Of a stretch of DNA of 64,000 nucleotides, positions 1 to 64,000 are shown one piece after another (the stretch's first letter is position 1; every line of letters begins with the position of its first letter). This stretch comes from Haladaptatus sp. QDMS2 (GTDB lineage: Archaea > Halobacteriota > Halobacteria > Halobacteriales > Halococcaceae). The notes under the pieces are model-generated. The model did no database searches, was not told the origin of the DNA, and worked only from the letters and a program-made list of their open reading frames with translations. Location of the stretch: positions 124,001 through 188,000 of the forward strand of contig NZ_CP119793.1 in assembly GCF_029338295.1 (NCBI RefSeq). The letters are read 5' to 3'. Both the position numbers and the translations under genes were made by a program.

Positions 1-98
1 TCCGTCTCGATATATTAATTGGGTCGGTTCACCCAAGACGGTGCCTCACGGGTCGACTCTGTTGTGGTGGAATCCGGCAGAGGGTACGTCCGCGCCGC

Positions 99-389
99 TT
101 ATGGGTCAGTCTCGGACGTGCCCAGATACTGCCGTTCCCATTGCTTTCGTGCAGTGAGTTCGCGCGAGCCACGCCGCGTAACCGTATAGTAATTCGTTCG
201 TTTGTCGAGTTCACCCTTCTCGACGAGACCTTTCTCGACGAGGGTATCGAGGTTCGGGTAGAGCCGTCCGTGGTGGATTTCTTGTTCGTAGTACGCTTCA
301 AGTTCGTCTTTGATGGCGAGGCCATGGGGTTTCTCTGTCCCCGCAATGACATACAGCAGGTCGCGTTGGAACCCGGTCAGATCATACAT
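99..389 (-). CDS. PadR family transcriptional regulator
   Basis: Predicted 96-residue winged-helix repressor. The N-terminus MYDLTGFQRDLLYVIAG and the motif HGRLYPNLDTLVEKGLVEKG are hallmarks of PadR N-terminal domains, followed by the wing NYYTVTRRG. The frame stays open upstream to about 794, but the family starts at this Met, so the ATG at 387-389 is chosen. The protein is only the DNA-binding core plus a short tail, as in many haloarchaeal PadR proteins. A perfect inverted repeat 130 bp upstream (522-564) is a candidate operator, and the divergent acyl-CoA dehydrogenase is a plausible target. The family call is firm; the ligand is unknown. Confidence 0.9.
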   Translation of the reverse strand: MYDLTGFQRDLLYVIAGTEKPHGLAIKDELEAYYEQEIHHGRLYPNLDTLVEKGLVEKGELDKRTNYYTVTRRGSRELTARKQWERQYLGTSETDP

Positions 390-521
390 TGGTCGGAGGT
401 AGGCCACGAGACACAAGGATTTATTGGCCAACGATTTGGGAAGTTTCCCACAGCTCTCGAGACTTTTTTGCCCCAGATACGTTCCGCGTGAAGCCCGATC
501 ATCAGTTCTGAGCCCCCACGA

Positions 522-564
522 GTTAACCAACACAGAACCGCAGTCTTCCGCAGTGTTGGTTAAC
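522..564. promoter_or_regulatory. Inverted repeat, candidate operator
   Basis: GTTAACCAACAC at 522-533 is matched by its exact complement at 553-564. The core half-sites TTAACCAACA/TGTTGGTTAA are 21 bp apart, placing equivalent points 31 bp (about three helical turns) apart on one DNA face. It lies between a PadR gene and a divergent acyl-CoA dehydrogenase. A second site of the same design is at 13765-13805. That it binds a regulator is inferred. Confidence 0.7.
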
Positions 565-799
565 GGCGTGACAGCGAGTAGTTTGTCCGCGCCTGAGCGG
601 CCGAGGCGCGTCAATACGCGCCGACGCGAGGCGAGTTCCGACCGGTGTAGGCGGTGTCTCCACGATTCGCGGTCCGTGGGGTGTCGAGGAAGGAGCATGG
701 GGCTGTCCCTGTCGATAGCACCAGCCAGTCGACGTGTGACTGTTGCGGCTCGCCGTTCGCTCGGATACAGTGGCCTGTAGGGCCACGTATCCACACCCT

Positions 800-833
800 T
801 GAATTATAGCGGGTGCGTGTGAAGGCATACCAT
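800..833 (+). promoter_or_regulatory. Probable promoter of the acyl-CoA dehydrogenase
   Basis: AATTATAGC at 802-810 is a TATA-like element about 27 bases upstream of the ATG at 834. This fits archaeal TATA-to-start spacing and a leaderless transcript, and it favours ATG 834 over the upstream in-frame GTG at 813. Confidence 0.5.
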
Positions 834-2048
834 ATGGAGTATACTGAAACTGGAGTCGGGCGAGAGCTGGGAGAGCGTGCACGGCAGTTCATGGACGAAG
901 TTGTGCTCCCGGTTGAACGGGAGCATTCGGGTGACGGAGCTGTCTCCGAGGCGGTAATCGAGGAGCTCCGCGAGGAGGCGCGTGCGCGGGGCGTTTACTG
1001 TCCCCAAATCGACGAAGAGCACGGTGGTATGGGATATGACTTCCGTGACGTTCTTCCCCTCTTTGAGCAGGCGGGGCGGAGCCTTCTTGGCGGCCCGGCC
1101 ATGCGCGTGGCCGCTCCCGACGAGGGGAATATGCACACCATTGAATTGATCGGGACGGACACGCAGAAAGAAAGGTGGTTGGAGCCGCTCGTCGAAGGAG
1201 AGATTACCTCGGCGTTCTCAATGACTGAACCGAAACCTGGTGCCGGTTCGGATCCAAAGATGATGCAGACAACGGCACAGAAAGATGGCGACGAGTGGGT
1301 CATCGACGGCCACAAGTGGTGGACAACAATGGGTTCTGAGGCGGACGTCTTCATCGTAATGGCGCAAACTGACATGGACGCCCATCCCTACAGTGGAACG
1401 AGTCTCTTCCTTGTCCCCGCGAACGCCAACGGTGTCGAAATCGTCCGCGACATTCCGCATCTCGGGCCGTCAATCGTCCATTCAAGCCACGCAGAGATTA
1501 CGTACGATCGGGTACGGATTCCGGAGGACAACCTCCTCGGGACCGAGAACGAAGGGTTCACACACGCCCAGGAGCGCCTCGGCCCGGCGCGACTCACTCA
1601 CTGTATGCGCTATTCTGGAATGGCACAGCGCTCACTAGATGTCGCGAAGGCGTATCTCTCAGAACGGGAAGCCTTCGGTGGCCCGATCGCGGAGAAACAG
1701 GCACCTCGCTTTGCCATCGCGGAGGCAGAGACGGACCTGTACGCCGCCGGAACGATGATTCGAGACGCCGCAACGAAAATCGCCCGTGGTGAGAGCGCTC
1801 GCAACGAGGTGTCTGCCTGCAAGGTGTTCACAGCGAACGTTACGCAGGACGCAATCGATACTGCACTACAGCTCTGTGGCGGGAGTGGGATGTCGAAGGA
1901 CCTCCCCATCGCTGATTTCTACGCGTCCGTGAGGTGCTTTCGCATCGTCGACGGTGCCGACGAGGTTCACAAGCGCACGCTTGCGCGTGCCGCCTTCGAG
2001 GACGTCGACACGGCGGAAATCGAGACGCTGTCACAGTTCGAAAACTAG
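834..2048 (+). CDS. Acyl-CoA dehydrogenase
   Basis: FAD enzyme of about 404 residues that would introduce the alpha-beta double bond into an acyl-CoA, feeding electrons to an ETF. Family signatures include AFSMTEPKPGAGSDP (flavin/substrate-binding loop), ADVFIVMAQTD, and the C-terminal LQLCGGSGMSKDLPIADFYASVRCFRIVDGADEVH-type segment. Length is normal for the family. It stands alone on the plus strand, divergent from the PadR gene, and faces the MaoC-type hydratase and acyl-CoA synthetase that would act around it. The substrate cannot be read from sequence; the Liv-type importer suggests a short or branched carboxylate. Confidence 0.93.
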   Translation: MEYTETGVGRELGERARQFMDEVVLPVEREHSGDGAVSEAVIEELREEARARGVYCPQIDEEHGGMGYDFRDVLPLFEQAGRSLLGGPAMRVAAPDEGNMHTIELIGTDTQKERWLEPLVEGEITSAFSMTEPKPGAGSDPKMMQTTAQKDGDEWVIDGHKWWTTMGSEADVFIVMAQTDMDAHPYSGTSLFLVPANANGVEIVRDIPHLGPSIVHSSHAEITYDRVRIPEDNLLGTENEGFTHAQERLGPARLTHCMRYSGMAQRSLDVAKAYLSEREAFGGPIAEKQAPRFAIAEAETDLYAAGTMIRDAATKIARGESARNEVSACKVFTANVTQDAIDTALQLCGGSGMSKDLPIADFYASVRCFRIVDGADEVHKRTLARAAFEDVDTAEIETLSQFEN

Positions 2049-2163
2049 CGGGCACAGAACCGAATCGTCCATCGAACATCACCGGTTTTTCACGACGCGA
2101 TACGTCCGACACGATGAGGGCGTACAACAGTAGTCACTGAGAAGGCGAATCGACCACCAACAG

Positions 2164-3147
2164 TCACGGCTCGTGGGTCGAAAACTCTGCAGTAGTCTCT
2201 CCACGAAGAACCACGTCGCCCGTTTGGCGAGTCACCGTCAGTTCTGCGGTCACCGCGGAGGAGTCGACACTGGTCACCGTGCCGCCCACAGTCAGCGTGT
2301 CACCCAGCCAGACGCGCGCGGTAAACCGTGTGGAAAATCGGCGAATGCGTTCCAGGCCAAACCAATCCGCGACTACGTTGCCGGCGTAGCCAGCCGTGAG
2401 CATCCCCTGACCGAACACACTCGGGTTCCCAAGCTCCTTTGCGTACTGCGCGTCGTAGTGAATTGGATTGAAGTCACCGCTCGCACCGGCGTATCGTACG
2501 AAATCAACCGGTGTCAACCCCTCTACGATAATCTGTGGCGCGGCATCGCCAACTGCAACGTCTTCGACCGAATCGACCTTGAACTCGGATGCAGGGTGAC
2601 GCACACGTGCCCGCCCCTCGTTCGAGATATGCGTGTCCGTCTCACTGGCCCCGTTGGGTCCCTCGATGGCGCTGGCCGTTTCGATGAGGGTCGATCGCTC
2701 ACTGATAACCTGTGTGCCATCTTCGTCTACGTATTCGGTGTTCAAGACGGCAAATGTCATCGTCCCACCTTTCGCCCCATCTCGCTCGTAGACATCAGTA
2801 AGCGTCGTTGTTCCAGAGAGTGTGTCCCCGACGTACACTGGTCGCGAGAACTCGTAGGCCTGTTCTCCGTGCAGTTCGTATCGGATATCGAAGCCAAGAT
2901 CGAACCCAAGCCGTCCAGAACCTTCGGGTCGATATCGGGGGAACATCGACGTCCGAGTGAACGTGAGCGGTGCCGGAATCCGTTCAAATCCCCGTGTTTC
3001 ACCACCAGCGTCGCGGAATATCGGGTTGTCGTCACCGATAGCGCCAGCAAACTCTGCTACCTTCCCTGCTTCGACCGTCAGCCCCTCGACTGAGTCGACG
3101 GTCTCGCCAACGCGAGGCTTCAGTCGGTCGAATGTTCGGTTCGACAT
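2164..3147 (-). CDS. MaoC-like double-hotdog (R)-enoyl-CoA hydratase family protein
   Basis: A 327-residue protein with two hotdog domains. The N-terminal half resembles the FAS1-type dehydratase domain (VAEFAGAIGDDNPIFRD). The C-terminal half carries the MaoC hydratase motif YAGASGDFNPIHYD with its catalytic Asp and His, then GQGMLTAGYAGN. It would hydrate an enoyl-CoA or dehydrate the hydroxyacyl-CoA. It begins 3 bases after the stop of the MDR oxidoreductase gene (3151) on the same strand, so the two form an operon. The duplicated fold with one recognisable active site is typical of long MaoC proteins. Confidence 0.88.
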   Translation of the reverse strand: MSNRTFDRLKPRVGETVDSVEGLTVEAGKVAEFAGAIGDDNPIFRDAGGETRGFERIPAPLTFTRTSMFPRYRPEGSGRLGFDLGFDIRYELHGEQAYEFSRPVYVGDTLSGTTTLTDVYERDGAKGGTMTFAVLNTEYVDEDGTQVISERSTLIETASAIEGPNGASETDTHISNEGRARVRHPASEFKVDSVEDVAVGDAAPQIIVEGLTPVDFVRYAGASGDFNPIHYDAQYAKELGNPSVFGQGMLTAGYAGNVVADWFGLERIRRFSTRFTARVWLGDTLTVGGTVTSVDSSAVTAELTVTRQTGDVVLRGETTAEFSTHEP

Positions 3148-3150
3148 TAG

Positions 3151-4173
3151 CTATGGTTTCACGATGATTTTCCCGAACCCCTCTCCCGCAGAGAGGCGTT
3201 CGTGGGCTGTTGGAATCTCTTCGAGTGGGATGACCGAATCGATGACTGGTTCGATATCGCCCGCAAAAACCGCCTCGAGCATGTCCTCAAACTCGCCCAT
3301 TGTCGCGCCGGTCGCCCCGATAATTTCGAGTTGTTTCCAGAACACGTAGTGGAGCAGTGCGTGGTCTGCGTCGCCAGTTGTCGCCCCAATCGTGACAAGT
3401 CTTCCGCCGCGAGCAAGGCTTCGCACTGCCTGCTCGTAGGTCTCGCCGCCAACAGACTCGAAGATGACGTCGACACCGCGGTGGTCGGTGCGTTCTTTGA
3501 TTGCCTCGTCGATGTCAACCTCGCCGTAATCGATGACATCGTCTGCGCCAAGTTCGCGAAGCCGTTTTGCTTTCTCCTCGGAGGAACTTGCGGCGTAGAC
3601 TGTCGCTCCCGCGTGGGCGGCAATTTGGACGGCTCCGTGCCCAACGCCGCCGCTCGCTCCGAGGACGAGTACGTCGTCGGTTGGGCCAATCGCAGCGCGG
3701 GTTATCAAGCCACGCCATGCGGTTCCAAAGTTCGACGGAATCGCAGCAGCCGTCTCGAAGGAGACGGTGTCGGGGAGCTGAACGGCGTGTTTCGCCTCGA
3801 CAGCGACGTATTCAGCGTGCCCACCGTCTCGTTTGACGCCCAGTCCGCCATAGTCGCGACACATCGTCGTCTCGCCGTCGTTGCAGAATTCACACTCACC
3901 GCAGTATGTCGTGTTCCAGTAAAGGACCACGCGGTCACCGACATCGAACGACTCGATGTCAGATCCAACCTCGGCAATTTCTCCTGCGACATCGATTCCG
4001 GTCACGATGGGTGGGTCACCTTCGTAGCCCCGGCGTATCCAGACGTCGGTGTGATTGACGGCGCACGCTTTCACCCTCACCAGCACGTCCTTGCGTCCGA
4101 TTTTCGGTTTGGGAACATCTTCTACCGTCAGAACCTCAGTGCCTCCGGTTTCGGGTATGACTAACGCTCGCAT
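3151..4173 (-). CDS. Zinc-containing MDR oxidoreductase (alcohol dehydrogenase/quinone oxidoreductase type)
   Basis: A 340-residue medium-chain dehydrogenase/reductase. The GroES-like half contains the structural-zinc set CGECEFCNDGETTMC. The Rossmann half has GASGGVGHGAVQIA for NAD(P) binding. The segment VNHTDVWIRRGYEG lacks the usual catalytic-zinc Cys at the start of the family motif and resembles NADPH:quinone reductase or acryloyl-CoA reductase-like members, so an enoyl-CoA or enone reductase is as likely as an alcohol dehydrogenase. It is first in an operon with the MaoC protein and divergent from the acyl-CoA synthetase. Confidence 0.9.
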   Translation of the reverse strand: MRALVIPETGGTEVLTVEDVPKPKIGRKDVLVRVKACAVNHTDVWIRRGYEGDPPIVTGIDVAGEIAEVGSDIESFDVGDRVVLYWNTTYCGECEFCNDGETTMCRDYGGLGVKRDGGHAEYVAVEAKHAVQLPDTVSFETAAAIPSNFGTAWRGLITRAAIGPTDDVLVLGASGGVGHGAVQIAAHAGATVYAASSSEEKAKRLRELGADDVIDYGEVDIDEAIKERTDHRGVDVIFESVGGETYEQAVRSLARGGRLVTIGATTGDADHALLHYVFWKQLEIIGATGATMGEFEDMLEAVFAGDIEPVIDSVIPLEEIPTAHERLSAGEGFGKIIVKP

Positions 4174-4344
4174 GGTCGAGTGAACGAGAATTCTCGGTCA
4201 GGGACTTATACTTACCCCGCAGGCCGGACGCTGTGTACTCGACGCCGCAATCTTTGCGGTGGCCAACAGCGGACGGCGTCCCAGTTTCCTGACACGACAT
4301 AGCCTACCACAACGTGTAAAGTCCCGGTTATCATTTGATGTGGC

Positions 4345-6027
4345 ATGCTAACAGTACCCCGAATCGATGCATACCACTTCTACGAGCAAGCGTGGGACGA
4401 CTACGAGGAACTTCTCGACGCCTTCGAGTGGGAGGTTCCGGAGTTTTTTAACATGGCAACGTACGTCTGCGACCGCTGGGTCGATGACGACTCTCGCGTC
4501 GCTATCTACGCTGACGACGGCGCCGATGGAGGGAAGACATACACCTTCGCCGAACTGCAGGCCGACGCCAACGCGATAGCAAATTATCTTCGCGACCATG
4601 GTGTAGAGCGGGGCGATTGTGTAGCGATAAACACCCGCCAGCGGCCGGAAACGGTCGTGGCTCACCTCGCATGCTGGAAGCTCGGGGCCATCTCCGTTCC
4701 GCTGAGTACGCTATTTGGAACCGATGCCGTCGAATACAGACTGACTGATGCGGGCGCAGTCGCCTGCTTTGTCGACGACTCTAACGTCGATACTGTTCGA
4801 GCGATCGTAGACGAGGTCACGTCGTTGGAGACAGTCATTACGATTGGTAGCGTCGACACAGCCGACGACGAAGCGAGCTTCGACGACGCACTCCAGACGG
4901 CTTCACGGGTGTTCGAGACAGTGCAAACCGAAGCTGAAGAGAGCGCCATCATCATCTACACCTCCGGGACGACGGGCGACCCGAAAGGCGTGTTGCATGC
5001 CCATCGGGTTCTCCTTGGAAACCTCCCCCTGTTCATCACCGGCTTCTGTAACATGGAGCTCCACGACAGCGACGTGTTCTGGACGCCCTCGGAATGGGCG
5101 TGGGTTGCCACGCTGTTCGACGTGGTCTTTCCCGCTCTCTTCTACGGGCAGCCGGTCGTCGCTTACACTGCAGACGAGACGTTCGACTCGGAGACGGCGA
5201 TGGACATTATCGAACGGTATGAGGTGACGAACTATTTCGCCCCACCGACGGCGTTGCGGATGATGGAACAACTGGATGACCCTGGGCGGTGGGACGTCTC
5301 TAGCGTCAGGTGCGTCCCAAGCGGGGGTGAATCGCTCGGACAGACCATCGTCGAGTGGGCGCAAGATGTCTTCGAAGGCGCGGCTGTCCACGAAGCGTAC
5401 GGTCAGACAGAAGCCAACATGACTGTCGGTGACTGTACGAAGCTCATCGAATCACGGCACGGAAAAATTGGTCCGCAGGCCCCCGGTCACGACATGGCAA
5501 TCGTCGATCCGGAGACAGCAGAGACAACCATTGAACCCGGCGAAATAGGCGAGATAGCCGTCAGATATGAAGGGAATCCGGTGTGTTTCAAGGGCTACTG
5601 GAACAAACCGAAACAGACCGAACGGAAGGTTCGAGATGGGTGGCTTCTCACTGAGGACCTCGGGACGCTCGACGAGGATGGGTATGTTGAGTTCAAATCC
5701 AGGAAGGACACCGTCATCATCTCTGCGGGCTATCGGATTGGACCAGTCGAGATCGAAGAGGCGCTTGCGACGCACTCGGCAGTCGCGGATGCGGGTGTTA
5801 TTGGCGTTCCCGACGCAGACCGGGGGGAGGTTCCGAAAGCCTTCGTTGTCCTGTCAACCGGGTTCGAACCAACTGAACAACTCAAAGAACTGCTCAGAAA
5901 TGACGTCAGGAACCGCCTTGCAGAGTACGAGTATCCTCGCGAGATCGAATTCGTCGACGAGCTTCCGAAGACCAGTTCGGGGAAGATTCGTCGGGCGACG
6001 CTTGCAGAACGCGAAGATAACAACTGA
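4345..6027 (+). CDS. Acyl-CoA synthetase (AMP-forming)
   Basis: A 560-residue adenylate-forming ligase that would activate a carboxylate to its CoA ester via an acyl-AMP. The P-loop IIIYTSGTTGDPKGVLHAH, the motif HEAYGQTEANMTVGD, the hinge region GWLLTEDLGTLDEDGYVEFKSRKDTVIISAGYRIGP (given in part) and the catalytic-Lys motif PKTSSGKIRR near the C-terminus are all present. Overall it resembles medium-chain/acetyl-CoA-synthetase-like (ACSM) enzymes. It lies directly upstream of the importer operon, so the imported acid is probably its substrate. A hairpin CCGCAA-TCT-TTGCGG (4245-4259) lies in its upstream region. Confidence 0.93.
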   Translation: MLTVPRIDAYHFYEQAWDDYEELLDAFEWEVPEFFNMATYVCDRWVDDDSRVAIYADDGADGGKTYTFAELQADANAIANYLRDHGVERGDCVAINTRQRPETVVAHLACWKLGAISVPLSTLFGTDAVEYRLTDAGAVACFVDDSNVDTVRAIVDEVTSLETVITIGSVDTADDEASFDDALQTASRVFETVQTEAEESAIIIYTSGTTGDPKGVLHAHRVLLGNLPLFITGFCNMELHDSDVFWTPSEWAWVATLFDVVFPALFYGQPVVAYTADETFDSETAMDIIERYEVTNYFAPPTALRMMEQLDDPGRWDVSSVRCVPSGGESLGQTIVEWAQDVFEGAAVHEAYGQTEANMTVGDCTKLIESRHGKIGPQAPGHDMAIVDPETAETTIEPGEIGEIAVRYEGNPVCFKGYWNKPKQTERKVRDGWLLTEDLGTLDEDGYVEFKSRKDTVIISAGYRIGPVEIEEALATHSAVADAGVIGVPDADRGEVPKAFVVLSTGFEPTEQLKELLRNDVRNRLAEYEYPREIEFVDELPKTSSGKIRRATLAEREDNN

Positions 6028-6084
6028 ATGACAACCTGCTGTTAGGCGCGTTATTTCCATTTCCATGTAGAGTTGTCATAAGGG

Positions 6085-6118
6085 AAATCGTTATAGTAAT
6101 ACGGAATCACCGTGGTGT
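6085..6118 (+). promoter_or_regulatory. Probable promoter of the liv-type importer operon
   Basis: TTATAGTAAT at 6091-6100 is an archaeal TATA-like element whose centre lies about 24 bases upstream of the ATG at 6119, which fits a leaderless transcript. It suggests the importer operon has its own promoter rather than relying only on read-through from the synthetase gene. Confidence 0.5.
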
Positions 6119-7483
6119 ATGCGACCACGCCTCAAGCCGGATGGAAAGATAGTCAAACAAGGAATCCCTCCTGTTGACCCTCACATTAATCGACGAACGG
6201 TCCTGAAGGGCGCCGGTGTTGCAACGCTTGTCGCATCGATGGCGGGCTGTAGTAATCCCGCATCGGATGACAGTCTCGGCGGTGGAAGCGATGGCGGTGG
6301 AGAGATACCCAGCGAACCGCTCCGCATGGCCTGTATCGGATTTACGTCCGGTCCGGCGGCCGTCTTTGGCACGCCAATGATGCAGGCCGCCCGAATGATC
6401 GTCGATCAGATTAACGAAAACGGTGGCATTCTCGGCGAGCGGAACATAGAGATGGACGAGGTGGACGAAAACGTCTCTGATGTCGTTCAGGTGTACCGAC
6501 GGTTGGCAACCCAGGAGGACTACGACATCATCATCGGGTTCATCTCTAGTGCGAATGCACTCTCTGTCGCACCGGTCGCAGAGGAACTCAGCCAGCCGAC
6601 GATTATCTGGGACACTGGAACGACGGAGCTGTTTGATTCTGCAGTCACCGACCCCAAGTACACGTTTCGAACCTCAGCAAGTAGTTCGACTGACGCAGTC
6701 GGTGCTGCGCGACTCCTTGACAACGCACTTCCCGACGTCCAGACGGTCGCGGGTGTCAACCAGGATTACGCGTACGGGCGAAATAACTGGAACCTATTCG
6801 AGCGCGCACTTCAGAGTCTCGGAACCGACGTCGAAATCGTCGATTCTCGGTTCACGCCGTTTCCGAACGAGGACTTCAGTTCGACCATCAGCGCCTTGAA
6901 TGACGTGAATCCAGACTTCATCTTCTCTAGCCTCTGGGGTGGTGACCTTGTGAATTTCATGACGCAGGCGAACGACCGAGGCCTGTTCGATGACACACTC
7001 CCCTGTTTCAGCGGTGGTACCCACGTGTTTCACGACGCACCGAATGAAGTTCCAGATGGACTCATCTTCGGGCCTCGAGGACCCCACTTTCCATATGGCA
7101 CGATGGAGTGGAACTCGCTACACCAGAACTTTGTCCAAAACTTCGAGAGTCGCTACGGTGACACGCCGTATGCTCACGGTGCCTGGCACGCGTGGACAGC
7201 ATTGTACGGGTACGTCTACTCGGTCGAGCGGGCGTACAACATCAGTGGCGAATACCCGGATGATGACGCCTGGGTGAAGTCGATGGAGGGGATCGGTTTC
7301 GACACTCCAAGCGGGTTCGCCAACATCCCCAAAGGGAGCCACAACGCAGTCGAATCTGCGTTCTGGGGCTATTCGGACACCAGCGGGGAGAACCTTTCGC
7401 TGCGGGACACCGTCTGGATCGCAAAAGAGGAAGTGAACCCACCGGTGAACTTGACGACCGGCGAGTGGATTGACAACTTCTAG
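6119..7483 (+). CDS. Branched-chain amino acid/amide-type ABC importer, substrate-binding lipoprotein
   Basis: A 454-residue type I periplasmic-binding protein of the LivK group. The N-terminus has a twin-arginine signal (NRRTVLKGAGVATLVASMAGC at about 28-48) ending in a lipobox Cys, then a Gly/Ser/Asp-rich linker, as in haloarchaeal Tat lipoproteins. The mature part starts LRMACIGFTSGPAAVFG and contains the receptor-type motifs of this family. Next to an acyl-CoA synthetase, its ligand is more likely an organic or aromatic acid than an amino acid. First gene of a five-gene importer operon. Confidence 0.92.
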   Translation: MRPRLKPDGKIVKQGIPPVDPHINRRTVLKGAGVATLVASMAGCSNPASDDSLGGGSDGGGEIPSEPLRMACIGFTSGPAAVFGTPMMQAARMIVDQINENGGILGERNIEMDEVDENVSDVVQVYRRLATQEDYDIIIGFISSANALSVAPVAEELSQPTIIWDTGTTELFDSAVTDPKYTFRTSASSSTDAVGAARLLDNALPDVQTVAGVNQDYAYGRNNWNLFERALQSLGTDVEIVDSRFTPFPNEDFSSTISALNDVNPDFIFSSLWGGDLVNFMTQANDRGLFDDTLPCFSGGTHVFHDAPNEVPDGLIFGPRGPHFPYGTMEWNSLHQNFVQNFESRYGDTPYAHGAWHAWTALYGYVYSVERAYNISGEYPDDDAWVKSMEGIGFDTPSGFANIPKGSHNAVESAFWGYSDTSGENLSLRDTVWIAKEEVNPPVNLTTGEWIDNF

Positions 7484-7495
7484 GAGTGTTCATGA

Positions 7496-8419
7496 ATGAT
7501 TATAGACATAATGGCACAACAGTTGCCGATACTCCTGAACTCGTTATTTAGAGCCTCCACGCTATTCTTGCTCGGAACCGGACTCTCGATTATCTACGGG
7601 ATGCTCAACTTCATGAATTTGGCTCACGCGGCGTTTCTGGCGTTAGGGGCGTACGTGTCTGCAAGTCTCATACAAGGAGCCAGCAACGCCATTGGTGGGA
7701 CGTTGGGGACCGCCGCGATGTTCGTTGTGTTTCTCGTAATATTATTTGTCATTGTTCCGGGGGTCATCTCCGTGGTTGGCCTCGGGATGGAGCAGACTAT
7801 CTTCAAACCATTGTACGGCCTCGAAGACGACTACCAGTTGCTAGCGACGTTCGGCGTCATCCTCATGATGGAGGATTCGATGAAGTTCATTTGGGGCGGT
7901 CTTCCGGTGACTTCGTCGGCCCCATCCAATATGCTGGGTGGTTTCAATCTGGTCGGGAACACCTATCCGTACTGGCCGATTTTCGCTGTCGTCGTCACGA
8001 TGGTCATTGCCACAACGCTGTATTACTTCTTCGAGGAGACGCGCCTCGGGAAAATCACGCTTGCCATGGCCGAAGATGAAGAAGTCGTCAGCGTCACGGG
8101 TATCGACACCCGGTCGGTGCACATCAAGGTGTACGTCATCGGCGTTGCGTTGGCCGCACTCGGCGGCGCGCTGTACCTCCCAAACGCCTCGATTACGACT
8201 GGACTCTCACTGGAGTTCGTCATCTTGGCGTTCGCCGTCCTCGTCATCGGCGGGCTAGGGAGCCTGAAGGGCGCGATCGTTGCTTCGCTGCTCATCGGGT
8301 TCATGCAATCGTTCGGGAGCTACTACGTCCCGCAACTCTCACTCGCCATTGTCTTCCTGCTAATGGCTGCCGTGATGTTGATCAAACCGACGGGACTGTT
8401 CGGGGATATCAAAGCATGA
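7496..8419 (+). CDS. Branched-chain-type ABC importer permease, LivH family
   Basis: A 307-residue integral membrane protein. The signature LSIIYGMLNFMNLAHAAFLALGAY is typical of LivH, followed by hydrophobic segments to the C-terminal LMAAVMLIKPTGLFG. GGAGT at 7484-7488, seven bases before ATG 7496, resembles a Shine-Dalgarno sequence and supports this start over the Met five codons later. It follows the binding-protein gene by 12 bases and overlaps the LivM gene by 4 bases. Confidence 0.93.
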   Translation: MIIDIMAQQLPILLNSLFRASTLFLLGTGLSIIYGMLNFMNLAHAAFLALGAYVSASLIQGASNAIGGTLGTAAMFVVFLVILFVIVPGVISVVGLGMEQTIFKPLYGLEDDYQLLATFGVILMMEDSMKFIWGGLPVTSSAPSNMLGGFNLVGNTYPYWPIFAVVVTMVIATTLYYFFEETRLGKITLAMAEDEEVVSVTGIDTRSVHIKVYVIGVALAALGGALYLPNASITTGLSLEFVILAFAVLVIGGLGSLKGAIVASLLIGFMQSFGSYYVPQLSLAIVFLLMAAVMLIKPTGLFGDIKA

Positions 8420-9456
8420 GTCAAAATACTGCAACCGGGGTCGCAACGGCACTCAAACGAAATCTCACCACCGCTCCTGGAATCGCGAGTATCGTCCTTA
8501 TTCTCGGGGCGTTTGCCCTCCCGTATCTCCCCAGCACCGGACAGTTCGAGGTGTTCTTGACGGCCCAAATACTGGCGTTCGCTATCGCGGCGATTGCGTA
8601 CAACGTGTTGCTCGGATACACTGGCCTCCTCTCGTTTGGCCACGCCGCGTTCTTTGGTGGGTCGGCCTACGCGGTCGGTCTCGTCATGCGGTACACGTCG
8701 ATAAATGAGATCTTCTTGCTCATCCCTATCGGCATTCTCGCTGCGGGAGCAATCGCGGCCGTCATCGGCTACATCTCTGTGCGACACACGGAGGTGTACT
8801 ACGCCCTGTTGATGCTCGCACTTGGCTTCTTGCTGTACATCGTCACGCTCAAGTTCTACACCTACACTGGCGGAACGGACGGGGTCCCCATCTCAACCCC
8901 GACCGTCGCCGGGATAAACTACCTCGAACTGTGGGGATACGCAGGTTATCTCGGCGGCGTACTGTACTACATTATTCTGTTATCGTTCGTGCTGTCGGCG
9001 GTGCTACTCTGGGTGTTTATGAACTCTCCGTTTGGCCTGACGCTCAGAACCATTCGTGACAGCCCCGAACGTGCCCGCGCAATCGGCATTCCCGTCCATC
9101 GATACCGCTGGTATGCGACCATCATTTCAGGGGTGTTTACCGGTGTTGGTGGCGCGATGTATGCGTTCCTCAACGGCCACATCACGCCTGACACCATGTT
9201 GCACTGGAGTCGGTCGGGTGAGCTGGCATTCATGACCGTCCTCGGGGGTACTGGCTCGTTCTTTGGGCCAGTTGTCGGTGCTGGCGCGTTCATCCTCATC
9301 CGTAGTCAGGCCCAGCAGATTACCGAGTACTGGCACTTCATGATGGGGTTCGTCCTCTTTCTCGTCATCGTCTTCGAGCCCCAGGGCATCACCGGCATCG
9401 CAAAGCGGGTTCGCGATGCTGTCACCACGAAATTGAACAACCGAGGTGAGAACTAA
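8416..9456 (+). CDS. Branched-chain-type ABC importer permease, LivM family
   Basis: A 346-residue membrane protein with the LivM signature AYNVLLGYTGLLSFGHAAFFGGSAYAVGL and the EAA-like cytoplasmic loop LRTIRDSPERARAIGIPVHRYR that would contact the ATPases. The start overlaps the LivH stop (ATGA at 8416-8419), and the stop overlaps the start of the ATPase gene by one base, so the operon is translationally coupled. Partner of LivH in the transmembrane pore. Confidence 0.93.
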   Translation: MSQNTATGVATALKRNLTTAPGIASIVLILGAFALPYLPSTGQFEVFLTAQILAFAIAAIAYNVLLGYTGLLSFGHAAFFGGSAYAVGLVMRYTSINEIFLLIPIGILAAGAIAAVIGYISVRHTEVYYALLMLALGFLLYIVTLKFYTYTGGTDGVPISTPTVAGINYLELWGYAGYLGGVLYYIILLSFVLSAVLLWVFMNSPFGLTLRTIRDSPERARAIGIPVHRYRWYATIISGVFTGVGGAMYAFLNGHITPDTMLHWSRSGELAFMTVLGGTGSFFGPVVGAGAFILIRSQAQQITEYWHFMMGFVLFLVIVFEPQGITGIAKRVRDAVTTKLNNRGEN

Positions 9457-10202
9457 TGGCGATTCTGGAAACCACCGACTTGTCCAAGAAATTCGGCGAA
9501 TTCACCGCCGTCGACCGGATGAACTTCGAGATCGACCGCGGAGAGATTGTCGGTATCATCGGACCGAACGGTGCCGGGAAGACCACGTTCGTCAACCTGC
9601 TCACCGGCGTTCTGGAGGCTACCTCCGGAGAAATCGTCTTCGATACTAAGTCCCTCGGGGACTCATCGGTTCACAGTCGCGCACAAGCCGGACTCGTCCG
9701 GTCGTTCCAGATCCCACAAGTCTGTGATGACCTGACGCTGCTGGAAAACGTCCGCAGCGCGGTGTTATCGAGAGAGCAACAGAACAATTCCTTATTCACG
9801 ATTCTTCCATGGGAGGATTCCTCTCGGGAGGAAGCGCTGGAGCTGCTTGGCAAGTTCGGACTCGAAGACCGGTCTGAGATGAAGGCCGAAATCATCCCGC
9901 ACGGCGACAAGAAGATTCTCGACGTCGCAATGAGTGTCGCGATGCGGCCAAAACTGCTCATTCTGGACGAGCCGACGAGCGGTGTGGCCACGGATAACAA
10001 ACATGAGATAATGCAACGACTCAACGATTACTTTCAGACCACCGATTCAGCGGTCTTATTCATCGAACACGACATGGAACTGATTGCGGAGTACGCAGAG
10101 CGCGTACTCGCAATGGACCAGGGTCAAAAGCTCACCGAAGGTACTCCAGAGGAAGTCCTCGAGAACGCGGACGTTAAACGTCGCATCCGAGGTGAGGAGT
10201 GA
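9456..10202 (+). CDS. Branched-chain-type ABC importer ATPase, LivG family
   Basis: A 248-residue ABC ATPase. Walker A is GPNGAGKTTFVNLLTG; Walker B with its Glu is LLILDEPTSGV, then the H-loop FIEHDM. The usual LSGGQ signature is replaced by HGDKKILDVAMSVAM, a variant common in LivG-type subunits (normally SYGEQR-like). It powers import together with the LivF subunit. It directly overlaps both neighbours. Confidence 0.92.
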   Translation: MAILETTDLSKKFGEFTAVDRMNFEIDRGEIVGIIGPNGAGKTTFVNLLTGVLEATSGEIVFDTKSLGDSSVHSRAQAGLVRSFQIPQVCDDLTLLENVRSAVLSREQQNNSLFTILPWEDSSREEALELLGKFGLEDRSEMKAEIIPHGDKKILDVAMSVAMRPKLLILDEPTSGVATDNKHEIMQRLNDYFQTTDSAVLFIEHDMELIAEYAERVLAMDQGQKLTEGTPEEVLENADVKRRIRGEE

Positions 10203-10915
10203 TGGTGCTGGAAGTGGCAAACGTTCATGCCTCCATCGAGGGGGTCTCCGTCCTCCGGGGAATCGACGTCGCGGTCGAAGCGGGTGAGACAGTCGCCCTC
10301 ATCGGTCGTAACGGCGCTGGCAAGACGTCGACGTTCCGCTCGGTGATGGGGCTTCGAACGGTTGATAGCGGAACGATTCGGTTCAAAGACGAGAACATCA
10401 CGAACTGGGATACGTTCAAGCGAAAGCGCCTCGGAATCGGGTTTGCTCCCGAGAACCGACAGCTCATCTCTAAATTAACCGCCCGAGAGAACATCGAGAT
10501 GTCACTCTGGGGCGCCGACAAAGCGTTCGATGTCGAAGCGCGGATGCAATCCGTTCTCGACATCTTCCCCGCCATGGAGGAATTTCTCGACCGGGACGCA
10601 GGAAACCTCTCCGGTGGCCAACAGCAGATGGTCACCGTCGCCCGCGCGCTTATCGCCAATCCCGACCTGGTGTTGCTGGACGAGCCATTCGAAGGACTCG
10701 CCCCGAGTATTAAAAAAGACCTCCAGAAGAGCATCTCAGCTATCAAGAACGAACTCGGAACGACCGTGTTCATCGCCGAATCCCAACTCAACCACATCGA
10801 ACGCGTCTCTGATCGTCTGTACGTCATCGAGCGGGGCGAGATAATCGCACAGACAGACGAGCCTGCGTCGATAAGAGACGACGAAACGTTGATGCAGATA
10901 ACTGGTGGAAGTTAG
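10202..10915 (+). CDS. Branched-chain-type ABC importer ATPase, LivF family
   Basis: A 237-residue ABC ATPase. Walker A GRNGAGKTSTFRSVMGLR, signature NLSGGQQQMVTVARAL, Walker B LVLLDEPFEGLAPSI and H-loop-region substitution FIAESQLNHIE (Gln rather than His, as in many LivF proteins). The ATG at 10202 shares a base with the LivG stop (TGATG); a GTG one codon earlier is also possible. Last gene of the importer operon; a GC-rich stem at 10959-10977 may end transcription. Confidence 0.92.
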   Translation: MVLEVANVHASIEGVSVLRGIDVAVEAGETVALIGRNGAGKTSTFRSVMGLRTVDSGTIRFKDENITNWDTFKRKRLGIGFAPENRQLISKLTARENIEMSLWGADKAFDVEARMQSVLDIFPAMEEFLDRDAGNLSGGQQQMVTVARALIANPDLVLLDEPFEGLAPSIKKDLQKSISAIKNELGTTVFIAESQLNHIERVSDRLYVIERGEIIAQTDEPASIRDDETLMQITGGS

Positions 10916-10958
10916 AACGCGTTGGCAACCGTTCTTATTTTCGGTAGCAATTGGTAGT

Positions 10959-10977
10959 GACCCGGTTAAAACGGGTC
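10959..10977. terminator. Short hairpin between convergent genes
   Basis: GACCCG at 10959-10964 pairs with CGGGTC at 10972-10977 around a 7-base loop. It lies between the livF-type gene and the convergent SDR gene, where a bidirectional transcription end is expected. There is no long T-run, so terminator function is a guess. Confidence 0.3.
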
Positions 10978-11060
10978 GTTCCAAGCATCGCTGGGCTTGA
11001 TGCACAATGGATGCAGTTCGACCGACGAGAACCGGCACGCCATCTCATTTTGCGAGACCG

Positions 11061-11810
11061 TCAGGCGCACGAATAGCCACCGTCAATTACAAGCGCCTCG
11101 CCGGTAATCCAGTCTGCTTCGTCGCTGGCGAGAAACAACACTGCGTTTGCGACGTCCTCGGGTTGGCCAAGGCGCCCCAGCGGGTACTCCTCTGCCATCC
11201 GCGAGGCGACATCTTTCCACTCTTCTGCAGAGAGATTACCCTTCGGCATGGACGTCTCGGTGATACCCGGACAAACGGCGTTCACGCGCACGCCCTCAGG
11301 ACCGGCTTCTGCGGCGATAGCACGGGTAACGTTGACTACGGCACCTTTGGTCAGCGAGTATCCAGCGTAGTTTGGCGACCCGATGATACCTGCCAGCGAT
11401 GCCGTGTTGACGATCGACCCCGAGCCCTGGTTCTTAAAGTGCGGAAGCGCAGCCGCACAGCCGTTCCACACTCCGTTGATATTGACGTCGATGAGACGGT
11501 TGAGTTCCTCGTGGTCGAGCCTCTCCATCGGTGTTGCGTTGTGCATGAGGCCGGCGTTGTTCACGAGGATATCGAGCCCATATTCGTCAGCGGTCGCGTC
11601 GATAGCGGCCCGAACTGCCTCGAAGTCACGGACGTCGAGTTCGAACGCCACCGCCTCACCACCAATGCTGTCGACAGTTTCTTTGACGCTGTCGTAGTCT
11701 ACGTCGGCACCCACGATAGTCGCCCCTTCGGCCGCGAATCGCTCCGCTATGGCGCGACCGAGTCCCGATCCTGCTCCGGTGATGAACGCAGTCTTGTTAG
11801 CAAGTCGCAT
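11061..11810 (-). CDS. SDR family dehydrogenase (FabG/3-hydroxyacyl-CoA dehydrogenase-like)
   Basis: A 249-residue classical short-chain dehydrogenase/reductase. The cofactor motif is TGAGSGLGRAIAE; Asp following the second strand (GADVD) indicates NAD preference. NNAG, catalytic Ser (NTASLAG), the YSLTK active site (Tyr-x3-Lys) and the PG motif VNAVCPGITET are all present. It could oxidise the 3-hydroxyacyl-CoA produced by the hydratases here. It lies downstream of the enoyl-CoA hydratase gene on the same strand with 79 bases between. Confidence 0.93.
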   Translation of the reverse strand: MRLANKTAFITGAGSGLGRAIAERFAAEGATIVGADVDYDSVKETVDSIGGEAVAFELDVRDFEAVRAAIDATADEYGLDILVNNAGLMHNATPMERLDHEELNRLIDVNINGVWNGCAAALPHFKNQGSGSIVNTASLAGIIGSPNYAGYSLTKGAVVNVTRAIAAEAGPEGVRVNAVCPGITETSMPKGNLSAEEWKDVASRMAEEYPLGRLGQPEDVANAVLFLASDEADWITGEALVIDGGYSCA

Positions 11811-11889
11811 ATGGTGGCGATGCGTGAGCGAACCCTTAAAACGAGAGTATTCGGGTGAAATCTGCGTCTGCGTCTGTGTCTACGTCGAC

Positions 11890-12678
11890 TTATCGACCTC
11901 TGAATTCGGGGTCACGCCCGTTCAGTCGCGCCTCGAACCCCTCTGTACGGTCGTGGGTCTTGTAGAGAGGCATTGCCAGTCGGTGTTCGGTCGCCAGCCC
12001 CTCATCGAGGGGGACATCGAACGTCGCCTGGAACGCTTTCAGTGCGTTCTGGATGGCAAGCGGTGCTTTCTCAGCCAGGTCGTCAGCCAGCAGTCGGGCC
12101 CGCTCGTCAACGTCGGCTTCCGGGACGACCTCGGTAACGAGGTTACAGTGTTCGGCTTCTGCTGGGTCGATGTACTCTCCGGTCAAAACGAGTTCTTTCG
12201 CTTTCCCGAGGCCGACGATACGCGGGAGCAGCTGCGTTGACCCCTGGTGGGGAAAGACTCCGAGAGTCACTTCGATGACGCCATACTTGGTCTTCTCGCC
12301 CAACACGCGGAGGTCTGTCGGGAGTGTTAATTCGAAGCCGCCAGCGATGCCAGCACCCTTGATGCCAGCGACAATGGGCGTCGTCGACTCGTCGATTGCG
12401 TTGAGTAGCGTCCGGAACGACCGCTGGAACTCGTCCTGTTCGCTGGCCGTTTTTTCGTACATCATGTCGAGTTGGAGTCCAGCGCAAAACACCGAGCCGT
12501 TCCCCAACAGCGTGGCGGCACGGATGTCGTCGTCGTCATCGATGCGCGTTATCGCTTCGGTGAGGTCTGCGACGGTTTCCTCGTTCATCGCGTTGCGTTT
12601 CTCCGGCCGGTCGAGAATCACGTCCGCGCGACGCTCATCGTATTCCACCCTTACGTGGCCGTTTCCTATTGCTGTCAT
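11890..12678 (-). CDS. Enoyl-CoA hydratase/isomerase family protein
   Basis: A 262-residue crotonase-fold protein. The oxyanion-hole segments GSVFCAGLQLDMM and KGAGIAGGFELTLPTDLRV are present. In the second region, the position usually held by a catalytic Glu in hydratases falls in GVFPHQGSTQLLPRIVG, which reads H rather than Glu at the first site, so an isomerase or another crotonase reaction is possible. Forms a likely two-gene unit with the SDR gene, consistent with successive beta-oxidation steps. Confidence 0.9.
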   Translation of the reverse strand: MTAIGNGHVRVEYDERRADVILDRPEKRNAMNEETVADLTEAITRIDDDDDIRAATLLGNGSVFCAGLQLDMMYEKTASEQDEFQRSFRTLLNAIDESTTPIVAGIKGAGIAGGFELTLPTDLRVLGEKTKYGVIEVTLGVFPHQGSTQLLPRIVGLGKAKELVLTGEYIDPAEAEHCNLVTEVVPEADVDERARLLADDLAEKAPLAIQNALKAFQATFDVPLDEGLATEHRLAMPLYKTHDRTEGFEARLNGRDPEFRGR

Positions 12679-12854
12679 ACGTACGCATCGAGCATTGCGA
12701 CAAAAAGTGTTCGTACGGGGCGGCTCTCCGACAGCCGTCTCTCATGTTACCATATCCCACAAAAGTAATCTCGGAAAAACCAGTGGATGAAATTTGCACT
12801 TCAAAGCCCGTGACGCTTGATTTCGAACCCTTAGCGTCTCTTCTTGACATGTAA

Positions 12855-12892
12855 GCGTTTATACGCTGGAAGAGTCAAGATTAGATTGATCA
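12855..12892 (+). promoter_or_regulatory. TATA element inside a small inverted repeat
   Basis: AGCGT-TTAT-ACGCT is a 5-bp-arm inverted repeat enclosing a TATA-like core about 28 bases before the ATG at 12893. A repressor site overlapping a leaderless promoter is a reasonable reading. Confidence 0.35.
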
Positions 12893-12997
12893 ATGAGTCT
12901 TGATGAGGCGGTTGACGAAGCGCTCGCGACGTACAATATGTCGCGCAGCGAAGAGGCCGAGGAAACAGGCCGAACAGTCGCCACGCTCCAAGACTAA
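12893..12997 (+). CDS. Possible small truncated protein, unrecognised
   Basis: A 34-codon frame beginning MSLDEAVDEALATYNMSRSEEAEE, preceded by a good TATA-like promoter. The acidic, helical sequence is haloarchaeal in style but is too short to assign, and it abuts a broken gene on the opposite strand. It may be the intact 5' end of a gene whose remainder was lost in a rearrangement at the edge of the mobile region. Low confidence that a product is made. Confidence 0.3.
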   Translation: MSLDEAVDEALATYNMSRSEEAEETGRTVATLQD

Positions 12998-12999
12998 CA

Positions 13000-13571
13000 G
13001 AGCTGCTTGGTCGAGGTTCCGAATCTTTTCAGCGAACGCTGCTTTCGATAGCCCCGGCGTTTCCTTCAGCTCCGGATAGTCTGCGCGTTCGACGGACTCC
13101 TCGGCGAACTCGATCCAGAGGTCTTCGTGCTGCTCCGCGTAGACGACCTTCGCCTCGCTCGGGTACATATCCAGCTCGTATGCAGTCAGGTCGATTTCGA
13201 CCGCTTGTTTCCGCTCAAGTGTTCTCGCGCCGAAGCGGTACAGGTGCTTGAAGAGGACGTTCTTCCGCCGAACGGTCAACAGCCGCTTCGAGCAATTCCA
13301 CCAATCGAAACGCGACGACCTGCCCCTCACGGGGGAGTTCGGCGATTCGGTCGCTGAGCCACTTCTGGTCGAAATCAATCTCGTTTGCGTCTTTGATCTC
13401 CGTGCCGCTCTCATACAGGACGTAGACGGGGGTATCAAACGGATAGCCGATGAGCTTCGTCGCGCCATCTGAATCTTCACGACGGGACAGAATCTCTGAT
13501 TGAGAGGCCGAGCTATACTTCAGCGAGAAGTTCTCGGCTTGGGGATGGTGATAGTAGACGACACGAGCCAT
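13000..13571 (-). pseudogene. Frameshifted hypothetical gene
   Basis: The minus strand encodes a coherent acidic protein in two frames. The first part (from Met at 13569-13571) begins MARVVYYHHPQAENFSLKYS and continues through WLSDRIAELPREGQVVAFRLVELLEAAVDRS. Near 13250-13265 the coding pattern moves to another frame and continues RFGARTLERKQAVEIDLTAYELDMYPSEAK to LDQAALLVLERG near 13000. Neither part has a recognised family. A single frameshift in an otherwise well-conserved text suggests recent decay, or a sequencing error. The 3' end is lost against the short plus-strand frame at 12893-12997. Confidence 0.5.
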
Positions 13572-13897
13572 CTGTGCAGAGGGGTTGGTGACACGTGCTT
13601 AAATCAACTCGGCGTTCGCGCTATCAGGCTCTGGATGTGGCTTCGCAGTGACACCACAAGATATGGATGCATTTAGTCTGAGGATATCGAAGAACGGGAC
13701 TTCTCGCGGCAGTTGTGATTATGGCCACGAACGTAATGAGAAATACTTCTCCAACGGTGAGAGATTAACCAACAACACAGGCCTATCTCGTAATCTGTTG
13801 GTTAAGAGGGCGCAGGAGAGATTCCTGTGAAGACCCGGTCACTCGAAAATCAGGACTCGACTCTCGCGTTGACAACCAAATTGAATTCACAGGTTGC
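13572..13897. other. Intergenic stretch with operator-like repeat
   Basis: No convincing gene. It contains the second TTAACCAACA/TGTTGGTTAA inverted repeat (13765-13805), and several short frames without family features. Confidence 0.5.
13765..13805. promoter_or_regulatory. Second copy of the paired TTAACCAACA inverted repeat
   Basis: TTAACCAACA at 13765-13774 and its complement at 13796-13805, with a 21-bp spacer. Arm sequence and spacing equal those of the repeat at 523-563, while the spacer sequence differs. It is downstream of the second PadR gene and about 100 bp from its stop. Likely bound by the same protein as the first copy. Confidence 0.65.
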
Positions 13898-14275
13898 TCA
13901 TTCATCATGAGGAGCGATCATCTCCCGCACGAACCGGAGATACTCCTCCGTAACCCATTCACCGCGGCCAGTCAGCGCATACTCCTTTCGCCGTTTGTCG
14001 CTTTCCTTCGTCTGTTTGCTGATCAGTCCGGAATCGACCATCCGGTCGAGACTCGGGTACAGTCGCCCATGATTGATATCCTTCGGGTAGAGGCCTTCAA
14101 GCGCGTTCTGGAGGGTCACTCCTTCCGCGCCCTCAAATCGATGGATGAGACAAAGAAGAACTGTCTGAAAGGCGGTGAGATCTGTCGGAATATTATACCG
14201 AGAAAAATCAGTTGCCCCGGAGGGAGCGTCACCGTTGCTTGCTGTGTTCTCGTCCACCGGGTCTGAATCAGCCAT
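13898..14275 (-). CDS. PadR family transcriptional regulator (second copy)
   Basis: A 125-residue protein with an acidic 30-residue N-terminal extension, then a PadR winged helix: LTAFQTVLLCLIHRFEG, NALEGLYPKDINHGRLYPSLDRMVDSGLISKQ and a wing KRRKEYALTGRG. It is clearly related to, but diverged from, the PadR protein at 99-389. An inverted repeat CACAGA...TCTGTG enclosing a TATA box (14291-14312) lies just upstream of its start, suggesting autorepression. It sits at the edge of the conjugation module. Confidence 0.88.
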   Translation of the reverse strand: MADSDPVDENTASNGDAPSGATDFSRYNIPTDLTAFQTVLLCLIHRFEGAEGVTLQNALEGLYPKDINHGRLYPSLDRMVDSGLISKQTKESDKRRKEYALTGRGEWVTEEYLRFVREMIAPHDE

Positions 14276-14290
14276 ATCATTTCATCCAAA

Positions 14291-14312
14291 CACAGATGTA
14301 TAAAATTCTGTG
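14291..14312 (-). promoter_or_regulatory. Promoter with embedded inverted repeat upstream of PadR gene
   Basis: CACAGA (14291-14296) and TCTGTG (14307-14312) flank a TATA-like core read on the minus strand as ATTTTATAC, 16-37 bases before the start of the PadR gene. An operator overlapping the TATA box is the simplest reading. Confidence 0.5.
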
Positions 14313-14396
14313 CTTCACAGACGTCAAAGCACAAACGGTGTCATACCAATCAACGTAGTTGTCTTGCGATTTATCGAAATTCTTCGCGTTACTAGA

Positions 14397-14627
14397 TTAG
14401 TGTTTGGTGTGGTTCTCTAACTTCACAACCGATTCGCTGGCAACTCCATCGTATTGGCACCTGAATCCGTCGTAGCGCCTCATTGCACTAACACGCACTC
14501 GGTGGATGCCTGGGATCTGATCCCCTCTTACGTCACACATCTGAACACCACCGACATGCTGCACCTCAATTCTCTCTAACTCTTCCAACTTCTCGATTAG
14601 CCTCTTGAGATTACGTTTCGAATTCAC
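14397..14627 (-). CDS. Small hypothetical protein
   Basis: A 76-codon frame with GTG start. It begins with a charged helix (KRNLKRLIEKLEELERIEV) followed by MRRYDGFRCQYDGVASESVVKLENHTKH, which has the composition of a folded protein rather than a shadow frame; nothing competes on the other strand. It is divergent from the secretion operon at 14702. No family recognised. Confidence 0.45.
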   Translation of the reverse strand: MNSKRNLKRLIEKLEELERIEVQHVGGVQMCDVRGDQIPGIHRVRVSAMRRYDGFRCQYDGVASESVVKLENHTKH

Positions 14628-14701
14628 ACTAAACCATCTAAATTCAACACTTCAACAATGTTAACTAAGGTTTTTAGTGATGGTACGTTGATGAAATAAA
14701 C

Positions 14702-15037
14702 ATGCGCTCTCGACACGGAGTCCAAAGATTCCTGGTCGTCCTGACCGCGTTTATCACCAGTACCGGCGTCGCTGCTGCTCAACAGAACGAAATCAGCAGC
14801 TCGCTCACCCAGATCGAGCAGTTCGTCGCCACAACCCTCGGTCAACTCGGCGTCATCGTCTTCCTCGTTGGCGCTGCCGTCTGGTTCGTCTCCAGGCGGA
14901 GCGCCGACCGCGCCCAATGGGGCTGGCGCGGCATGTGGGGCGGCGCGGGGATGATTGCCCTCTCGGTCAGCTACAGCGTATTCGTCGGCCTCTTCGAAAA
15001 CCTCGCCCCCGGGATACTCGTCCCAGTCCTCCCCTAA
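14702..15037 (+). CDS. VirB2/TrbC-like pilin-type small membrane protein
   Basis: A 111-residue protein with a signal peptide (hydrophobic stretch, then AAAQQ near residue 26) followed by two membrane segments (GQLGVIVFLVGAAVWFV and GGAGMIALSVSYSVFVGLF) separated by a short basic loop WxxRRSADRAQWGWRG. This two-helix layout is that of VirB2/TrbC conjugative pilins. It is the first gene of the type IV secretion-like set. Assignment rests on topology and neighbourhood; sequence identity alone is weak. Confidence 0.6.
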   Translation: MRSRHGVQRFLVVLTAFITSTGVAAAQQNEISSSLTQIEQFVATTLGQLGVIVFLVGAAVWFVSRRSADRAQWGWRGMWGGAGMIALSVSYSVFVGLFENLAPGILVPVLP

Positions 15038-15097
15038 GAACGGCTTCGGGTGGTTCGAGAGCGGGCCACCGCTCGATACCCCCTATCACAGTGATTA

Positions 15098-16936
15098 ATG
15101 ACGGACAGACGTCCCCTCACCGGCCTGGTACTCGTCGCCCTGCTCGCACTCCCCGTCGTGAGTGCGATCACACCACCAACTGGTCTCACACCCAACAACG
15201 GGACGCGTGCGTTCATCTCCGACGACCGTGACCCAGACGCCGGGACCCTTCCGCCGTTCGTACTCTCCACCCTCGACGCTGTCGTCCGCGCGGAGAACGT
15301 CTCTGTGGCGAACATCAGTCGAATACGCGATTTCTCGTACGCGACGACCCAACCACCGTATCGCGTCGGGCCGAACCAGCAGACACTCAGCGAGTATCGT
15401 CTCGCTCAGTTGAACTCGATTCAGCGCAACGACTCGACGAGTCTCTGGCTCCCCGACTCAAAGCGCTCGAACGGCACGGTCGTCAAAGACGCCCATATCA
15501 CGATCCTCGGGACAAACGAGGGCGTGCGGACTGGCATCGGTGCCGAAGAGGGTAACCACGCTGCAAACGACAGTGATCGACTGCTCATTCCCCGGAACGG
15601 GACGGTGCTGACGCAGCTCGATTACTCGACGCTTCTCCCAAATCGGACGTGTACGGTTGCTGGCGACACCAAGACCTGTCTCTCGTACGATCTCCTCGAG
15701 CAACAGGTCGACCGAAGCGTCCGGATCGGCACTCAGACGTGGGAGAGTGATTCAGCGTCGGCCCGGCAACTTGAGTACGAGGGAGCGAAGGCAACCGAGC
15801 CCACGACGTTGCAGGTTCGTGCGACGATTACCTCGACCGTCGCCGTTACGACGAAGACCTACGTCCGCGATGCCGTTGGCTGGCAGCTGTCGAATACAAC
15901 GGCCGATGAGACGCTCAGCCTCTCGCATACGGTCCAGGACAGCACTCCTGCGGTCGTCACGTCGAACCAGAATCTTAGCGTCACGCAGACGGTCGTCCGC
16001 TCCGAAGAGGGGATCGACCGAATCATCCTCCAGTTCGAGGGCCCACAGACGCTCTCCGACCGCCGACTCTGGAGCTATGCTCGGTCCAAGGGGTCGACTG
16101 GACGCGTGCAGAACGTCTGGAGTGTCTATTCGCAGCGCCGGTACACGAATGCGACACGCGGTCGACGGCTTCTCACGACGTCGAACACCACCCTCTCGCT
16201 CTCACCGGGTAACACGACGCGACTCAACCAGACGCTCGCTCAGCAGCTTGCGGCCACAAACGAACGGCAGCGCACCGTCCCGTTCCCGAACGTCCTCGAA
16301 CAGCGCCTCACCGCTCGCAGTCGGCAGCCGACGCTCCGCTGGACACAGAACACGAGCGTCACCGCTGCTCCCGAGATCACGAGACTAAGCGGCTTCAATA
16401 TGACCGGCGATGCGACCCCGCTCGACCGACGTGTGAATCTCACCTCAGTGCCGCCTCGCGGCTACACGACGATCGTCATCACGAACGTCGACCAGCCGAT
16501 TACGGAGGTCCGCGACATCCACAACGGTTCGATTCCGGTGACCACACAGACCGTTCGCGAGCAGAACGCGAGTCTCACCGCGACGACACTCAATGAGACG
16601 CACGCCCGGGTCCAACTCACAGACGCGCGTACTGGCCAGCCGCTGTCGAATCGAGCGGTCTGGCTCAGCGGAGCCGCCCAGGGACGAGTAACAACGAACG
16701 CCAACGGCACGGTCGTCGTCGAGCGGCGTGACCTCTACGTCACCGCCTCGTTCACGGGCGCAACCAACGTCTCCGAGAACGTCTACTACGGACCCGCACA
16801 GACACGAGTCGCGTTCCAGCTGGAACCATTCAACATCTACCAGCTCCTGACCAGTCTCGCGGGTGCACTCGTCTCGGTGGCGGCGTTCCTCGTTTTCTTT
16901 GTACCGTTTGCGTACATGCGGAGGGGAACTGGCTAG
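15098..16936 (+). CDS. Large secreted/anchored surface protein of the conjugation module
   Basis: A 612-residue exported protein. Residues 1-23 form a Sec signal peptide ending in VVSA; one membrane helix (SLAGALVSVAAFLVFFVPFAYM) lies near the C-terminus, leaving a short basic tail inside. The roughly 550-residue ectodomain is beta-rich and dense in Asn-X-Ser/Thr sites (more than 15 seen, such as NGTR, NRTC, NTTL, NGSI), indicating heavy N-glycosylation. A late carboxypeptidase-regulatory-like segment (VQLTDARTGQPLSNRAVWLSG) may be an Ig-like fold. Position beside the pilin-like gene suggests a mating-contact or channel-stabilising role. Confidence 0.65.
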   Translation: MTDRRPLTGLVLVALLALPVVSAITPPTGLTPNNGTRAFISDDRDPDAGTLPPFVLSTLDAVVRAENVSVANISRIRDFSYATTQPPYRVGPNQQTLSEYRLAQLNSIQRNDSTSLWLPDSKRSNGTVVKDAHITILGTNEGVRTGIGAEEGNHAANDSDRLLIPRNGTVLTQLDYSTLLPNRTCTVAGDTKTCLSYDLLEQQVDRSVRIGTQTWESDSASARQLEYEGAKATEPTTLQVRATITSTVAVTTKTYVRDAVGWQLSNTTADETLSLSHTVQDSTPAVVTSNQNLSVTQTVVRSEEGIDRIILQFEGPQTLSDRRLWSYARSKGSTGRVQNVWSVYSQRRYTNATRGRRLLTTSNTTLSLSPGNTTRLNQTLAQQLAATNERQRTVPFPNVLEQRLTARSRQPTLRWTQNTSVTAAPEITRLSGFNMTGDATPLDRRVNLTSVPPRGYTTIVITNVDQPITEVRDIHNGSIPVTTQTVREQNASLTATTLNETHARVQLTDARTGQPLSNRAVWLSGAAQGRVTTNANGTVVVERRDLYVTASFTGATNVSENVYYGPAQTRVAFQLEPFNIYQLLTSLAGALVSVAAFLVFFVPFAYMRRGTG

Positions 16937-17091
16937 CACCCGTGGCGTACTTACTTGGATTTCCACGCTGAAGCTCACGCAACAAACACACCACCGAACT
17001 CAGACCAAATGATGGCATATAATCAAGCGCATTCCCCTGCCTTCAGGCGCGAGTCGAGCGACCACAGAACGACGCAATCCACCGACGGCAC
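16937..17091. other. Probable left end of the tnpB element
   Basis: Short non-coding stretch after the surface-protein gene. CTGCCTTCAGGCGCGAG at about 17039-17055 forms a small hairpin similar to that at the right end of the element, and may mark the left end. The exact boundary was not determined. Confidence 0.35.
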
Positions 17092-17229
17092 TCAGTCTGG
17101 GGTCTCCACGTTTTCGAGTCCCCGCTCCAAAATATCTACGTATGCCTCTGTGAGATTCATATCGTTTTCATCGGCGTATTCGTGGATTCGACCGTTCAAC
17201 GACCACGGTATATCGACGTTAGGGCGCAT
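17092..17229 (-). CDS. Small ribbon-helix-helix-like protein next to tnpB
   Basis: A 45-residue protein starting [20 protein letters not shown] and continuing [19 protein letters not shown]. The basic start with a beta-strand then two helices resembles a ribbon-helix-helix (Arc/CopG) DNA-binding protein. Haloarchaeal tnpB genes are often accompanied by a small gene of this kind. It is divergent from tnpB, with only 44 bases between starts, and that gap contains two copies of TGGTCCAAA (17229-17237 and 17254-17262), possible operators. It may control tnpB expression. Confidence 0.6.
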
Positions 17230-17273
17230 GGTCCAAAAGACTTTTAGTCGATTTGGTCCAAATATCTATCGGG

Positions 17274-18533
<1,260 letters not shown>

Positions 18534-18620
18534 GAGAAAGTCGCTCACGTCGGGGGTGGCGCTAATGCCAGACCCCGAACGTGAGGTTTCCCGCGCCTTT
18601 AGGCGCTTGGAGGATGTCAA
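18534..18620 (+). ncRNA. Probable reRNA/omegaRNA 3' end of tnpB
   Basis: The stretch from the tnpB stop to the hairpin GCGCC-TTTA-GGCGC and the terminal TTGGAGGATGTCAAC matches the layout of the 3' scaffold of TnpB guide RNAs. The guide would be the bases just after about 18616 (beginning CGGATCGAGAG), copied from the insertion site. The RNA's 5' end lies inside tnpB and was not delimited. Confidence 0.5.
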
Positions 18621-20097
18621 CGGATCGAGAGTCCACATCCCACTCGACGTCGTCCATGACAGCATCGGTCCCGATACCCTGGCGTCCCTCCAGCACGGCA
18701 TCGCGACGCTGCCGACAGATGCCATGCTGGTGCCGCTCGCCGCTGGCTTCACCGACTGGATTGCGAACTTCTTCACCTACATCCTGACCGGAATCCTCGG
18801 CTTCATCGGCGAGCTCATCGCCAACGGGATGCGGACGTTCATCATCTTCGACAGCCCCTACTCCGACCCGACGATGCAGGCGGCCTTCCAGCACAATCTC
18901 GATATCTTCCCGCAACTACTCGTGATCATGTTCATGGCGGGGGTCGCGACGAAACCGTTCGCCGACCAGCACGAGGCAACGAACTTCATGCTCGTCTGGA
19001 AGGCGCTAAAAGTGATCATCTTCGTCGCCGTCGCCCGCCAGATAATGCACTTCGGCCTCCTGCTGACGAACGCAATTATTCGCCACATCTTCACCGCAGA
19101 CTACGGTACTGCGTTCGGACCGGAGGTGCTGCAAGCCAGTCTTGACGGGGCTGCGGCGTCGAGTGCTGGCGTAATCATTGGCGGACTGATCCTGAGTATG
19201 GTGTCCGTGGCGGGCATCGTGCTAGCGCTCGGGGTCTTCGTCCTACGGGAGTTCCTGTTCAATGCGACGTTCATTCTCCTGCCTGTCCTCGGGGCGATGC
19301 TCTTCCTGGACTTCGGGCCGCTCCGCTACACGTCCGAGATCGCGAAAACCGCTCTCCGGGCGACGGCGTTCATGCTCCTCGCCGGGATCGTGATGGCCGG
19401 TCTCTTGCAGACCGGCGCTGCGGCTGCTGGTGCGTACGCGGACATGGCCGGACAGGGTGCAGCAGCGGCACAGAGTCAACAAGCTGGTGACCCTGGGTTC
19501 GGGGAAGTCCTTGAGGCGTACCTCTTCTGGTTGATTGGCCTCGTTGCGCCCGCACTCGTCGGGATCAAATCTGCGGCGATGGCCGGGCTGTCGCCGCGTC
19601 GAATCTCCGGTCGTCAAGGGGCGAAAAGCAAATCGAGTTCCCAGAGTTCGTCGACGAACCAGTCTGGTGGAAAATCGACTCGTACCGCCCTGATGGAACA
19701 GGCGAGGCATGGAACGTCAAAGGGGTTGCGAGGAATCGACAAACGAACTAAAGGAGTGGGAAGCACCGCTGTGAGGAAGGCAGGCTCTGCTGCAGGACGA
19801 ACAAAAAGTACGATTGGGAACGTTGCTACGAGCGTTGTTTCCGAAGAGAAGGTTGAGAAGGGAAAGCGAATCGGAAACTCCGGAAAGCAAGGTGGGAAAC
19901 GAGTAATCTCAGATGCACATGCAGGTGCGGACTATGCAACGCGAAATCTCCATCAATCCCCGGTTGATTGGGCTGAAGCAGGCCTTGAACGCTACCGAGA
20001 CAACCCGGTTGTCGATACATCAGATGATACCGGACCGAAGCAACGTGAGCTGAATGACTGGTCTGACAGCTCTTCTAACAAGGGCCAGTCAAAGTAG
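18565..20097 (+). CDS. VirB6/TrbL-like polytopic membrane protein
   Basis: A 510-residue protein with six or more membrane segments between about residues 55 and 350 (for example FTYILTGILGFIGELIAN, AGVIIGGLILSMVSVAGIVLALGVFVL, FLFNATFILLPVLGAMLFL) and a long Ser/Lys/Gly-rich cytoplasmic tail. This matches VirB6/TrbL inner-membrane channel proteins. The first 17 or so codons lie inside the tnpB right end, so the native start has probably been replaced; a Met at 18724 could serve instead. The tail (from about 19600) is richer in A/T than the membrane part. Confidence 0.65.
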   Translation: MPDPEREVSRAFRRLEDVNGSRVHIPLDVVHDSIGPDTLASLQHGIATLPTDAMLVPLAAGFTDWIANFFTYILTGILGFIGELIANGMRTFIIFDSPYSDPTMQAAFQHNLDIFPQLLVIMFMAGVATKPFADQHEATNFMLVWKALKVIIFVAVARQIMHFGLLLTNAIIRHIFTADYGTAFGPEVLQASLDGAAASSAGVIIGGLILSMVSVAGIVLALGVFVLREFLFNATFILLPVLGAMLFLDFGPLRYTSEIAKTALRATAFMLLAGIVMAGLLQTGAAAAGAYADMAGQGAAAAQSQQAGDPGFGEVLEAYLFWLIGLVAPALVGIKSAAMAGLSPRRISGRQGAKSKSSSQSSSTNQSGGKSTRTALMEQARHGTSKGLRGIDKRTKGVGSTAVRKAGSAAGRTKSTIGNVATSVVSEEKVEKGKRIGNSGKQGGKRVISDAHAGADYATRNLHQSPVDWAEAGLERYRDNPVVDTSDDTGPKQRELNDWSDSSSNKGQSK

Positions 20098-20145
20098 GGT
20101 TGACCGAATACATATACAACGGGATTCCATAAATTAAGAATAACA

Positions 20146-21564
20146 ATGGACGGACAAGAACACACTACGTCCACAAACGGGGGGAGAACCAGTAGTCAGC
20201 GGAATTTCGATGAGATATTCAAATCAATTATCACATCTCTATTTTCAACTATTGTACTTTCCGCGTGTTACCTTCTGGTTCCGTTAGGCGTGATTTGGGT
20301 AGCGGCCAAGATGCCTAACTCAATCGGGTGGATTGCAGCAATCCTTAGTGTGCCTGCTATTTGGTTCGTACCGAGTGTTATTGCAATAGTCGCGACTACA
20401 ACTATAGAATTCGTAGTTGGGCAGGACGACGAAGATGTGGAAAGGGGATGGTTTTTAGGAATAATCGTGGGGTCAGCGGTGTTAACTGCGGTCTGGCTCC
20501 TTCCGCTTTTAGAGGGGTCCTGGCCATTGGTTGAAGGAGTAATTCAGCCATTACGGATTGCTGCCCTATTTGACGATCCTCTGCTTGTTGGCCTGAGTTG
20601 GCTAGTTACCGTACCAATGATGGCGTATGCTAATCTTGCCGGACTCACGGACCCTAGCCCAGAAAGTGATACCTCGAAAACAAAGGAGAAGCAGCGCAGC
20701 CAGTCAGGTACGTGGTCTGCGAATCCATCTGCATCCACGAATAACACGGATGGCCGGGACAGGAAGGCACCGAAGAACGAAGATCAGCCGAGAAATCGAA
20801 GCTATCAATGGGAGGCTGCACCAGAGACGCGGTTTGCAGATATTGGTGGGATGGAGTCGCTGAAAACGAAGATCGAGCGATCAGTCCTCCGACCTCTGAC
20901 CCGAATCGACGAAGCCTACGAGCGATTCAAAGTCTCCCCACCGAATGGAATCCTCCTGTACGGCCCACCTGGAACCGGGAAGACCCTGTTCGCCCGAGCA
21001 GTCGCTGGTGAACTCGGCCATCCGTACCTCGAGCTCTCTGCAGGCGATATCAAATCTCGGTGGATCAATGAATCAACCGAGCAGGTCAACCGACTGTTCG
21101 ACGAAGCCCAGCAGTTTGACCGGTGCGTCATCTTCATCGATGAGATCGATGCGCTGCTCGCCGGTCGTGGAAACGACCTCCACCGTGAACATGCCCAGGT
21201 CGTCAACGAGTTCCTCGCGCACCTGGATGACGACGATCCGAATTTCCTCGTCATTGCAGCGACAAACCGTGCCGACCTCCTCGATGAGGCTGCCACCCGC
21301 CGAGGGCGATTCGACCAGCAGTACGAAATCGGCCTCCCTGACAACGATGCTCGTGAGGCAATTTTCCGCGTTCGACTGCGTGAACTGCCGACCGCGCTCG
21401 ACGAACGCGACTATCACGAGTTAGCTCACCGCTCAGAGGAGCTCAGTAGTGCTGATATCGTGGGAATCGTCGACGACGCTGCCATGCACGCCGCGGAGCG
21501 TGATGCAGAGGCAATCACGCTCGATGATCTTCACGAATCGTTCCCCAACACATCGATTCGATGA
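20146..21564 (+). CDS. Membrane-anchored AAA+ ATPase (FtsH/Cdc48-like ATPase module)
   Basis: A 472-residue protein. The N-terminal third has four likely membrane helices (such as LFSTIVLSACYLLVPLGVIWV and WFLGIIVGSAVLTAVWLLPLL). A charged linker leads to one AAA+ domain: Walker A YGPPGTGKT (about 272-280), Walker B CVIFIDEIDAL (about 327-337), sensor IAATN and Arg finger RRGRFD. No protease HExxH follows, so it is not FtsH itself. The AT-rich N-terminal coding part contrasts with the GC-rich ATPase part, suggesting gene fusion or mosaic origin. It may remodel or assemble the secretion complex. Confidence 0.8.
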   Translation: MDGQEHTTSTNGGRTSSQRNFDEIFKSIITSLFSTIVLSACYLLVPLGVIWVAAKMPNSIGWIAAILSVPAIWFVPSVIAIVATTTIEFVVGQDDEDVERGWFLGIIVGSAVLTAVWLLPLLEGSWPLVEGVIQPLRIAALFDDPLLVGLSWLVTVPMMAYANLAGLTDPSPESDTSKTKEKQRSQSGTWSANPSASTNNTDGRDRKAPKNEDQPRNRSYQWEAAPETRFADIGGMESLKTKIERSVLRPLTRIDEAYERFKVSPPNGILLYGPPGTGKTLFARAVAGELGHPYLELSAGDIKSRWINESTEQVNRLFDEAQQFDRCVIFIDEIDALLAGRGNDLHREHAQVVNEFLAHLDDDDPNFLVIAATNRADLLDEAATRRGRFDQQYEIGLPDNDAREAIFRVRLRELPTALDERDYHELAHRSEELSSADIVGIVDDAAMHAAERDAEAITLDDLHESFPNTSIR

Positions 21565-21783
21565 TGTGGAGTGGCTCTGTTTTACTCCTTAACTAGTGAT
21601 CGCTATCAGTAAGCGTGCTGAACAGAGAGCGCAAATCGGTCACAAAATGAGGCCCGAGACGCAGAGCCTCGTGGCTGGTGTGATAGAGTGGTGTAGAACG
21701 AGTAGTAATTCACTGGTAAGAATCATTAACTTATGGACTGTGTGAACCAATCGTTAATCGCTCTATGACAGCCCGAAAACTCT
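21565..21783. other. AT-rich spacer without recognised genes
   Basis: No frame with family features was found here. It separates the AAA+ gene from a broken minus-strand gene. Confidence 0.5.
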
Positions 21784-22045
21784 TCATTCAAATTCGAGGA
21801 AGTAATCTGCCTTGAACTCTCGATGACCCTCGGAGAGATAGCTACCAATACTCTGTGAGGCAAACAGTTCCACCTCTGGTTCAGGGTCGTCTTGAAACTC
21901 TAAGAGCCTCTCGAATTCACGATCTCTTCTACATTTCCTGACGTAATACGTGAGCCTGTTCCGCTCCGGTGAGATCTCGTGAGGGAATATTTCACTGCGA
22001 GCGGTGACCGCTGTATAGCAGTAGATTGGAGTCGAGTAAGACTCC
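21784..22045 (-). pseudogene. 5'-truncated hypothetical gene
   Basis: The minus strand stays open for about 86 codons, from just after a TAG to a TGA at 21784-21786. It reads protein-like (IFPHEISPERNRLTYYVRKC, then FERLLEFQDDPEPEVELFAS and HREFKADYFLEFE), but no ATG, GTG or TTG lies near its beginning. It looks like the 3' end of a gene that lost its start. Family not recognised. Confidence 0.45.
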
Positions 22046-22055
22046 TATAGGTGTG

Positions 22056-22449
22056 TCAGTAGGTTTCGACTTCGAGGTTCGGAATCTGGTCGAAGTGGCC
22101 GACGTTCTTCGTCAGCACCGGCTCCTCGTGGACGAACCCTGTCGCACCAATAAGTTCGTCGCTCGGGTCGTTCAATGGCTCGTCTCGGCGAGTGAGTTCG
22201 CCTGCAATTCGTCCCGCTTTCCGCGCGATAGCGGGCGTCACCGGGTACACCTCCTTTGTGCCGAGAATCGCGTCGACGTTGTCGCGTTCGGCCTGCGTTC
22301 GATCGACGTAGCCGATGCCCCAGTACAGTTCATAGAGCGTCATCACGGAGAGGCGTTCTGGAATTTGCTGGTCTTGTAGTTCGATGGCTTTCTCGAGGGC
22401 GGCCGCATCCTCCCGTCCAACATCTTTCAAAAATAACGTATACAGAATC
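22056..22449 (-). pseudogene. Decayed VapC-type PIN-domain toxin
   Basis: The PIN fold is readable: MTLYELYWG with the second acidic residue, then NDPSDELIGA with the third, and PVLTKNVGHFDQIP. The region that should begin MILDTSFL reads LILYTLFL, so the ATG is CTG and the first catalytic Asp is Tyr. Translation could begin only at Met 22430, which deletes the first active-site strand. It follows the antitoxin gene directly. RNase activity is therefore unlikely, although CTG initiation of a mutated protein cannot be excluded. Confidence 0.75.
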
Positions 22450-22451
22450 AG

Positions 22452-22682
22452 TCACTCGCGCTCCTCACGGTGGCGAGGGGAATAGTCGTCGTAGGCTCGG
22501 CTTTGGGCCGTCCGGATTTCTTCGACCTCTTCGTCGGTGAACAGTCCGGCAAGGTCGCTGATCGGTCTGTCGCGTGCCAGCCGCGCGACTGCCTCGGAGA
22601 CGGTCTCGCCCTCGCGTTTGCGCCGTTCCAGTGCGTGATAGGCGTCCTTCGTCAGGCGGACATTCTTGTAGTCCGTGCTCAC
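22452..22682 (-). CDS. VapB-type antitoxin
   Basis: A 76-residue protein (GTG start) beginning VSTDYKNVRLTKDAYHALERRKREGETVSEAV, a ribbon-helix-helix-type antitoxin of haloarchaeal VapBC pairs, ending in a charged tail SRAYDDYSPRHREERE that would embrace the toxin. The GTG is chosen because a palindromic TATA region (22686-22699) lies immediately upstream; longer readings would run into it. The paired toxin is damaged, so this may be an orphan antitoxin or regulator. Confidence 0.8.
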   Translation of the reverse strand: MSTDYKNVRLTKDAYHALERRKREGETVSEAVARLARDRPISDLAGLFTDEEVEEIRTAQSRAYDDYSPRHREERE

Positions 22683-22685
22683 GTG

Positions 22686-22699
22686 TATACATATGTATA
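22686..22699 (-). promoter_or_regulatory. Palindromic promoter/operator of the vapB-type gene
   Basis: TATACATATGTATA is a perfect 14-bp palindrome four to seventeen bases upstream of the GTG start. It combines TATA-like character with dyad symmetry, as expected for autoregulation by a ribbon-helix-helix antitoxin. Confidence 0.5.
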
Positions 22700-22869
22700 T
22701 AGAGTGGATATTGCTACCGGTCACTGCTGACTACCTTTTCTGAATTCAGAGAAACTAGATTCCTATCAATTTCTGAGTCTTCGAGCAAAATCTATGAAAA
22801 CCTTCGGCCAACTGACGAAATATCTCTGCACGAGGTAAATATATTAGTCTTGGGCCTAAATCGTCCTCC

Positions 22870-23403
22870 ATGCCCGAACCAGACACTAACCCAGTGGCGG
22901 AGTTCAACCTTGCCGCCGAGTTCGGGGCTGAGTTGGCTGCAGCACCGACCGACGAGCGTGTCTACCGGGTCGCCCTCCAGCTCTACGAACCGACACGCGT
23001 TGCGGGAGTTGCTGAACGGGCAGAGTGCTCACCCGATACTGCACGTCGGCATCTCACCCGGCTCGTCGATATCGGCGTCCTCGACCAGGTCGGCGACTCA
23101 CCCGCAACCTACCAGCGGAACGAATCGTACTTCGAGTGGCGAAAACGCAACCGGCTCAAACAACTCTCGACGGGTCAACTCCAAACTCGCCTCACAGAGC
23201 TAACCGCTCGTGAACGAGAGTTCCGCGACCAGTACGGCGTCGCCCGACCTGACGATGTCGACGCGTTCGACCACGCCGACTACGATCAGCTCGAAGACGT
23301 ATGGTTAGACCTCAGCGAGTGGGAAACCGTGCGGCGCCGCATTCGCCGACTGGAAGACGTCCGTCAGCAGCGAACGGGTGACTTCCCATCGGAGGCCGCC
23401 TGA
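22870..23403 (+). CDS. HTH regulator/antitoxin of a TumE-like pair (first copy)
   Basis: A 177-residue protein. A winged helix lies at about 25-85 (TDERVYRVALQLYEPTRVAGVAERAECSPDTARRHLTRLVDIGVLDQ), followed by a Tyr/Arg wing region and a helical C-terminal part (LTAREREFRDQYGV... WLDLSEWETVRRRIRRLE) suited to dimerisation or partner binding. The next gene starts 2 bases after its stop. The same two-gene arrangement recurs at 45477-46445. A TATA-like AAATATATT lies about 30 bases upstream. The antitoxin role is inferred from the pairing. Confidence 0.8.
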   Translation: MPEPDTNPVAEFNLAAEFGAELAAAPTDERVYRVALQLYEPTRVAGVAERAECSPDTARRHLTRLVDIGVLDQVGDSPATYQRNESYFEWRKRNRLKQLSTGQLQTRLTELTAREREFRDQYGVARPDDVDAFDHADYDQLEDVWLDLSEWETVRRRIRRLEDVRQQRTGDFPSEAA

Positions 23404-23405
23404 CT

Positions 23406-23837
23406 GTGGGCGAGCCGGGAGACAGTCAGCGAACCATCGACGCGGCAACGCTTCGCTATCTGGCACGGATTCTCGCACAGCAATCGGAAGTGAGTGGAAC
23501 ATCGCTCTTCCCAGCGAACAAGCAGGAAAGCCTCATTGTGCATCTCAGTCGTGACTACTATCCAACGGCGATGACGGCTGTCTGGTTGGAGCTCCGCGTC
23601 TATACGAACGGAGAATTCCACGTCTCATATCTCGAACGGTATCGTGGGGACCAACGTCGGTGTCGGTGGGACCGTCACGACCAATCACACAACAGCCGTG
23701 ATCATTTCCATCCATTCCCGACTGCGAGTACAACCGGAGCTGAAGATCGAGAGTTCCCCCCAGACCTCACGACAGTGCTTCAAACGGTCGTCCTCCCATG
23801 GGTTGAAGACCGCCTTGGAGAAGTCTGGGAAGAGTAA
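23406..23837 (+). CDS. TumE-like (DUF6516-type) toxin candidate (first copy)
   Basis: A 143-residue protein with GTG start. The core LIVHLSRDYYPTAMTAVWLELRVY, then FHVSYLERYRG...RCRWDRHDQSHNSRDHFHPFP, resembles the TumE/DUF6516 family, where a Tyr-containing strand and a His-rich stretch ahead of a C-terminal helix are conserved. It is translationally linked to the preceding HTH gene. The paralog at 46008-46445 shares the WDRHP..H....HFHPP pattern. The toxic activity is inferred from family similarity and gene pairing. Confidence 0.65.
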   Translation: MGEPGDSQRTIDAATLRYLARILAQQSEVSGTSLFPANKQESLIVHLSRDYYPTAMTAVWLELRVYTNGEFHVSYLERYRGDQRRCRWDRHDQSHNSRDHFHPFPTASTTGAEDREFPPDLTTVLQTVVLPWVEDRLGEVWEE

Positions 23838-23998
23838 AGCGGGTCGCGATTGGCGGAATCGCTCCGAGACCAACCACGTAGCCAGGTCACCAAACTCGGC
23901 AATGGTAGCACAACGAATATATCGAAAATCTAATACTATTTGGAAAAGTAACGTAGTAGGGTAAATATTAACTGTCTGACTTTGTAATGAATTACCAC

Positions 23999-24385
23999 AT
24001 GGAGACCTTCCCCATCGCAGGTCGAATCATCAACACCAAGTTGGTCTTCGGCCTCACCGCCCGCGAAGCAGGCGAGGTCCTCATCATCCCCTTTCTCGCC
24101 CTCGGCATCGCTCAGAGCCTCGGGTTCACCGGCACACTGTTCATGATCGCTGGTGGCATCGGTCTCACCCTCGGCATCCTCATCCTCCTCGTTGCGCCCG
24201 CTGGCCAGCGACCAATCAGCTACGCCCGTGCTGCAGCTGACTATTATCTCTCGTCGAATACCTACTACAATCGCCGTACTCGCCCCGAAGAGGAAACACC
24301 CCTGGTCCAGGACGTCGTCGGCGTCCGGCAGGACGGCCTCGACATCGAGACGATCGAAGCAGAGCAGGAGACCGAATCGAGGTGA
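23999..24385 (+). CDS. VirB3/PrgI-like small membrane protein
   Basis: A 128-residue protein with METFPIAGRIINTKLVFGLTAREAGEV at its start and two adjacent membrane segments (VLIIPFLALGIAQSLGF, TLFMIAGGIGLTLGILILLVAPAG), then a hydrophilic tail with a Tyr-rich start. VirB3 and PrgI proteins have this layout and lie, as here, directly before VirB4. An in-frame ATG four codons upstream (23987) is an alternative start. It opens an operon running to the primase genes at 34250. Confidence 0.65.
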   Translation: METFPIAGRIINTKLVFGLTAREAGEVLIIPFLALGIAQSLGFTGTLFMIAGGIGLTLGILILLVAPAGQRPISYARAAADYYLSSNTYYNRRTRPEEETPLVQDVVGVRQDGLDIETIEAEQETESR

Positions 24386-24391
24386 CTGTGC

Positions 24392-25450
24392 ATGGGCTCT
24401 GCCTCCTCCGACGAGACCACCGACGGAACCACCGCCGAAAGCGATGAGGAACACGCAGTAGACGAGACAACGAACGGGAACGCTTCATCCGATACGTCGC
24501 CCGGACACTCAACGAGTGCGTCAGCGAGCGAGTCGGGGTCCACTTCGGACCCCGAGCTACAGAATGATGCCCAGCCGACCGCTGCGCTTCAGAACGACGC
24601 ATCGCCGACAGCACCGGAGTCAGACCTCGAAGTCCTCCAGGCACTCGATACGTTCCTCGACGATATCGATACGGATCTCCCGACCGCTCGCGAACGGGCT
24701 CGGGCTCGCGACCACTTCGACCTCGAAAACCGGCTCGGCGAGTCCACGACCACGCAAGAGAAACTCGGCTTTGACTACGTTCGCGACGACGGCATCGCCG
24801 TCGACGAGAACAGCTACATCGGGCTGCTGAAAGTTCATCCGCAGAACTGGCTCTCGCTCAGCGACCAGGCGAAACGCGACACGATGAGCGCGTATATGTC
24901 GTTCCTCATGTCGCTCGAGTCCAGCGTCGCTGTCCCCTGTTATCCGAAGACCTTCGACCTGACTGGCCACCTCGAACGCTTCTACACCGCCGGCGCGAGC
25001 ATGGCCTCGCGTGGTCAGACGCCCATTCTCCAGTACGGGCGCAAGTTCTACATCCAGTGGGCGAACACGAACATCGAAGACGAGGACCTCAAACAGCGCG
25101 ATTTCTACATCGTCACGCGCGTCGACGCCGATCAGGTACACAAGGATCTTGAGACGGGGAGTGTGTTGAGCCAGCTCGGGACGCTTCCAGTCATCGGGAC
25201 GGTCTTCTCGGGGATTGTCGATCGAACACCACTGGGTGACTCCCATGAGGAAGCCCGGACCGAACTCTGTATCCGCGAGGTTCGGCAGCGCCAGCGACGG
25301 ATTACGAACAAGCTCGGTCGGACAGATGTGTCCATCGAACGAGTCACCAACCGTCAGGAAACGATGGAGATCCTCTATCACTACTACAACCACGTCGACC
25401 CAACGTTCGAGAAGTTCTCGCATGCGACGAAAACGGAGGGTGAGCACTGA
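24392..25450 (+). CDS. VirB4/TraC N-terminal-domain-like protein
   Basis: A 352-residue protein. About 90 residues of acidic Ser/Thr/Glu-rich disordered sequence precede a folded part: YIGLLKVHPQNWLSLSDQAKRDTMSAYMSFLMSL, then FYIQWANTNIEDEDLKQRDFYIVTRVD and a C-terminal RQRRITNKLGRTDVSIERVTN. This resembles the N-terminal region of VirB4/TraC ATPases. The start codon of the ATPase gene overlaps its stop. The system thus seems to encode VirB4 as two chains, the small one without an ATPase domain. Confidence 0.65.
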   Translation: MGSASSDETTDGTTAESDEEHAVDETTNGNASSDTSPGHSTSASASESGSTSDPELQNDAQPTAALQNDASPTAPESDLEVLQALDTFLDDIDTDLPTARERARARDHFDLENRLGESTTTQEKLGFDYVRDDGIAVDENSYIGLLKVHPQNWLSLSDQAKRDTMSAYMSFLMSLESSVAVPCYPKTFDLTGHLERFYTAGASMASRGQTPILQYGRKFYIQWANTNIEDEDLKQRDFYIVTRVDADQVHKDLETGSVLSQLGTLPVIGTVFSGIVDRTPLGDSHEEARTELCIREVRQRQRRITNKLGRTDVSIERVTNRQETMEILYHYYNHVDPTFEKFSHATKTEGEH

Positions 25451-27687
25451 TGGCGGGGCGATTCAATCGCCTTCTCTCGTGGCTACCCGTGGGGAATCGC
25501 GAGCAAAGCATCGATGATATCGACGACGAGACGTTCGACCGGGCAGCGGAAATCCTCGAAGCGAACGGGGACGACCTCACGAAGGAGAACATCCGCGAAC
25601 AAGCCCAGTACCTGCTTGAGGTCGAGGACGTTGACGAGGGTGAACTCCGAATCGGCATCGTGCAGGACGAGACCGAGCAGACGCTTGCCGACCGGGATGT
25701 CATCGCACCTCGCCAGCTCCAGGAGGTCTCGAATCTCTTCGAGTCGGGCTACATGGTTCGCAATGACCAGTTCGTCCGTACGCTCACCATCCACGGCTAC
25801 CCCGAGCGCGTTCCCCTCGGGTGGCTTACGGACCTTTACACGACGAACGACCAGGTCCGCGTCACCCAGCATATCGAGCCACGCGATACCGGATCAGTGC
25901 TCCGGAAACTCCAGAAGCGTCTCACCCAGTTGCGAGCCCGCCTCCACAAGAAACACGAGAAGAACCAGACCGACACCCACGAGGCAGAGGCGGACCGTGA
26001 CATGGTCAAAGACCTCATCTGGGACATCATCCTTGGTGAGACGAAGCTCTTCGACTTCGCGATCTATATCGAGATCATCGCTGACACCGAGCAGGAGCTC
26101 GACGACGCCACCGAACGCGTCGTCGAAACGCTCGGCACAGCGAATGCCAAGGCAGTCACGCTCGACAAGCGCCAGATCGAATCACAGGACGCCCTCGCCC
26201 CGCTCGGCGACGACCCAATCAAAGCGACCCAACTGATGCAGGAAACCGCTGTGGCGACGATGTTCCCCTTCATCGAGCCGGCTGTAGCCGACCCTGAAGG
26301 CGTCTTCTATGGGTTCGACGGGACGAACACGCCCGTGCTGCTCGATCGCTACCGGCTCTCGTCGTACTCGAAGGCGATCGCCGGGAAGATGGGGTCGGGT
26401 AAGACGTTCGCCGAGAAGCACGAAATGTACCATCGCATGATGATGGACCCCGAGATCGAGATGCTCGTCCTTGATCCGCTCGGGGATTTCGTCGACTTCG
26501 CGAACGACCTCGGCGGCCAGGTCATCCGCTTCGGTGGGCAGAATACGGTCAATCCACTCGAAATACGGCGCGGCATCGACGACGTCGCGGACGACCCGTT
26601 CAAGAAGAAGTTCCGCTCGGTGATGGAGCTGTTCCGCACGCACTTCTCGGCGGTTGCCGACCAGTCACTGAGCAAGGAGCAGGAAGGCATCCTTCGTCGG
26701 GCAGTTCGTCTCGCCTATCTCAAACACGGTATCACTCCCGACCCAGCGACGCACGAAAACACGAGCCCGACGATGCAGGATGTTCTCGACATCCTGCACG
26801 CACTCACCGACGGCGACCGACCATCGGCGTTTCTCGAGCTGCACGCGGATGCAGACGAGGAGCGCGTTCGCCCGGAGATCGAACAGCTAGAGCTGCGGTT
26901 CAAAGAGGCCGACGAGAAGTACGCCTATCAGCTTCTCCTCGGCCTGGAAGCGTTCCAACACGGTGGGGAGAACGACAATCTGAACGGGCAGACGAACGTC
27001 GAACTCGACAACCGGCTGGTCGTCATCGACATGTCGATGTTCGCCGACACGGGACAGGCACCGCTGTTCATGCACGTCATGTTCGACTGGATCTACCAGC
27101 GCGCCCAGAGCAGTGACCGCCGGACGCAGGTCACCATCGACGAGGCCCACTACCTCCTGCGGCGAGCGGCGACGACGGACATGATCGACCTGTTCATCCG
27201 GCACAGCCGCCACTTCAACACGGCGATCACGCTCATCTCACAGACCGTCGACGAGTTCATCGCGAAGTCCGACAAGAAATCCGAAGAGGCCGTCGAGAAG
27301 GCGCGGAACGTCTACAATCTCTGTGACATCAAGCAGATCTTCCATCACGAATCGGTCAGCGACGCAATGGTTGACTTCCACGGTCTCACGCCCTCTGAGC
27401 AGAACTTCATCGCGACCGCCCAGACCGGCGAGGACGGTGGCTACTCCGAATGCCTGCTCGCGGTGAACGACTGGACGAAGTCGCTCGCCCTCCACGTCAA
27501 CGACTACGAAGTCCAGGTCCTCGATGACGACCTCGACCCGTGGGAGTATCTCGTCGACCAGCGATACATCGACGCCGGCGACGTCGAGTATCTCGCCCAA
27601 GAGGGTCGTGTTGACGACTACGCGATTCCGGACTCGTTGCTCGATGAGGCCGGTGTCTCGACAGCACCGCAAGAGGCCGATGACTAA
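25450..27687 (+). CDS. virB4: VirB4-like conjugation ATPase
   Basis: A 745-residue ATPase that would energise assembly of, and transport through, the type IV secretion-like channel. Walker A GKMGSGKTFAEK lies near 311-322 and Walker B VTIDEAHYLLRRA near 561, with LISQTVDEF (sensor-like) after it. The N-terminal 300 residues contain the domain preceding the motor in VirB4 proteins. Its start shares one base with the preceding stop, and the coupling-protein gene starts 8 bases before its end, so expression is tightly coupled. Confidence 0.88.
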   Translation: MAGRFNRLLSWLPVGNREQSIDDIDDETFDRAAEILEANGDDLTKENIREQAQYLLEVEDVDEGELRIGIVQDETEQTLADRDVIAPRQLQEVSNLFESGYMVRNDQFVRTLTIHGYPERVPLGWLTDLYTTNDQVRVTQHIEPRDTGSVLRKLQKRLTQLRARLHKKHEKNQTDTHEAEADRDMVKDLIWDIILGETKLFDFAIYIEIIADTEQELDDATERVVETLGTANAKAVTLDKRQIESQDALAPLGDDPIKATQLMQETAVATMFPFIEPAVADPEGVFYGFDGTNTPVLLDRYRLSSYSKAIAGKMGSGKTFAEKHEMYHRMMMDPEIEMLVLDPLGDFVDFANDLGGQVIRFGGQNTVNPLEIRRGIDDVADDPFKKKFRSVMELFRTHFSAVADQSLSKEQEGILRRAVRLAYLKHGITPDPATHENTSPTMQDVLDILHALTDGDRPSAFLELHADADEERVRPEIEQLELRFKEADEKYAYQLLLGLEAFQHGGENDNLNGQTNVELDNRLVVIDMSMFADTGQAPLFMHVMFDWIYQRAQSSDRRTQVTIDEAHYLLRRAATTDMIDLFIRHSRHFNTAITLISQTVDEFIAKSDKKSEEAVEKARNVYNLCDIKQIFHHESVSDAMVDFHGLTPSEQNFIATAQTGEDGGYSECLLAVNDWTKSLALHVNDYEVQVLDDDLDPWEYLVDQRYIDAGDVEYLAQEGRVDDYAIPDSLLDEAGVSTAPQEADD

Positions 27688-30600
27688 TTCGCGTCACTAC
27701 ATTCGAATCGAGCCATCGCGGGAACGTGTCGACCCTGCGGATATCGTCTCCCGGCTGGCTGGCCTGCGCAAGCTTCGAACGGGCTGGAAGATCAAATTCG
27801 ATCCACGGAAGAGTCCCCCCACGTTCGAATTCCTTGCCCTCACCCAGGGGACGGATGCGCCGGTTCGATTCTATCTGGGCGTTGATGACGAGGGATTGCT
27901 GCCGACGCTCGAATCCGAATTACAGACCGCCTATCCAGCGAGTTACGATATCTACGAGGAAGCAATCGACCTCCGAACTGAACTCTGCAACGATGACCAC
28001 CTCGGTGACGGTGGAGAGAACACGGAGGCTGTCGATGATGGAGGCGACACCTCACTTTCCGAGCGGACGCCACTCGCAGCCCGCTGGAGCGGTATCGGTG
28101 AACGGAGTCGCGACTGGATGACGCCGCTCAAGCAGTACTCACAAGTCCAAGAAGCGGGAACCCAGTCGGGAAATCCGGCACGAGCACCACTCGCGACGGC
28201 CGTCGAACGGCTTACGGAGGCCACCGCACCCACCGCGTTGCAAGTGTTGTTCACCCGCTACGGGAACTGGCAGCGAGCTGCCGAAGGTCGAAAAAAGCAG
28301 ATCGAGACCAAACACGATGGCGCACTCCAGTCCGCACGAACCAGCCTCGCCGATATGGTCTACGGTGCCGACCAGGAGCGCATTCGCGATCGTCGACGAG
28401 GTCGTGACCCACCGCACGTCGGCGAGAGCACCCGGCAGACGTCGAGTGCCGCGAGTGGAGCGGTTGCCTCCCGACAGGCACTCATCGACCAGAAGGGGCC
28501 CTCACAGACGTTTCTCGTGAACCTCCGCACCGTCACCGTCCTTCCAGATACTCCCGAGGACGCAGTCAGAGCCCAAGCTGCGAACAATATCGAGACGCTG
28601 GCGAACGCGTTCAACCACCTCGACGGCTACTTCTATCACCTCGACGGCAGTCGCGTCTCGAAGAGCCTGACGAACATTCGCGACCCAGCTCGGAAGGAAC
28701 TGAGCCGACTGCTGAATCGGTCGTTCAACCAGTCGTGGATGGGGAAACGTCGCCCGCAACTCGTGTTGAACGCGGACGAACTTGCGAACTTTGTGGCGGT
28801 GCCGAGCGCGCAGACACTCACAACTGAAGGGTCACGCGGTGCTCGTGGCAAGGAACGACTCCGCCAGCCACTGCCGTTACCCGACCCGGATCTTCTCGAA
28901 GCGTTCTCGGGCCCAGGCATGGCGGTTGGGAAGCCGCTCCGGAACCGGAACGAATCGCTGGACGAGCCGATCCGCATCCCACCAGATCTCTTGACGACGA
29001 GTTACATTCGGGCGGCGTCGACGGGGAGCGGGAAGTCAACGGCCACGCAGGCCGAGATGCTCTCGCTTCACGAGCATGTCGACGGGCCGACTGTGCTCCT
29101 CGAGGGGAAGGGTGACGGGATGGCCGAGAACTATCTCCACGCCCACTACGCCACGAACGGAAACCTGGACGACGTCTACTATTTCAACGCGCCAGACACC
29201 CTGCCGGCGGTCTCGTTTTTCGATATTCGCCCGGCGCTTGCAATGGGGCGTTCTCGTGCGGACGCTGTCCAGGATAAAGTCGAGCATTTCCACGAGATCA
29301 TGCGACTCATCCTCGGTGAGGAGCGCCATAATCAGGCGTACGTCGCCAACGAAATCCTCACGTTCCTGATCAAGGGGCTGTTCGACCGGGAGTACGGCCA
29401 CGACGCGTTCAGCCTCGAAGACCTGATACAGGCCGTCTTCCGAATGAGCCGAGAGAAGACGCTCCCCGAACTCTGTGATGCGAACGCGCACATCGAGCAG
29501 TCGCTGGTCCAGAAGTGCCAGGTCGATGAGCGTCAGTTCCAGCAGACGATGGGTGCGGCAGCGAATCGACTCGACAAGCTCGTCGAACACGAACACCTCT
29601 ACCAGATGTTCACCCACGTCCCTGAGTGGGACGACGAGGCCGAGGAGTACGTCGGGAACGCCTTCGACTTCCGTGAGTTCGTCGACGACGACGCCGTCAT
29701 CCTGTTCGACCTTGGTGAGTTCCGGGCTGAATCCCAGCACGCCCTGACGATGATTCTGTTGAGCAATCTCTGGGACGCTGTGCAGGGTCGCCGCGGAAGG
29801 GGCCGGTCGCTGACCGGGGATGGCAACGACGACGAGGATGCCGATGATACGATTGTGAATATGATCATCGAGGAGGCTGCCCCAGTCGCGACGTCCTCGC
29901 TGGTCTACGAACAGTTCATTCCTCAGGGGCGCGCGTTCGGCGTGAGTCTCGGGTTGATACTACAGTACCCCGAGCAAGTAGCGCAGTACAGTACGTCCGA
30001 TCGGGCGTATACGGAGATTCTGAACAACGTCAAGACGAAGCTCATCGGGAATATTGCGACGGATGCGAAGCTCGCCGAGTCGATGGCGCACGAGAATCTC
30101 AGCACGTCCGAGTTCCGTAATCGCATCAGTCGGTTGCCGGACGGCGAATGGATCGCTCAATTACCGAGCCCTCGGTTCGGAGAGACTGGTCCGGCGCCGT
30201 TCTCGCTCGCATCGCTGCCAATTCCCGAGGGGCACCCAGAGAGCGAGGCACCGCTTTCGGGCGACGACCGGCATCTCTTCGAGGAGCAACAGATTCCCCG
30301 GGTGATGCGACGAACGCAGGACGAGTGCAGTTTACCGGGACGGACGAGTCGATTCGCTCGCGAGGAGGTTCGGGAGACGCTCGACGAGGTGGGCGATGAC
30401 GTCGACGGAGAGTCTGCGTCGGCGAGCGAAAGCACAGCCGCCGCTGAAGCAGCTGCCGGCGGCACCCCATCGGAAACCTCATTCTTCGGTGCACGTAGCG
30501 CGAGCGACGACACAAGCGCGTCTGTGGACCGCGAGCAAACGACCGCGACGAACGAGGCCCAAATGTCATCGACTGAGGAGCGCTCCATCGGTAGCGCGCC

Positions 30601-31849
30601 CATGTTCGGCGCAGCTGCCGACGAGTCACAGGATGCTGAGAGAACTCCACAGTCTTCGACTCCCGAGCCGGCAGGCACGACGGCTCAAGAAGAACGGGCC
30701 GACGATACAGCGGAGACGTCGGAGACGACAGAAGCATCGGGTGGGACGTCACTGCCCGAGCACATCCGCCATGATGCGGATGCCGATCGCTACATCTGTG
30801 GCCTCTGTGGAGCCGAGTATACCCCGTCCGAGGAGCGGAAGGCCAGTGCGTGCTGTCAGTTCGCGTCGAAAGACGACGTCTTCGTCGCAGCCCGCCGAGC
30901 GCGGTCCACGGCCGAGAGCTCCAGCGAACTGTTCACGCGACTGGGGAACATCACCGAACATGCCGACACGTACGGTATCGAGATGACGATCCAGGACTTC
31001 GCGTCGTTGGATGCGTCCGCTGGCGAGACCGCCACCGCCCCCAACAGCGGTACAGAAGCATCACCAGAACCAGAGCAGGACCCGACCACCGACAACTCAC
31101 CCCCGACTCGGTTTCAAGCGGCAACGACGACCATTCCGGATGAGACTCTCCGCGAGGAAGGTGTCACACGCGATGAGGCGGCATTTCTCGGTCTCGTGCT
31201 GGATGCGATGAACCACCAACTCGAGGAGTATTCGCTCACGGAGAGTATGACTGCGCTCGAAGAGCCCTTCTCAAATCTCGACATCGAGACGCTTACACAG
31301 AAAGCGTTCCTCGAAGAACACCGCTCGTTCCGCCAGAAGTACTACACTGTGTTACCGGCTGGCCGTGAGTTTCTGGATCGCTCGCTTGAGGCCAATCCGG
31401 GCGTCGGCGATCTCGGTGAGAAAACCCCACACAAAGCTGGCGTCGTCTTCCTCGAAGCCTGGCTCGCCCAACAGGAGGACGTCGCTCGAACGGAGATCTA
31501 CTATCAGCATGGGGACGACACAGTCTTCGACGTCGCTGGCTTCGATGCTTCTGACGATCTTGCCTGGGTTGGGGAAGTGGAAACGCCGAGCAATAATTCC
31601 GAGGCGCTGCTCGCGGACTACGAGAAGCTTGCGAGCGTCGACGCGGCTGCTGTCTGGGCCGGTGAAGATAAGGCATTCATTCTGGACGCGATCGAGACAC
31701 TCACCGACGCCGGGAAAGTCGATTTCTCGCTGAGTTCGACCCAGCGACGGACGATTAGCTCGCTTCGCGCAGCAATCGGCGAGTACGACGATCCGGGGAT
31801 GAAGGCACTCCACACGTTCCGAAGTCTCGAAACGGAGGTGCCTGAGTAA
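27680..31849 (+). CDS. VirD4/TraG-like coupling protein with C-terminal zinc and nuclease-like regions
   Basis: A 1389-residue protein, about twice the usual size of a coupling protein. Residues about 440-460 hold Walker A AASTGSGKSTATQ; about 725-770 hold IIEEAAPVATSSLVYEQF and RAFGVSLGLILQYPEQ, typical of TraG/VirD4/HerA-like motors. A low-complexity acidic linker leads to a CxxC...CC zinc motif (ICGLCGAEYTP...ACCQF, about 1040-1060). The C-terminus has a winged-helix-like part and VFDVAGF...LAWVGEVETP, which resembles a PD-(D/E)xK fold. Start at 27680 is chosen because it overlaps the VirB4 gene; longer frames lie inside that gene. Confidence 0.8.
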   Translation: MTNSRHYIRIEPSRERVDPADIVSRLAGLRKLRTGWKIKFDPRKSPPTFEFLALTQGTDAPVRFYLGVDDEGLLPTLESELQTAYPASYDIYEEAIDLRTELCNDDHLGDGGENTEAVDDGGDTSLSERTPLAARWSGIGERSRDWMTPLKQYSQVQEAGTQSGNPARAPLATAVERLTEATAPTALQVLFTRYGNWQRAAEGRKKQIETKHDGALQSARTSLADMVYGADQERIRDRRRGRDPPHVGESTRQTSSAASGAVASRQALIDQKGPSQTFLVNLRTVTVLPDTPEDAVRAQAANNIETLANAFNHLDGYFYHLDGSRVSKSLTNIRDPARKELSRLLNRSFNQSWMGKRRPQLVLNADELANFVAVPSAQTLTTEGSRGARGKERLRQPLPLPDPDLLEAFSGPGMAVGKPLRNRNESLDEPIRIPPDLLTTSYIRAASTGSGKSTATQAEMLSLHEHVDGPTVLLEGKGDGMAENYLHAHYATNGNLDDVYYFNAPDTLPAVSFFDIRPALAMGRSRADAVQDKVEHFHEIMRLILGEERHNQAYVANEILTFLIKGLFDREYGHDAFSLEDLIQAVFRMSREKTLPELCDANAHIEQSLVQKCQVDERQFQQTMGAAANRLDKLVEHEHLYQMFTHVPEWDDEAEEYVGNAFDFREFVDDDAVILFDLGEFRAESQHALTMILLSNLWDAVQGRRGRGRSLTGDGNDDEDADDTIVNMIIEEAAPVATSSLVYEQFIPQGRAFGVSLGLILQYPEQVAQYSTSDRAYTEILNNVKTKLIGNIATDAKLAESMAHENLSTSEFRNRISRLPDGEWIAQLPSPRFGETGPAPFSLASLPIPEGHPESEAPLSGDDRHLFEEQQIPRVMRRTQDECSLPGRTSRFAREEVRETLDEVGDDVDGESASASESTAAAEAAAGGTPSETSFFGARSASDDTSASVDREQTTATNEAQMSSTEERSIGSAPMFGAAADESQDAERTPQSSTPEPAGTTAQEERADDTAETSETTEASGGTSLPEHIRHDADADRYICGLCGAEYTPSEERKASACCQFASKDDVFVAARRARSTAESSSELFTRLGNITEHADTYGIEMTIQDFASLDASAGETATAPNSGTEASPEPEQDPTTDNSPPTRFQAATTTIPDETLREEGVTRDEAAFLGLVLDAMNHQLEEYSLTESMTALEEPFSNLDIETLTQKAFLEEHRSFRQKYYTVLPAGREFLDRSLEANPGVGDLGEKTPHKAGVVFLEAWLAQQEDVARTEIYYQHGDDTVFDVAGFDASDDLAWVGEVETPSNNSEALLADYEKLASVDAAAVWAGEDKAFILDAIETLTDAGKVDFSLSSTQRRTISSLRAAIGEYDDPGMKALHTFRSLETEVPE

Positions 31850-31851
31850 CG

Positions 31852-32748
31852 ATGGCCCTCTCATGGCGAGAGGCGACACGAGAGGAACTCCACACCTACT
31901 ACACGGAGGCGTTTCCCGAGTACGTTGACGAACTCCCCTCATTCGTTACCGTCGATGGGCCCAGAGAATTCGCTATTGCGTTTCGTGAGGGATACCCGAT
32001 CCGGAAGCAGGACGCTCCGGATCGGTCGTTCATTCGCCGCAATACGTGGCAAACGAGTCGGTCAGGCGACCGGACAGTGCAGCAGTTCGAGGCGACTGAG
32101 AACTTCGTCGAGTTCATTCAGCACCCCGCACGGTACGACCCCGCTCAGGGCAGTGCCTACGCCCTCGCCGATCCGGACCTCTTGGATCGACCGGAGCCAC
32201 GCCCCGACGCGGTCTACTATGCGCTCGATCACTGGGATCGGCCGTGGGTGCTCGCAGTCGATATCGACGCGAAAGACATCGCCGCAGAGCGCGCTTCCCG
32301 TGAAACCACCACTGGTGAATCAACCGACGATGTCGAGACTGAGCAGCTTCGAGCCGCCGGGATACTCGACAGCCCCCCTGAGGGATATCCCTACTCGTTC
32401 GACGATATCGAGCAGGCCCTCGACTACGGCTTTGCAGTCCAAGAGATCTTCGAGGATGACTTCGCGGCCGACGAGACGATGGTCGTCTACTCGGGCCAGG
32501 GCTGTCACGTCTACCTGCTCGATACGGATCGCGAACACCACTACGACGAACAAAGCCGCGAGGTCATCAACGACCTGCTGCTCGACGAATATGAGATTCC
32601 CATCGACCCAGTCGTCACGGCCGATCGACGCCGGGTAATGCGGCTACCCTACTCGCTACACGCCGATGTCTCGCGTGTCGTCCAGCCCATCGACGGTCCA
32701 GGATTCGACTTCCGAACCGAGGCGACGCCCAACTTCCTTGACTCATGA
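31852..32748 (+). CDS. Archaeo-eukaryotic primase catalytic subunit-like (PriS-like)
   Basis: A 298-residue protein. LAVDIDAKD (about 133-141) gives the paired Asp metal ligands, SGQGCHVYLLD (about 214-224) gives the His motif of nucleotide binding, and VVTADRRRVMRLPYSLH supplies the third region, all in the order seen in PriS. It is shorter and far diverged from the chromosomal PriS. It starts 2 bases after the coupling-protein stop and overlaps the next gene. It would prime DNA synthesis on transferred single strands, or element replication. Confidence 0.75.
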   Translation: MALSWREATREELHTYYTEAFPEYVDELPSFVTVDGPREFAIAFREGYPIRKQDAPDRSFIRRNTWQTSRSGDRTVQQFEATENFVEFIQHPARYDPAQGSAYALADPDLLDRPEPRPDAVYYALDHWDRPWVLAVDIDAKDIAAERASRETTTGESTDDVETEQLRAAGILDSPPEGYPYSFDDIEQALDYGFAVQEIFEDDFAADETMVVYSGQGCHVYLLDTDREHHYDEQSREVINDLLLDEYEIPIDPVVTADRRRVMRLPYSLHADVSRVVQPIDGPGFDFRTEATPNFLDS

Positions 32749-34250
32749 GTCGAGACACTCCAGTAGACGACGAGTATACGGCGTACCGAGTGGCCGCCCT
32801 TCCACGGGACGAAGGCGAGTTCCAGCTCACGCAGCTGTTCGAGCGTGGGTATCAGCGCTGGATGGTCGATGGCGAGCAGCAAACGGAGAAGATGCTTGCA
32901 GATATCGAGCGGTTCACCACCGAAGCGTTCGCGCCGAGCACGCGAGAGCAGGCAGCCGAGCGCCCCTATGTGGACGATCCGGGAGCGCTAGCCATCCTCA
33001 CGACGCTCGGGGCAGTCTGCATCATGGACCATCCGAAACTCGCGGATACGCCGTCCCGTCATCTCGCGCTCCTCGGTGATCTTCGCGAACTCTACGTCAA
33101 CAATATCGGGTCGCTCGTTCGCGAGTACGATGACTGGTCGCTCCATCAGGAGATCGCCGAAACCCTCTACGCGAAAGCACCCGGCGAGGACGGCGTCCAT
33201 CCAGGACGTGTCTGTACGGACATCACGACCCGTCCTGAGTTTGGCGAGGGGTACTATCTCGAAATCCCACTCGTCGCCGCCTCACGAAAATGTCTGGCTC
33301 GTGCAGAGGGCGATGAGAACCAGCAGGGAGAGATTCAGGCCCACATCGCGGACAACCACCTGTACGTCCCCGTCTCGGATTTCATGGAGAAATACCGCGA
33401 GTACGCAGAAGACGCGTTCGGACGTCTGCTCGCGGTGCAAGAAACGGCGCTGACTGCAGACCAGCGGAGCTGGCTCACCGCGAACGAATCAGCGATCACC
33501 GACCGCATCGACCGGTTCTTCCAGGCCGGGCAGACCCACCGTGTGTGGGAGAACTGGAGTCGGCAGAAGCGCGATATCCGGACGATCATCAACGCCGTCA
33601 AAGCCGCGGACGCCGACACTGCACAGCTCGATGAGCCGCAGACAGCACGAGATCTGCACGAGGCGCTGGAGGGGTACGAGCCTGACCGGACGTGGGAACG
33701 GCATGCCTGTAACTCCTTTTCGACGCCACGGAGTCTGGGGAACACCCTGACCGCGATGCAGAATCACGCGAGCGTCTCTGTCGAGCACAAGTGGGAGAAT
33801 CGCTATACGCTCACCGAGTACAGCGATGGGGCGCGCCCCATACACGTCGACGGCCTCGAGGACTTGTTCGAACTGCCCTGTCTGGCGGCGATGGACGACC
33901 GTCTCCACGAGAAGAAGCCTGTTCGGAAGGATCTGTTCAATTTGGTGCGGATGGCGTGGTGGCTCCCCCAGTACCGGGACGCGAGTACGGAGGAATTCAT
34001 CAGCGACGTGAAAGCCCTGTTCTCGCGGTGGTCCTGGTATGACGACGAGGTGACGGAGTACCAGATCCGGTACGAACTCGACAACGATATCGGCGGTGAA
34101 ATCCCCCTCCCGATGAATTGTGCGAATGATGATATGCAGCGGTACTGCATCGGACGTGACCAGTGCCCCTACTCGATCTATGGGAGCCTTCCGTTCCCAG
34201 AAGAGATGTACGAGCAGATCGACGACCAGCCGAAACACGCGCCGCAGTAG
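32745..34250 (+). CDS. Primase large subunit-like protein (PriL-like, Fe-S candidate)
   Basis: A 501-residue protein starting ATGA-overlapped with the PriS-like gene. The C-terminal domain has a PriL-like layout: LPCLAAMDDRLHEKKPVRKDLFNLVRMAWWL, then FSRWSWYDDEVTEYQIRYEL and PMNCANDDMQRYCIGRDQC. Cys at about 379, 459, 468 and 474 would ligate a 4Fe-4S cluster. The N-terminal part is helical and without a recognised match. Pairing with the PriS-like gene suggests a heterodimeric primase specific to the element. Last gene of the long conjugation operon. Confidence 0.7.
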   Translation: MSRDTPVDDEYTAYRVAALPRDEGEFQLTQLFERGYQRWMVDGEQQTEKMLADIERFTTEAFAPSTREQAAERPYVDDPGALAILTTLGAVCIMDHPKLADTPSRHLALLGDLRELYVNNIGSLVREYDDWSLHQEIAETLYAKAPGEDGVHPGRVCTDITTRPEFGEGYYLEIPLVAASRKCLARAEGDENQQGEIQAHIADNHLYVPVSDFMEKYREYAEDAFGRLLAVQETALTADQRSWLTANESAITDRIDRFFQAGQTHRVWENWSRQKRDIRTIINAVKAADADTAQLDEPQTARDLHEALEGYEPDRTWERHACNSFSTPRSLGNTLTAMQNHASVSVEHKWENRYTLTEYSDGARPIHVDGLEDLFELPCLAAMDDRLHEKKPVRKDLFNLVRMAWWLPQYRDASTEEFISDVKALFSRWSWYDDEVTEYQIRYELDNDIGGEIPLPMNCANDDMQRYCIGRDQCPYSIYGSLPFPEEMYEQIDDQPKHAPQ

Positions 34251-35030
34251 CCGGTGTGGAACCACCCTATCTATCAAAACTCAAACTCACTCTACTCATG
34301 GCTAGTCCGCTCCCCATGAGGTCCGTTTTGCAAACACGATGTAGGCGTTCTATCCAGTAAGAATAGCAGCGTGAGCCGTTCTCCACCCTTCGTTTTCATA
34401 TAGAACGAGTGATGGTTTTCATATACGATTGGAAACATGATTCGGGCGTCTGACCGCAACTCCGTAATTCCTCGGTGAGAGCGTTGGATACTGTGCATAT
34501 ACCATCTCGTGGGTTCGAACTCGTTTGCAAACACGATTTGAGGGGACGAGAGGACCCCTAAGCATGTCTCCAAGTGTCTACGTTTATTATCACCCTGCCT
34601 GTACCTCGCAAATCGTCCAAAGAAAAGGTGGGGTGCAGGGGGGAGAATGGATGGTGTGTGCAAGGAGGACGAATCAACCGGGTAGCGATGACTGAAATCA
34701 CAGACCTATCAGCAGTCGTATCTAAACTGATGCGACGATATCTGGAACTGGACTGTCGGTGGTGGGGGAGAGCGTGAGCCAAAGAAGTACAGAGGAAATG
34801 GCAGTTGGACCTGAGCGAAATACAGCCGCTGTCTTTCGGTTGAATGTCCAGCCACTATCCTGATAAGTTGGTTGTGCGTGGTTGCTCTCTGCGCCGCTCT
34901 GAGTGGTGGTGACCACCACGTGAGTGGCGGTGGTGACGGCTGGCGCTGACACCGGGACTGTCTTCCCTCACGGATTCCGGTCAGCACCAAGCACTGCGGT
35001 GTGGGACCTTCGGCCTGGGCGGCGACTGAC
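34251..35030. other. Intergenic region with a direct repeat
   Basis: About 780 bases without a gene I can support. It holds two copies of TTTGCAAACACGAT (34327-34340 and 34524-34537), each containing or nearly containing the palindrome GTTTGCAAAC, and an inverted repeat GTGGTGGTGACCACCAC near 34903-34919. Several short frames lack family features. Confidence 0.5.
34327..34537. repeat. Direct repeat TTTGCAAACACGAT, two copies
   Basis: The 14-base sequence occurs at 34327-34340 and 34524-34537, 197 bases apart, just after the end of the conjugation operon. The core GTTTGCAAAC is palindromic. It may be protein-binding or a scar of rearrangement. Confidence 0.5.
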
Positions 35031-35504
35031 CTACTCGGCTTCCGGGTACTCGACCAGACGGGCCAGGTTCTCCAGACTCATGCCCCACCCGGTGGCTGCG
35101 TCCTCTGCAGGGATCGGCTTGGGGATGCCCTCCTGGCGTACGGTCACCTTGGTTCCATCCGCAACTTCTTCGAGGGTGATGGTCACGGTCATTTCGCTCT
35201 GCATCTCGGGGGTATCCGTCTCGAATTGGTCTGTCTGGACGATACGCTCGTTGGGCACCAGCTCGACGTATTCGCCGCTGAAGCTGTGCTCGTCACTCTT
35301 GTCGAGCGAGGTGAACGTCCCGCGGTACGTGCCACCGACCTCACCGTCGGCGTGGTCGTATCTTGCGGTGTAGCCTGCCGGCGGCGAGAACTTCGCCAGC
35401 GCGTCGGCGTCCAGGAACGCCTTGTAGATGCGCTCGGCCGGTGCCTTGATCACGCGGCTCACTTCGATGCTTCCAGTCTCCGGTTCGTTAGGTTGGTCGC
35501 TCAT
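35031..35504 (-). CDS. SRPBCC/AHSA1-type (START-fold) protein
   Basis: A 157-residue protein. VSRVIKAPAERIYKAFLDADALAKF near the start and the end TGWGMSLENLARLVE are signatures of Aha1-C/AHSA1-type START-like proteins. The start at 35504 overlaps the ArsR stop (ATGA), and this regulator-START pairing is widespread. The cavity may bind a small hydrophobic ligand. Its function here is unknown. The pair is a common cargo and seems unrelated to conjugation. Confidence 0.88.
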   Translation of the reverse strand: MSDQPNEPETGSIEVSRVIKAPAERIYKAFLDADALAKFSPPAGYTARYDHADGEVGGTYRGTFTSLDKSDEHSFSGEYVELVPNERIVQTDQFETDTPEMQSEMTVTITLEEVADGTKVTVRQEGIPKPIPAEDAATGWGMSLENLARLVEYPEAE

Positions 35505-35836
35505 GGCTGATCGTCTTCTTCGACTTCTTGCGCGATGGCCTCCAGCGTGTCCTCCCAGAAGATCCGGTATTGGACGATCCAGGAGAAGGCTTCGGACAGG
35601 GGCTTGCCCTGGAGTGCGCACCGGCGCACTCGGCCGTCGCGGGTCTGCTCAAGCAGCCCAGCGTCTTCCAGCACGCGCAGGTGCTGGCTGATCGCGGGCA
35701 GGCTGACGTCGTGGGGTTCGGCCAGCTCACTCACACTTTTCTCACCCTCCGAGAGCTGCTCGATGAGCGAGCGTCGGGTGGGGTGAGAGAGTGCAGCAAA
35801 GACCGCGTCCAGGTCAACGTCAGGATGCTTAAGCAT
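35501..35836 (-). CDS. ArsR family transcriptional regulator
   Basis: A 111-residue winged helix: DAVFAALSHPTRRSLIEQLSEGEKSVSELAEPHDVSLPAISQHLRVLEDAGLLEQTRDGRVRRCAL is a textbook ArsR core. There is no metal-binding CxC in the recognition helix, so it is a non-metal ArsR, as usual next to SRPBCC proteins. Palindromes sharing the core TTAAGCA cover its start codon (35824-35837) and its upstream region (35863-35878), pointing to autoregulation. Confidence 0.93.
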   Translation of the reverse strand: MLKHPDVDLDAVFAALSHPTRRSLIEQLSEGEKSVSELAEPHDVSLPAISQHLRVLEDAGLLEQTRDGRVRRCALQGKPLSEAFSWIVQYRIFWEDTLEAIAQEVEEDDQP

Positions 35837-35878
35837 CTTCTAAACTATCGCGTCCACTATACTTAAGCATTTGCTTAA
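35824..35878 (-). promoter_or_regulatory. Two palindromic operators of the ArsR gene
   Basis: GATGCTTAAGCATC (35824-35837) is a perfect palindrome spanning the start codon. TTAAGCA-TT-TGCTTAA (35863-35878) repeats the same half-site 39 bases upstream, beside the TATA-like CTATACTTAAG. Two shared sites suggest cooperative autorepression. Confidence 0.6.
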
Positions 35879-36137
35879 ACGAGAATAGAGGCCAAAATTC
35901 TGACCCCGGCCAACGTTCAAGCATTCCACGTGGTCCGGACGTGACGAACCCCCCTGCTGAACTACTTCTGGGAAGGCACCCGATCCAACCACTCTCTCGA
36001 TTCCTCTGGTAACTATGCACCCTGTATCTTGCACCCCCGTTCTATCAGCTACAAGAAGTGTGCCAACCGAATCTCTGGGTCATCCGCGAATCCCTATGAG
36101 AAGCGGCATACAGAAAAGCGAAGTAGGCCTCGCTCCG
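35879..36137. other. Intergenic spacer
   Basis: No gene or clear repeat seen. It separates the ArsR unit from the small helical gene at 36138. Confidence 0.4.
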
Positions 36138-36371
36138 TCAGATCCTCGATGGCAGCCGCAGTTCGTCATCGACTTCGTAGAGATAGCCCTTCAACAACAG
36201 CTGCTCGATGTGCGCTCTCGCGTCGGCACGTTCGACGCCCTGCTCCATGAGATGATTGACGGCGTCCTCCCGGGTGAGGACCTCGTCGTTTTCCGCTGTG
36301 TCGAGGTACTGCTCGATGTGATCGAGTGCAGCTTCCTCGCCGGAGTTGATTGGCGTCCGCGACTCCCACAT
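36138..36371 (-). CDS. Small winged-helix-like hypothetical protein
   Basis: A 77-residue acidic protein: EEAALDHIEQYLDTAENDEVLTREDAVNHLMEQGVERADARAHIEQLLLKGYLYEVDDELRL. The helix-helix-helix-strand-strand pattern with LLLKGYLYEVDDELR as wing suggests a DNA- or protein-binding winged helix. It lies upstream of the MBL-fold gene on the opposite side of its stop, on the same strand. Role unknown. Confidence 0.6.
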   Translation of the reverse strand: MWESRTPINSGEEAALDHIEQYLDTAENDEVLTREDAVNHLMEQGVERADARAHIEQLLLKGYLYEVDDELRLPSRI

Positions 36372-36467
36372 TGGTCCATATACGAGGACGACAGATTAGG
36401 AATTTCTGGTCGCCGTCACTAGACTGTGACTCCCCGCTGATGCGTCACGCAGAGACAGCTACGTATC

Positions 36468-38177
36468 TTAAGCCGACTGATTGTCATCCCTCTCTGAGTC
36501 TAGGCCGTTGAGGAGACGGACGCGGAGCCGCTGGCCGTGTTCGAGATGGCCCGGTGGACCCTCAAGGCGGAGCAGAATCGCCCCATCACCAGCATCAACG
36601 ACGCGGGCGTCGATGTCGTGGCCCGTGACTGCCGATTCGATTCGGTCGAGACGGGCATCAATCCCTGACAGGACGGAATCGATATCCGGGTCACCGTCAG
36701 TTGTTGGTAGCTCACCAGCCATCCCGTCGGTCATCACACGACCTGTGGAAGGCACCGGACTGTCAGTCGCTTGCTGCGGAGCAGGCGTTTCACTCGACGC
36801 GTGCTCGGTGTGTTCTACTGAAAGCCGGTCACGAAGCGCGGTCAAATCGAGGCCTTCCGTGCCGAGATCAACATCGTCGAGTCGCGTTACCGTCGGGAGC
36901 GGTATCTCCGCGTCCGCAATCGCATCGCCAAGCACTCCGCCCATCGTGGTCGTCCCGGACTGCACCCGACGCTTCGTCGACTCCGTCACCCACGGTGGCG
37001 GTGTCCAGCCCGACTCATCCAGAAGCGTGTAGCAGTCCGTGTTATCGGTGACCCAGACATAACTGGCGTACTTGTCCTTGTACTGGTTCGCAGCGGCGCC
37101 CTGTTGATGTGTAATCACCACGTGGACCGGAGAGAGTGCCTCGACGACGTCGTCGATCGTTTTCGGGATGGGGTGATTGCTGAGCGAAAAATGATGGGTC
37201 GTACACGCCGCACTCGTCACCGGGGAGCTTCCGCCATTGATGAGCTGAACGAGCGTCGCACCTGGGTCGTCCGCGATCGTCTCGAAGAGCCGCTTGGCGC
37301 TCCCGTCGATCGGTACCTCTGGCCCTGCGATCGTCACCCCATCCGCTTCCAACACTGCCGACGGGTCAGCAAACTCGGGGGTCGTCGAGACGTTCGGGAC
37401 GCTGTAGTCAAGCCGGTCGTAGAGCTTTGCCACGTGGCCAACAAGCCTGATCGAAAGCCGTTCGTCCCACTGCTCGGCGAGATGCCCGAGGAGATACGCC
37501 ACCTGCAGCCCGGTCAGGCCACTGGCTGTCGTGAGAACAGTCGAGCCGGCCCAGACGCGTTCACAGATCGTTCCGACAGCATCAGTGAGTGTCGCTTCGA
37601 AGTCCTCGCTCGTGGCGGCCGTCAGGACGAGAACGTCGACATCCACGGGGAGGTCGAGATCGAAACCCGGATAGCCAGCAGTACGACGGGTCGTGAAATC
37701 GCCGGTGACGAGAATCATTCGGCGCTCGTCGTCGGCAGTGACCTCGAAGAGAAAGCCCGCAGCCCCCGGCGTGTGGCCAGCTGGAACGGGATGGACGCGG
37801 AGGTCAGGAACGATCTGCGTCCACTCATCAATCGGTTCCAGCTGCTCGAGGACGCGATCCGTATTCGAGAGGTCGTAGTGGTCCGCACCGGCCGCGAAGA
37901 CGTCCTCGAGGATGGTGGCCGTATCGGTGGCGGCGTACACTGGCGCACCATGTGTGAGGGTGTCGCCGAGCGAGTGATAATGATCGAGATGAGCGTGTGT
38001 GAGACAGACTGCCGTGAGATATTCGTTGGCCGCTTCGTCGAGGAGCTCATCGATTGCGACGTTCTGTCCAGCATCGACCAGCACACAGACTGTTTGGTCG
38101 GGAAGTAACCCATCAATCCGGAGGACAACCGACTCGCGCCCGGCGTACGGGTTCGCGTGCTGGAACTGGATCTCCAT
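36468..38177 (-). CDS. MBL-fold metallo-hydrolase with C-terminal extension
   Basis: A 569-residue protein. CLTHAHLDHYHSLGD (HxHxDH at 61-66), PVPAGHTPGAAGFLFE and TGDFTTRRTAGYP give the metal ligands of a metallo-beta-lactamase-fold hydrolase. The middle part (about 190-390) resembles the insertion of beta-CASP-type nucleases (TASGLTGLQVAYLLGHL, then the TTHHFSLSNHP and HVVITHQQG motifs), so a nucleic-acid hydrolase is likely. The C-terminal 180 residues are acidic with a coiled-coil-like SGIDARLDRIESAVTGHD. Start at 38177 is chosen because the next upstream Met adds an atypical basic stretch. Confidence 0.75.
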   Translation of the reverse strand: MEIQFQHANPYAGRESVVLRIDGLLPDQTVCVLVDAGQNVAIDELLDEAANEYLTAVCLTHAHLDHYHSLGDTLTHGAPVYAATDTATILEDVFAAGADHYDLSNTDRVLEQLEPIDEWTQIVPDLRVHPVPAGHTPGAAGFLFEVTADDERRMILVTGDFTTRRTAGYPGFDLDLPVDVDVLVLTAATSEDFEATLTDAVGTICERVWAGSTVLTTASGLTGLQVAYLLGHLAEQWDERLSIRLVGHVAKLYDRLDYSVPNVSTTPEFADPSAVLEADGVTIAGPEVPIDGSAKRLFETIADDPGATLVQLINGGSSPVTSAACTTHHFSLSNHPIPKTIDDVVEALSPVHVVITHQQGAAANQYKDKYASYVWVTDNTDCYTLLDESGWTPPPWVTESTKRRVQSGTTTMGGVLGDAIADAEIPLPTVTRLDDVDLGTEGLDLTALRDRLSVEHTEHASSETPAPQQATDSPVPSTGRVMTDGMAGELPTTDGDPDIDSVLSGIDARLDRIESAVTGHDIDARVVDAGDGAILLRLEGPPGHLEHGQRLRVRLLNGLDSERDDNQSA

Positions 38178-38375
38178 CGATGTCTCCCTCTTCAGAGCCC
38201 GACAGTATATATCATCACCACGACGGTGGAGCAAACCGCCGTGCAGGTCTGATGAGGTGCAACGACCGAGTCGGAGGGTCGCAGCGAGTCCTTCTGGATT
38301 TCGATATCGTTAGTGATGTTTATCGGCGCCAGGAGGCGCGAGGCGCACTTACGATCGTGCCTCGCGTGAGTTCCT

Positions 38376-38666
38376 ATGACTGGTCCAGACATACTCGACG
38401 ACACTGCAGCCGATCACGAGCGGCTCGAAACCGAACTTCTCGCACAAGACCGGGATGCAGCCCGGGTGGTGACAGCGGATATCGACGAGACGACGGCGCA
38501 AAAGCTCGTCAGTGACCTCGTCGACGATGGCGTCGTGACGGCGGTCGCCGAACAGCGAGTCCTCGTTCACGAACCAAGTACCGAAGCCTTCGACTCAATA
38601 CGACAGCTAGCTGTCTTCCATTGTGGCTGGTCGGCGGCCCGCGACGGTCACGAGGCAGACGAATGA
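38376..38666 (+). CDS. Small acidic hypothetical protein
   Basis: A 96-residue protein beginning MTGPDILDDTAADHERLETELLAQDRDAARV, with a later DDGVVTAVAEQRVLVHEP, helix then strands. No family recognised; the pattern could be a small winged helix. Its stop overlaps the start of the zinc-ribbon gene by ATGA, so the two are co-translated. Confidence 0.6.
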   Translation: MTGPDILDDTAADHERLETELLAQDRDAARVVTADIDETTAQKLVSDLVDDGVVTAVAEQRVLVHEPSTEAFDSIRQLAVFHCGWSAARDGHEADE

Positions 38667-38992
38667 TACAGCAGACGCTGTCCGGCTGTGCTTTCTGTGA
38701 AGCAGTGCCCGGATCCACGACGGGAGTAGCGCATACGTGGGGGAAAGACGACCGAATCACTCACCAGATCTGCGTCGACTGCGCCGTCCAAGAGCATCCC
38801 GATCCCGACGAGCGTGATTACCACGCCTGCGATGGGTGCGGGCTCGTGGTCGACACGCTCACTGCACTGACGCGATTCCGTGTTGAACTCGGGCATCTCG
38901 AAGGGCCGGTGCAGCTGTGTACTCGCTGTAACCCCGGTGGGCCCGCGACGTACTGGACGCGGGGCCTCGAGACGCACGTCGTCGATGAATAG
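38663..38992 (+). CDS. Small zinc-ribbon protein
   Basis: A 109-residue protein with four CxxC-type pairs: CAFCE, CVDC, CDGCG and CTRC. The distribution suggests two zinc sites. The body resembles small haloarchaeal zinc-finger proteins common on plasmids. It overlaps the previous gene. Function not known; nucleic-acid binding is the usual role of such folds. Confidence 0.7.
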   Translation: MIQQTLSGCAFCEAVPGSTTGVAHTWGKDDRITHQICVDCAVQEHPDPDERDYHACDGCGLVVDTLTALTRFRVELGHLEGPVQLCTRCNPGGPATYWTRGLETHVVDE

Positions 38993-39087
38993 CCCGCTCG
39001 GCCCACCACTCCCAGTCAGTCAGCGAGAACGAACTGGCTCAGAAATACGTCGATACATCTAATACATACAGCGACAAAGCAATACAT

Positions 39088-39453
39088 ATGCCCATCGACA
39101 TCGAGACGTTCGAATCCTCCCCCGAGGACCACCTCCAGCACTCCGGGGAGACGAACGCTGATCGCGTGATGCGATTCCTCGCTACCCATCCTGATCAGGC
39201 GTTCACGCAGAGCGAGATCCGCGATGCAACCGACGTCAAAGCCGGGAGCATCAGCGTCGTCCTCTCCCGACTCGAAGATCGAGGGCTCGTCCGGCACAAG
39301 GGCAACTACTGGGCGCTCGGTGAGGCCGACGACGTCGCCGCGTACACCAGCATGCTCGAGAGTACGCGAGCGGCCAACGACCGCTTCGGCGAGGAGGACA
39401 TGGACGAGTGGTTGGAGCACGCCGTCGACGACGAGGACGAGGCGACTGAATGA
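39088..39453 (+). CDS. Winged-helix antitoxin/regulator of a MazF-like pair
   Basis: A 121-residue protein. The winged helix is at about 25-75: RVMRFLATHPDQAFTQSEIRDATDVKAGSISVVLSRLEDRGLVRHKGNYW, MarR-like. The acidic C-terminal tail (FGEEDMDEWLEHAVDDEDEATE) could wrap the toxin. The toxin gene starts inside its stop (ATGA). Preceded by a TATA-like ATACATCTAATACATAC stretch near 39053-39069. Confidence 0.8.
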   Translation: MPIDIETFESSPEDHLQHSGETNADRVMRFLATHPDQAFTQSEIRDATDVKAGSISVVLSRLEDRGLVRHKGNYWALGEADDVAAYTSMLESTRAANDRFGEEDMDEWLEHAVDDEDEATE

Positions 39454-39740
39454 GCTACCAGCGCGGGGATGTCGTCTGGGGACCCGATCCGTTTAAGTCG
39501 GGTGAGAACCCGCGTCCGTGGCTGATCCTCAACAACGACAGCCATCCGTTCGGTGATGAGGAGTACATGACGGTCACGCTGACGACGACGCCCCACGACG
39601 AGGGGGTTCCCCTCGAAGACGGCGACTGGGTTGAGGGTGGGATGCCCAGGCAGAGTTACGCCTCGCCGTGGACAGTCGCGTCGCCGAAGCACGCTGCGAT
39701 CGTCCGGCGGCAGGGTCGAATCGACGAGCTGAAGACGTAA
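39450..39740 (+). CDS. PemK/MazF-like toxin
   Basis: A 96-residue protein: RGDVVWGPDPFKSGENPRPWLILNND at the start is the MazF/PemK signature (G-D-V-x-W ... RPxLIL), then EYMTVTLTTTPHDEG, and SYASPWTVASPKHAAIVRRQG. This family usually cleaves RNA. Overlaps the antitoxin gene by 4 bases. Complete and apparently intact. Confidence 0.85.
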   Translation: MSYQRGDVVWGPDPFKSGENPRPWLILNNDSHPFGDEEYMTVTLTTTPHDEGVPLEDGDWVEGGMPRQSYASPWTVASPKHAAIVRRQGRIDELKT

Positions 39741-39779
39741 TCTCGGACCCTCCAGCCGACACTCGATAGCGAGTGGCGT

Positions 39780-39907
39780 CTATGGAGTGAAACTCGCCTC
39801 AGCCCCAAACAGATTGAACGCATCGTGCTGCGAGAGGAAGTCCTGGGTGACCTACTCATCGCCCTCGTTGAGTTCGTTTTCAGTTACCCAATTTCCGTCA
39901 ACATACT
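39780..39907 (-). pseudogene. Orphan C-terminal fragment of the 340-residue protein (decayed)
   Basis: The minus strand reads ENELNEGDE, then an in-frame TAG (39852-39854), then VTQDFLSQHDAFNLFGAEASFTP and a stop. It matches the fragment at 40584-40946 (ENEFDEGDEWVTQGPFSQHDAFNLFGAEASFT), with Trp changed to a stop. It is the last and most decayed unit of the array. Confidence 0.75.
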
Positions 39908-40807
39908 GTAAATAACAGGAGTACTACGAGACAAATCACTGGAAAGAAATGGTTTCTACTGTCTTCAATTTTTTAAGATCCTATTGCATGAATAAAAACA
40001 CTCTCACTCTGTATCTATCGACATGAATACGACGCGACCACGCCACCCGGAGGACTGGGGTAGCTCGATACTTTGAGACCGACTAAGGTTTGATCGTCGC
40101 AATTGGCACTCGCCCACGCGAAGATTTCGCTCTTGTTAGTGGACACGACGACTACGAGGGCACCGTTTTGAGGGAAGTTCTTGATAGAACTCTGGTTTTC
40201 CTGGCCTGGTTCAAGTGTATACTGGCCTCGAAATTGAGCCGACTCCGTAAAGTCAATTTTTGTCACCGTACGCGGGCCTGTATCGTGGTTAGATAGCCCT
40301 TGATCGATTTCAGAATCAACAATCGTCCCGTCTCGATATTGGACCTTCATAGAAGCTGGGAGTTCAACAACGTAGACTTCGAATGTGTTGTTCACGTTCG
40401 CTGAATTGTTGACGACGAGTTTGACCGGCTGCTCTTGTTCAGTAGAACCACTGAACGGTGTGGTACAACCCGCTATGATGAAGAGAGTAACGAGGCAAAG
40501 TACTGGAAGAAAACGCAGAACGGACATATTCATTGTTATATTGTGGTGATTTTTACTACGTTCTCTATTCTCTTAATCCTAGTTCAGATTGGGGCTAGTG
40601 AGCCAGGAAACAACGGGTTCGATAATTGATTCCTGACAGCATCCGCGGTAGTCTGGGTTCCATCAAGCTCATAATCCATTACCGGATGGGGCCCAGACCC
40701 CGATCTAAATGCGGTCTTATAGCCCCACGATCCCAGCCTATCGAACGGCGTGTACAGAGTGAAACTCGCCTCAGCCCCAAACAGATTGAACGCATCGTGC
40801 TGCGAGA
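39785..40807. repeat. 51-bp exact direct repeat within array fragments
   Basis: The sequence starting GAGTGAAACTCGCCTCAGCC is identical for 51 bases at 39785-39835 and 40757-40807, with further similarity beyond. It lies in the C-terminal-fragment copies that follow the first and second lipoprotein genes, showing recent duplication, gene conversion or strong conservation. Confidence 0.85.
40015..40533 (-). CDS. Small secreted lipoprotein of the tandem array (copy 1)
   Basis: A 172-residue protein with a hydrophobic signal ending in FIIAGC (lipobox), then a beta-rich domain: VKLVVNNSANVNNTFEVYVVELPASM, GQYTLEPGQENQSSIKNFPQNGALVVVVS and a C-terminal SYSC. It is the most diverged and lowest-GC of three tandem homologs (others at 40972-41478 and 41736-42245). 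Cys after the lipobox and near the C-terminus (NCDD, YSC) may form a disulfide. Start at 40533 or two codons later. No known domain assigned. Confidence 0.8.
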   Translation of the reverse strand: MNMSVLRFLPVLCLVTLFIIAGCTTPFSGSTEQEQPVKLVVNNSANVNNTFEVYVVELPASMKVQYRDGTIVDSEIDQGLSNHDTGPRTVTKIDFTESAQFRGQYTLEPGQENQSSIKNFPQNGALVVVVSTNKSEIFAWASANCDDQTLVGLKVSSYPSPPGGVVASYSCR

Positions 40808-40946
40808 AGGGGCCTTGGGTGACCCACTCGTCGCCCTCGTCAAACTCGTTTTCGTCTCTCAAGATCCCGCCCACATTCAGCGTGTGAGCCGGATAGACGC
40901 TCGCGTCCCAGACTCGAACGAGCCGGGCGCCGTCGGCCAGTAGCAT
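40584..40946 (-). CDS. Orphan C-terminal domain related to the 340-residue protein
   Basis: A 120-residue open frame, VRVWDASVYPAHTLNVGGILRDENEFDEGDEWVTQ through RLGSWGYKTAFRSGSGPHPVMDYE to NPLFPGSLAPI. It aligns along its length with the end of the protein at 42310-43332 (VRVWDASRYPAHALYVGGLWRDE..., SLGYGDHFRSGHGDHPLLDF..., SKPLFPPLP). Similarity begins just after the stop of the upstream lipoprotein gene, so it is a cassette without its N-terminal part. It may be expressed from the lipoprotein transcript or be silent. Confidence 0.65.
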   Translation of the reverse strand: MLLADGARLVRVWDASVYPAHTLNVGGILRDENEFDEGDEWVTQGPFSQHDAFNLFGAEASFTLYTPFDRLGSWGYKTAFRSGSGPHPVMDYELDGTQTTADAVRNQLSNPLFPGSLAPI

Positions 40947-40971
40947 AACCCACGAGAGATACGCCGGGAGC

Positions 40972-41478
40972 TTAGAAGAGTCCGCCCTCACAGTTGTACG
41001 CCGATCCCGGCCCGTACTCGAACAGGGTGACGTCCAGGAAGACCAAATCACCGTCACAGTGAGCAGTCACATACGAGATGATTTCGGCCTCGTCCCGGGA
41101 GATGACGACAACCACGGCGAAGTCCGCGGGGAGTTCCTTGACGGAACTTCGGTTCTCCTCGCCGGGGGCGAGGGTGTACCGCCCGTGCAGCCGGGCCGAG
41201 TCGGGCAATTCAACCATCCTGAAGGTGTGATTATCGCCTGGATCATGTGCGCCTAGTCCCGGGCTAATGGGCCCCGTTGCAGTAAGCCCGTCATCACGTC
41301 GCTCCGTTACATTCGCTGGGAACTCAACGACCCAGACCTCGAAGGTGTGCGTCACGTTCGCCGAGTTGTTGACGACGACCGTGACGGGCCCCTCTTGCCC
41401 GGTCGGCCCGAATGGCCCAAGGGTGCAGCCCGTGAGGACGAGGAACACGCATACGCACAGGATTGGGAGAGGACGCAT
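40972..41478 (-). CDS. Small secreted lipoprotein of the tandem array (copy 2)
   Basis: A 168-residue protein with signal MRPLPILCVCVFLVLTGC (lipobox LTGC). The domain contains VTVVVNNSANVTHTFEVWVVEFPAN, ARLHGRYTLAPGEENRSSVKELPADFAVVVVISRD, HCDGDLVFLDVTLFEYGPGSAYNCEGGLF. It is close to copy 3 at both ends and differs mainly in the middle. Four or more Asn-X-Ser/Thr sites. The orphan C-terminal domain follows immediately. Confidence 0.85.
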   Translation of the reverse strand: MRPLPILCVCVFLVLTGCTLGPFGPTGQEGPVTVVVNNSANVTHTFEVWVVEFPANVTERRDDGLTATGPISPGLGAHDPGDNHTFRMVELPDSARLHGRYTLAPGEENRSSVKELPADFAVVVVISRDEAEIISYVTAHCDGDLVFLDVTLFEYGPGSAYNCEGGLF

Positions 41479-41538
41479 GAGAATATTACCTGTCGCTGTG
41501 GTTGGTGGGTGCTTCGTCGCGAAGTTGCTTAACCTGTG

Positions 41539-41727
41539 TCATGGAAGCGATGGGAAGAGGGGGTCCGATAATGTATTCTCGACAGTCAGGGCAGAGAGGA
41601 TCGCACCATTTTCATTATGGAACAACAGTGGATGGTCACCAAGCCCGCTGCGAAAGAGGTTCGCGTACCCCAACGACCCGAACGTGATGTGGGTGGCTGT
41701 GAATGGTGGTGAGATGAGGTTCATCAT
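41539..41727 (-). pseudogene. Short orphan C-terminal fragment of the 340-residue protein
   Basis: A 62-codon frame whose last 45 codons, ITFGSLGYANLFRSGLGDHPLLFHNENGAILSALTVENTLSDPLFPSLP, match the end of the protein at 42310-43332. The first part is unrelated. It lies 8 bases after the stop of lipoprotein copy 3. Too short to be functional alone. Confidence 0.7.
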
Positions 41728-41735
41728 CGAGTCAC

Positions 41736-42245
41736 TCAGAAGAGCCCTCCCTCACAGTTGTATGCCGATCCTGACCCGTACTCGAACATGATGACCTCCA
41801 CGAAGACCAGGTCACCGTCACAGTGAGCTGCCACCAGCTCCCGGACGCGGTCACCATCATAGATGACCACGACAACTGTAGACCCCGTCTCGAACTTCTC
41901 AATGGAACTCCGATTGAGGTTCCCCGGATCAAGAGTATACCGGTTGTGGAGCCTAGATCGGTTGGAGGGCAACTCGATGGATGTGACGAAGCCGTAATCA
42001 TCATCGAGCTTGTACGTGCTTAGTCCCGGGCCTGGTGACGCTCTATCGACCGTTCCATCTTTCTTCCGAATGCGGACCTCTTTATTGATTAATTCTCCCT
42101 CAACCACCCACACCTCGAACGTATGCGAGGTATTCGCCGAATTGTTCACGACGACTGTAACTGGCCCCTCTTGGCCAGTCGGGCCGAGGCTACAGCCTGC
42201 GAGCACGACGAGGACGCCCAAACACAGCAGCGAGAGGAGACGCAT
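41736..42245 (-). CDS. Small secreted lipoprotein of the tandem array (copy 3)
   Basis: A 169-residue protein. MRLLSLLCLGVLVVLAGC is the lipoprotein signal. The folded part has VTVVVNNSANTSHTFEVWVVEGELINKEVRIRKKDGTVDRASPGPGLSTYKLDDDYGFVTSIELPSNRSRLHNRYTLDPG (in part) and ends HCDGDLVFVEVIMFEYGSGSAYNCEGGLF, nearly identical to copy 2. The frame is open further upstream, but the lipobox context fixes the start at 42245. It lies 64 bases after the complete 340-residue gene, which would be its partner. Confidence 0.85.
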   Translation of the reverse strand: MRLLSLLCLGVLVVLAGCSLGPTGQEGPVTVVVNNSANTSHTFEVWVVEGELINKEVRIRKKDGTVDRASPGPGLSTYKLDDDYGFVTSIELPSNRSRLHNRYTLDPGNLNRSSIEKFETGSTVVVVIYDGDRVRELVAAHCDGDLVFVEVIMFEYGSGSAYNCEGGLF

Positions 42246-42309
42246 GTTTCTGCCTTTATTGACCTCCGTCTTTGTTACGGTCTTCATTCTACTCTCACGT
42301 ACTTGCATA

Positions 42310-43332
42310 TCATGGAAGCGGTGGGAAGAGGGGCTTCGAGAGTGTGCTCTCGAGTGTTTCGATCGACAATATCGTCCCAGGATCACTAAAGTCCAGTAGA
42401 GGATGGTCACCATGCCCGCTGCGAAAGTGGTCCCCGTACCCCAACGATCCGAACGTCTCGAAGGGTGTCCGCCCGAGCAAGCGGCTATCTAACACGAACT
42501 CCCCGAACGCCGTATCCTGCGTCACCGGCCCATCCCGCGTCCACTCGATCCCTTCCCGAAACGGCCGCTCGTCTCGCCAGAGCCCACCCACGTACAGCGC
42601 GTGGGCGGGATATCGACTTGCGTCCCAGACCCGGACGACCTTTGTCCCGTCGGCCATCACCACGACATCCAGGAACGCGTAAAACGACGGGATGTTTTGC
42701 CAAAACAGCAGTACCGCCAGCGGGATGTTCCCGGCGAACAGTTGGGCGAGCGTATACCCATCTTTCAAGGCGACGATGTAGGGGTCGTTGCCCCCGAGGA
42801 TGATCGAGGCACGCACTCCCTCGACGGTCCCGCCGCTGCCGTCCGGCACGGTCACGAGCTCGTCGGTCGTGTACGGCCCCTTCACGTTCGCGGGGAGGAA
42901 GTTATCGGCCCCATCCAGAGAATCCAAGATAGTGACGAAGAGGGTCGACTCGCCGGGACCACCCTCTCGCGTGATCGACGAGACCGAACTCGGGTTCTGC
43001 ATGCTCGGGTCGTCGTACAGCGCGTCGTACTCGCCATTGAGGACTGTCCGGCCGTCCGTGTCGAAGCCGATCTCGACAGCTGTGTTGATCCGGAAGTTCG
43101 GGAACGGGTCAGTGTACTCCTCGAGAGTTTTACTCCCAAGGGCGGTCGAGATAGTACTGGGCAAGCTCTGTCTGTCATCGCCGTGGAACCCCTCGTCCAG
43201 AAAGTCGGGGATGGCGCTGTTTCGTGCTGTCGCGGTGGGATCGTTGGGATCACCACTGTTCTCGTTATGTCCGAAGATGGACGTAACTACGTTCGCCTCC
43301 TCGGTGATATCCCAGGGTACTGGGAGGGTCAT
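42310..43332 (-). CDS. Unrecognised 340-residue protein, head of the cassette array
   Basis: Starts MTLPVPWDITEEANVVTSIFGHNENSGDP. It has no signal peptide. A hydrophobic stretch, IPLAVLLFWQNIPSFYAFLDVVVMADG (about 212-238), separates a 210-residue N-terminal part from the 100-residue C-terminal domain that recurs in the downstream fragments. No cysteines seen. The ATG overlaps the stop of the Tat-exported protein (ATGA), so the two are co-translated and probably interact; export by hitchhiking with the Tat partner is possible. No known family. Confidence 0.75.
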   Translation of the reverse strand: MTLPVPWDITEEANVVTSIFGHNENSGDPNDPTATARNSAIPDFLDEGFHGDDRQSLPSTISTALGSKTLEEYTDPFPNFRINTAVEIGFDTDGRTVLNGEYDALYDDPSMQNPSSVSSITREGGPGESTLFVTILDSLDGADNFLPANVKGPYTTDELVTVPDGSGGTVEGVRASIILGGNDPYIVALKDGYTLAQLFAGNIPLAVLLFWQNIPSFYAFLDVVVMADGTKVVRVWDASRYPAHALYVGGLWRDERPFREGIEWTRDGPVTQDTAFGEFVLDSRLLGRTPFETFGSLGYGDHFRSGHGDHPLLDFSDPGTILSIETLESTLSKPLFPPLP

Positions 43333-44852
43333 GGTGATCCCCCATGGAACCGGAAGGTCTCTCCATCGATCGTCACTTCGCAACTTTCATCTGCCAGAAT
43401 CTCCGCCTGATAGGGAACCTGGGTGCCGTCCTGATGATTGAACGTTCCCTCTCGAAGCGAATCGGTCTGCGTCTGGACGATTGTGTCCACACAGGGACCG
43501 TAGGTTCGCGCGAGCGCCCGGCGTTTCCGGGACATCCGCGTGACAGCGACATCATCCGGATTGTCGGTCAGGTGGACGTTATCAACGTAGACCACCCCGC
43601 TGTAGTCGAAGCCCGACCCCGGCGGGTAATCTTCTGGATACCACACGAGTTCCAGCTTGTCAGCCGAGGCGAGCTTCGTCGCACTCAATCCGCTCAGATC
43701 CCACGCGATTCGGCCGCCGAGCCGCTGTGCGACCGTCATCTCAGGAGATTCCTCGACACCACCCGGATCGGTGTGATGATACCGGAAGCGGAATGTGACC
43801 GCCGACTCCGAGTTCTCGACCGATGCTGGAAGCACATCGGCCAGCAAGCACGGATAGTTCACGAAGTCAGCCCGGTAGGTCGCCTGCTGGGTTTCGATGC
43901 TCGGCTCAGGGTCGCTATTAACGCTCACCTTGAGTGCATACTCACCCTGACTGACGCAAGCAGGCTGCTGGGCTCCACTTACTCGGCTACACTGATTCGT
44001 GCTGTTCGCCGTCCACCCATTTAGTCCGTGTTCGAATCTGCCGAGTGCCGTCGTCTTCACGAGCTTCCAGGTGTCATAGTACCGGTCGACGGAACTGGCC
44101 GCGGGCAGGAAATAGCCGAAGCCACCGCTCACCCAGGTCGTATCCGAGGCCGTAAGTTGCGCTGTTTGGGTCCCCGAACTATCGAAGTGCGTAATCGTGA
44201 ACGTACCGTCAAGCCCCCACTGGACCTCGATTCGGTTCCACCCGACGATCGAGAACGCCGCCGTCGAACTCGCGAGTTCTGTCCACTGAATTCCATCATG
44301 GACATAGAACCGGAATTGTCCCGCCGATTCGAGGCGAATCCGATACTGTTCGCTCTCTGGTTTGTCGTTGGCGTCTCCCTGTGCGCCGAAGATGACGAGG
44401 TGTTGATCCGTGTTCGCGGTATCTTGATAGAACCAGAACTCGAAGGTATCTCCCGCCTGAGGGGCCTGCGGAATCTGGGCCGGCATTGCAATCGCGTAAT
44501 CGGAGCCGCCATTCCCAGCCTTCGCCCGGAAGGCGTAGCCACCCGAGTGAGTGGGACTTTGCACCAGATCGAACGCAGTGCTGTCGTCAGTCGTGTATTC
44601 GGCGAGCGAGCCATCGTCGTAGTCGTCGATGACCGTGATTGCTGCGGCTGCAGGCTTCGATGTTGCTGCGAGGAGGGCACTCCCGCCTCCGATAAATCCT
44701 GCAGTGAAAACACCAGCTGTTTTTAAATAATGACGTCGCTTGAGCGGAAGCGGTTTTCCGCTTGTCAAGAGGGAAGGAGTCTCAGACCGATGTCCATCGG
44801 TGGATTCGGTTTTATCGGGTGTGTGGTCGGCCTGATTCTGCGAATTACCCAT
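43329..44852 (-). CDS. Tat-exported protein with LamG-like domain(s)
   Basis: A 507-residue protein. KRRHYLKTAGVFTAGFIGGGSALLAATSKPAAAA (about 38-71, in part) is a twin-arginine signal without a lipobox. Then VIDDYDDGSLAEYTTDD leads a jelly-roll lectin-like domain (FEFWFYQD, YRIRLESAGQFRFYVHDG, GWNRIEVQWGLDGTFTITHFD), and a second similar region from about 275 (GRFEHGLNGWTANSTN ... VYVDNVHLTD). Such folds bind sugars or cell surfaces. The C-terminus SCEVTIDGETFRFHGGSP overlaps the next gene. Probably the surface-targeting component of the array. Confidence 0.75.
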   Translation of the reverse strand: MGNSQNQADHTPDKTESTDGHRSETPSLLTSGKPLPLKRRHYLKTAGVFTAGFIGGGSALLAATSKPAAAAITVIDDYDDGSLAEYTTDDSTAFDLVQSPTHSGGYAFRAKAGNGGSDYAIAMPAQIPQAPQAGDTFEFWFYQDTANTDQHLVIFGAQGDANDKPESEQYRIRLESAGQFRFYVHDGIQWTELASSTAAFSIVGWNRIEVQWGLDGTFTITHFDSSGTQTAQLTASDTTWVSGGFGYFLPAASSVDRYYDTWKLVKTTALGRFEHGLNGWTANSTNQCSRVSGAQQPACVSQGEYALKVSVNSDPEPSIETQQATYRADFVNYPCLLADVLPASVENSESAVTFRFRYHHTDPGGVEESPEMTVAQRLGGRIAWDLSGLSATKLASADKLELVWYPEDYPPGSGFDYSGVVYVDNVHLTDNPDDVAVTRMSRKRRALARTYGPCVDTIVQTQTDSLREGTFNHQDGTQVPYQAEILADESCEVTIDGETFRFHGGSP

Positions 44853-44881
44853 CTTCTAACACCAAACTCACCAAAAACCTC

Positions 44882-44905
44882 AAAATACATATAATTATGT
44901 ATTTT
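44882..44905 (-). promoter_or_regulatory. Inverted repeat in the promoter of the Tat-exported protein gene
   Basis: AAAATACAT (44882-44890) and ATGTATTTT (44897-44905) are exact complements around ATAATT, 30-53 bases upstream of the start at 44852. It covers the likely TATA region and may be an operator for the whole array. Confidence 0.5.
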
Positions 44906-45138
44906 CTATAATTCACTCTATCCAACTATTCTTCAACTCGATACAATCAAACGAGTCACCGCTTGGGAGTGACCCATTACTGGTTGCGCCCGACACCCGG
45001 ACTCGGTCTGTCGGCACATTCGGTGAACAAACGCCGAAACAACCGAACGTCGGGTGCTGACTGCACCCTCTGTATGTGTCACGCTTCCAGTCATAGTCTG
45101 ATCGTTTCAGCAGAGCTCACGGCCTCACTCTCTCACGA

Positions 45139-45420
45139 TCAGATCGTCGTTGAGCGACGTTCTACACGCCCATCGGTTACCGCGACGGCGTCTTTTGCTT
45201 CCAGCCGTCGCACAATCTCCTGTACGTCCGCTGCTGGCCAGTCGAGTTCCTGTTGCAGGTCAGCCACCGACTTCGGGTCGTCAAGCGCGTGCAGCACTTC
45301 GAGCTCCTCGTAGACGCGCTCAGTGATCTCGGCCACGGGGTCGTGCAACGGGGTCGTCACGTTGTGTTGTTCCGTGAGATCGGCCAACGCTTCGTTCACG
45401 GTCTGACTGTAGACGGTCAA
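45139..45420 (-). CDS. Small winged-helix protein
   Basis: A 93-residue protein with a TTG start at 45418-45420, placed 25-30 bases after the TATA-like CATATATCT. No ATG is available and the frame reads well from here: LTVYSQTVNEALADLTEQHN, then LEVLHALDDPKSVADLQQELDWPAADVQEIVRRLEAKDAVAVTDGRV, a clear winged helix. It is divergent from the second HTH/TumE-like pair with a shared 56-base promoter region and may regulate it. Confidence 0.6.
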   Translation of the reverse strand: MTVYSQTVNEALADLTEQHNVTTPLHDPVAEITERVYEELEVLHALDDPKSVADLQQELDWPAADVQEIVRRLEAKDAVAVTDGRVERRSTTI

Positions 45421-45476
45421 CTCACAAATACGCCCTACAGACAAGATATATGTGTTTGGGCCGCGAACGAACGAAT

Positions 45477-46004
45477 ATGAGTGACGATCGGTCGCCAACG
45501 GTTGACGCCGCAGAGCAGTGGCGTACGGACCGAACGACCTTCCAACGTGTCTACGATGTCCTCGTTGGGACGGATGAGCCGGCGTCTGCACAGCAGTTTG
45601 CAGAGTGGGCAGACTGCTCCGAGAATGGAGCCCGACAGGCACTCCAACAACTGACCGAGATGGGTATTGCAGACAAAACCGACACACGGCCTGCAACCTA
45701 CACCCGTAACACCTCGTACCTCCGGTGGAAGCGAGTTGAACAACTCGCCCGTGAGCAGAGTCCGAGTGACCTTCGGGCACGGGTTGAGGAACTCATTTCA
45801 GAGGATCAGAGCTTCCAAGCAACCTATGGTGTCCCAGAGCCGGACGCTGTGGTCACGACTGAAACGGCGGTAGCTGATCACGAGATGCTTCACCAGCAGT
45901 GGGAGGACCTCTCTGACTGGCGGACCATCCGCCGTGACATTCAGGTCATCCAGCAAGCAGTCCACCGTGCAGAAGCACTGCGCGACGACCGAGCACGAGT
46001 CTGA
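45477..46004 (+). CDS. HTH regulator/antitoxin of a TumE-like pair (second copy)
   Basis: A 175-residue paralog of the protein at 22870-23403: TTFQRVYDVLVGTDEPASAQQFAEWADCSENGARQALQQLTEMGIADK, then PATYTRNTSYLRWKRVEQLA and a helical tail. The pattern PATY.RN.SY..W and the following gene pairing are shared. The TumE-like gene begins 3 bases after its stop. The two copies are well diverged, so they may not cross-neutralise. Confidence 0.8.
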   Translation: MSDDRSPTVDAAEQWRTDRTTFQRVYDVLVGTDEPASAQQFAEWADCSENGARQALQQLTEMGIADKTDTRPATYTRNTSYLRWKRVEQLAREQSPSDLRARVEELISEDQSFQATYGVPEPDAVVTTETAVADHEMLHQQWEDLSDWRTIRRDIQVIQQAVHRAEALRDDRARV

Positions 46005-46007
46005 CCC

Positions 46008-46445
46008 GTGACCGAACGGACAGAAGGGCCAAGCGGCCCACTCGACATTCCAACGCTCACTGTGTTGGCACAGCGGGCGGCGACACACCCACTCATCACC
46101 GAGTGGCAGTTTCGGCCAGATTCACTCAGTCCACGTCTCCTCAAACTTCAAATCGATCCAACCCAGTACCCAGCGTCACTGAGTGGTGTGCGACTTGACG
46201 TCCGATGGTTCGAAGGCGGAATGTATTCATTCCACTATCTAGAGACTGCGTCGAATGAAACATGGCAGTGCCGCTGGGATAGACATCCGAAGCCACACGC
46301 GCCGACTGCTCACTTCCATCCACCCCCGGACGCAAATGACCTCGTTGAGCCCTCACCTCTCGAAGCAGACCACCACCTCGCGGTTCTGTTTGCTGTCCTT
46401 GAGTGGCTCGAAAAGCGAGTGAGTAAGCACCACGACATCTCGTGA
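46008..46445 (+). CDS. TumE-like (DUF6516-type) toxin candidate (second copy)
   Basis: A 145-residue protein with GTG start. LRLDVRWFEGGMYSFHYLETASNETWQCRWDRHPKPHAPTAHFHPPPD (in part: LDVRWFEGGMYSFHYLE, CRWDRHPKPH, HFHPPPD) parallels the core of the protein at 23406-23837. The C-terminal amphipathic helix AVLEWLEKRVSKHH matches as well. Family similarity and pairing suggest a toxin. Both copies are intact. Confidence 0.65.
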   Translation: MTERTEGPSGPLDIPTLTVLAQRAATHPLITEWQFRPDSLSPRLLKLQIDPTQYPASLSGVRLDVRWFEGGMYSFHYLETASNETWQCRWDRHPKPHAPTAHFHPPPDANDLVEPSPLEADHHLAVLFAVLEWLEKRVSKHHDIS

Positions 46446-46448
46446 CAC

Positions 46449-46535
46449 TCAGATCGTCACCGGAGGAGCGATGAGGTCGATATCTTTGGTCGTTTCCTTG
46501 AGTCCACGAAACGCCATCGATCCACCGCCGATAAA
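46449..46535 (-). pseudogene. Fragment of a nucleotidyltransferase-like gene
   Basis: On the minus strand FIGGGSMAFRGLKETTKDIDLIAPP matches the active-site segment of AbiEii/DUF6036-type nucleotidyltransferases (GG-x-x-x-x-x-R-x-T-x-D-I-D). It is bounded by a TGA on its 5' side and a stop three codons after APP. A broken relic of another defence or toxin gene. Confidence 0.6.
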
Positions 46536-46641
46536 TCACTTCCGTAAAGATGGGCTCGACGATTGAACCCCGGCGACTTCACGGGTGACTCACGGAGACT
46601 GAAGTGAGGCTTTTGGACTGAGATACGAACTAACGACGGAC

Positions 46642-47004
46642 TTAATCGATAGCTTCAGCCGCTGTGATGTTTTTCGGACCAATATAGATTAGCAGGCTCT
46701 CTGGCCCGGAATAGTCGAACGTGTGAGTAAGCTGCTTGCCTTCCGATCTCGCAGTAATGTTGTATACTCCATGCCCGCTGTTTAGGCTGACTTTCTTGTT
46801 TTCTCTTCCGTCGACAGTATAGGTGTCATCAGCGATTGTCGAGTTGTTTTTCGTGACGGTCAGTGAAACCTCTGTAGATTGGTTCTGTTCATTGTACAGA
46901 TATATTGTCGGGCCGGAAGGGTCATTGGATCCCCCGATACCGCCTATACAGCCCGCCAGTGAAACAGTACTAACCAGCAGCAAGCCGATTATGATTTTCT
47001 TCAT
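46642..47004 (-). CDS. Small secreted lipoprotein
   Basis: A 120-residue protein with a signal MKKIIIGLLLVSTVSLAGC (lipobox), a Gly/Ser linker and a beta-rich domain (PTIYLYNEQNQSTEVSLTVTKN, then VSLNSGHGVYNITARSEG). It is shorter than and not clearly homologous to the array lipoproteins at 40-42 kb, but shares the exported beta-domain plan. Unknown role; AT-rich surroundings. Confidence 0.75.
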   Translation of the reverse strand: MKKIIIGLLLVSTVSLAGCIGGIGGSNDPSGPTIYLYNEQNQSTEVSLTVTKNNSTIADDTYTVDGRENKKVSLNSGHGVYNITARSEGKQLTHTFDYSGPESLLIYIGPKNITAAEAID

Positions 47005-47076
47005 ATTCGTTACTACTATTTATTTTCATGATATGGTTTGTGGAATAATATATGTGCTGGTAACTAAACACCTCAC

Positions 47077-47442
47077 TCATGACATTCCGAGGTTATAGAC
47101 GACCTCTTGATTCACATCACCATACCGGTGGGTGAGGATATTCCGAAATCCGACTGCTTCTTCCAGCTGTTCCTGGACGTCGTGTGAGATAATATCTGCA
47201 TTCCCGAGCGACTCAATCTCCTTTTTTGCGGTCCCACTGGGTGAGAGCCCCTCCGACGCGCGAATATGCTGGGCGAGGTCGATACAGGACTGAATAAGAT
47301 TCATGAACGTCCGCTCAACCGCTCGCTGGACGATGATCTCGTCAACATACGCCGCCTTCGACAGTCCCCGCATTTGCTTCAGGTCATTCGTGTACTCGTT
47401 GATGTACCGGAGCTTGTCAACAACAATATCCTCGTCGACCAC
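47077..47442 (-). CDS. hepT: HepT-like HEPN RNase toxin
   Basis: A 121-residue HEPN-fold protein. The active motif R-x4-H-x-Y is seen as RNILTHRY near the C-terminus, with preceding helices KLRYINEYTNDLKQM and ERTFMNLIQSCIDLAQHIRASEG. In this family the Tyr is AMPylated by the partner MntA, blocking RNase activity. Starts at GTG, sharing a base with the mntA stop. Complete. Confidence 0.9.
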   Translation of the reverse strand: MVDEDIVVDKLRYINEYTNDLKQMRGLSKAAYVDEIIVQRAVERTFMNLIQSCIDLAQHIRASEGLSPSGTAKKEIESLGNADIISHDVQEQLEEAVGFRNILTHRYGDVNQEVVYNLGMS

Positions 47443-47876
47443 TAGACGTCACCACGAGCCAACCGATCGATGAATTCCCGTTGTTCTCGTTCTCGCTCGC
47501 TCGCACCTGCAGTATACGCTGCGTCGACGTGCTGTTTGTACGCGGTAATGACCGCTGGATCACCACTGATGCGAATCCCATCCCTGAGCGCAGCGTGCGC
47601 AACGTGCGTTGGCAGCAACTCGATATCGCTCACGTCGACGAATCTGTCTGCGTATGCTTGGAGGTCTGCGTCGATACGGTTGCGTCGGCGGAACCGCTCG
47701 GCTTCGGACAGGTCATCCGGGAACTGGAGGGCAATATCGACATCCGATGTCTCCTCTGCCGTTCCTTTCGCATGCGACCCAAACAGCACTGCGGAGATGA
47801 CCTCGGTTTCATCGAGATAGTCCCTGATTCCTTCGAGGTCGATTGTTTCGACAGCGAAGTCGTCCGGTTTGGGCAT
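47442..47876 (-). CDS. mntA: MntA-like nucleotidyltransferase antitoxin
   Basis: A 144-residue minimal nucleotidyltransferase. VISAVLFGSHAKGTAEETSDVDIALQF carries the GSx10DxD catalytic motif; a third acidic residue is supplied by FVDVSDIELL. It would transfer AMP to the Tyr in the HepT motif. It is the first gene of the pair and ends where HepT begins. All expected active-site residues are present, so the system looks functional. Confidence 0.9.
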   Translation of the reverse strand: MPKPDDFAVETIDLEGIRDYLDETEVISAVLFGSHAKGTAEETSDVDIALQFPDDLSEAERFRRRNRIDADLQAYADRFVDVSDIELLPTHVAHAALRDGIRISGDPAVITAYKQHVDAAYTAGASEREREQREFIDRLARGDV

Positions 47877-47924
47877 ACGAGTACTTCACGGTCTTGGGTA
47901 ATATATGTCCGTACTCTCTGGCAA

Positions 47925-48428
47925 TCGGTACGGCTCGCCCCGCTCGCCGCGTTCCGCCTTCCGGTGAGCAAAGCTCACCGTCGTCTCGTTCGCTTCGCTC
48001 ACGAGCCCTCCGCGGCGCTCGCGACCGACCATTCCGGGCTGTCGCGGTCTCGTTCCTCCGTCACTCGACCGCGTTCCGGGCTAAAGTGCATGTGCCCTCG
48101 ACGCCTGCATTAAGCGCGTTTTCGGTTGCGCCCCTCGCGGGCCGGACACGAGAAACGGCTTAACGCTGGCCGCTCGCTCCGGGCGGGTCGTTGTCGCACT
48201 CACTCCGCTCGCGCGACAAGCCTCACCTCGCTGCGCTCGGTGAGACGGCGCGCGGTGCTGGTTGATTGTCCGCCTCAGACGCGCTCTCGCTCGCGCCCCA
48301 AGGGGCGCTTGCGAAGGCGCGAGCGAGAGCGCATAGATGGGTCTGTCGGTCGGTGTCGTCGAAGAACCGCGATGTAATGGCATCGCGGTGTCGGGCGCTG
48401 AGCGCCTTCGGAACTAGGTTGAGTTCCA
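47925..48428. repeat. GC-rich region of consecutive hairpins
   Basis: About 500 non-coding bases with at least six dyads in series, including GTGAGC-AAA-GCTCAC near 47964, TTGTCGC...GCGACAA near 48190-48222, CTCACC...GGTGAG near 48223-48244, a 15-bp-arm repeat at 48281-48295/48318-48332 with a second stem nested inside it, ACCGCGATG...CATCGCGGT near 48367-48390, and GGAACT...AGTTCC just before the ATG at 48429. Location upstream of an OB-fold gene suggests an origin, transfer origin or structured RNA. Confidence 0.6.
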
Positions 48429-49325
48429 ATGTCAAGTAAGAACGTTACCACTGATGTAGTTTCGGTCGACGAACAGGCATTCGAAAACGCGGACGAAGCG
48501 GCGGTCGACGAGGACGGCTTCGAGGTCGTCGATGAGACGCCGGCATTCCAGGCGACGGTGCAGATGGAAGTTCAGGCAAAGGTCGATGCGAACCACCCGG
48601 ACGGGATGGTCGACACCAGTGACGAACGGATCTATGGGGCGACCCTCGAACAGGAAGAGCGCATTCGGGCGCGGGAAGCCGAACTGGAGCGCATCAGTGC
48701 CCAGGCAGAGCTGGGGACGCAGGACGGTCGGGAGAAGCGGACGCGAGACATCGCGGCGAAGCGGAGCGTTGAGCGGCGTGCAGCGTTCCAGAAGCGGGCG
48801 GCGAGCGTGAACCCGTGGGCAGACCCGAAGCGAGGTGATCCCCGTGCAGAACTCACGCAGGAGCAGTTGGCGGCGGTGAATAAGCAGTCGATGCGGCTGT
48901 CGAAGAAGCTAGATGGCTGGTCGCGAGCGGCAATTGGTCGGCGGCTGGGTGAAGCCGTCGTCGGTGGGAAAGACCTGATGAGCGCGGTCGTCGGGGTGTT
49001 CGAGGAGTTGCAGACGGCGCCCGGGACGGTGGTTCCCATCGGGAAGCTTGAGGACGTCAATCGTAAAGAAGTGAGCATCGAGGGCCGTGTGACGCAGCTT
49101 TGGGAACCTTCCAGTCCGAGCATCGCTCAAGTTGGGCTCATCGAGGACGAGAGCGGTCGTACAAAACTGACGAGCTGGAAGGCGTCGGATGCTCCGTGGA
49201 TCGAAGAGGGCGAGCGCGTGCGGATTCACGGGGCGGCGAAGAACTGGTATAACGGGCGCGTCTCAGTGGCCCTCACTGGGTGGAGCACCGTGATGTTCCC
49301 CGAGCGCGGTCGGTGGTGGGAATAG
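48429..49325 (+). CDS. OB-fold (RPA-like) single-strand DNA-binding protein candidate
   Basis: A 298-residue protein. An acidic N-terminus leads to a helical middle (ELTQEQLAAVNKQSMRLSKKLDGWSRAAIGRRL), then a C-terminal OB fold: KLEDVNRKEVSIEGRVTQLWEPSSPSIAQVGLIEDESGRTKLTSWKAS (in part), WIEEGERVRIHGAAKNWYNGRVSVALTGWSTV. The last part matches haloarchaeal RPA-like OB domains. The protein is frequent on plasmids and integrated elements. The strong hairpin region directly upstream suggests they work together in replication or transfer. Confidence 0.75.
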   Translation: MSSKNVTTDVVSVDEQAFENADEAAVDEDGFEVVDETPAFQATVQMEVQAKVDANHPDGMVDTSDERIYGATLEQEERIRAREAELERISAQAELGTQDGREKRTRDIAAKRSVERRAAFQKRAASVNPWADPKRGDPRAELTQEQLAAVNKQSMRLSKKLDGWSRAAIGRRLGEAVVGGKDLMSAVVGVFEELQTAPGTVVPIGKLEDVNRKEVSIEGRVTQLWEPSSPSIAQVGLIEDESGRTKLTSWKASDAPWIEEGERVRIHGAAKNWYNGRVSVALTGWSTVMFPERGRWWE

Positions 49326-49452
49326 CCAGTCTTCGCACCCTTCTTTTTGCTAAGTCCCGAACCGACCCGGACCCCACCTCCCCACCCTCCGCTCCGTGCT
49401 CGCTTCGCTGCGCGCGCAGCCACGACCTTGTCAGGACGTATCCAATCTTTTT

Positions 49453-49719
49453 TCATGGTCGGGATGTCGTAGCCGCAAAATGTATCATATGTTGTTCAAA
49501 TTGCTGGATGTCTTCTCTGGTAACGGAATCGTTGCTTTGTGCGAGGTCTTCTAGCCCCAAGCACCAATCCTCGAATGCTTCTTTGATTCGGAAGACTGTG
49601 AACGGATTAGGTCTCATTTTATTTGGAGTTCGTAGTCGTTGTCGATCAGTCTCTGGGAGAAGTCCCAGTCTCTTCTCCAGGTAATTGTATCTTCGTCGAA
49701 TTCGCGTTGACAATCTCAC
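49453..49719 (-). CDS. Small hypothetical protein
   Basis: An 88-codon frame with GTG start, basic at first (STRIRRRYNYLEKRLGLLPETDRQRLR), then PNPFTVFRIKEAFEDWCLGLEDLAQ and an amphipathic helix EDIQQFEQHMIHF. The text reads like a real helical protein, but the family is unknown and it adjoins an AT-rich degenerate zone, so it could be a remnant. Confidence 0.4.
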   Translation of the reverse strand: MRLSTRIRRRYNYLEKRLGLLPETDRQRLRTPNKMRPNPFTVFRIKEAFEDWCLGLEDLAQSNDSVTREDIQQFEQHMIHFAATTSRP

Positions 49720-50911
49720 TGAATTTCAGGCAGAAGAGGTGGAGGAGCGTGATTTAATCCAGTGACAAGTCCGGTGCGGTCAGACGTAGTATATACTAGA
49801 AATTCGTTGCTGTCCATCGAGAACCATTTCCATGTTCGTTCACTGTCTAGGGAGGAGGCACACCGGCAACATCTCTTGGTAGAATTGGAATGTAATCGGA
49901 ATCTCCGGATACCGGTAGAATAAGCAGGATATCGATAAAATACTTGTCCAAAACATTTTGATTGTTTTCCTACTTGTTTGATTTGTTGGGAGAGTAATCA
50001 CTAGAATATATATTTTTAAATAAAATGGTATATTGTTTTTCTCTCTGAATCTAATTTAAATTTTGTATTTTATGCCTATTTTATTGGTGTAGCTTAAATA
50101 ATATCGTATATTAACGGTGTATCAAGACATTTAAATTCCAGAAATTCAAATGGCACAATAAATTTGTCATATAATTTGTCAAAATATAGAAAATTATGGG
50201 TGTCAATGCTAGCACGTATCGCGGATGCAAACAGGCGACTGTACGGGCGTTTTCTTCAAGCAGTGTGACAATAAGATAATCCGCGTACTCATCGAAGTAG
50301 TCCACCAACTGTGAAGTACGGACAACGTCAAACGCTCCAAGTGGGTTGAACACCATGAGTGGCACTTCCTCGGGTACCTCGTTAATAAGATACACTGCAA
50401 GCCCGAACACGAGACCCGACACCTGTCGATCTGACTCCCAAAGGGGGCAAACAGGAGCCATCCTAACTCACTCCCGCGTCGCTCGTTTGGCTCAGGTATC
50501 CCTTGTTTGTACTCCGATAACGCTCCTTCGTACCCGAGAAGAATTCTCCGATTTCGTCCTCTGTGAGGTTCGCGACAGACGTTACAGCAGTATGAATCAG
50601 CCCCTACAAATAAAAATTTGTAAATATCAAAACCAATATTTTCAGATAAAATGAAAATTACAACCATACTTTTGTAAAGGATTGATGGAGTGCAGATACG
50701 CACTATCTCCAATTTTCCAATTGGAGGCTTGCTGAGTCGAGGTGTGAGTGCGATTTCTCACCGTAGAATCACGCTCCCAAATCTATTAATTGTAGACAGA
50801 ATGCCAAGCTAACTACACCTACACATCAATAATTACTCCCGGCCCTCCAATGAAATTTGTTATATACAAAACCAACGGGTTTTCGGTCGATATCTTGCAG
50901 TTGGATTGTAC
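49720..50911. other. AT-rich degenerate spacer between mobile region and host block
   Basis: About 1.2 kb of markedly A/T-rich DNA without intact genes. It contains a minus-strand remnant of an SMC-like protein (50200-50461) and a further broken stretch (NLTEDEIGEFFSGTKERYRS) at about 50464-50585. Such composition marks junctions of integrated elements or insertion hot spots. Confidence 0.55.
50200..50461 (-). pseudogene. Remnant of an archaeal SMC-related protein C-terminus
   Basis: The minus strand reads DRQVSGLVFGLAVYLINEVPEEVPLMVFNPLGAFDVVRTSQLVDYFDEYADYLIVTLLEENAR (in part), resembling the C-terminal ATPase lobe of archaea-specific SMC/RecN-like proteins. No N-terminal Walker A part is found nearby. 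A truncated relic in low-GC surroundings. Confidence 0.5.
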
Positions 50912-51709
50912 CTATTCCCTATAGAGCTCCCCAGTCTGAACGTTTACTTCGATAATATTTGCTGCTTCCATTACCGCCTCGGGATATTCTTCGACGAAGG
51001 TATTTCTCTTCAATCGACTCGATGGGGCGGAAATACTGATCGCTCCGATCGGGTCTCTCTGAGAGTCCAAAATTGGGGCCCCCACTGCTCTGATTCCAAT
51101 AACAGCCTCTTGTTGATTTACGGCAAATCCGCGTTCTTGAATTGTTTCCAGTTCGGCGGCGAGTTTGTCAGGGTTGGTGATCGTATTGGGAGTTTTCGCC
51201 ATTAGACCGTGCTTGTCGATGATATTGTTGACCTCTGAACGTGGTAGGTGAGCAAGAATCGCCTTCCCGCTGGCCGAATAGTGAAGATAGCGATCAGAAT
51301 TTTCTCGATTTTTAATGTAAAATTCGATCCCGACGGCATCTTTTCCGAATGATTCGTAGAGAATCACTTCGAGTCCGTCGTCTTCGATGATGAGGTGGAC
51401 CGATTCACCTGTCTTGTTGGCCAGGTTGTCTACTACTTTACGTCCATGTCTGTAGAGTGTATTGTGGTTCTTGACGTACTCACCAGCGAGGACAAACCGA
51501 TATCCAAGGTAATACTCGTGAATGTCTTTGCGGACCAGACAGTGGTCCTCAAGCGTCGAAAGGTACGTATGGACTGTCCCCGGAGATAACCCAGTCGCCT
51601 CTGCAATTTCTGTGAGTGTCGCTCCGTCGTGGTCTTGTATCGATTCGAGGAGCTCCACTGCTCTGTCCACGGATTGAATCTTGCGTGGTTCGTTAGTGGT
51701 GTCTTCCAT
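50912..51709 (-). CDS. IclR family transcriptional regulator
   Basis: A 265-residue regulator. The N-terminal winged helix IQSVDRAVELLESIQDHDGATLTEIAEATGLSPGTVHTYLSTLEDHCLVRKD is followed by the IclR effector domain (ASGKAILAHLPRSEV, then GFAVNQQEAVIGIRAVGAPI and PIGAISISAPSSRL). Met 51709 precedes the conserved NEPRKIQSVDRA and lies about 40 bases after a TATA-like GATATATC; an upstream Met at 51736 is possible. It probably controls the adjacent sugar-type import and catabolic genes. Confidence 0.93.
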   Translation of the reverse strand: MEDTTNEPRKIQSVDRAVELLESIQDHDGATLTEIAEATGLSPGTVHTYLSTLEDHCLVRKDIHEYYLGYRFVLAGEYVKNHNTLYRHGRKVVDNLANKTGESVHLIIEDDGLEVILYESFGKDAVGIEFYIKNRENSDRYLHYSASGKAILAHLPRSEVNNIIDKHGLMAKTPNTITNPDKLAAELETIQERGFAVNQQEAVIGIRAVGAPILDSQRDPIGAISISAPSSRLKRNTFVEEYPEAVMEAANIIEVNVQTGELYRE

Positions 51710-51979
51710 AGTATGAGCATCAATAGCATTTGCCATAATGGTTTTGATATATCCAAAATTCATTGGCCTCAACCTGCTGCTATGTTCGCTCCAATAGGCT
51801 CCCAATTATTCGAGTACCATGGTAAAAGAAATCATACGGACCGTTCGACACCCAATCACCCGAACTAAAAACTTGCAGTAGTGTGGTAAATGCAATCCGA
51901 CAGTGCAGTCACTACAGAATAGTTCCAGAGAACCAAAACTGAATCCACGCTCGAGAAGTCAGTGAGACAGAAACTGAAC

Positions 51980-53137
51980 CTACCGATAGGGACGAATCGC
52001 TTCGGTGACCCACTCGATGTTCTGTTCGGGAAGGAGGCCGTAATTGTAGAACGAAATCCGTGGCACTCCTTCCTCGATAAGTCCGGACACGATATTATCG
52101 AGAGTGGACGCATCATCGACGATTGGATATCCAGGGAGTACGCCCGCGTGTAATGGAATTTCAGGTGTAAGTTGGTCTGCTTCGCGTACACAGTTTACCG
52201 CATCTGCTCTCGTCGCTTCGTACGCTGCAACCGTATAGTAATCGACGAACTCGGAAAGTGCGTGGAGGTCCGCTCCTTGCATCCACGTTTGACCGACAGA
52301 AACTAACCCGACGTAGTACCCAAGGTTCGCACTTCCTGCAGCAGTTGCAATGTCCTCGTACAGTCGACTCAGAGTTTTGAACCGAACATCTGCGTACGCT
52401 GCGACGGTTGGGTGGCTCTTGAGCCACGCAGCCATGTCGGCGTCGTGCGGAACCGTGCCTCCGGTGATTCCATCGACAGTCTGTTGTGTGGTTGTCTTTG
52501 CCAGGTCGGAGTTGACTCCAGCAGATTCAGCATTCGCTTGACACTCCGAACAGAAGCACAAGCCAAAGAGGAACTCGCCGAGTGTCCCGAGTTCGGTGTG
52601 GAACTTGTCGTGGTGCCAGCCGAATCCAGAACCGTAGAAGTAGTCGAACATCTCCAGTTCGATTGCAGAGAAGATGTCCCGACCAGCTAGGTCTTCAACC
52701 ACGTTTGTGAGGTATGCCTGCACCATTGGCTTCGAAGGACAGAGGCCAAACGCGAGAGAGTCACCGAACGCGTTTTCGATAGTCGCCTCGGGATGGTTCA
52801 ACCCTAATCGAGAGTTGTGGACACCGACTGTCCACGAGTTCAATGCAATGTCGACGTCTCGAAGTTCGTCCGCAATGGTCTCGATCCAGTCGTTATCTCC
52901 CATCGTCTCATTCACGACCGGTTGGAGTGTCTCGTAGTGGTCCCCCGGTTGGAAGTATGAACTAGCCTGTGCGAAGAATGTTCGACGCTCGGGATTATGT
53001 GGTGTGAAGGCCTGTACAGAGTGGTAGTTCGTCGCGAGATTGAGTTCTGTGATCCCAGCATCTACCAGACGATCGGCGACAAACTGTGGATCTTCGTCGA
53101 GGATGTCCCACGGGTATGCCCAGAATGCAAATTCCAT
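51980..53137 (-). CDS. Uncharacterised TIM-barrel-like protein
   Basis: A 385-residue protein beginning MEFAFWAYPWDILDEDPQFVADRLVDAGITELNLATNYHSV, with later ALNSWTVGVHNSRLG, IELEMFDYFYGSGFGWHHDK, CFCSECQANA and VPRISFYNYGLLPEQNIEWV. Alternating strands and helices with Trp/His/Glu-rich loops resemble glycoside-hydrolase-like or sugar-isomerase-like barrels. I do not recognise the family. Two Cys pairs (CFCSEC) could bind metal. It is divergent from the ABC ATPase gene and likely part of the catabolic pathway. Confidence 0.7.
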   Translation of the reverse strand: MEFAFWAYPWDILDEDPQFVADRLVDAGITELNLATNYHSVQAFTPHNPERRTFFAQASSYFQPGDHYETLQPVVNETMGDNDWIETIADELRDVDIALNSWTVGVHNSRLGLNHPEATIENAFGDSLAFGLCPSKPMVQAYLTNVVEDLAGRDIFSAIELEMFDYFYGSGFGWHHDKFHTELGTLGEFLFGLCFCSECQANAESAGVNSDLAKTTTQQTVDGITGGTVPHDADMAAWLKSHPTVAAYADVRFKTLSRLYEDIATAAGSANLGYYVGLVSVGQTWMQGADLHALSEFVDYYTVAAYEATRADAVNCVREADQLTPEIPLHAGVLPGYPIVDDASTLDNIVSGLIEEGVPRISFYNYGLLPEQNIEWVTEAIRPYR

Positions 53138-53260
53138 ACTACTTCCTCTTGGGGCTAGCCCTTACTATTTATCTAGTAAAACTGCCAACTCGTCGCCCTT
53201 CTTTCGGAACCTGAGACAGAGTTAAGTGAGCGTAGAGAATGGGTAGTGATAGGATTTGTC

Positions 53261-54367
53261 ATGGGAGAACTCGAACTCGAACACGTAACGAAAGTATACG
53301 GGGGTGACCCCCCGATTACGGCGGTCGAAGACATCAACATCGAGATTAAAGATGGGGAATTCCTCGTCATGGTTGGTCCTTCCGGATGTGGAAAGTCGAC
53401 CACGCTTCGAATGATTGCAGGTCTCGAGGAGGTTACTGACGGCAATATTAAGATCAACGACGAGATCGTCAACGAGCAGCAGCCGCAAAAACGGGACATA
53501 GCGATGGTGTTCCAAAATTATGCACTCTATCCGCACATGACTGTCCGTGAAAATATGGAGTTCGGGCTTCGACTGTCTCACGACCTCTCTGACGGGGAGA
53601 TAACCGACACTGTCGAAGAGACAGCGAAAACCCTCGAGATTGCGGAATTACTCGACAAACTCCCGAAACAACTCTCCGGGGGCCAACAACAGCGCGTCGC
53701 CCTCGGCCGTGCGATCGTTCGTGACCCGGCGGTGTTCCTTATGGACGAACCGTTGTCGAACCTCGATGCGAAACTTCGTACACAGATGCGGACGGAACTC
53801 CAGCGACTTCAATCAGATCTCGGAACAACCACCGTCTACGTCACGCACGACCAGACGGAAGCGATGACTATGGGTGACAGAATTGCGATTCTCGACGATG
53901 GCGAACTCCAACAAATCGCTCCTCCAGAAGAGTGTTACGACAACCCGAATAACCGGTTTGTCGCCGGATTCATTGGGAGTCCGTCAATGAATTTCTTCGA
54001 AGTCTCGGTTACCAACAATTCAAGCGGAATCTCAGTAGATGGTCCCGGTTTCAGCGTGGGGCTCGACGGTATCAACCTCGATTCGGGGGAGTATACTATC
54101 GGAGTCCGACCAGAAGACTTCAGTGTTGTCGAAACAGGTGGAATCGAAGCCACAGTCGACGTCGTCGAGCCGATGGGGTCGGACAACTTCCTCTACCTCA
54201 ATACACCTACTGAGTCCGAGTTCACTGCGCGTGTCGACAGCGAGTTCCGGCCAGAGGAGGGAGACACTGTGCGAATTGGATTCTCTTCGTCGGAAGTTCA
54301 TTTCTTCGACGACACTGGGGACCGGGTCAACTCCGATGTGGAGACACAAGTAAATACAGCAGCGTGA
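53261..54367 (+). CDS. Carbohydrate-type ABC importer ATPase (UgpC/MsmK/MalK family)
   Basis: A 368-residue ATPase: Walker A VGPSGCGKSTTLRMIAG, Q-loop VFQNYALYPHMTV, signature QLSGGQQQRVALGRAIV, Walker B VFLMDEPLSNLDA, H-loop VTHD. The C-terminal TOBE domain (GVRPEDFSV...) is present and GSPSMNFFE is the usual linker. It would energise the permease pair on the opposite strand (55650-57436). ATG 53261 (MGELELEHVTKVY) is preferred over the upstream Met at 53246. Confidence 0.93.
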   Translation: MGELELEHVTKVYGGDPPITAVEDINIEIKDGEFLVMVGPSGCGKSTTLRMIAGLEEVTDGNIKINDEIVNEQQPQKRDIAMVFQNYALYPHMTVRENMEFGLRLSHDLSDGEITDTVEETAKTLEIAELLDKLPKQLSGGQQQRVALGRAIVRDPAVFLMDEPLSNLDAKLRTQMRTELQRLQSDLGTTTVYVTHDQTEAMTMGDRIAILDDGELQQIAPPEECYDNPNNRFVAGFIGSPSMNFFEVSVTNNSSGISVDGPGFSVGLDGINLDSGEYTIGVRPEDFSVVETGGIEATVDVVEPMGSDNFLYLNTPTESEFTARVDSEFRPEEGDTVRIGFSSSEVHFFDDTGDRVNSDVETQVNTAA

Positions 54368-54412
54368 GACGCGGGTAACGATTATCGAACTATCTATAGA
54401 CTTAAAATAACA

Positions 54413-55207
54413 ATGTACGAACATATAGGGTCCTCGAGTGTGGATTGGGCTGGAAAGTCGTATCAGGAAATCAAAAACATCGGCCAACAGGATGGATCAG
54501 TGCTTATCATTCCCGTGGGGAGTATCGAACAACATGGACACCACCTCCCAGTTTCTACGGATACCATCCTCGTCGACGCAGTCGCCCATCTTGGAGCGAC
54601 TCGCGTCGAAAAAGACGTTCCCATCATGGTCACTCCAACGATTTGGACCGGATACTCTCCACACCACATGTCCTTCGGAGGAACCTTCACGCTCGAACAC
54701 CGAACGCTCCTCTCAGTATTAGAAGAGAGTGCGTCATCAGCGCTCGAAAACGGGTTCGACGCTATTCTCTTCCTGAACGGGCACGGGGGGAACATCTCAC
54801 TCATCGGATCCGCGGTCAGTACAGTTGGGACGGAGCATCCAAATTCGCAGGTTCTCGGACTTACCTACTTCCAACTCGCGGCATCTTTCATCGACGAAAT
54901 TCGTGACAGCGAACTCGGTGGGATGTCTCATGGTGGAGAATTCGAGACGTCTCTCATGATGCATCTTCGGCCGGATCTCGTCTCCGAAGGGGATGCCAAG
55001 TACTTTCACGAACCGTACGAACACGGCGGGAAAGATCTTGTTCAGGGCGGCCCGCTCTCGGTGTACCGTGGATTTGACGAGTACTCACACACAGGTGCAA
55101 TTGGCGCACCGGAGCTCGCAAGCACAGAGAAAGGAGAAGCGATTTTCGAGTTGTTAGGGGACGAGATGGAATCCATCCTCACTCAAATCCACGAACTGAA
55201 CCGATAG
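54413..55207 (+). CDS. Creatininase-family amidohydrolase
   Basis: A 264-residue protein. PVGSIEQHGHHLPVSTDTILVD supplies the Glu/His/Asp metal ligands of creatininases, TIWTGYSPHHMSFGGTFTL and FLNGHGGN follow, and MSHGGEFETSLMMHLRPDLV gives the last ligand. Family members open cyclic amides or act on formamide intermediates. Probably co-transcribed with the ATPase gene 45 bases upstream. In this cluster it may hydrolyse a lactam or amide of the imported compound. Confidence 0.92.
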   Translation: MYEHIGSSSVDWAGKSYQEIKNIGQQDGSVLIIPVGSIEQHGHHLPVSTDTILVDAVAHLGATRVEKDVPIMVTPTIWTGYSPHHMSFGGTFTLEHRTLLSVLEESASSALENGFDAILFLNGHGGNISLIGSAVSTVGTEHPNSQVLGLTYFQLAASFIDEIRDSELGGMSHGGEFETSLMMHLRPDLVSEGDAKYFHEPYEHGGKDLVQGGPLSVYRGFDEYSHTGAIGAPELASTEKGEAIFELLGDEMESILTQIHELNR

Positions 55208-55211
55208 ACTC

Positions 55212-55589
55212 CTACGGCGTCCGAGCAATGACTTCGATTTCTACACCGATATCGATTGGGAGGTCTGCAACCTCTACAGCACTTCGTGCTGGGTACGGTG
55301 CGCTCATGTACTCTCCATACACTTCGTTTACAGCGTCGTAGTTAGCCATATCTTGAACGAACACAGTCGCCTTCACAACGTCGTCGAGCGATGCCCCTGC
55401 CGCTTCGAGGACTGCAGCGACGTTCTCCAGTGTCCGCTCAGTCTGTTCCAAAATCGTCGCGCCAACGATATCGCCAGTCGACGGATCTACTGGCCCCTGT
55501 CCGGAGACGTAGATACGATCGCCATCGATGATTCCCTGTGAGTACGGACCGATACTGGCTGGTGCATTGTCTGTCTGTATCTCTTGCAT
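55212..55589 (-). CDS. RidA family enamine/imine deaminase
   Basis: A 125-residue protein: IGPYSQGIIDGDRIYVSGQGPVDPSTGDI, then AGASLDDVVKATVFVQDMANYDAVNEVYGEY and APYPARSAVEVADLPIDIGVEIEVIA. The catalytic Arg is in PARSA, and the Glu is in the last EIEVIA. Hydrolyses reactive enamines released by amino or amide catabolism. Convergent with the creatininase gene, 4 bases between stops. Confidence 0.94.
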   Translation of the reverse strand: MQEIQTDNAPASIGPYSQGIIDGDRIYVSGQGPVDPSTGDIVGATILEQTERTLENVAAVLEAAGASLDDVVKATVFVQDMANYDAVNEVYGEYMSAPYPARSAVEVADLPIDIGVEIEVIARTP

Positions 55590-55649
55590 TACAATACCAG
55601 TTTTACAGTACTGTGCAAAAAAACTGCGGACGAAACGGAGTGGAGAAAC

Positions 55650-56498
55650 TTAGTCCTTGACGGCACCGCTCGTCATTCCGGCGACGATGTACTCTTCGAG
55701 GAACGCGAAGAGGAGGAGGAGCGGAATGACCCCAATGACCGCGACTGTGAGCATCATGCGCCAGTCGACACTCAAGACGCCGACCATCGAGAAGATACCT
55801 CGCGGCACGTTGTACTTCCCACTCGACGTAAGGAACGTCAGCACGAACAGCAGACGGTTCCAGGCGTAGAGGAACGTGTACGTGATGCTCGCGACGAGAG
55901 CAGGCTTCGTCAGTGGGAGCACTATCTTTCGGAGAATCAAGAATTGACTCGCACCATCGATGCGTGCCGCTTCTTCAAGTTCGACCGGAATCGTCTTGAA
56001 ATATCCATACAACATCCAGATGTTGAACGGCAAGGTAAACGCGGCACTCGGTATGATGACCGACAGATACGAGTCCATCAGGTCCAAGGTGACAATGATG
56101 TCGAACAGGCCGACGATGAGGATGACCGGTGCGAACATCTGGACCACAAGGACTGCCAGCAGGAACGTTCGCTTCCCGACGAAGTCTTTCCGTGCACAGA
56201 CGTAGGCAGCAGGAATCGCTAGCGAGAGCGTCAATAAAACGGTACTGATGGAGATAATGAACGAATTCATAACCCACGTAATGACTTCTGTTTCCCCCCA
56301 TACCTGGAAGTACGCAGAGGGGTTCAGGTTCTGCGGGATGACCTGTGCAGGTGAATTGAATATCTCACCGGCTGGCTTGAGGGTCGTCGAAATCATCGTA
56401 TAGAACGGGAACATCATTATCCCGAGAATGATAATGAGGACCCCGTAAATTCGTACCTGTTGGAGTGACGAACGCGATTCAGAGAGCTTGATGCTCAT
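55650..56498 (-). CDS. Carbohydrate-type ABC importer permease, MalG family
   Basis: A 282-residue membrane protein with six predicted helices. The EAA loop ELEEAARIDGASQFLILRKIVLPLTKPAL contacts the ATPase. GGYLxx N-terminal features and ending VAGMTSGAVKD are typical of MalG-type subunits. Its start overlaps the stop of the upstream permease gene (ATGA at 56495-56498). Confidence 0.93.
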   Translation of the reverse strand: MSIKLSESRSSLQQVRIYGVLIIILGIMMFPFYTMISTTLKPAGEIFNSPAQVIPQNLNPSAYFQVWGETEVITWVMNSFIISISTVLLTLSLAIPAAYVCARKDFVGKRTFLLAVLVVQMFAPVILIVGLFDIIVTLDLMDSYLSVIIPSAAFTLPFNIWMLYGYFKTIPVELEEAARIDGASQFLILRKIVLPLTKPALVASITYTFLYAWNRLLFVLTFLTSSGKYNVPRGIFSMVGVLSVDWRMMLTVAVIGVIPLLLLFAFLEEYIVAGMTSGAVKD

Positions 56499-57436
56499 AT
56501 CTCCTCACCTCCCTGCATGTAGATACGGAGATACAGGATGGCGAACACGAGGAGGATGGCGAAGCCAATAGAGCTGTAGGCGGCGGCCATTCCAAGGTTC
56601 CCGTTCTCGAACCCAGTCTTGTAGATCCAGATAACGAGGGTTGCCGTCGAGTCGAGAGGGCCACCTCGGGTCATCGTCCAGATAACGTCGAACCCGACGA
56701 AGGTCCAGATAGTCGATAGGAGAGTGGCGATGAGAATCACCGGCTTGAGCTGCGGGATAGTGATGTATCGGAACTGCACCCACCGATACGCACCGTCAAC
56801 TGCCGCTGCCTCGTAGAGTTCTTCCGGGATAGACTGAAGCCCTGCAAGGAAGATAATCGCCATAAACGGCGTTCCAATCCAGATGTCTGCGGCTATCGCA
56901 CCAAGCCACGCGATACTGGGGTCACCCAGGAGGCCAATTTGCTGATCGATGAGACCGAGTTTCAGTAGGATTGCGTTCAGGTACCCGTACTGAGGTTGCT
57001 CGATCCACCGGAAAATCACAGCAGAGATTGCGTACGGTATCCCCCACGGGATGAGGAACGCCGTCCGGAAGAACTTCCGACCTTTGATGTCCTGGTTGAG
57101 GTGAACGGCGATAAGTAACCCTAGCAGTGTTTTTATCGTCACCGCGAGCGCAACCCACCGGAACGTCTGCCAGAGCAACTGGTAGAAGAACGGATCGGAA
57201 AATATCTCATTGAAGTTTTGGAGGCCGACGAACACCTCGACAGTCGACGTTCGGGGTGATTCGTAGAACGCAAGTCTGAGCGTCTCGAGGATGGGATAGA
57301 GAACAACAGCTGCGAGGAACACAATCGATGGCGTAATGAGTGCGTACTCAGTCCAGTGGTCCTGCAGGTACGACACGGCCCGCTCGACGGTTCCTTGCGA
57401 TTCACTGTCGTCCTGTGCATACTCAAATGAAGACAT
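56495..57436 (-). CDS. Carbohydrate-type ABC importer permease, MalF family
   Basis: A 313-residue membrane protein. The EAA loop IPEELYEAAAVDGAYRWVQFRYITIPQLKPVI is typical of the family, with NFNEIFSDPFFYQLLWQTF near the N-terminus and WTFVGFDVIWTMTRGGP near the end. It starts at ATG 57436 (an upstream TTG at 57442 is less likely), 19 bases after the binding-protein gene. It would form the channel with the MalG-type subunit. Confidence 0.93.
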   Translation of the reverse strand: MSSFEYAQDDSESQGTVERAVSYLQDHWTEYALITPSIVFLAAVVLYPILETLRLAFYESPRTSTVEVFVGLQNFNEIFSDPFFYQLLWQTFRWVALAVTIKTLLGLLIAVHLNQDIKGRKFFRTAFLIPWGIPYAISAVIFRWIEQPQYGYLNAILLKLGLIDQQIGLLGDPSIAWLGAIAADIWIGTPFMAIIFLAGLQSIPEELYEAAAVDGAYRWVQFRYITIPQLKPVILIATLLSTIWTFVGFDVIWTMTRGGPLDSTATLVIWIYKTGFENGNLGMAAAYSSIGFAILLVFAILYLRIYMQGGEEI

Positions 57437-57455
57437 AATCAATGGCAGAGACCAG

Positions 57456-58805
57456 TTAGGCCTCGATCATTTCCTCAAGGTCGGCTTGTGCCTCGTTGAG
57501 GGCCTTCTCTGCCGACTTCCGTCCAGAGACAGCTTCTTGGACTGCCTTCACGAGACGGTTCGTTACCTCGCTCAAGTTCGCCAGCTTTGGCCGTGACCGG
57601 GCGTACTGTGACGCTTCGATGAAGGGTGACCACAATGGGTCCTCAGCGAAGTAGTCTCGGTTACCGACCTCTTCCAGCACAGGCATGAAGCCTTTCTTCT
57701 TCGAGTACTCGAACCGGCGGTCCGTGTCGAAGTAGAAATTGAGGAGGTCCTTGACTGCGTCTTTGTTTTCGGCCGACGAGTACATAACCATACTATCCGT
57801 CGTCGCAAGACTGTATCGTCCATCGGGTCCTTCTGGCATTTGGACGATGCCGTAGTTGGTCCCTGTCTTGTTCTCTTCGATGTTGATACCCACGTAGACG
57901 TGACCGATGTGCATCGCAACGTCACCCTGCTCGAACAGTTTCCGCACGTCGTGTCGGGTCGACGAGAGTGGAGACGATTGGGTTACCTTGTGCTCCGTGA
58001 CAAGGCTACTGTAGAACTCAAGCCCTTTCACGCCCGCGTCGGAGTTGACGGCCGGTTTGCCGTCATCGTTGATGATGTCCGCACCGTGGCTCCAGTGATA
58101 TGGCAGCCACTGTGAAACGGTCGTGAGTCGGTCTGCAGCGGGAAGGCCGTATGCAGGCGTATCGGTGTTCTCTGTGACTTTCTGTGCTGCAGCGAGAACG
58201 TCGTCCCACGTGTCAAGTTTCGGGTTCTCCGGGTCGAGGCCTGCTTCCTCGAAAACGTCTTTGTTGTAGTAGAACGCCTTGTTCGAATAGGCCCATGGGA
58301 CGCCGTAGTAACTGCCGTCTATTTTGGTCGTGTTTGCGACTTTCGGGTAGAACTTGTCTAGGAACTCCCCTTGCATGAGGTCGTCGAGTGGGTCGATGGC
58401 CTCGAGGTTCTGGAACTGTGGAATCCACCGGGATGGAAGCCGACTCACGTCTGGGGCTTTGCCACCCTTCACTCGAGTGACTAGCGTCGATTGGGCGTTA
58501 TCCCACGTGACGCTGGTGAAATCAAGTTTGTATCCGTTCTCTTCTTCGAATTTCGCGTTGTTCTCTTCGAAGAATCCCTTGATATTGTCCCCGACACCCA
58601 TCGTGAGGAACTGGACGGTTTTTCCACTTGAGCCGCCTCCCGAATCGTCACCGCCACCGGAGTCACCGTCTCCGCCACCACCTCCAGTACACCCTGCAAC
58701 AGCGATCATACCCCCTGCGCCCCCGAGCGCACGCATCAGGGTGCGTCGAGTGACATCTCCGCTACTCTCGTCAATGTTGCTAGCTTGCTCCATCGACAAA
58801 ACCAT
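57456..58805 (-). CDS. Carbohydrate-type ABC importer, substrate-binding lipoprotein
   Basis: A 449-residue Tat lipoprotein. TRRTLMRALGGAGGMIAVAGC (about 19-39) combines the twin-arginine motif and lipobox; a Gly/Asp/Ser linker follows. The mature part has KTVQFLTMGVGDNIKGFFEENNAKFEEENGYKLDF and GVPWAYSNKAFYYNKDVFEEAGLDPENP, the type 1 extracellular solute-binding motifs of sugar transporters. First gene of the importer operon; a TATA-like TATATAT lies about 20-25 bases before the start. Ligand unknown. Confidence 0.93.
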   Translation of the reverse strand: MVLSMEQASNIDESSGDVTRRTLMRALGGAGGMIAVAGCTGGGGGDGDSGGGDDSGGGSSGKTVQFLTMGVGDNIKGFFEENNAKFEEENGYKLDFTSVTWDNAQSTLVTRVKGGKAPDVSRLPSRWIPQFQNLEAIDPLDDLMQGEFLDKFYPKVANTTKIDGSYYGVPWAYSNKAFYYNKDVFEEAGLDPENPKLDTWDDVLAAAQKVTENTDTPAYGLPAADRLTTVSQWLPYHWSHGADIINDDGKPAVNSDAGVKGLEFYSSLVTEHKVTQSSPLSSTRHDVRKLFEQGDVAMHIGHVYVGINIEENKTGTNYGIVQMPEGPDGRYSLATTDSMVMYSSAENKDAVKDLLNFYFDTDRRFEYSKKKGFMPVLEEVGNRDYFAEDPLWSPFIEASQYARSRPKLANLSEVTNRLVKAVQEAVSGRKSAEKALNEAQADLEEMIEA

Positions 58806-58858
58806 ACTCCTTATCAGATATATAGGTTTGGGAGGGCATCACATAGCACTCGAAGATG

Positions 58859-59857
58859 TCACTCAAAATGAGGAATTACGTCGGATTCAAACACGTCGAT
58901 CGTCTCGTATGGATCTCCACAGTTCGATCCAACGAGGACGCGAGTGACGCCCGCATTTGAAAACTCCTCTAACTTCTCGATAATTTCTACGGTGTCGTCG
59001 GTAATCGTATTCAGTTCCCTAATCTCTCGGTCACTCATATCACTCAGTTCTCTATTTGCCACCGCTTGGACGCTCCGTGGGTCGGGGTTGGATAACTCAG
59101 CGTGGTCGGGGATGTACTCACCACGCTCTCGAATCTCCCGAACGAGTTTGACGGGGTCGCCGTAGTTCACCGAAACCTCGGTGGTCACGTCGACATCTTT
59201 TAAGGAACGCCCAGTTTCGGCCAGCCCGGCCGATAGGTTCGGGAGTATTTGGTCCTCGATGAGTGAGGCAGATGCCGCCGTAATAAGGTGGTCAGCATAC
59301 TTCCCCGCTGCACGGGACGACTGTGGGCCCCAAGCGGCCCAGTGGATGTCGATGTCTGAACGGGGGGGCGTGTGGATTTTGATATCCTCGTACTCGTAGT
59401 ACTTGCCCTCGTGGGTAATGTAATCGTCTTCGGTCCAGAGACGCCGCATCAACTGAATCGTCTCGATGAGCATTCCAACACGTGTCCCCCACTCCGGCCA
59501 CTCACCATCGACGAATGCAGCTTCGTTCAGCGCTTCACCGGTCCCGACGCCGAGTTCCAGACGGTCGGGGAACATATTGTCCAAGGTCGCGAGTGCTTGT
59601 GCAAGCACGGGTGGGCGGTACCGCATCGTAGGACACGTCACAGAGGTTCCCACCGGAACATCCGGAATCTCGCTCATCAAAGTCCCGAACCACGGAAGGA
59701 TGTGGTGGGTGTATGGCCGAGAATCGAGCCACGGTTGAAAGTGGTCACCGATCCAGATACCCTCAAATCCCGCATCTACAGCAGCCTTCGCCAACTCGAT
59801 ATCCTCGTTTGGTGGTCGAAAACAGCCGTAGACGTTGTAGTGTATCTCCAACGTCAT
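58859..59857 (-). CDS. LLM-class F420-dependent oxidoreductase
   Basis: A 332-residue luciferase-like monooxygenase-fold protein: EGIWIGDHFQPWLDSRPYTHHILPWFGTLMSEI, then TSVTCPTMRYRPPVLAQALATLDNMFPDRLELGVGTGEALNE and RLWTEDDYITHEGKYYEYEDIKIHTPP (in part). The pattern matches F420-dependent glucose-6-phosphate dehydrogenase-like enzymes, where the cofactor is F420 rather than FMN. ATG 59857 is chosen over the adjacent GTG. It may oxidise an alcohol of the imported sugar derivative. Confidence 0.9.
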   Translation of the reverse strand: MTLEIHYNVYGCFRPPNEDIELAKAAVDAGFEGIWIGDHFQPWLDSRPYTHHILPWFGTLMSEIPDVPVGTSVTCPTMRYRPPVLAQALATLDNMFPDRLELGVGTGEALNEAAFVDGEWPEWGTRVGMLIETIQLMRRLWTEDDYITHEGKYYEYEDIKIHTPPRSDIDIHWAAWGPQSSRAAGKYADHLITAASASLIEDQILPNLSAGLAETGRSLKDVDVTTEVSVNYGDPVKLVREIRERGEYIPDHAELSNPDPRSVQAVANRELSDMSDREIRELNTITDDTVEIIEKLEEFSNAGVTRVLVGSNCGDPYETIDVFESDVIPHFE

Positions 59858-59931
59858 CACCCGATCAACGGGAGTTTCTCACATAAAATGCAGGGGCAGG
59901 GTTTATGTTGACACATTGCACATCAAACCTC

Positions 59932-61062
59932 ATGGAGGTAGCTAGCGTTGACGTCACTACTGTCGAAGTTGAACGAAAGTTCGGGTTCGGAACGAGCACT
60001 TGCACCCTTATTGAACTTACAACGGATACCGGTGAGTCAGGGGTCGGTGAGATACCAGACATTGAGGACCCCGAAGCAGCCCCATCTGACACCGAGATAG
60101 AAGCCGAAATTGAGTCGTTTCTTTCCGGGCGTGATCCACGCCAAATTCAATTGCTCACAGATGAAATGTACGACGCCGTCTCGTTCGGAAAGTTCGAGTT
60201 CCACTCGTTCCAGCAACTCGCCTTAGGTGCCATCGATACCGCTCTCTATGACCTCGTGGGAACTCATCTCAATACACCAGTTCACCAATTGCTGGGTGGT
60301 CGGTCCCACGATGTACCCATTACCTGGGTTGTGTTCACGAGAGGTGGAGAAGACGAACTTACCGAACTGCGTGCAGAAGTTCAGGAGAAGGTCGAAGAAG
60401 GATTCACAGCGTTCAAACTCAAAGTCGGGGAACGTGAACCATCGGTAGACCTCGCACGCATCGAGGCTGTACGAGACATCGCAGGCGACGACGCGACAGT
60501 CCTCCTCGACGCACAAGGACTGTGGAGTAAGTCGGAGGCAATTTCGACGATTCGCAAGTTTGAACAAGCAGGCATCGATGGTGTCGAGACGCCCGTCGGC
60601 CACCCGGACAAACAAGCCGATGCACCGGGATATTACTACGACATTCCACTGTTCCCCGACGATATTGCTGAGGTTCGTGCTGCCGTCGACACGGCACTCA
60701 TCGAGCACGTACTCGACCCGGCGTTTGGACTCGAACTGATCCAAGCAGACGCTGTCGACGTGTTCACTGTGGAAGTGTGTTCAGGTGGCATCACACGTGC
60801 AAAACGAATCCTCGACATCGCTGCATCGGCCGGTGTCGACGCACGTCTCGGGAGTACCGTCGAACTTGGCCCGGGAAGTGCAGCGGCGACGGCACTCGCG
60901 ACTGCGTCGACGGCAGTGACGTATCCATGTGACCTTATCGGTCCAGCACTTTACAAAGGAGCAGTTCTCTCGAATCGCATCGAATATCAAGACGGGTGTC
61001 TCTCAGCACGTGACGCACCCGGATTTGGAATCGACGTCAATTGGGAACTTCTCTCTCCATGA
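59932..61062 (+). CDS. Mandelate racemase/muconate lactonizing enzyme family protein (first)
   Basis: A 376-residue enolase-superfamily enzyme. The Lys-x-Lys base is FKLKVGE, the metal ligands are in LLDAQGLW and GVETPVG, with the later segment VDARLGSTVELGPGSAAATALATAS. The third ligand and the motif ADES normally found are not evident, the region reading FPDDIAEVRAAV instead, so its chemistry may be unusual. TATA-like sequence at 59901-59908 suggests a start at 59932 rather than the ATG at 59905. The stop overlaps the SDR gene by ATGA. Confidence 0.88.
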   Translation: MEVASVDVTTVEVERKFGFGTSTCTLIELTTDTGESGVGEIPDIEDPEAAPSDTEIEAEIESFLSGRDPRQIQLLTDEMYDAVSFGKFEFHSFQQLALGAIDTALYDLVGTHLNTPVHQLLGGRSHDVPITWVVFTRGGEDELTELRAEVQEKVEEGFTAFKLKVGEREPSVDLARIEAVRDIAGDDATVLLDAQGLWSKSEAISTIRKFEQAGIDGVETPVGHPDKQADAPGYYYDIPLFPDDIAEVRAAVDTALIEHVLDPAFGLELIQADAVDVFTVEVCSGGITRAKRILDIAASAGVDARLGSTVELGPGSAAATALATASTAVTYPCDLIGPALYKGAVLSNRIEYQDGCLSARDAPGFGIDVNWELLSP

Positions 61063-61883
61063 GAGAAAAGCTACTCGCCGACGACGTCGCGATTGTCACT
61101 GGTGCAGGTCAGGGAATCGGCCGTGCGATTGCAGAACGGTTTGCCGGTGAAGGTGCGTCTGTGGTCGTCTCAGATATAAACTCCAAAACGGGGGCTGAGA
61201 CTGTCGACCGAATCCACGCCGACGGCGGTAAGGCGACGTTCGTTCGAACAGACGTTAGCAACCACGAGGACGTCAAAAACCTCATAGATATCGTCGTCGA
61301 CGACTACGGGGGCCTTGACATCCTCGTCAACAACGCAGGTGGAAGCATAGACGACGATAATCTTCATCGAATCGACGAGGAGACCTTCGAGAAGAATGTG
61401 AACGTGAATCTCAAGGGAACGTTCTTCTGCTCGAAAGAAGCACTTCCGGTCATAGTCGCAGATGGTGGCGGGCGCATGGTCCACATGTCGAGCGTCAACG
61501 CACTCACGGGAATCGGATTGACCGCGTATTCGGCGGCGAAAGGTGGAATCCTTTCCTTGTCTCGCAATATCGCCACTCAGTACGGTCGACACGGGATTCG
61601 GTCAAATGCACTTTGTCCGGGAACCATCGAAACAGAGAGTCGGCGCAAGGAAATGGCCGAGACTGGCGACACAACTGCACACGTTGAATGGTTAGAAGAA
61701 TATGCCCTCGGTCGATTCGGCCGACCAGCAGACGTTGCCAACGCAGCACTCTACCTTGGATCGGACCTCTCATCGTTTGTCACCGGGACCGAACTCGTCG
61801 TTGATGGTGGACTTACGTCGGGTCTCAACCACCGACTCGAACAAGAAGTCTACGACGTAGACGAGGTTCCGACCCGTGATTAG
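61059..61883 (+). CDS. SDR family dehydrogenase
   Basis: A 274-residue classical short-chain dehydrogenase: VTGAGQGIGRAIAERFAGEG, NNAGGSI, catalytic HMSSVNALTGIG with Ser, then AYSAAKGG with Tyr and Lys, and NALCPGTIETES. Asp in VVSDIN indicates NAD preference. ATG 61059 overlaps the stop of the enolase-family gene, so they act as a unit, for example dehydratase plus dehydrogenase of a sugar acid. Convergent with the second enolase-family gene. Confidence 0.93.
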   Translation: MREKLLADDVAIVTGAGQGIGRAIAERFAGEGASVVVSDINSKTGAETVDRIHADGGKATFVRTDVSNHEDVKNLIDIVVDDYGGLDILVNNAGGSIDDDNLHRIDEETFEKNVNVNLKGTFFCSKEALPVIVADGGGRMVHMSSVNALTGIGLTAYSAAKGGILSLSRNIATQYGRHGIRSNALCPGTIETESRRKEMAETGDTTAHVEWLEEYALGRFGRPADVANAALYLGSDLSSFVTGTELVVDGGLTSGLNHRLEQEVYDVDEVPTRD

Positions 61884-62992
61884 AGACTGATTCGGTACTG
61901 TTCGACCTTGTCTTCGTCGACGACCACTCCCAGACCGGGGTCGTCAGGGACCTGAATTTCACCCTCATCGATAGTGAATGGAGTTTCGATGATGTCGTCT
62001 TCCCACGCGTAGTATACCGTGTCCGGTGGGAGGTTGATTTCTGGGGTCGATGAAACCGCATGGAGAACTGCAGCAGTCTTCACGCCGAGGTCAAACGCAT
62101 TGTGGTGCGACAGGGAGATACCTAGGTCACCTGCGGTGCCAGCGAGTCGTTTCATCCCGAGAATTCCGCCGGATGGGATGATGTCGACGACGCCTACGTC
62201 GATTGCATCCTCTTTTCCAAGTTCGAGGAGGTTCCGCTGGAAGTACATATCCTCATTCGCACAGATGGGAGTTCGAAGACGGTTTCTGAGCCGTTTGAAC
62301 GTCCCGAAGCTGTCAATTCGAATTGGTTGCTCCATGTACTGGAGGTAGATGCCCTTGTCTTCGAGCATCGCACCGACTCGAACGGCATTTTCAAACGTCC
62401 ACCCTTGATTGGGGTCGAGGCGGAACTCAAGGTCGCCGTCGGCCTCGTCGTGCATTGCTTCGATACGCGCCACGTCCTGTTTCCAGTCACGACCAGCCTT
62501 CGTTTTCAATACAGAATACCCTCTGTCGAGTGCTCGTTGGGCGTGCTCCCGAGATTCAGAGGGACTGAGGATACCAACACAGTACGCGAACTCAACCACA
62601 TCGTCACATTTCCCCCCAATGAGCTCGTGGACGGGCGCTTCACGATACTTCCCCAGGGCATCCCACATCGCCATTTCGACGCCCCCAATGAACGTGTTGA
62701 TGTCCATGTACTCGAAGAAGAAGCTGTCAGTGAAGTCTTCTATCTCCCACACCTTCCGTCCTTTCACATGGGGTGCGATGTCGTTCTCCAGAATCGTCTT
62801 CGTCGCCTCAGGTGAGAGCGTGTTCCGCATTTCTCCCCAACCTGTGATTCCGCCCGACGTCTCGAGACGGATCAACATCCGTCCCATCGTCTCAACTGCG
62901 CCGTGATTCGTTACGTAGGGTGCAAGTCCCTCTGGTTCGTCTTTTGATTTTACACCCATCTCAATCGGAATCGCCTCTAGCTGTGTAACTTC
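61880..62992 (-). CDS. Mandelate racemase/sugar-acid dehydratase family protein (second)
   Basis: A 370-residue enolase-superfamily enzyme. VLKTKAGRDWKQD holds the Lys-x-Lys base, FRLDPNQGW and YMEQPIR give metal ligands, ICANEDMYF the third, and ISLSHHNAFDLGV the His acid/base. This set fits mandelate-racemase-subgroup dehydratases or racemases. The start at 62992 (MEVTQLEAIPIEMGV) is preferred over 63025. It is divergent from the acetamidase gene. Its C-terminus overlaps the SDR stop on the other strand by 4 bases. Confidence 0.92.
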   Translation of the reverse strand, partial: EVTQLEAIPIEMGVKSKDEPEGLAPYVTNHGAVETMGRMLIRLETSGGITGWGEMRNTLSPEATKTILENDIAPHVKGRKVWEIEDFTDSFFFEYMDINTFIGGVEMAMWDALGKYREAPVHELIGGKCDDVVEFAYCVGILSPSESREHAQRALDRGYSVLKTKAGRDWKQDVARIEAMHDEADGDLEFRLDPNQGWTFENAVRVGAMLEDKGIYLQYMEQPIRIDSFGTFKRLRNRLRTPICANEDMYFQRNLLELGKEDAIDVGVVDIIPSGGILGMKRLAGTAGDLGISLSHHNAFDLGVKTAAVLHAVSSTPEINLPPDTVYYAWEDDIIETPFTIDEGEIQVPDDPGLGVVVDEDKVEQYRISL

Positions 62993-63076
62993 CATCTTGT
63001 ATTTCACCGTGTGGGGGACTATCATAAAACCCTACGCTGACAGAAGTTCTATGACTCTTCATCGAAATACCGTACT

Positions 63077-64000
63077 ATGCATCGGATTACTCGAGAGCAA
63101 CAAGCATCAGTTGGGTTTCGCTACGCGTTTACTGACGACGATGACCCGCTTATCGAAATTCAGCCCGGAGAGACTGTCGTTGTTGAGTCTGAGGACTCAT
63201 ACCATGGACAAGTCTTGAGAGAAGGGAGACGTAATCGGAGTACTGAGCCACGGTCAAATCCGCTCTCGGGTCCGATATACGTCGATGGAGCAACACCCGG
63301 GGATACTCTCGCAGTCCACATCGAATCTATCGAACCGCTCGACGGGCGTGCGTCGACATACGTTCCGAGTTGGTGGTGGTTTCTCGGTGGCGTTCCACTC
63401 CGTGAAGCGATGGACGAATTCCTCGAGAGTACCCATCCGGATGCTGGCGTCTCGTTCAGTATCGAAAATGGAACGGTGTCGGGTGGGGGGTTAGAAATGG
63501 AATACGACCCGATGCTCGGGACGATCGGAACTGCACCACGCGGCCCACCTGCACCGAACGGTCCTGCGGGACCGCATGGCGGAAATATGGATCTGCCGTG
63601 TATCAAACCTGGTTGTACGGTGTATCTCCCGGTGTCTGTCACTGGTGCAAATCTGTCCCTCGGTGATGCACATGCTGCTCAAGGCGAAGGAGAGATTACA
63701 GGTGTTGCAGCTGAGATGGCTGCTCGGACGAAACTGCAGATTGACGTTATCTCGGGTGGGAATCTTGCTGCACCCCGCGTGGAAACGGACGACGCGTTGT
63801 TCGCTGTCGCTCCTCGAAACCACTTCGCTTCATTCGAGGAGACGATTAGGCTGGCATACGTCCTTCTCGTCAACTGGCTCTGCGAACGTGGTGACGAAAA
63901 GTGGGATGCGATGCGTCGGTGCGCCCTCAGTGGAAGATTAGTCGTCGGGAACACGAACTGTGTCGCAGCAGGATTAGATAAGTCACGTCTCCCGTACCGT
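63077..64000 (+). CDS. Acetamidase/formamidase family protein (incomplete, runs off the window)
   Basis: 308 codons without a stop at the window end, starting MHRITREQQASVGFRYAFTDDDDPLIEIQPGETVVVESED. Segments AVHIESIEPLDG, GTIGTAPRGPPAPNGPAGPHGGNMD and GDAHAAQGEGEITGVAAEM are the FmdA/AmdA family signatures for a Zn-dependent amidohydrolase, with the metal-binding GxxHxxxGxGE motif. Such enzymes release ammonia from small amides. The C-terminal quarter is missing from view. It fits an amide-bearing substrate for the whole cluster. Confidence 0.92.
   Translation, partial: MHRITREQQASVGFRYAFTDDDDPLIEIQPGETVVVESEDSYHGQVLREGRRNRSTEPRSNPLSGPIYVDGATPGDTLAVHIESIEPLDGRASTYVPSWWWFLGGVPLREAMDEFLESTHPDAGVSFSIENGTVSGGGLEMEYDPMLGTIGTAPRGPPAPNGPAGPHGGNMDLPCIKPGCTVYLPVSVTGANLSLGDAHAAQGEGEITGVAAEMAARTKLQIDVISGGNLAAPRVETDDALFAVAPRNHFASFEETIRLAYVLLVNWLCERGDEKWDAMRRCALSGRLVVGNTNCVAAGLDKSRLPYR

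What the first reader, a model, noticed from the sequence alone, without database searches (positions are those of the whole stretch)
39780..44852. Tandem array of lipoprotein plus orphan C-terminal domain downstream of a coupled secreted pair
On one strand: a Tat-exported lectin-like protein, an ATGA-coupled 340-residue protein, then three divergent lipoproteins (VNNSAN...FEV.VVE family), each followed by a copy of only the C-terminal part of the 340-residue protein (45, about 128 and 43 codons, the last with a nonsense codon). Reiterated C-terminal cassettes plus a variable small gene is the layout of polymorphic toxin/immunity loci. No recognised toxin domain is seen and the partner roles are inferred. 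I know of no described archaeal system of this kind.
Basis: partly seen in the sequence, partly recalled or inferred. Interest (0 to 1): 0.88.

Follow-up and report, generated by a model that had tools for sequence, protein, structure and literature searches.

The report
Archaeal cassette-swapping secreted protein and lipoprotein
A salt-loving archaeon's plasmid carries a secreted protein whose tail is swapped between strains together with the membrane-anchored protein encoded next to it, the pattern bacteria use for toxins and their matching antidotes; here the toxicity itself is still unproven.

Summary
The array is real. On the minus strand: a Tat/LamG protein (A), an ATGA-coupled 340-residue protein (B), then three lipoproteins alternating with three C-terminal remnants (CT) of B. 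The natural unit is CT plus the lipoprotein after it. Halogeometricum limi has the same A-B-lipo-CT-lipo layout.

The decisive evidence comes from syntenic Haladaptatus plasmids. In DYSN1, B residues 1-245 are 94% identical to the window's, but the CT is only 71% identical; the lipoprotein after it is also replaced and matches the window's second one. In YSMS36 a roughly 1.05-kb tract (B-CT + lipo1 + CT1) is about 99% identical inside 92% flanks. CT and adjacent-lipoprotein distances correlate (Mantel r=0.91; r=0.87, p=0.001 after controlling for B's N-terminus). Where A-B is deleted in a Halorussus relative, the lipoprotein left behind is frameshifted.

Best reading: a polymorphic effector-immunity locus that works like bacterial CDI/Rhs cassettes, with an external lipoprotein as immunity. 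Not shown: toxicity, binding, or a known toxin fold. Against: a large chromosomal A-B clade has no lipoprotein partner, and most lipoproteins are orphans. Not filed as a polymorphic-toxin member, because all CTs are one homologous family.

The parts
43329..44852 (-). A: Tat-signal, LamG (jellyroll) plus conserved carbohydrate-binding-like domain, 507 aa; presumed carrier of B
   Evidence: conserved C-terminal ~240 aa in all A-B pairs
42310..43332 (-). B: 340-aa protein without a signal peptide, translationally coupled to A; conserved N-terminal core and exchangeable C-terminal part
42583..42633 (-). Conserved motif RVWDASRYPAHALYVGG (B codons 234-250), where the exchange breakpoints fall
42313..42597 (-). 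CT of B, codons 246-340: the exchanged part (putative effector part)
41736..42245 (-). Lipoprotein 1 (169 aa), partner of the B-CT
   Evidence: shared with the B-CT between the window and YSMS36
41539..41685 (-). CT1: truncated orphan CT (last 49 codons and stop), type carried by full-length B in strain DYSN1
40972..41478 (-). Lipoprotein 2 (168 aa), type that directly follows B in DYSN1
40584..40970 (-). CT2: orphan CT of about 128 open codons; nearest complete relative is the broken B of Haloarcula JP-L23 (60%)
40015..40533 (-). Lipoprotein 3 (172 aa); groups with the lipoprotein of the same Haloarcula JP-L23 locus
39767..39904 (-). CT3: degraded CT remnant with two in-frame stop codons, 80% identical DNA to CT2
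41553..42636 (-). Exchange tract: ~99% identical to YSMS36 within ~92% flanks; covers B-CT, lipoprotein 1 and CT1

Best explanation
A polymorphic effector-immunity locus. A carries B out through the Tat pathway, since B has no signal of its own. B's C-terminal ~95 residues are the specificity-bearing effector part. The lipoprotein encoded just downstream sits on the outer face of the producer's membrane and protects it and its kin from that CT type. CT and lipoprotein are swapped together by homologous recombination at the conserved RVWDASxYPAHALYVGG motif. Displaced cassettes pile up downstream, where the CT decays but the lipoprotein stays intact. Shown: the anatomy, joint exchange of CT and lipoprotein, co-divergence, and decay of the lipoprotein after A-B loss. 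Inferred: export of B with A, toxicity of the CT, and neutralisation by the lipoprotein.
For: Same plasmid site in three strains: the N-terminus of B differs by 6-9%, while the CT and its lipoprotein are either both near-identical (window/YSMS36: 99% and 99%) or both replaced (window/DYSN1: 71% and 55%). The DYSN1 CT resembles orphan CT1 of the window (74%), and its lipoprotein resembles lipoprotein 2 (74%), which follows CT1. The ~1.05-kb 99% tract starts at the conserved motif. Mantel r=0.91, p<=5e-5, 13 cassettes; partial Mantel given the B N-terminus r=0.87, exact p=0.0012, 7 loci. CT2 and lipoprotein 3 both find their nearest complete pair in Haloarcula JP-L23. Independent A-B-lipo-CT-lipo array in Halogeometricum limi. 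A Halorussus relative with A-B deleted keeps a frameshifted lipoprotein. All three window lipoproteins are intact while CT1 and CT3 are truncated or broken. Orphan lipoproteins elsewhere evolve under constraint, dN/dS 0.14-0.24 where dS was finite. Another B clade has a different adjacent gene, a PQQ propeller, mostly with a lipobox, in 6 of 6 loci.
Against: The large, mostly chromosomal B clade (17 loci in the tree) has no adjacent lipoprotein, which is awkward for a toxin that needs immunity. Most lipoprotein genes are orphans, so they may have a job of their own. No toxin domain by Pfam, NCBIfam, PADLOC or PHROGs, and the CT is modelled with low confidence. All CTs are homologous, not alternative toxin families. 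Average dN/dS is below 1 in every B-CT and lipoprotein pair tested. In Haloarcula arrays the order of lipoproteins is not tied to the CT (L025/L035). The strain-level test rests on three plasmids.
Confidence: 0.58

Rival explanations
1. Non-toxic surface partner pair. A-B is an exported adhesion or recognition complex and the lipoprotein is its membrane dock or receptor; CT and lipoprotein co-vary because they form one binding interface, possibly for kin recognition or in an arms race with viruses.
For: Carbohydrate-binding-like and LamG domains in A; co-variation fits any matched interface; the lipoprotein decays after A-B loss; no toxin domain found.
Against: Orphan and tandem lipoproteins without B are intact and constrained, which a dock without a ligand would not need; many A-B pairs do without any lipoprotein.
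Confidence: 0.24
2. Neutral by-product. Tandem duplication with a breakpoint inside B multiplied a lipoprotein gene useful in itself, and dragged along useless B tails; later gene conversion made CT and lipoprotein look linked.
For: CT remnants start at different points (B residues about 213, 260, 292), lack a shared start signal and decay; adjacent repeats share 68-86% DNA identity; the lipoprotein is common as an orphan.
Against: The DYSN1 and YSMS36 exchanges reach into the expressed full-length B and break at its conserved motif; CT1 and CT2 are closer to other B alleles than to the local B, so they are not simple copies of it; partial Mantel p=0.0012.
Confidence: 0.12
3. A precursor-type halocin. 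B or its CT is cut off outside the cell as an antimicrobial protein, as with HalH4 or HmHapP, with the lipoprotein as immunity.
For: Haloarchaeal precursors activated by extracellular proteases exist (PMC12893001); B is presumably exported with A.
Against: Similarity to those precursors was not tested; B has no signal peptide of its own; no protease gene seen next to the array.
Confidence: 0.06

Closest known systems
CDI orphan cdiA-CT/cdiI modules and Rhs orphan modules (PMC3150448, 2011)
   Same: Full-length gene followed by CT fragments lacking start signals, each with a small downstream gene; near-identical tracts that begin at a conserved motif and run through the downstream gene to the next CT (99% over 1048 nt there, about 99% over 1.05 kb here); reloading of a downstream CT and its partner onto the main gene.
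   Different: Archaeal, Tat carrier plus separate coupled protein instead of CdiA/CdiB; partner is an external lipoprotein; all CTs are one homologous family; CT remnants are cut at varied points; no toxic activity tested.
Polymorphic toxin systems (PMC3482391, 2012), including predicted archaeal ones (Makarova et al. 2019, known here only from citations)
   Same: Secreted protein with exchangeable C-terminus, adjacent partner gene, downstream cassettes, tandem partner genes without toxin resembling homogeneous polyimmunity loci.
   Different: No recognisable toxin or immunity family; the CTs do not change family.
VARTIG modules of Thermococcales (PMC8416519, 2021)
   Same: Archaeal hypervariable C-terminus with variable downstream genes, function unknown.
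   Different: Ig-domain proteins, unrelated families, Thermococcales only; the authors' search of other archaea found no close counterpart.
Haloarchaeal T6SS/CIS toxin-immunity pairs (PMC11566945)
   Same: Haloarchaeal toxin-immunity pairs are functional in principle.
   Different: Contractile injection, unlike this Tat-linked pair.
BAS0735 of Bacillus anthracis (PDB 3c5p)
   Same: Predicted fold of B, Z 10.2 over 177 residues, rmsd 3.8.
   Different: 15% identity, function unknown; gives no mechanism.

Membership tests
Polymorphic toxin / CDI-Rhs type CT-immunity system | Conserved N-terminal part with an exchangeable C-terminal part | tested here: met
   window/DYSN1: residues 1-245 94% identical, 246-340 71%; switch at the conserved motif
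Polymorphic toxin / CDI-Rhs type CT-immunity system | A small gene just downstream co-varies with the CT type | tested here: met
   Mantel r=0.91 and partial Mantel r=0.87, p=0.0012
Polymorphic toxin / CDI-Rhs type CT-immunity system | Orphan CT plus partner cassettes downstream of the main gene | tested here: met
   window, YSMS36 and Halogeometricum limi
Polymorphic toxin / CDI-Rhs type CT-immunity system | C-termini drawn from different, unrelated toxin families | tested here: not met
   all CTs found belong to one homologous family
Polymorphic toxin / CDI-Rhs type CT-immunity system | CT is toxic and a recognisable toxin domain | tested here: inconclusive
   no Pfam, NCBIfam, PADLOC or PHROG match; CT modelled with low pLDDT; activity needs an experiment
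Polymorphic toxin / CDI-Rhs type CT-immunity system | Partner neutralises the cognate CT | not testable with these tools
   needs co-expression or competition assays; no complex prediction was available
Polymorphic toxin / CDI-Rhs type CT-immunity system | Dedicated export of the toxin | tested here: inconclusive
   RR (Tat) motif in most A proteins, partly by eye; no RR motif found in any of 16 B proteins; coupling A-B is conserved; co-export is inferred
T6SS lipoprotein TssJ | Transthyretin-like beta-sandwich lipoprotein | tested here: inconclusive
   model of lipoprotein 2: Z 8.5 to 4a1r_C, rmsd 3.2 over 108 residues, tied with unrelated beta-sandwiches; TssJ profile 14.6 bits against a cut-off of 31.6 for lipoprotein 3
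T6SS lipoprotein TssJ | Encoded with T6SS core genes | tested here: inconclusive
   no T6SS-like gene recognised by eye near the array or in the related loci; neighbours were not searched with T6SS profiles

The most novel reading that the evidence does not exclude
A haloarchaeal family of Tat-linked, two-protein effectors with cassette exchange and external lipoprotein immunity: a new archaeal polymorphic antagonism system with an uncharacterised effector and a new immunity family, in which different effector clades have recruited different membrane-anchored partners (small beta-sandwich in one clade, PQQ propeller in another).
Probability: 0.45. Interest if true: 0.88.

Novelty: new variant of a known kind. 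Interest (0 to 1): 0.74.

Why it matters
Strain-level antagonism and kin discrimination in haloarchaea are little known beyond halocins and one contractile system. This locus has the recombination signature of effector-immunity evolution in a family with no annotation, in an organism group with good genetics, and with natural allele pairs (window/YSMS36 type against DYSN1 type) that give a direct experiment. It also gives a candidate role for a widespread, unannotated family of haloarchaeal lipoproteins.

Tried and rejected
Viral origin: no relative of B or of the lipoprotein in viral contigs, no PHROG match, no convincing viral fold.

Known defence system: no PADLOC match.

Sequence match to solved structures: none convincing; a weak Tako8 hit for the lipoprotein (E=0.003) was not followed up.

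Positive selection as proof of an arms race: average dN/dS is 0.13-0.36 for B N-terminus, B-CT and lipoprotein pairs with non-zero dS, so not claimed.

CT hypervariability limited to lipoprotein-linked B proteins: not so; the ratio of CT to N-terminal divergence is similar in both groups (medians 1.1 and 1.2).

A CT remnant before every orphan lipoprotein: looked for with an unfiltered CT profile and, among loci without a B gene, found only at L037 (G108).

Cholesterol-dependent cytolysin domain 4 as a relative of the lipoprotein: the fold match is no better than to other beta-sandwiches.

The Listeria secreted RNA-binding protein Zea (4k15) as a relative of B: Z only 3.8, not pursued.
Full report
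What is there. The window lies in a 331-kb contig of a 3.88-Mb genome. Its nearest plasmid records are two Haladaptatus plasmids. On the minus strand it holds A (44852-43329), B (43332-42310, overlapping ATGA), lipoprotein 1 (42245-41736), CT1 (41685-41539), lipoprotein 2 (41478-40972), CT2 (about 40970-40584), lipoprotein 3 (40533-40015) and a degraded CT3 (39904-39767). A has a twin-arginine motif and a LamG domain (Laminin_G_3 E=1.8e-6). B and the lipoproteins match nothing significant in Pfam, NCBIfam, PADLOC or PHROGs. One correction: the unit that recombines is a CT followed by its lipoprotein.

Family and distribution. Matches to B occur in 31 of 392 genomes sampled from the order. The gene pair is consistently coupled: in most of 16 loci examined, B starts within a few bases of the stop of A. 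The lipoprotein family is found in 70 of 392 genomes at E<=0.001, 29 of them at about 1e-10 or better, often as tandem or lone genes with no shared neighbour. The two families share more genomes than chance gives (9 shared, of 31 and 29; p=1.2e-4), largely because some loci carry both. A tree of B shows three groups: one with the small lipoprotein downstream (7 of 8 loci), one with a PQQ beta-propeller gene next to B (6 of 6; most copies have a lipobox by eye), and a large, mostly chromosomal group with no partner.

Independent arrays and remnants. Halogeometricum limi has A-B-lipoprotein-CT-lipoprotein. One genome (L035) has an A::B deletion fusion with two lipoproteins, and another (L037) has a CT remnant followed by one lipoprotein. 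In L109 the flanks of the Halorussus aquaticus locus are kept at 92-94% identity, but A and B are gone and the lipoprotein is frameshifted. This ties the lipoprotein's upkeep at that site to A-B.

The key test. Haladaptatus YSMS36 and DYSN1 carry the same plasmid site. B residues 1-245 differ by 6-9% among the three strains. Between the window and YSMS36, B codons 233-340, lipoprotein 1 and CT1 form a ~1.05-kb tract of about 99% identity inside ~92% flanks. Between the window and DYSN1, the CT falls to 71% and the lipoprotein to 55%, while the flanks stay at about 95%. The DYSN1 CT and lipoprotein match the orphan cassette CT1 + lipoprotein 2 of the window (74% each). So what is an orphan cassette in one strain is the loaded one in another. 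The breakpoints fall in the motif RVWDASxYPAHALYVGG. CT2 and lipoprotein 3 of the window both have their nearest complete pair in a broken locus of Haloarcula JP-L23.

Statistics. Across 13 cassettes, CT and adjacent-lipoprotein distances correlate at r=0.91 (p<=5e-5). With B's N-terminal distances held constant, the correlation over seven full loci is r=0.87 (exact p=0.0012). Limits: the strain test rests on three plasmids, related cassettes are not independent points, and arrays L025 and L035 do not keep a fixed CT-lipoprotein order.

Selection. Pairwise dN/dS is low for the B N-terminus (0.13-0.22), B-CT (0.16-0.36) and lipoproteins (0.18-0.36 where dS was not zero). Orphan lipoproteins with no B nearby are also constrained (0.14-0.24 where dS was finite). 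There is no sign of positive selection on average. Constraint on orphans fits collected immunity genes or an independent function.

Structure. Lipoprotein 2 is predicted with good confidence (pLDDT 86) as a beta-sandwich. Its best match is the TssJ-type lipoprotein of Serratia (Z 8.5), tied with other beta-sandwiches. B is predicted with moderate confidence (pLDDT 65.5, pTM 0.73). It shares a fold with BAS0735 of unknown function (Z 10.2), and its CT is poorly modelled. Structure does not identify a toxin.

Mechanism. The best account is an effector-immunity locus. A exports B, B's CT is the effector part, and the lipoprotein on the outer face of the membrane protects producer and kin. Exchange at the conserved motif loads a new CT with its lipoprotein and leaves old cassettes downstream. 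Shown here: anatomy, joint exchange, co-divergence, and decay after A-B loss. Inferred: co-export, toxicity and neutralisation. The main rival is a non-toxic recognition pair with the same matched interface.

Comparison with the known. The layout and the exchange tract closely parallel orphan cdiA-CT/cdiI modules (PMC3150448), and the tandem lipoproteins resemble homogeneous polyimmunity loci (PMC3482391). This family is not filed as a member: all its C-termini are one homologous family, and no toxin domain was found. It works like one.

Noticed in passing
window 39088-39740 (+): A coupled pair (121-aa HTH/MarR-like protein and 96-aa protein resembling PemK/MazF) lies convergent to the end of the array; similar pairs occur on many haloarchaeal plasmids, and a PemK/MazF gene also lies near the orphan lipoprotein of YSMS36 (L118).
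   Followed up: no
window 47077-47876 (-): A nucleotidyltransferase plus DUF86/HEPN-like pair, probably a MNT-HEPN toxin-antitoxin module, upstream of A; counterparts are annotated in DYSN1 (both genes) and YSMS36 (nucleotidyltransferase).
   Followed up: no
window 46642-47004 (-): A 120-aa lipoprotein upstream of A. Its probable counterparts in YSMS36 and DYSN1 bear the same accession (WP_276249191.1) and match the lipoprotein profile weakly (E=1.6e-6); it may be a distant, invariant relative of the array lipoproteins.
   Followed up: partly
L036, L038, L039, L040, L123, L127: A divergent B clade has a PQQ beta-propeller gene next to B in all six loci (five on the same strand), a possible alternative partner.
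   Followed up: partly
L114 5887-8004: The A protein of YSMS36 is 705 aa, with a second LamG stretch that the window and DYSN1 lack, so the N-terminal part of A also varies between strains.
   Followed up: no
L102, L103, L111: In three genomes the lipoprotein is followed within a few bases by a 302-aa putative lipoprotein with no Pfam match, a possible different gene pair.
   Followed up: partly
L116: In Haloarcula JP-L23 the B gene is split by an ISH3 transposase gene and frameshifts while its lipoprotein, 3 kb away, is intact.
   Followed up: partly

Follow-up and report, generated by a model that had tools for sequence, protein, structure and literature searches.

The region 47926–48428 of the window (the whole 64 000-nucleotide stretch of DNA analysed here) is a large structured element of haloarchaea. 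Its hairpins are real and exceed chance, its fold is conserved and covarying, and it is strictly fused to the start codons of genes for an OB-fold protein or for TFB (TFIIB). We lean slightly towards reading it as a structured 5′ leader in the mRNA of the OB-fold gene, with a fold that would control access to the start codon, plausibly in an autogenous manner. The window is plasmid DNA of a Haladaptatus-like haloarchaeon and lies within contig C3 (331 kb) of a genome of three contigs; the closest public plasmid, unnamed1 of Haladaptatus sp. DYSN1, is 99.8% identical over the element. The element is about 500 nt long here and reaches about 800 nt in relatives. Its parts and the gene that follows are listed below, all on the plus strand.

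47926–47950, plus: 5′ boundary block CGG..CGCCCCGCTCGCCGC, a conserved block with which the main body begins (about 370 to 590 nt before the ATG in relatives).
47962–47980 (arms 47962–47969/47973–47980) and 47985–48005 (arms 47985–47989/48001–48005), plus: two optional 5′ hairpins, found only in some alleles.
48023–48039, plus: conserved single-stranded block GACCGACCATTCCGGGC, near-invariant in type A relatives.
48043–48073 (arms 48043–48049/48067–48073), plus: allele-variable hairpin s2, flanked by two TTCCGGGC repeats; arm-swap test.
48082–48103, plus: conserved 22-nt linker TAAAGTGCATGTGCCCTCGACG, constant in length across 51 parsed type A elements.
48104–48169 (inverted repeat 48110–48115/48158–48163), plus: long-range core helix CC[A/T]GC...GCTGG with an allele-specific interior; arm-swap test.
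48191–48219 (arms 48191–48197/48213–48219) and 48222–48244 (arms 48222–48227/48239–48244), plus: two more hairpins, missing from shorter alleles.
48281–48332 (arms 48281–48297/48316–48332), plus: H1, a perfect 17-bp hairpin, with an inner stem at about 48297–48306 and GAAGGCGC at 48313–48320.
48366–48389 (arms 48366–48374/48381–48389), plus: hairpin H2; Watson–Crick count over 46 distinct hairpins.
48393–48409 (dyad 48394–48406), plus: hairpin H3, then GCGCCTTC (48402–48409), complementary to GAAGGCGC in H1.
48410–48427 (arms 48410–48415/48422–48427), plus: start-codon hairpin, 6 bp, separated by 1 nt from the ATG at 48429.
48429–49325, plus: gene for the OB-fold protein, 298 aa (Pfam PF01336, 8.9e-07).

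The preliminary description had reported serial GC-rich dyads over 47925–48428, and inverted repeats are indeed located there, from 47962 to 48427. It had also described 15-bp arms enclosing a second stem; the inner stem of H1 is present and the arms are slightly longer than stated. The final dyad, said to touch the start codon, is the start hairpin, which stops one nucleotide short of it.

From 5′ to 3′, the order of the parts is optional domain I, the box CGGCCCGCCCCGCTCGCCGC, optional hairpins, GACCGACCATTCCGGGC, s2, TTCCGGGC with the 22-nt linker, and the core helix, followed by the conserved GGCGCGCGGTGCTGG, H1, H2, H3 and the start hairpin. The helix sequences occur as distinct alleles in many combinations, and the junctions are conserved. 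Domain I (GAAAGCCC...CCCTTTC), present in many relatives, is missing from the window copy, which starts at about 47926; among relatives without this domain, the sequence 5′ of the boundary block is unrelated. The core helix CCAGC/GCTGG encloses about 50–160 nt in relatives, and its CCAGC carries an A-to-T mismatch in the window copy. The segment holding the 48191–48244 hairpins mostly measures either 53–57 or 101–122 nt, depending on the allele. A second class, type B (Haloferax, Halorubrum and others), shares the 3′ end of type A but differs in its 5′ part. The loop of the start hairpin contains the SD-like words GGTGA or GTGA in many relatives and AGGTTGA in the window copy; such words most often end 6–8 nt from the ATG, many being only 4 nt long and hence partly due to chance. 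Type A and type B relatives both retain the complementarity between GAAGGCGC and GCGCCTTC, so that an alternative pairing is possible, and the two sequences are a candidate pseudoknot or switch.

The preliminary description considered the density of dyads to exceed that of ordinary intergenic DNA, and the folding energies agree. On both strands, 47925–48428 folds with a lower energy than its dinucleotide shuffles (plus strand z −2.0, minus strand z −5.4), unlike six control stretches of 504 nt from the window (z −1.3 to +1.0). Mean z values for 34 families of relatives range from −2.4 to −4.7, whichever strand is folded; z is lower on the minus strand in 29 of the 34 families for the 5′ part and in 25 for the 3′ part, a slight difference.

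Covariation in homologous loci, proposed earlier as a check, was analysed by arm-swap and shuffle tests, and the stem arms do covary. In the arm-swap test, the 5′ arm of one locus is paired with the 3′ arm of another, both arms being less than 60% alike. Matched arms pair better than swapped ones in s2 (−14.1 against −8.0 kcal/mol), the core helix (−18.8 against −6.9), H1 (−33.6 against −23.3) and the start hairpin (−7.4 against −2.7). Domain I has an outer helix in which the effect is weak (−13.6 against −10.8), and this helix is therefore less certain. Over 46 distinct H2 hairpins (7 bp), 310 of 322 cells are Watson–Crick, with 16 further Watson–Crick pair types. At positions 3–5 of the start hairpin, 149 of the 165 cells in 55 distinct hairpins are Watson–Crick, a count reached by none of 2000 shuffles, in which relatedness is uncontrolled. 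The alignment of the 3′ 153 nt contains seven cells with double changes and is too conserved to inform much. The arms are strongly divergent between alleles yet still complementary, those of the long-range helix included, which argues that the fold is under selection.

The placement of the element is strict. A start codon lies directly 3′ of it in 146 of 148 sampled loci found with the covariance model, 141 belonging to OB-fold genes and five to TFB genes. One of the two others precedes an OB gene that matches only from residue 38, so that its start is not placeable; the second (L194/L281, G034:C2) is an orphan element without an OB or TFB gene, the divergence beginning inside the start hairpin. 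The pooled set of 192 unique elements comprises 186 before OB and six before TFB genes. Of the 80 OB loci identified through their protein, nearly all have the 3′ signature GCGCCTTC beside the start; the two exceptions differ by one C-to-T change.

In two TFB subfamilies, the leader and the first codons (MSS...) are similar to those of the OB genes, which is consistent with transplantation of the leader and start region onto TFB genes. In roughly 30 of the 80 loci a TFB gene follows downstream, typically at a distance of about 1.1 kb; since OB and TFB genes are often neighbours, deletion may be the route to the fusions. A CxxC zinc-ribbon ORF (about 300 aa, no Pfam match) is present at 31 of the 80 OB loci (L059, L060, L063 and L069 among them), usually about 2.1 kb past the OB start and often after TFB. 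At 12 of the 80 (L057, L062, L064, L070, L073, L079, L083, L103, L114, L125, L126 and L131), a gene for an HNH homing endonuclease (associated repeats PF18780) lies about 1.0–1.5 kb downstream of the OB start. The upstream neighbours of the OB genes of relatives are commonly small accessory genes resembling PIN, ribbon–helix–helix and HTH proteins.

The OB-fold assignment of the downstream protein, made in the preliminary description, is confirmed, and the fold is RPA/SSB-like. The 298-aa product has an acidic N-terminus, a helical middle with a long helix at residues 73–127 and a C-terminal OB fold, with PDB matches to 2kbn/2ken (9e-14) and to the SSB 1o7i. The AF2 model, of moderate confidence (mean pLDDT 65), matches RPA/SSB folds. 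No Pfam family matches the N-terminal two-thirds, and the NCBIfam RPA model PRK07217 reaches 63.6 bits against a cut-off of 353, over the OB domain only. The protein thus shares its C-terminal fold with archaeal RPA and SSB (2ken, 1o7i, RPA of Pyrococcus abyssi) and differs from them in that the full-length family is seen only in Halobacteria. Among the matches listed for the phylum sample, near-full-length homologues occur only in the order of the window, and outside it the OB domain alone is matched. The protein was not found in viral contigs.

With a covariance model built from its 3′ 153 nt, the element is detected in 213 of the 391 Halobacteria genomes searched; these 213 cover 67 of the 86 genera. 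The element is found mostly on plasmids: 152 haloarchaeal plasmid records contain it by DNA similarity and 197 contain the OB gene. Halobacterium NRC-1 carries the element on both pNRC100 and pNRC200. At the gathering threshold the window matches no Rfam family, and at a relaxed threshold the elements of the window, L054 and L131 give only weak, chance-like matches below the cut-off. No published description was found in the open-access literature searched.

The genome contains five paralogous copies, the window element among them. The four others are C1:1541893–1542378, C1:2165904–2166147, C2:37924–38166 and C2:72970–73138; two of the genome's copies are on the chromosome. The first of the four is 77% identical to the window element and is followed by a TFB gene; an OB-fold paralogue lies downstream of the other three. 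These copies carry different hairpin alleles. Upstream of the element in the window, a HepT-like/nucleotidyltransferase (MNT) toxin–antitoxin pair (47077–47876, minus strand) is divergent from it, and at 45450–46445 (plus strand) the gene for a DUF7342 HTH protein precedes a weakly TumE-like ORF, possibly as a second such pair. The stretches 40015–42413 and 46642–47004 (both minus strand) encode tandem paralogous small lipoproteins with a common VVVNNSAN..HTFEVWVVE-like motif and a further small lipoprotein nearby.

The functions first proposed for this region were an origin of replication, an origin of transfer or a structured leader RNA, and the leader is the best supported of these. An origin of replication is disfavoured by the several copies per replicon, the chromosomal copies and the distance from Orc1/Cdc6: the nearest Cdc6_C gene on C3 is at 287 kb, the element at 172 kb, and the closest that any other copy comes to one is about 20 kb. 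An origin of transfer is disfavoured because MOB-suite, a tool that may miss archaeal relaxases, types every one of the 197 OB-gene plasmid records as non-mobilizable. Absence from viral contigs also counts against either kind of origin. A TnpB/IscB guide RNA was also considered; no gene of either kind is annotated next to the near-identical copy in Haladaptatus DYSN1, and the one TnpB near the pNRC200 copy has no conserved counterpart among the identified neighbour families of the 80 loci.

The leader reading is supported by the start-codon fusion, by the covarying stems, by the negative folding z-scores, by the SD-like words and by the apparent transplantation before TFB genes. The element has the same-strand position directly before the start codon and the conserved covarying structure expected of a cis-acting leader, and the long-range helix with nested stems and conserved junction sequence is RNA-like. 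We infer from these features that the element is transcribed, acts as RNA, switches and is bound by the OB protein. It would form a multi-domain mRNA leader with conserved single-stranded junctions and allele-swapping hairpins, ending in a small hairpin, often with an SD-like loop, one base before the AUG. The fold would most likely gate the start codon, GCGCCUUC by the start region pairing either locally (H3) or with GAAGGCGC in H1, and the encoded nucleic-acid-binding protein may plausibly be its own regulator. Leaderless mRNAs are considered the rule in haloarchaea. The GC-rich stretch right before the ATG shows no TATA-like box, which makes a leaderless start at this ATG unlikely.

Counting against the leader are the lower minus-strand z, a missing wobble preference and the failure to find a conserved promoter or TATA box at the 5′ edge of the element. 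A helix of RNA allows G–U on its own strand, where the complementary strand reads A–C. Based on a Watson–Crick-only consensus, the element helices show 15 G–U, 23 A–C and 13 other events (p = 0.26, with power limited by the low within-allele divergence). Totals under different filters are 59:50, 11:22 and 15:23, none with a clear G–U excess; the 15:23 count supersedes earlier within-allele counts made noisy by mis-assigned stems. As positive controls, haloarchaeal SRP RNA gives a G–U:A–C ratio of 8:2 (6:2, 9:4 and 8:1 in three refolded subsets) and RNase P 6:0, these RNAs being more diverged than the within-allele families and counted with filters that are not identical. Recent unselected changes may dominate the within-allele families. 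There are no G–U cells at positions 1–5 of 55 start hairpins, and a census of tetraloops is uninformative for the choice of strand. The wobble result weakens the case for a plus-strand RNA and, together with the missing 5′-edge promoter, keeps a DNA-level or antisense function live.

The fold might thus act as DNA, as plasmid hairpins or cruciforms bound by the OB protein, for example at a recombination, replication-restart or maintenance site. The nearly equal G–U and A–C changes, the almost perfectly Watson–Crick stems, the good folding of both strands, the RPA/SSB-like protein and the mostly plasmid-borne occurrence agree with such a role. We nevertheless consider it unlikely, as it gives no obvious reason for the start-codon fusion and the TFB transplantation; long-range nested helices and conserved junctions are RNA-like, there are several copies per replicon and two on the chromosome, the nearest Orc1/Cdc6 on C3 is about 115 kb away, and the OB-gene plasmids are typed non-mobilizable. 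A separate non-coding RNA appears about as improbable, whether a sense leader that is processed off and joins the OB protein in an RNP or an antisense transcript that runs away from the OB gene and controls it; swapped alleles would then confer specificity on coexisting copies. Its size and multi-domain architecture would resemble those of OLE-type large RNAs, the paralogues of the genome differ in hairpin alleles, with modules in many combinations, the minus strand folds slightly better, and the slight A–C excess would be G–U on that strand. The excess is not significant, however, a promoter is not evident for the opposite direction either, and the TFB fusions point to a role in cis. Finally, template switching or gene conversion could preserve GC-rich palindromes that have no function, which would account for near-perfect arms without wobble tolerance; we regard this as very improbable given the conserved junctions, the constant 22-nt linker, the spread over 67 of 86 genera and the retention before nearly every OB gene examined.

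The mRNA leader that we favour would have parallels among autogenously regulated leaders, such as those of ribosomal proteins and the translational autoregulation of the phage T4 gene 32 ssDNA-binding protein. They share with it a structured region by the start codon of a nucleic-acid-binding protein, whereas the haloarchaeal element is far larger (500–800 nt), modular, archaeal and built of swapped alleles, its binding by the OB protein being putative. OLE, HEARO and GOLLD are multi-branched RNAs of several hundred nucleotides that usually adjoin one protein family. The element resembles them in size, branching and its single protein-family neighbour, but has no Rfam match and has an OB-fold protein or TFB as partner. 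In CopA/CopT-type antisense control of plasmids, hairpin alleles before a gene start vary between coexisting replicons. Alleles and site are similar here; the differences are the several copies per replicon and on the chromosome, a partner that is not a known initiator and an antisense RNA that is hypothetical. It is possible, though we hold it only tentatively, that the element represents an undescribed class of very large modular haloarchaeal elements, in which swapped hairpin cassettes would provide copy-specific control of plasmid-borne OB/TFB regulators at the RNA or DNA level, possibly by antisense RNA.

To our knowledge, Archaea offer few examples of structured regulatory leaders. Should the fold act at the DNA level instead, it would define a new kind of folded site on plasmids, with an SSB-like protein acting on it. 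The element occurs in over half of the haloarchaeal genomes sampled and on the model plasmids pNRC100 and pNRC200, and it has no Rfam family; it is a directly testable candidate regulator, and its repeated fusion to TFB genes ties it to the expanded haloarchaeal TFB set.
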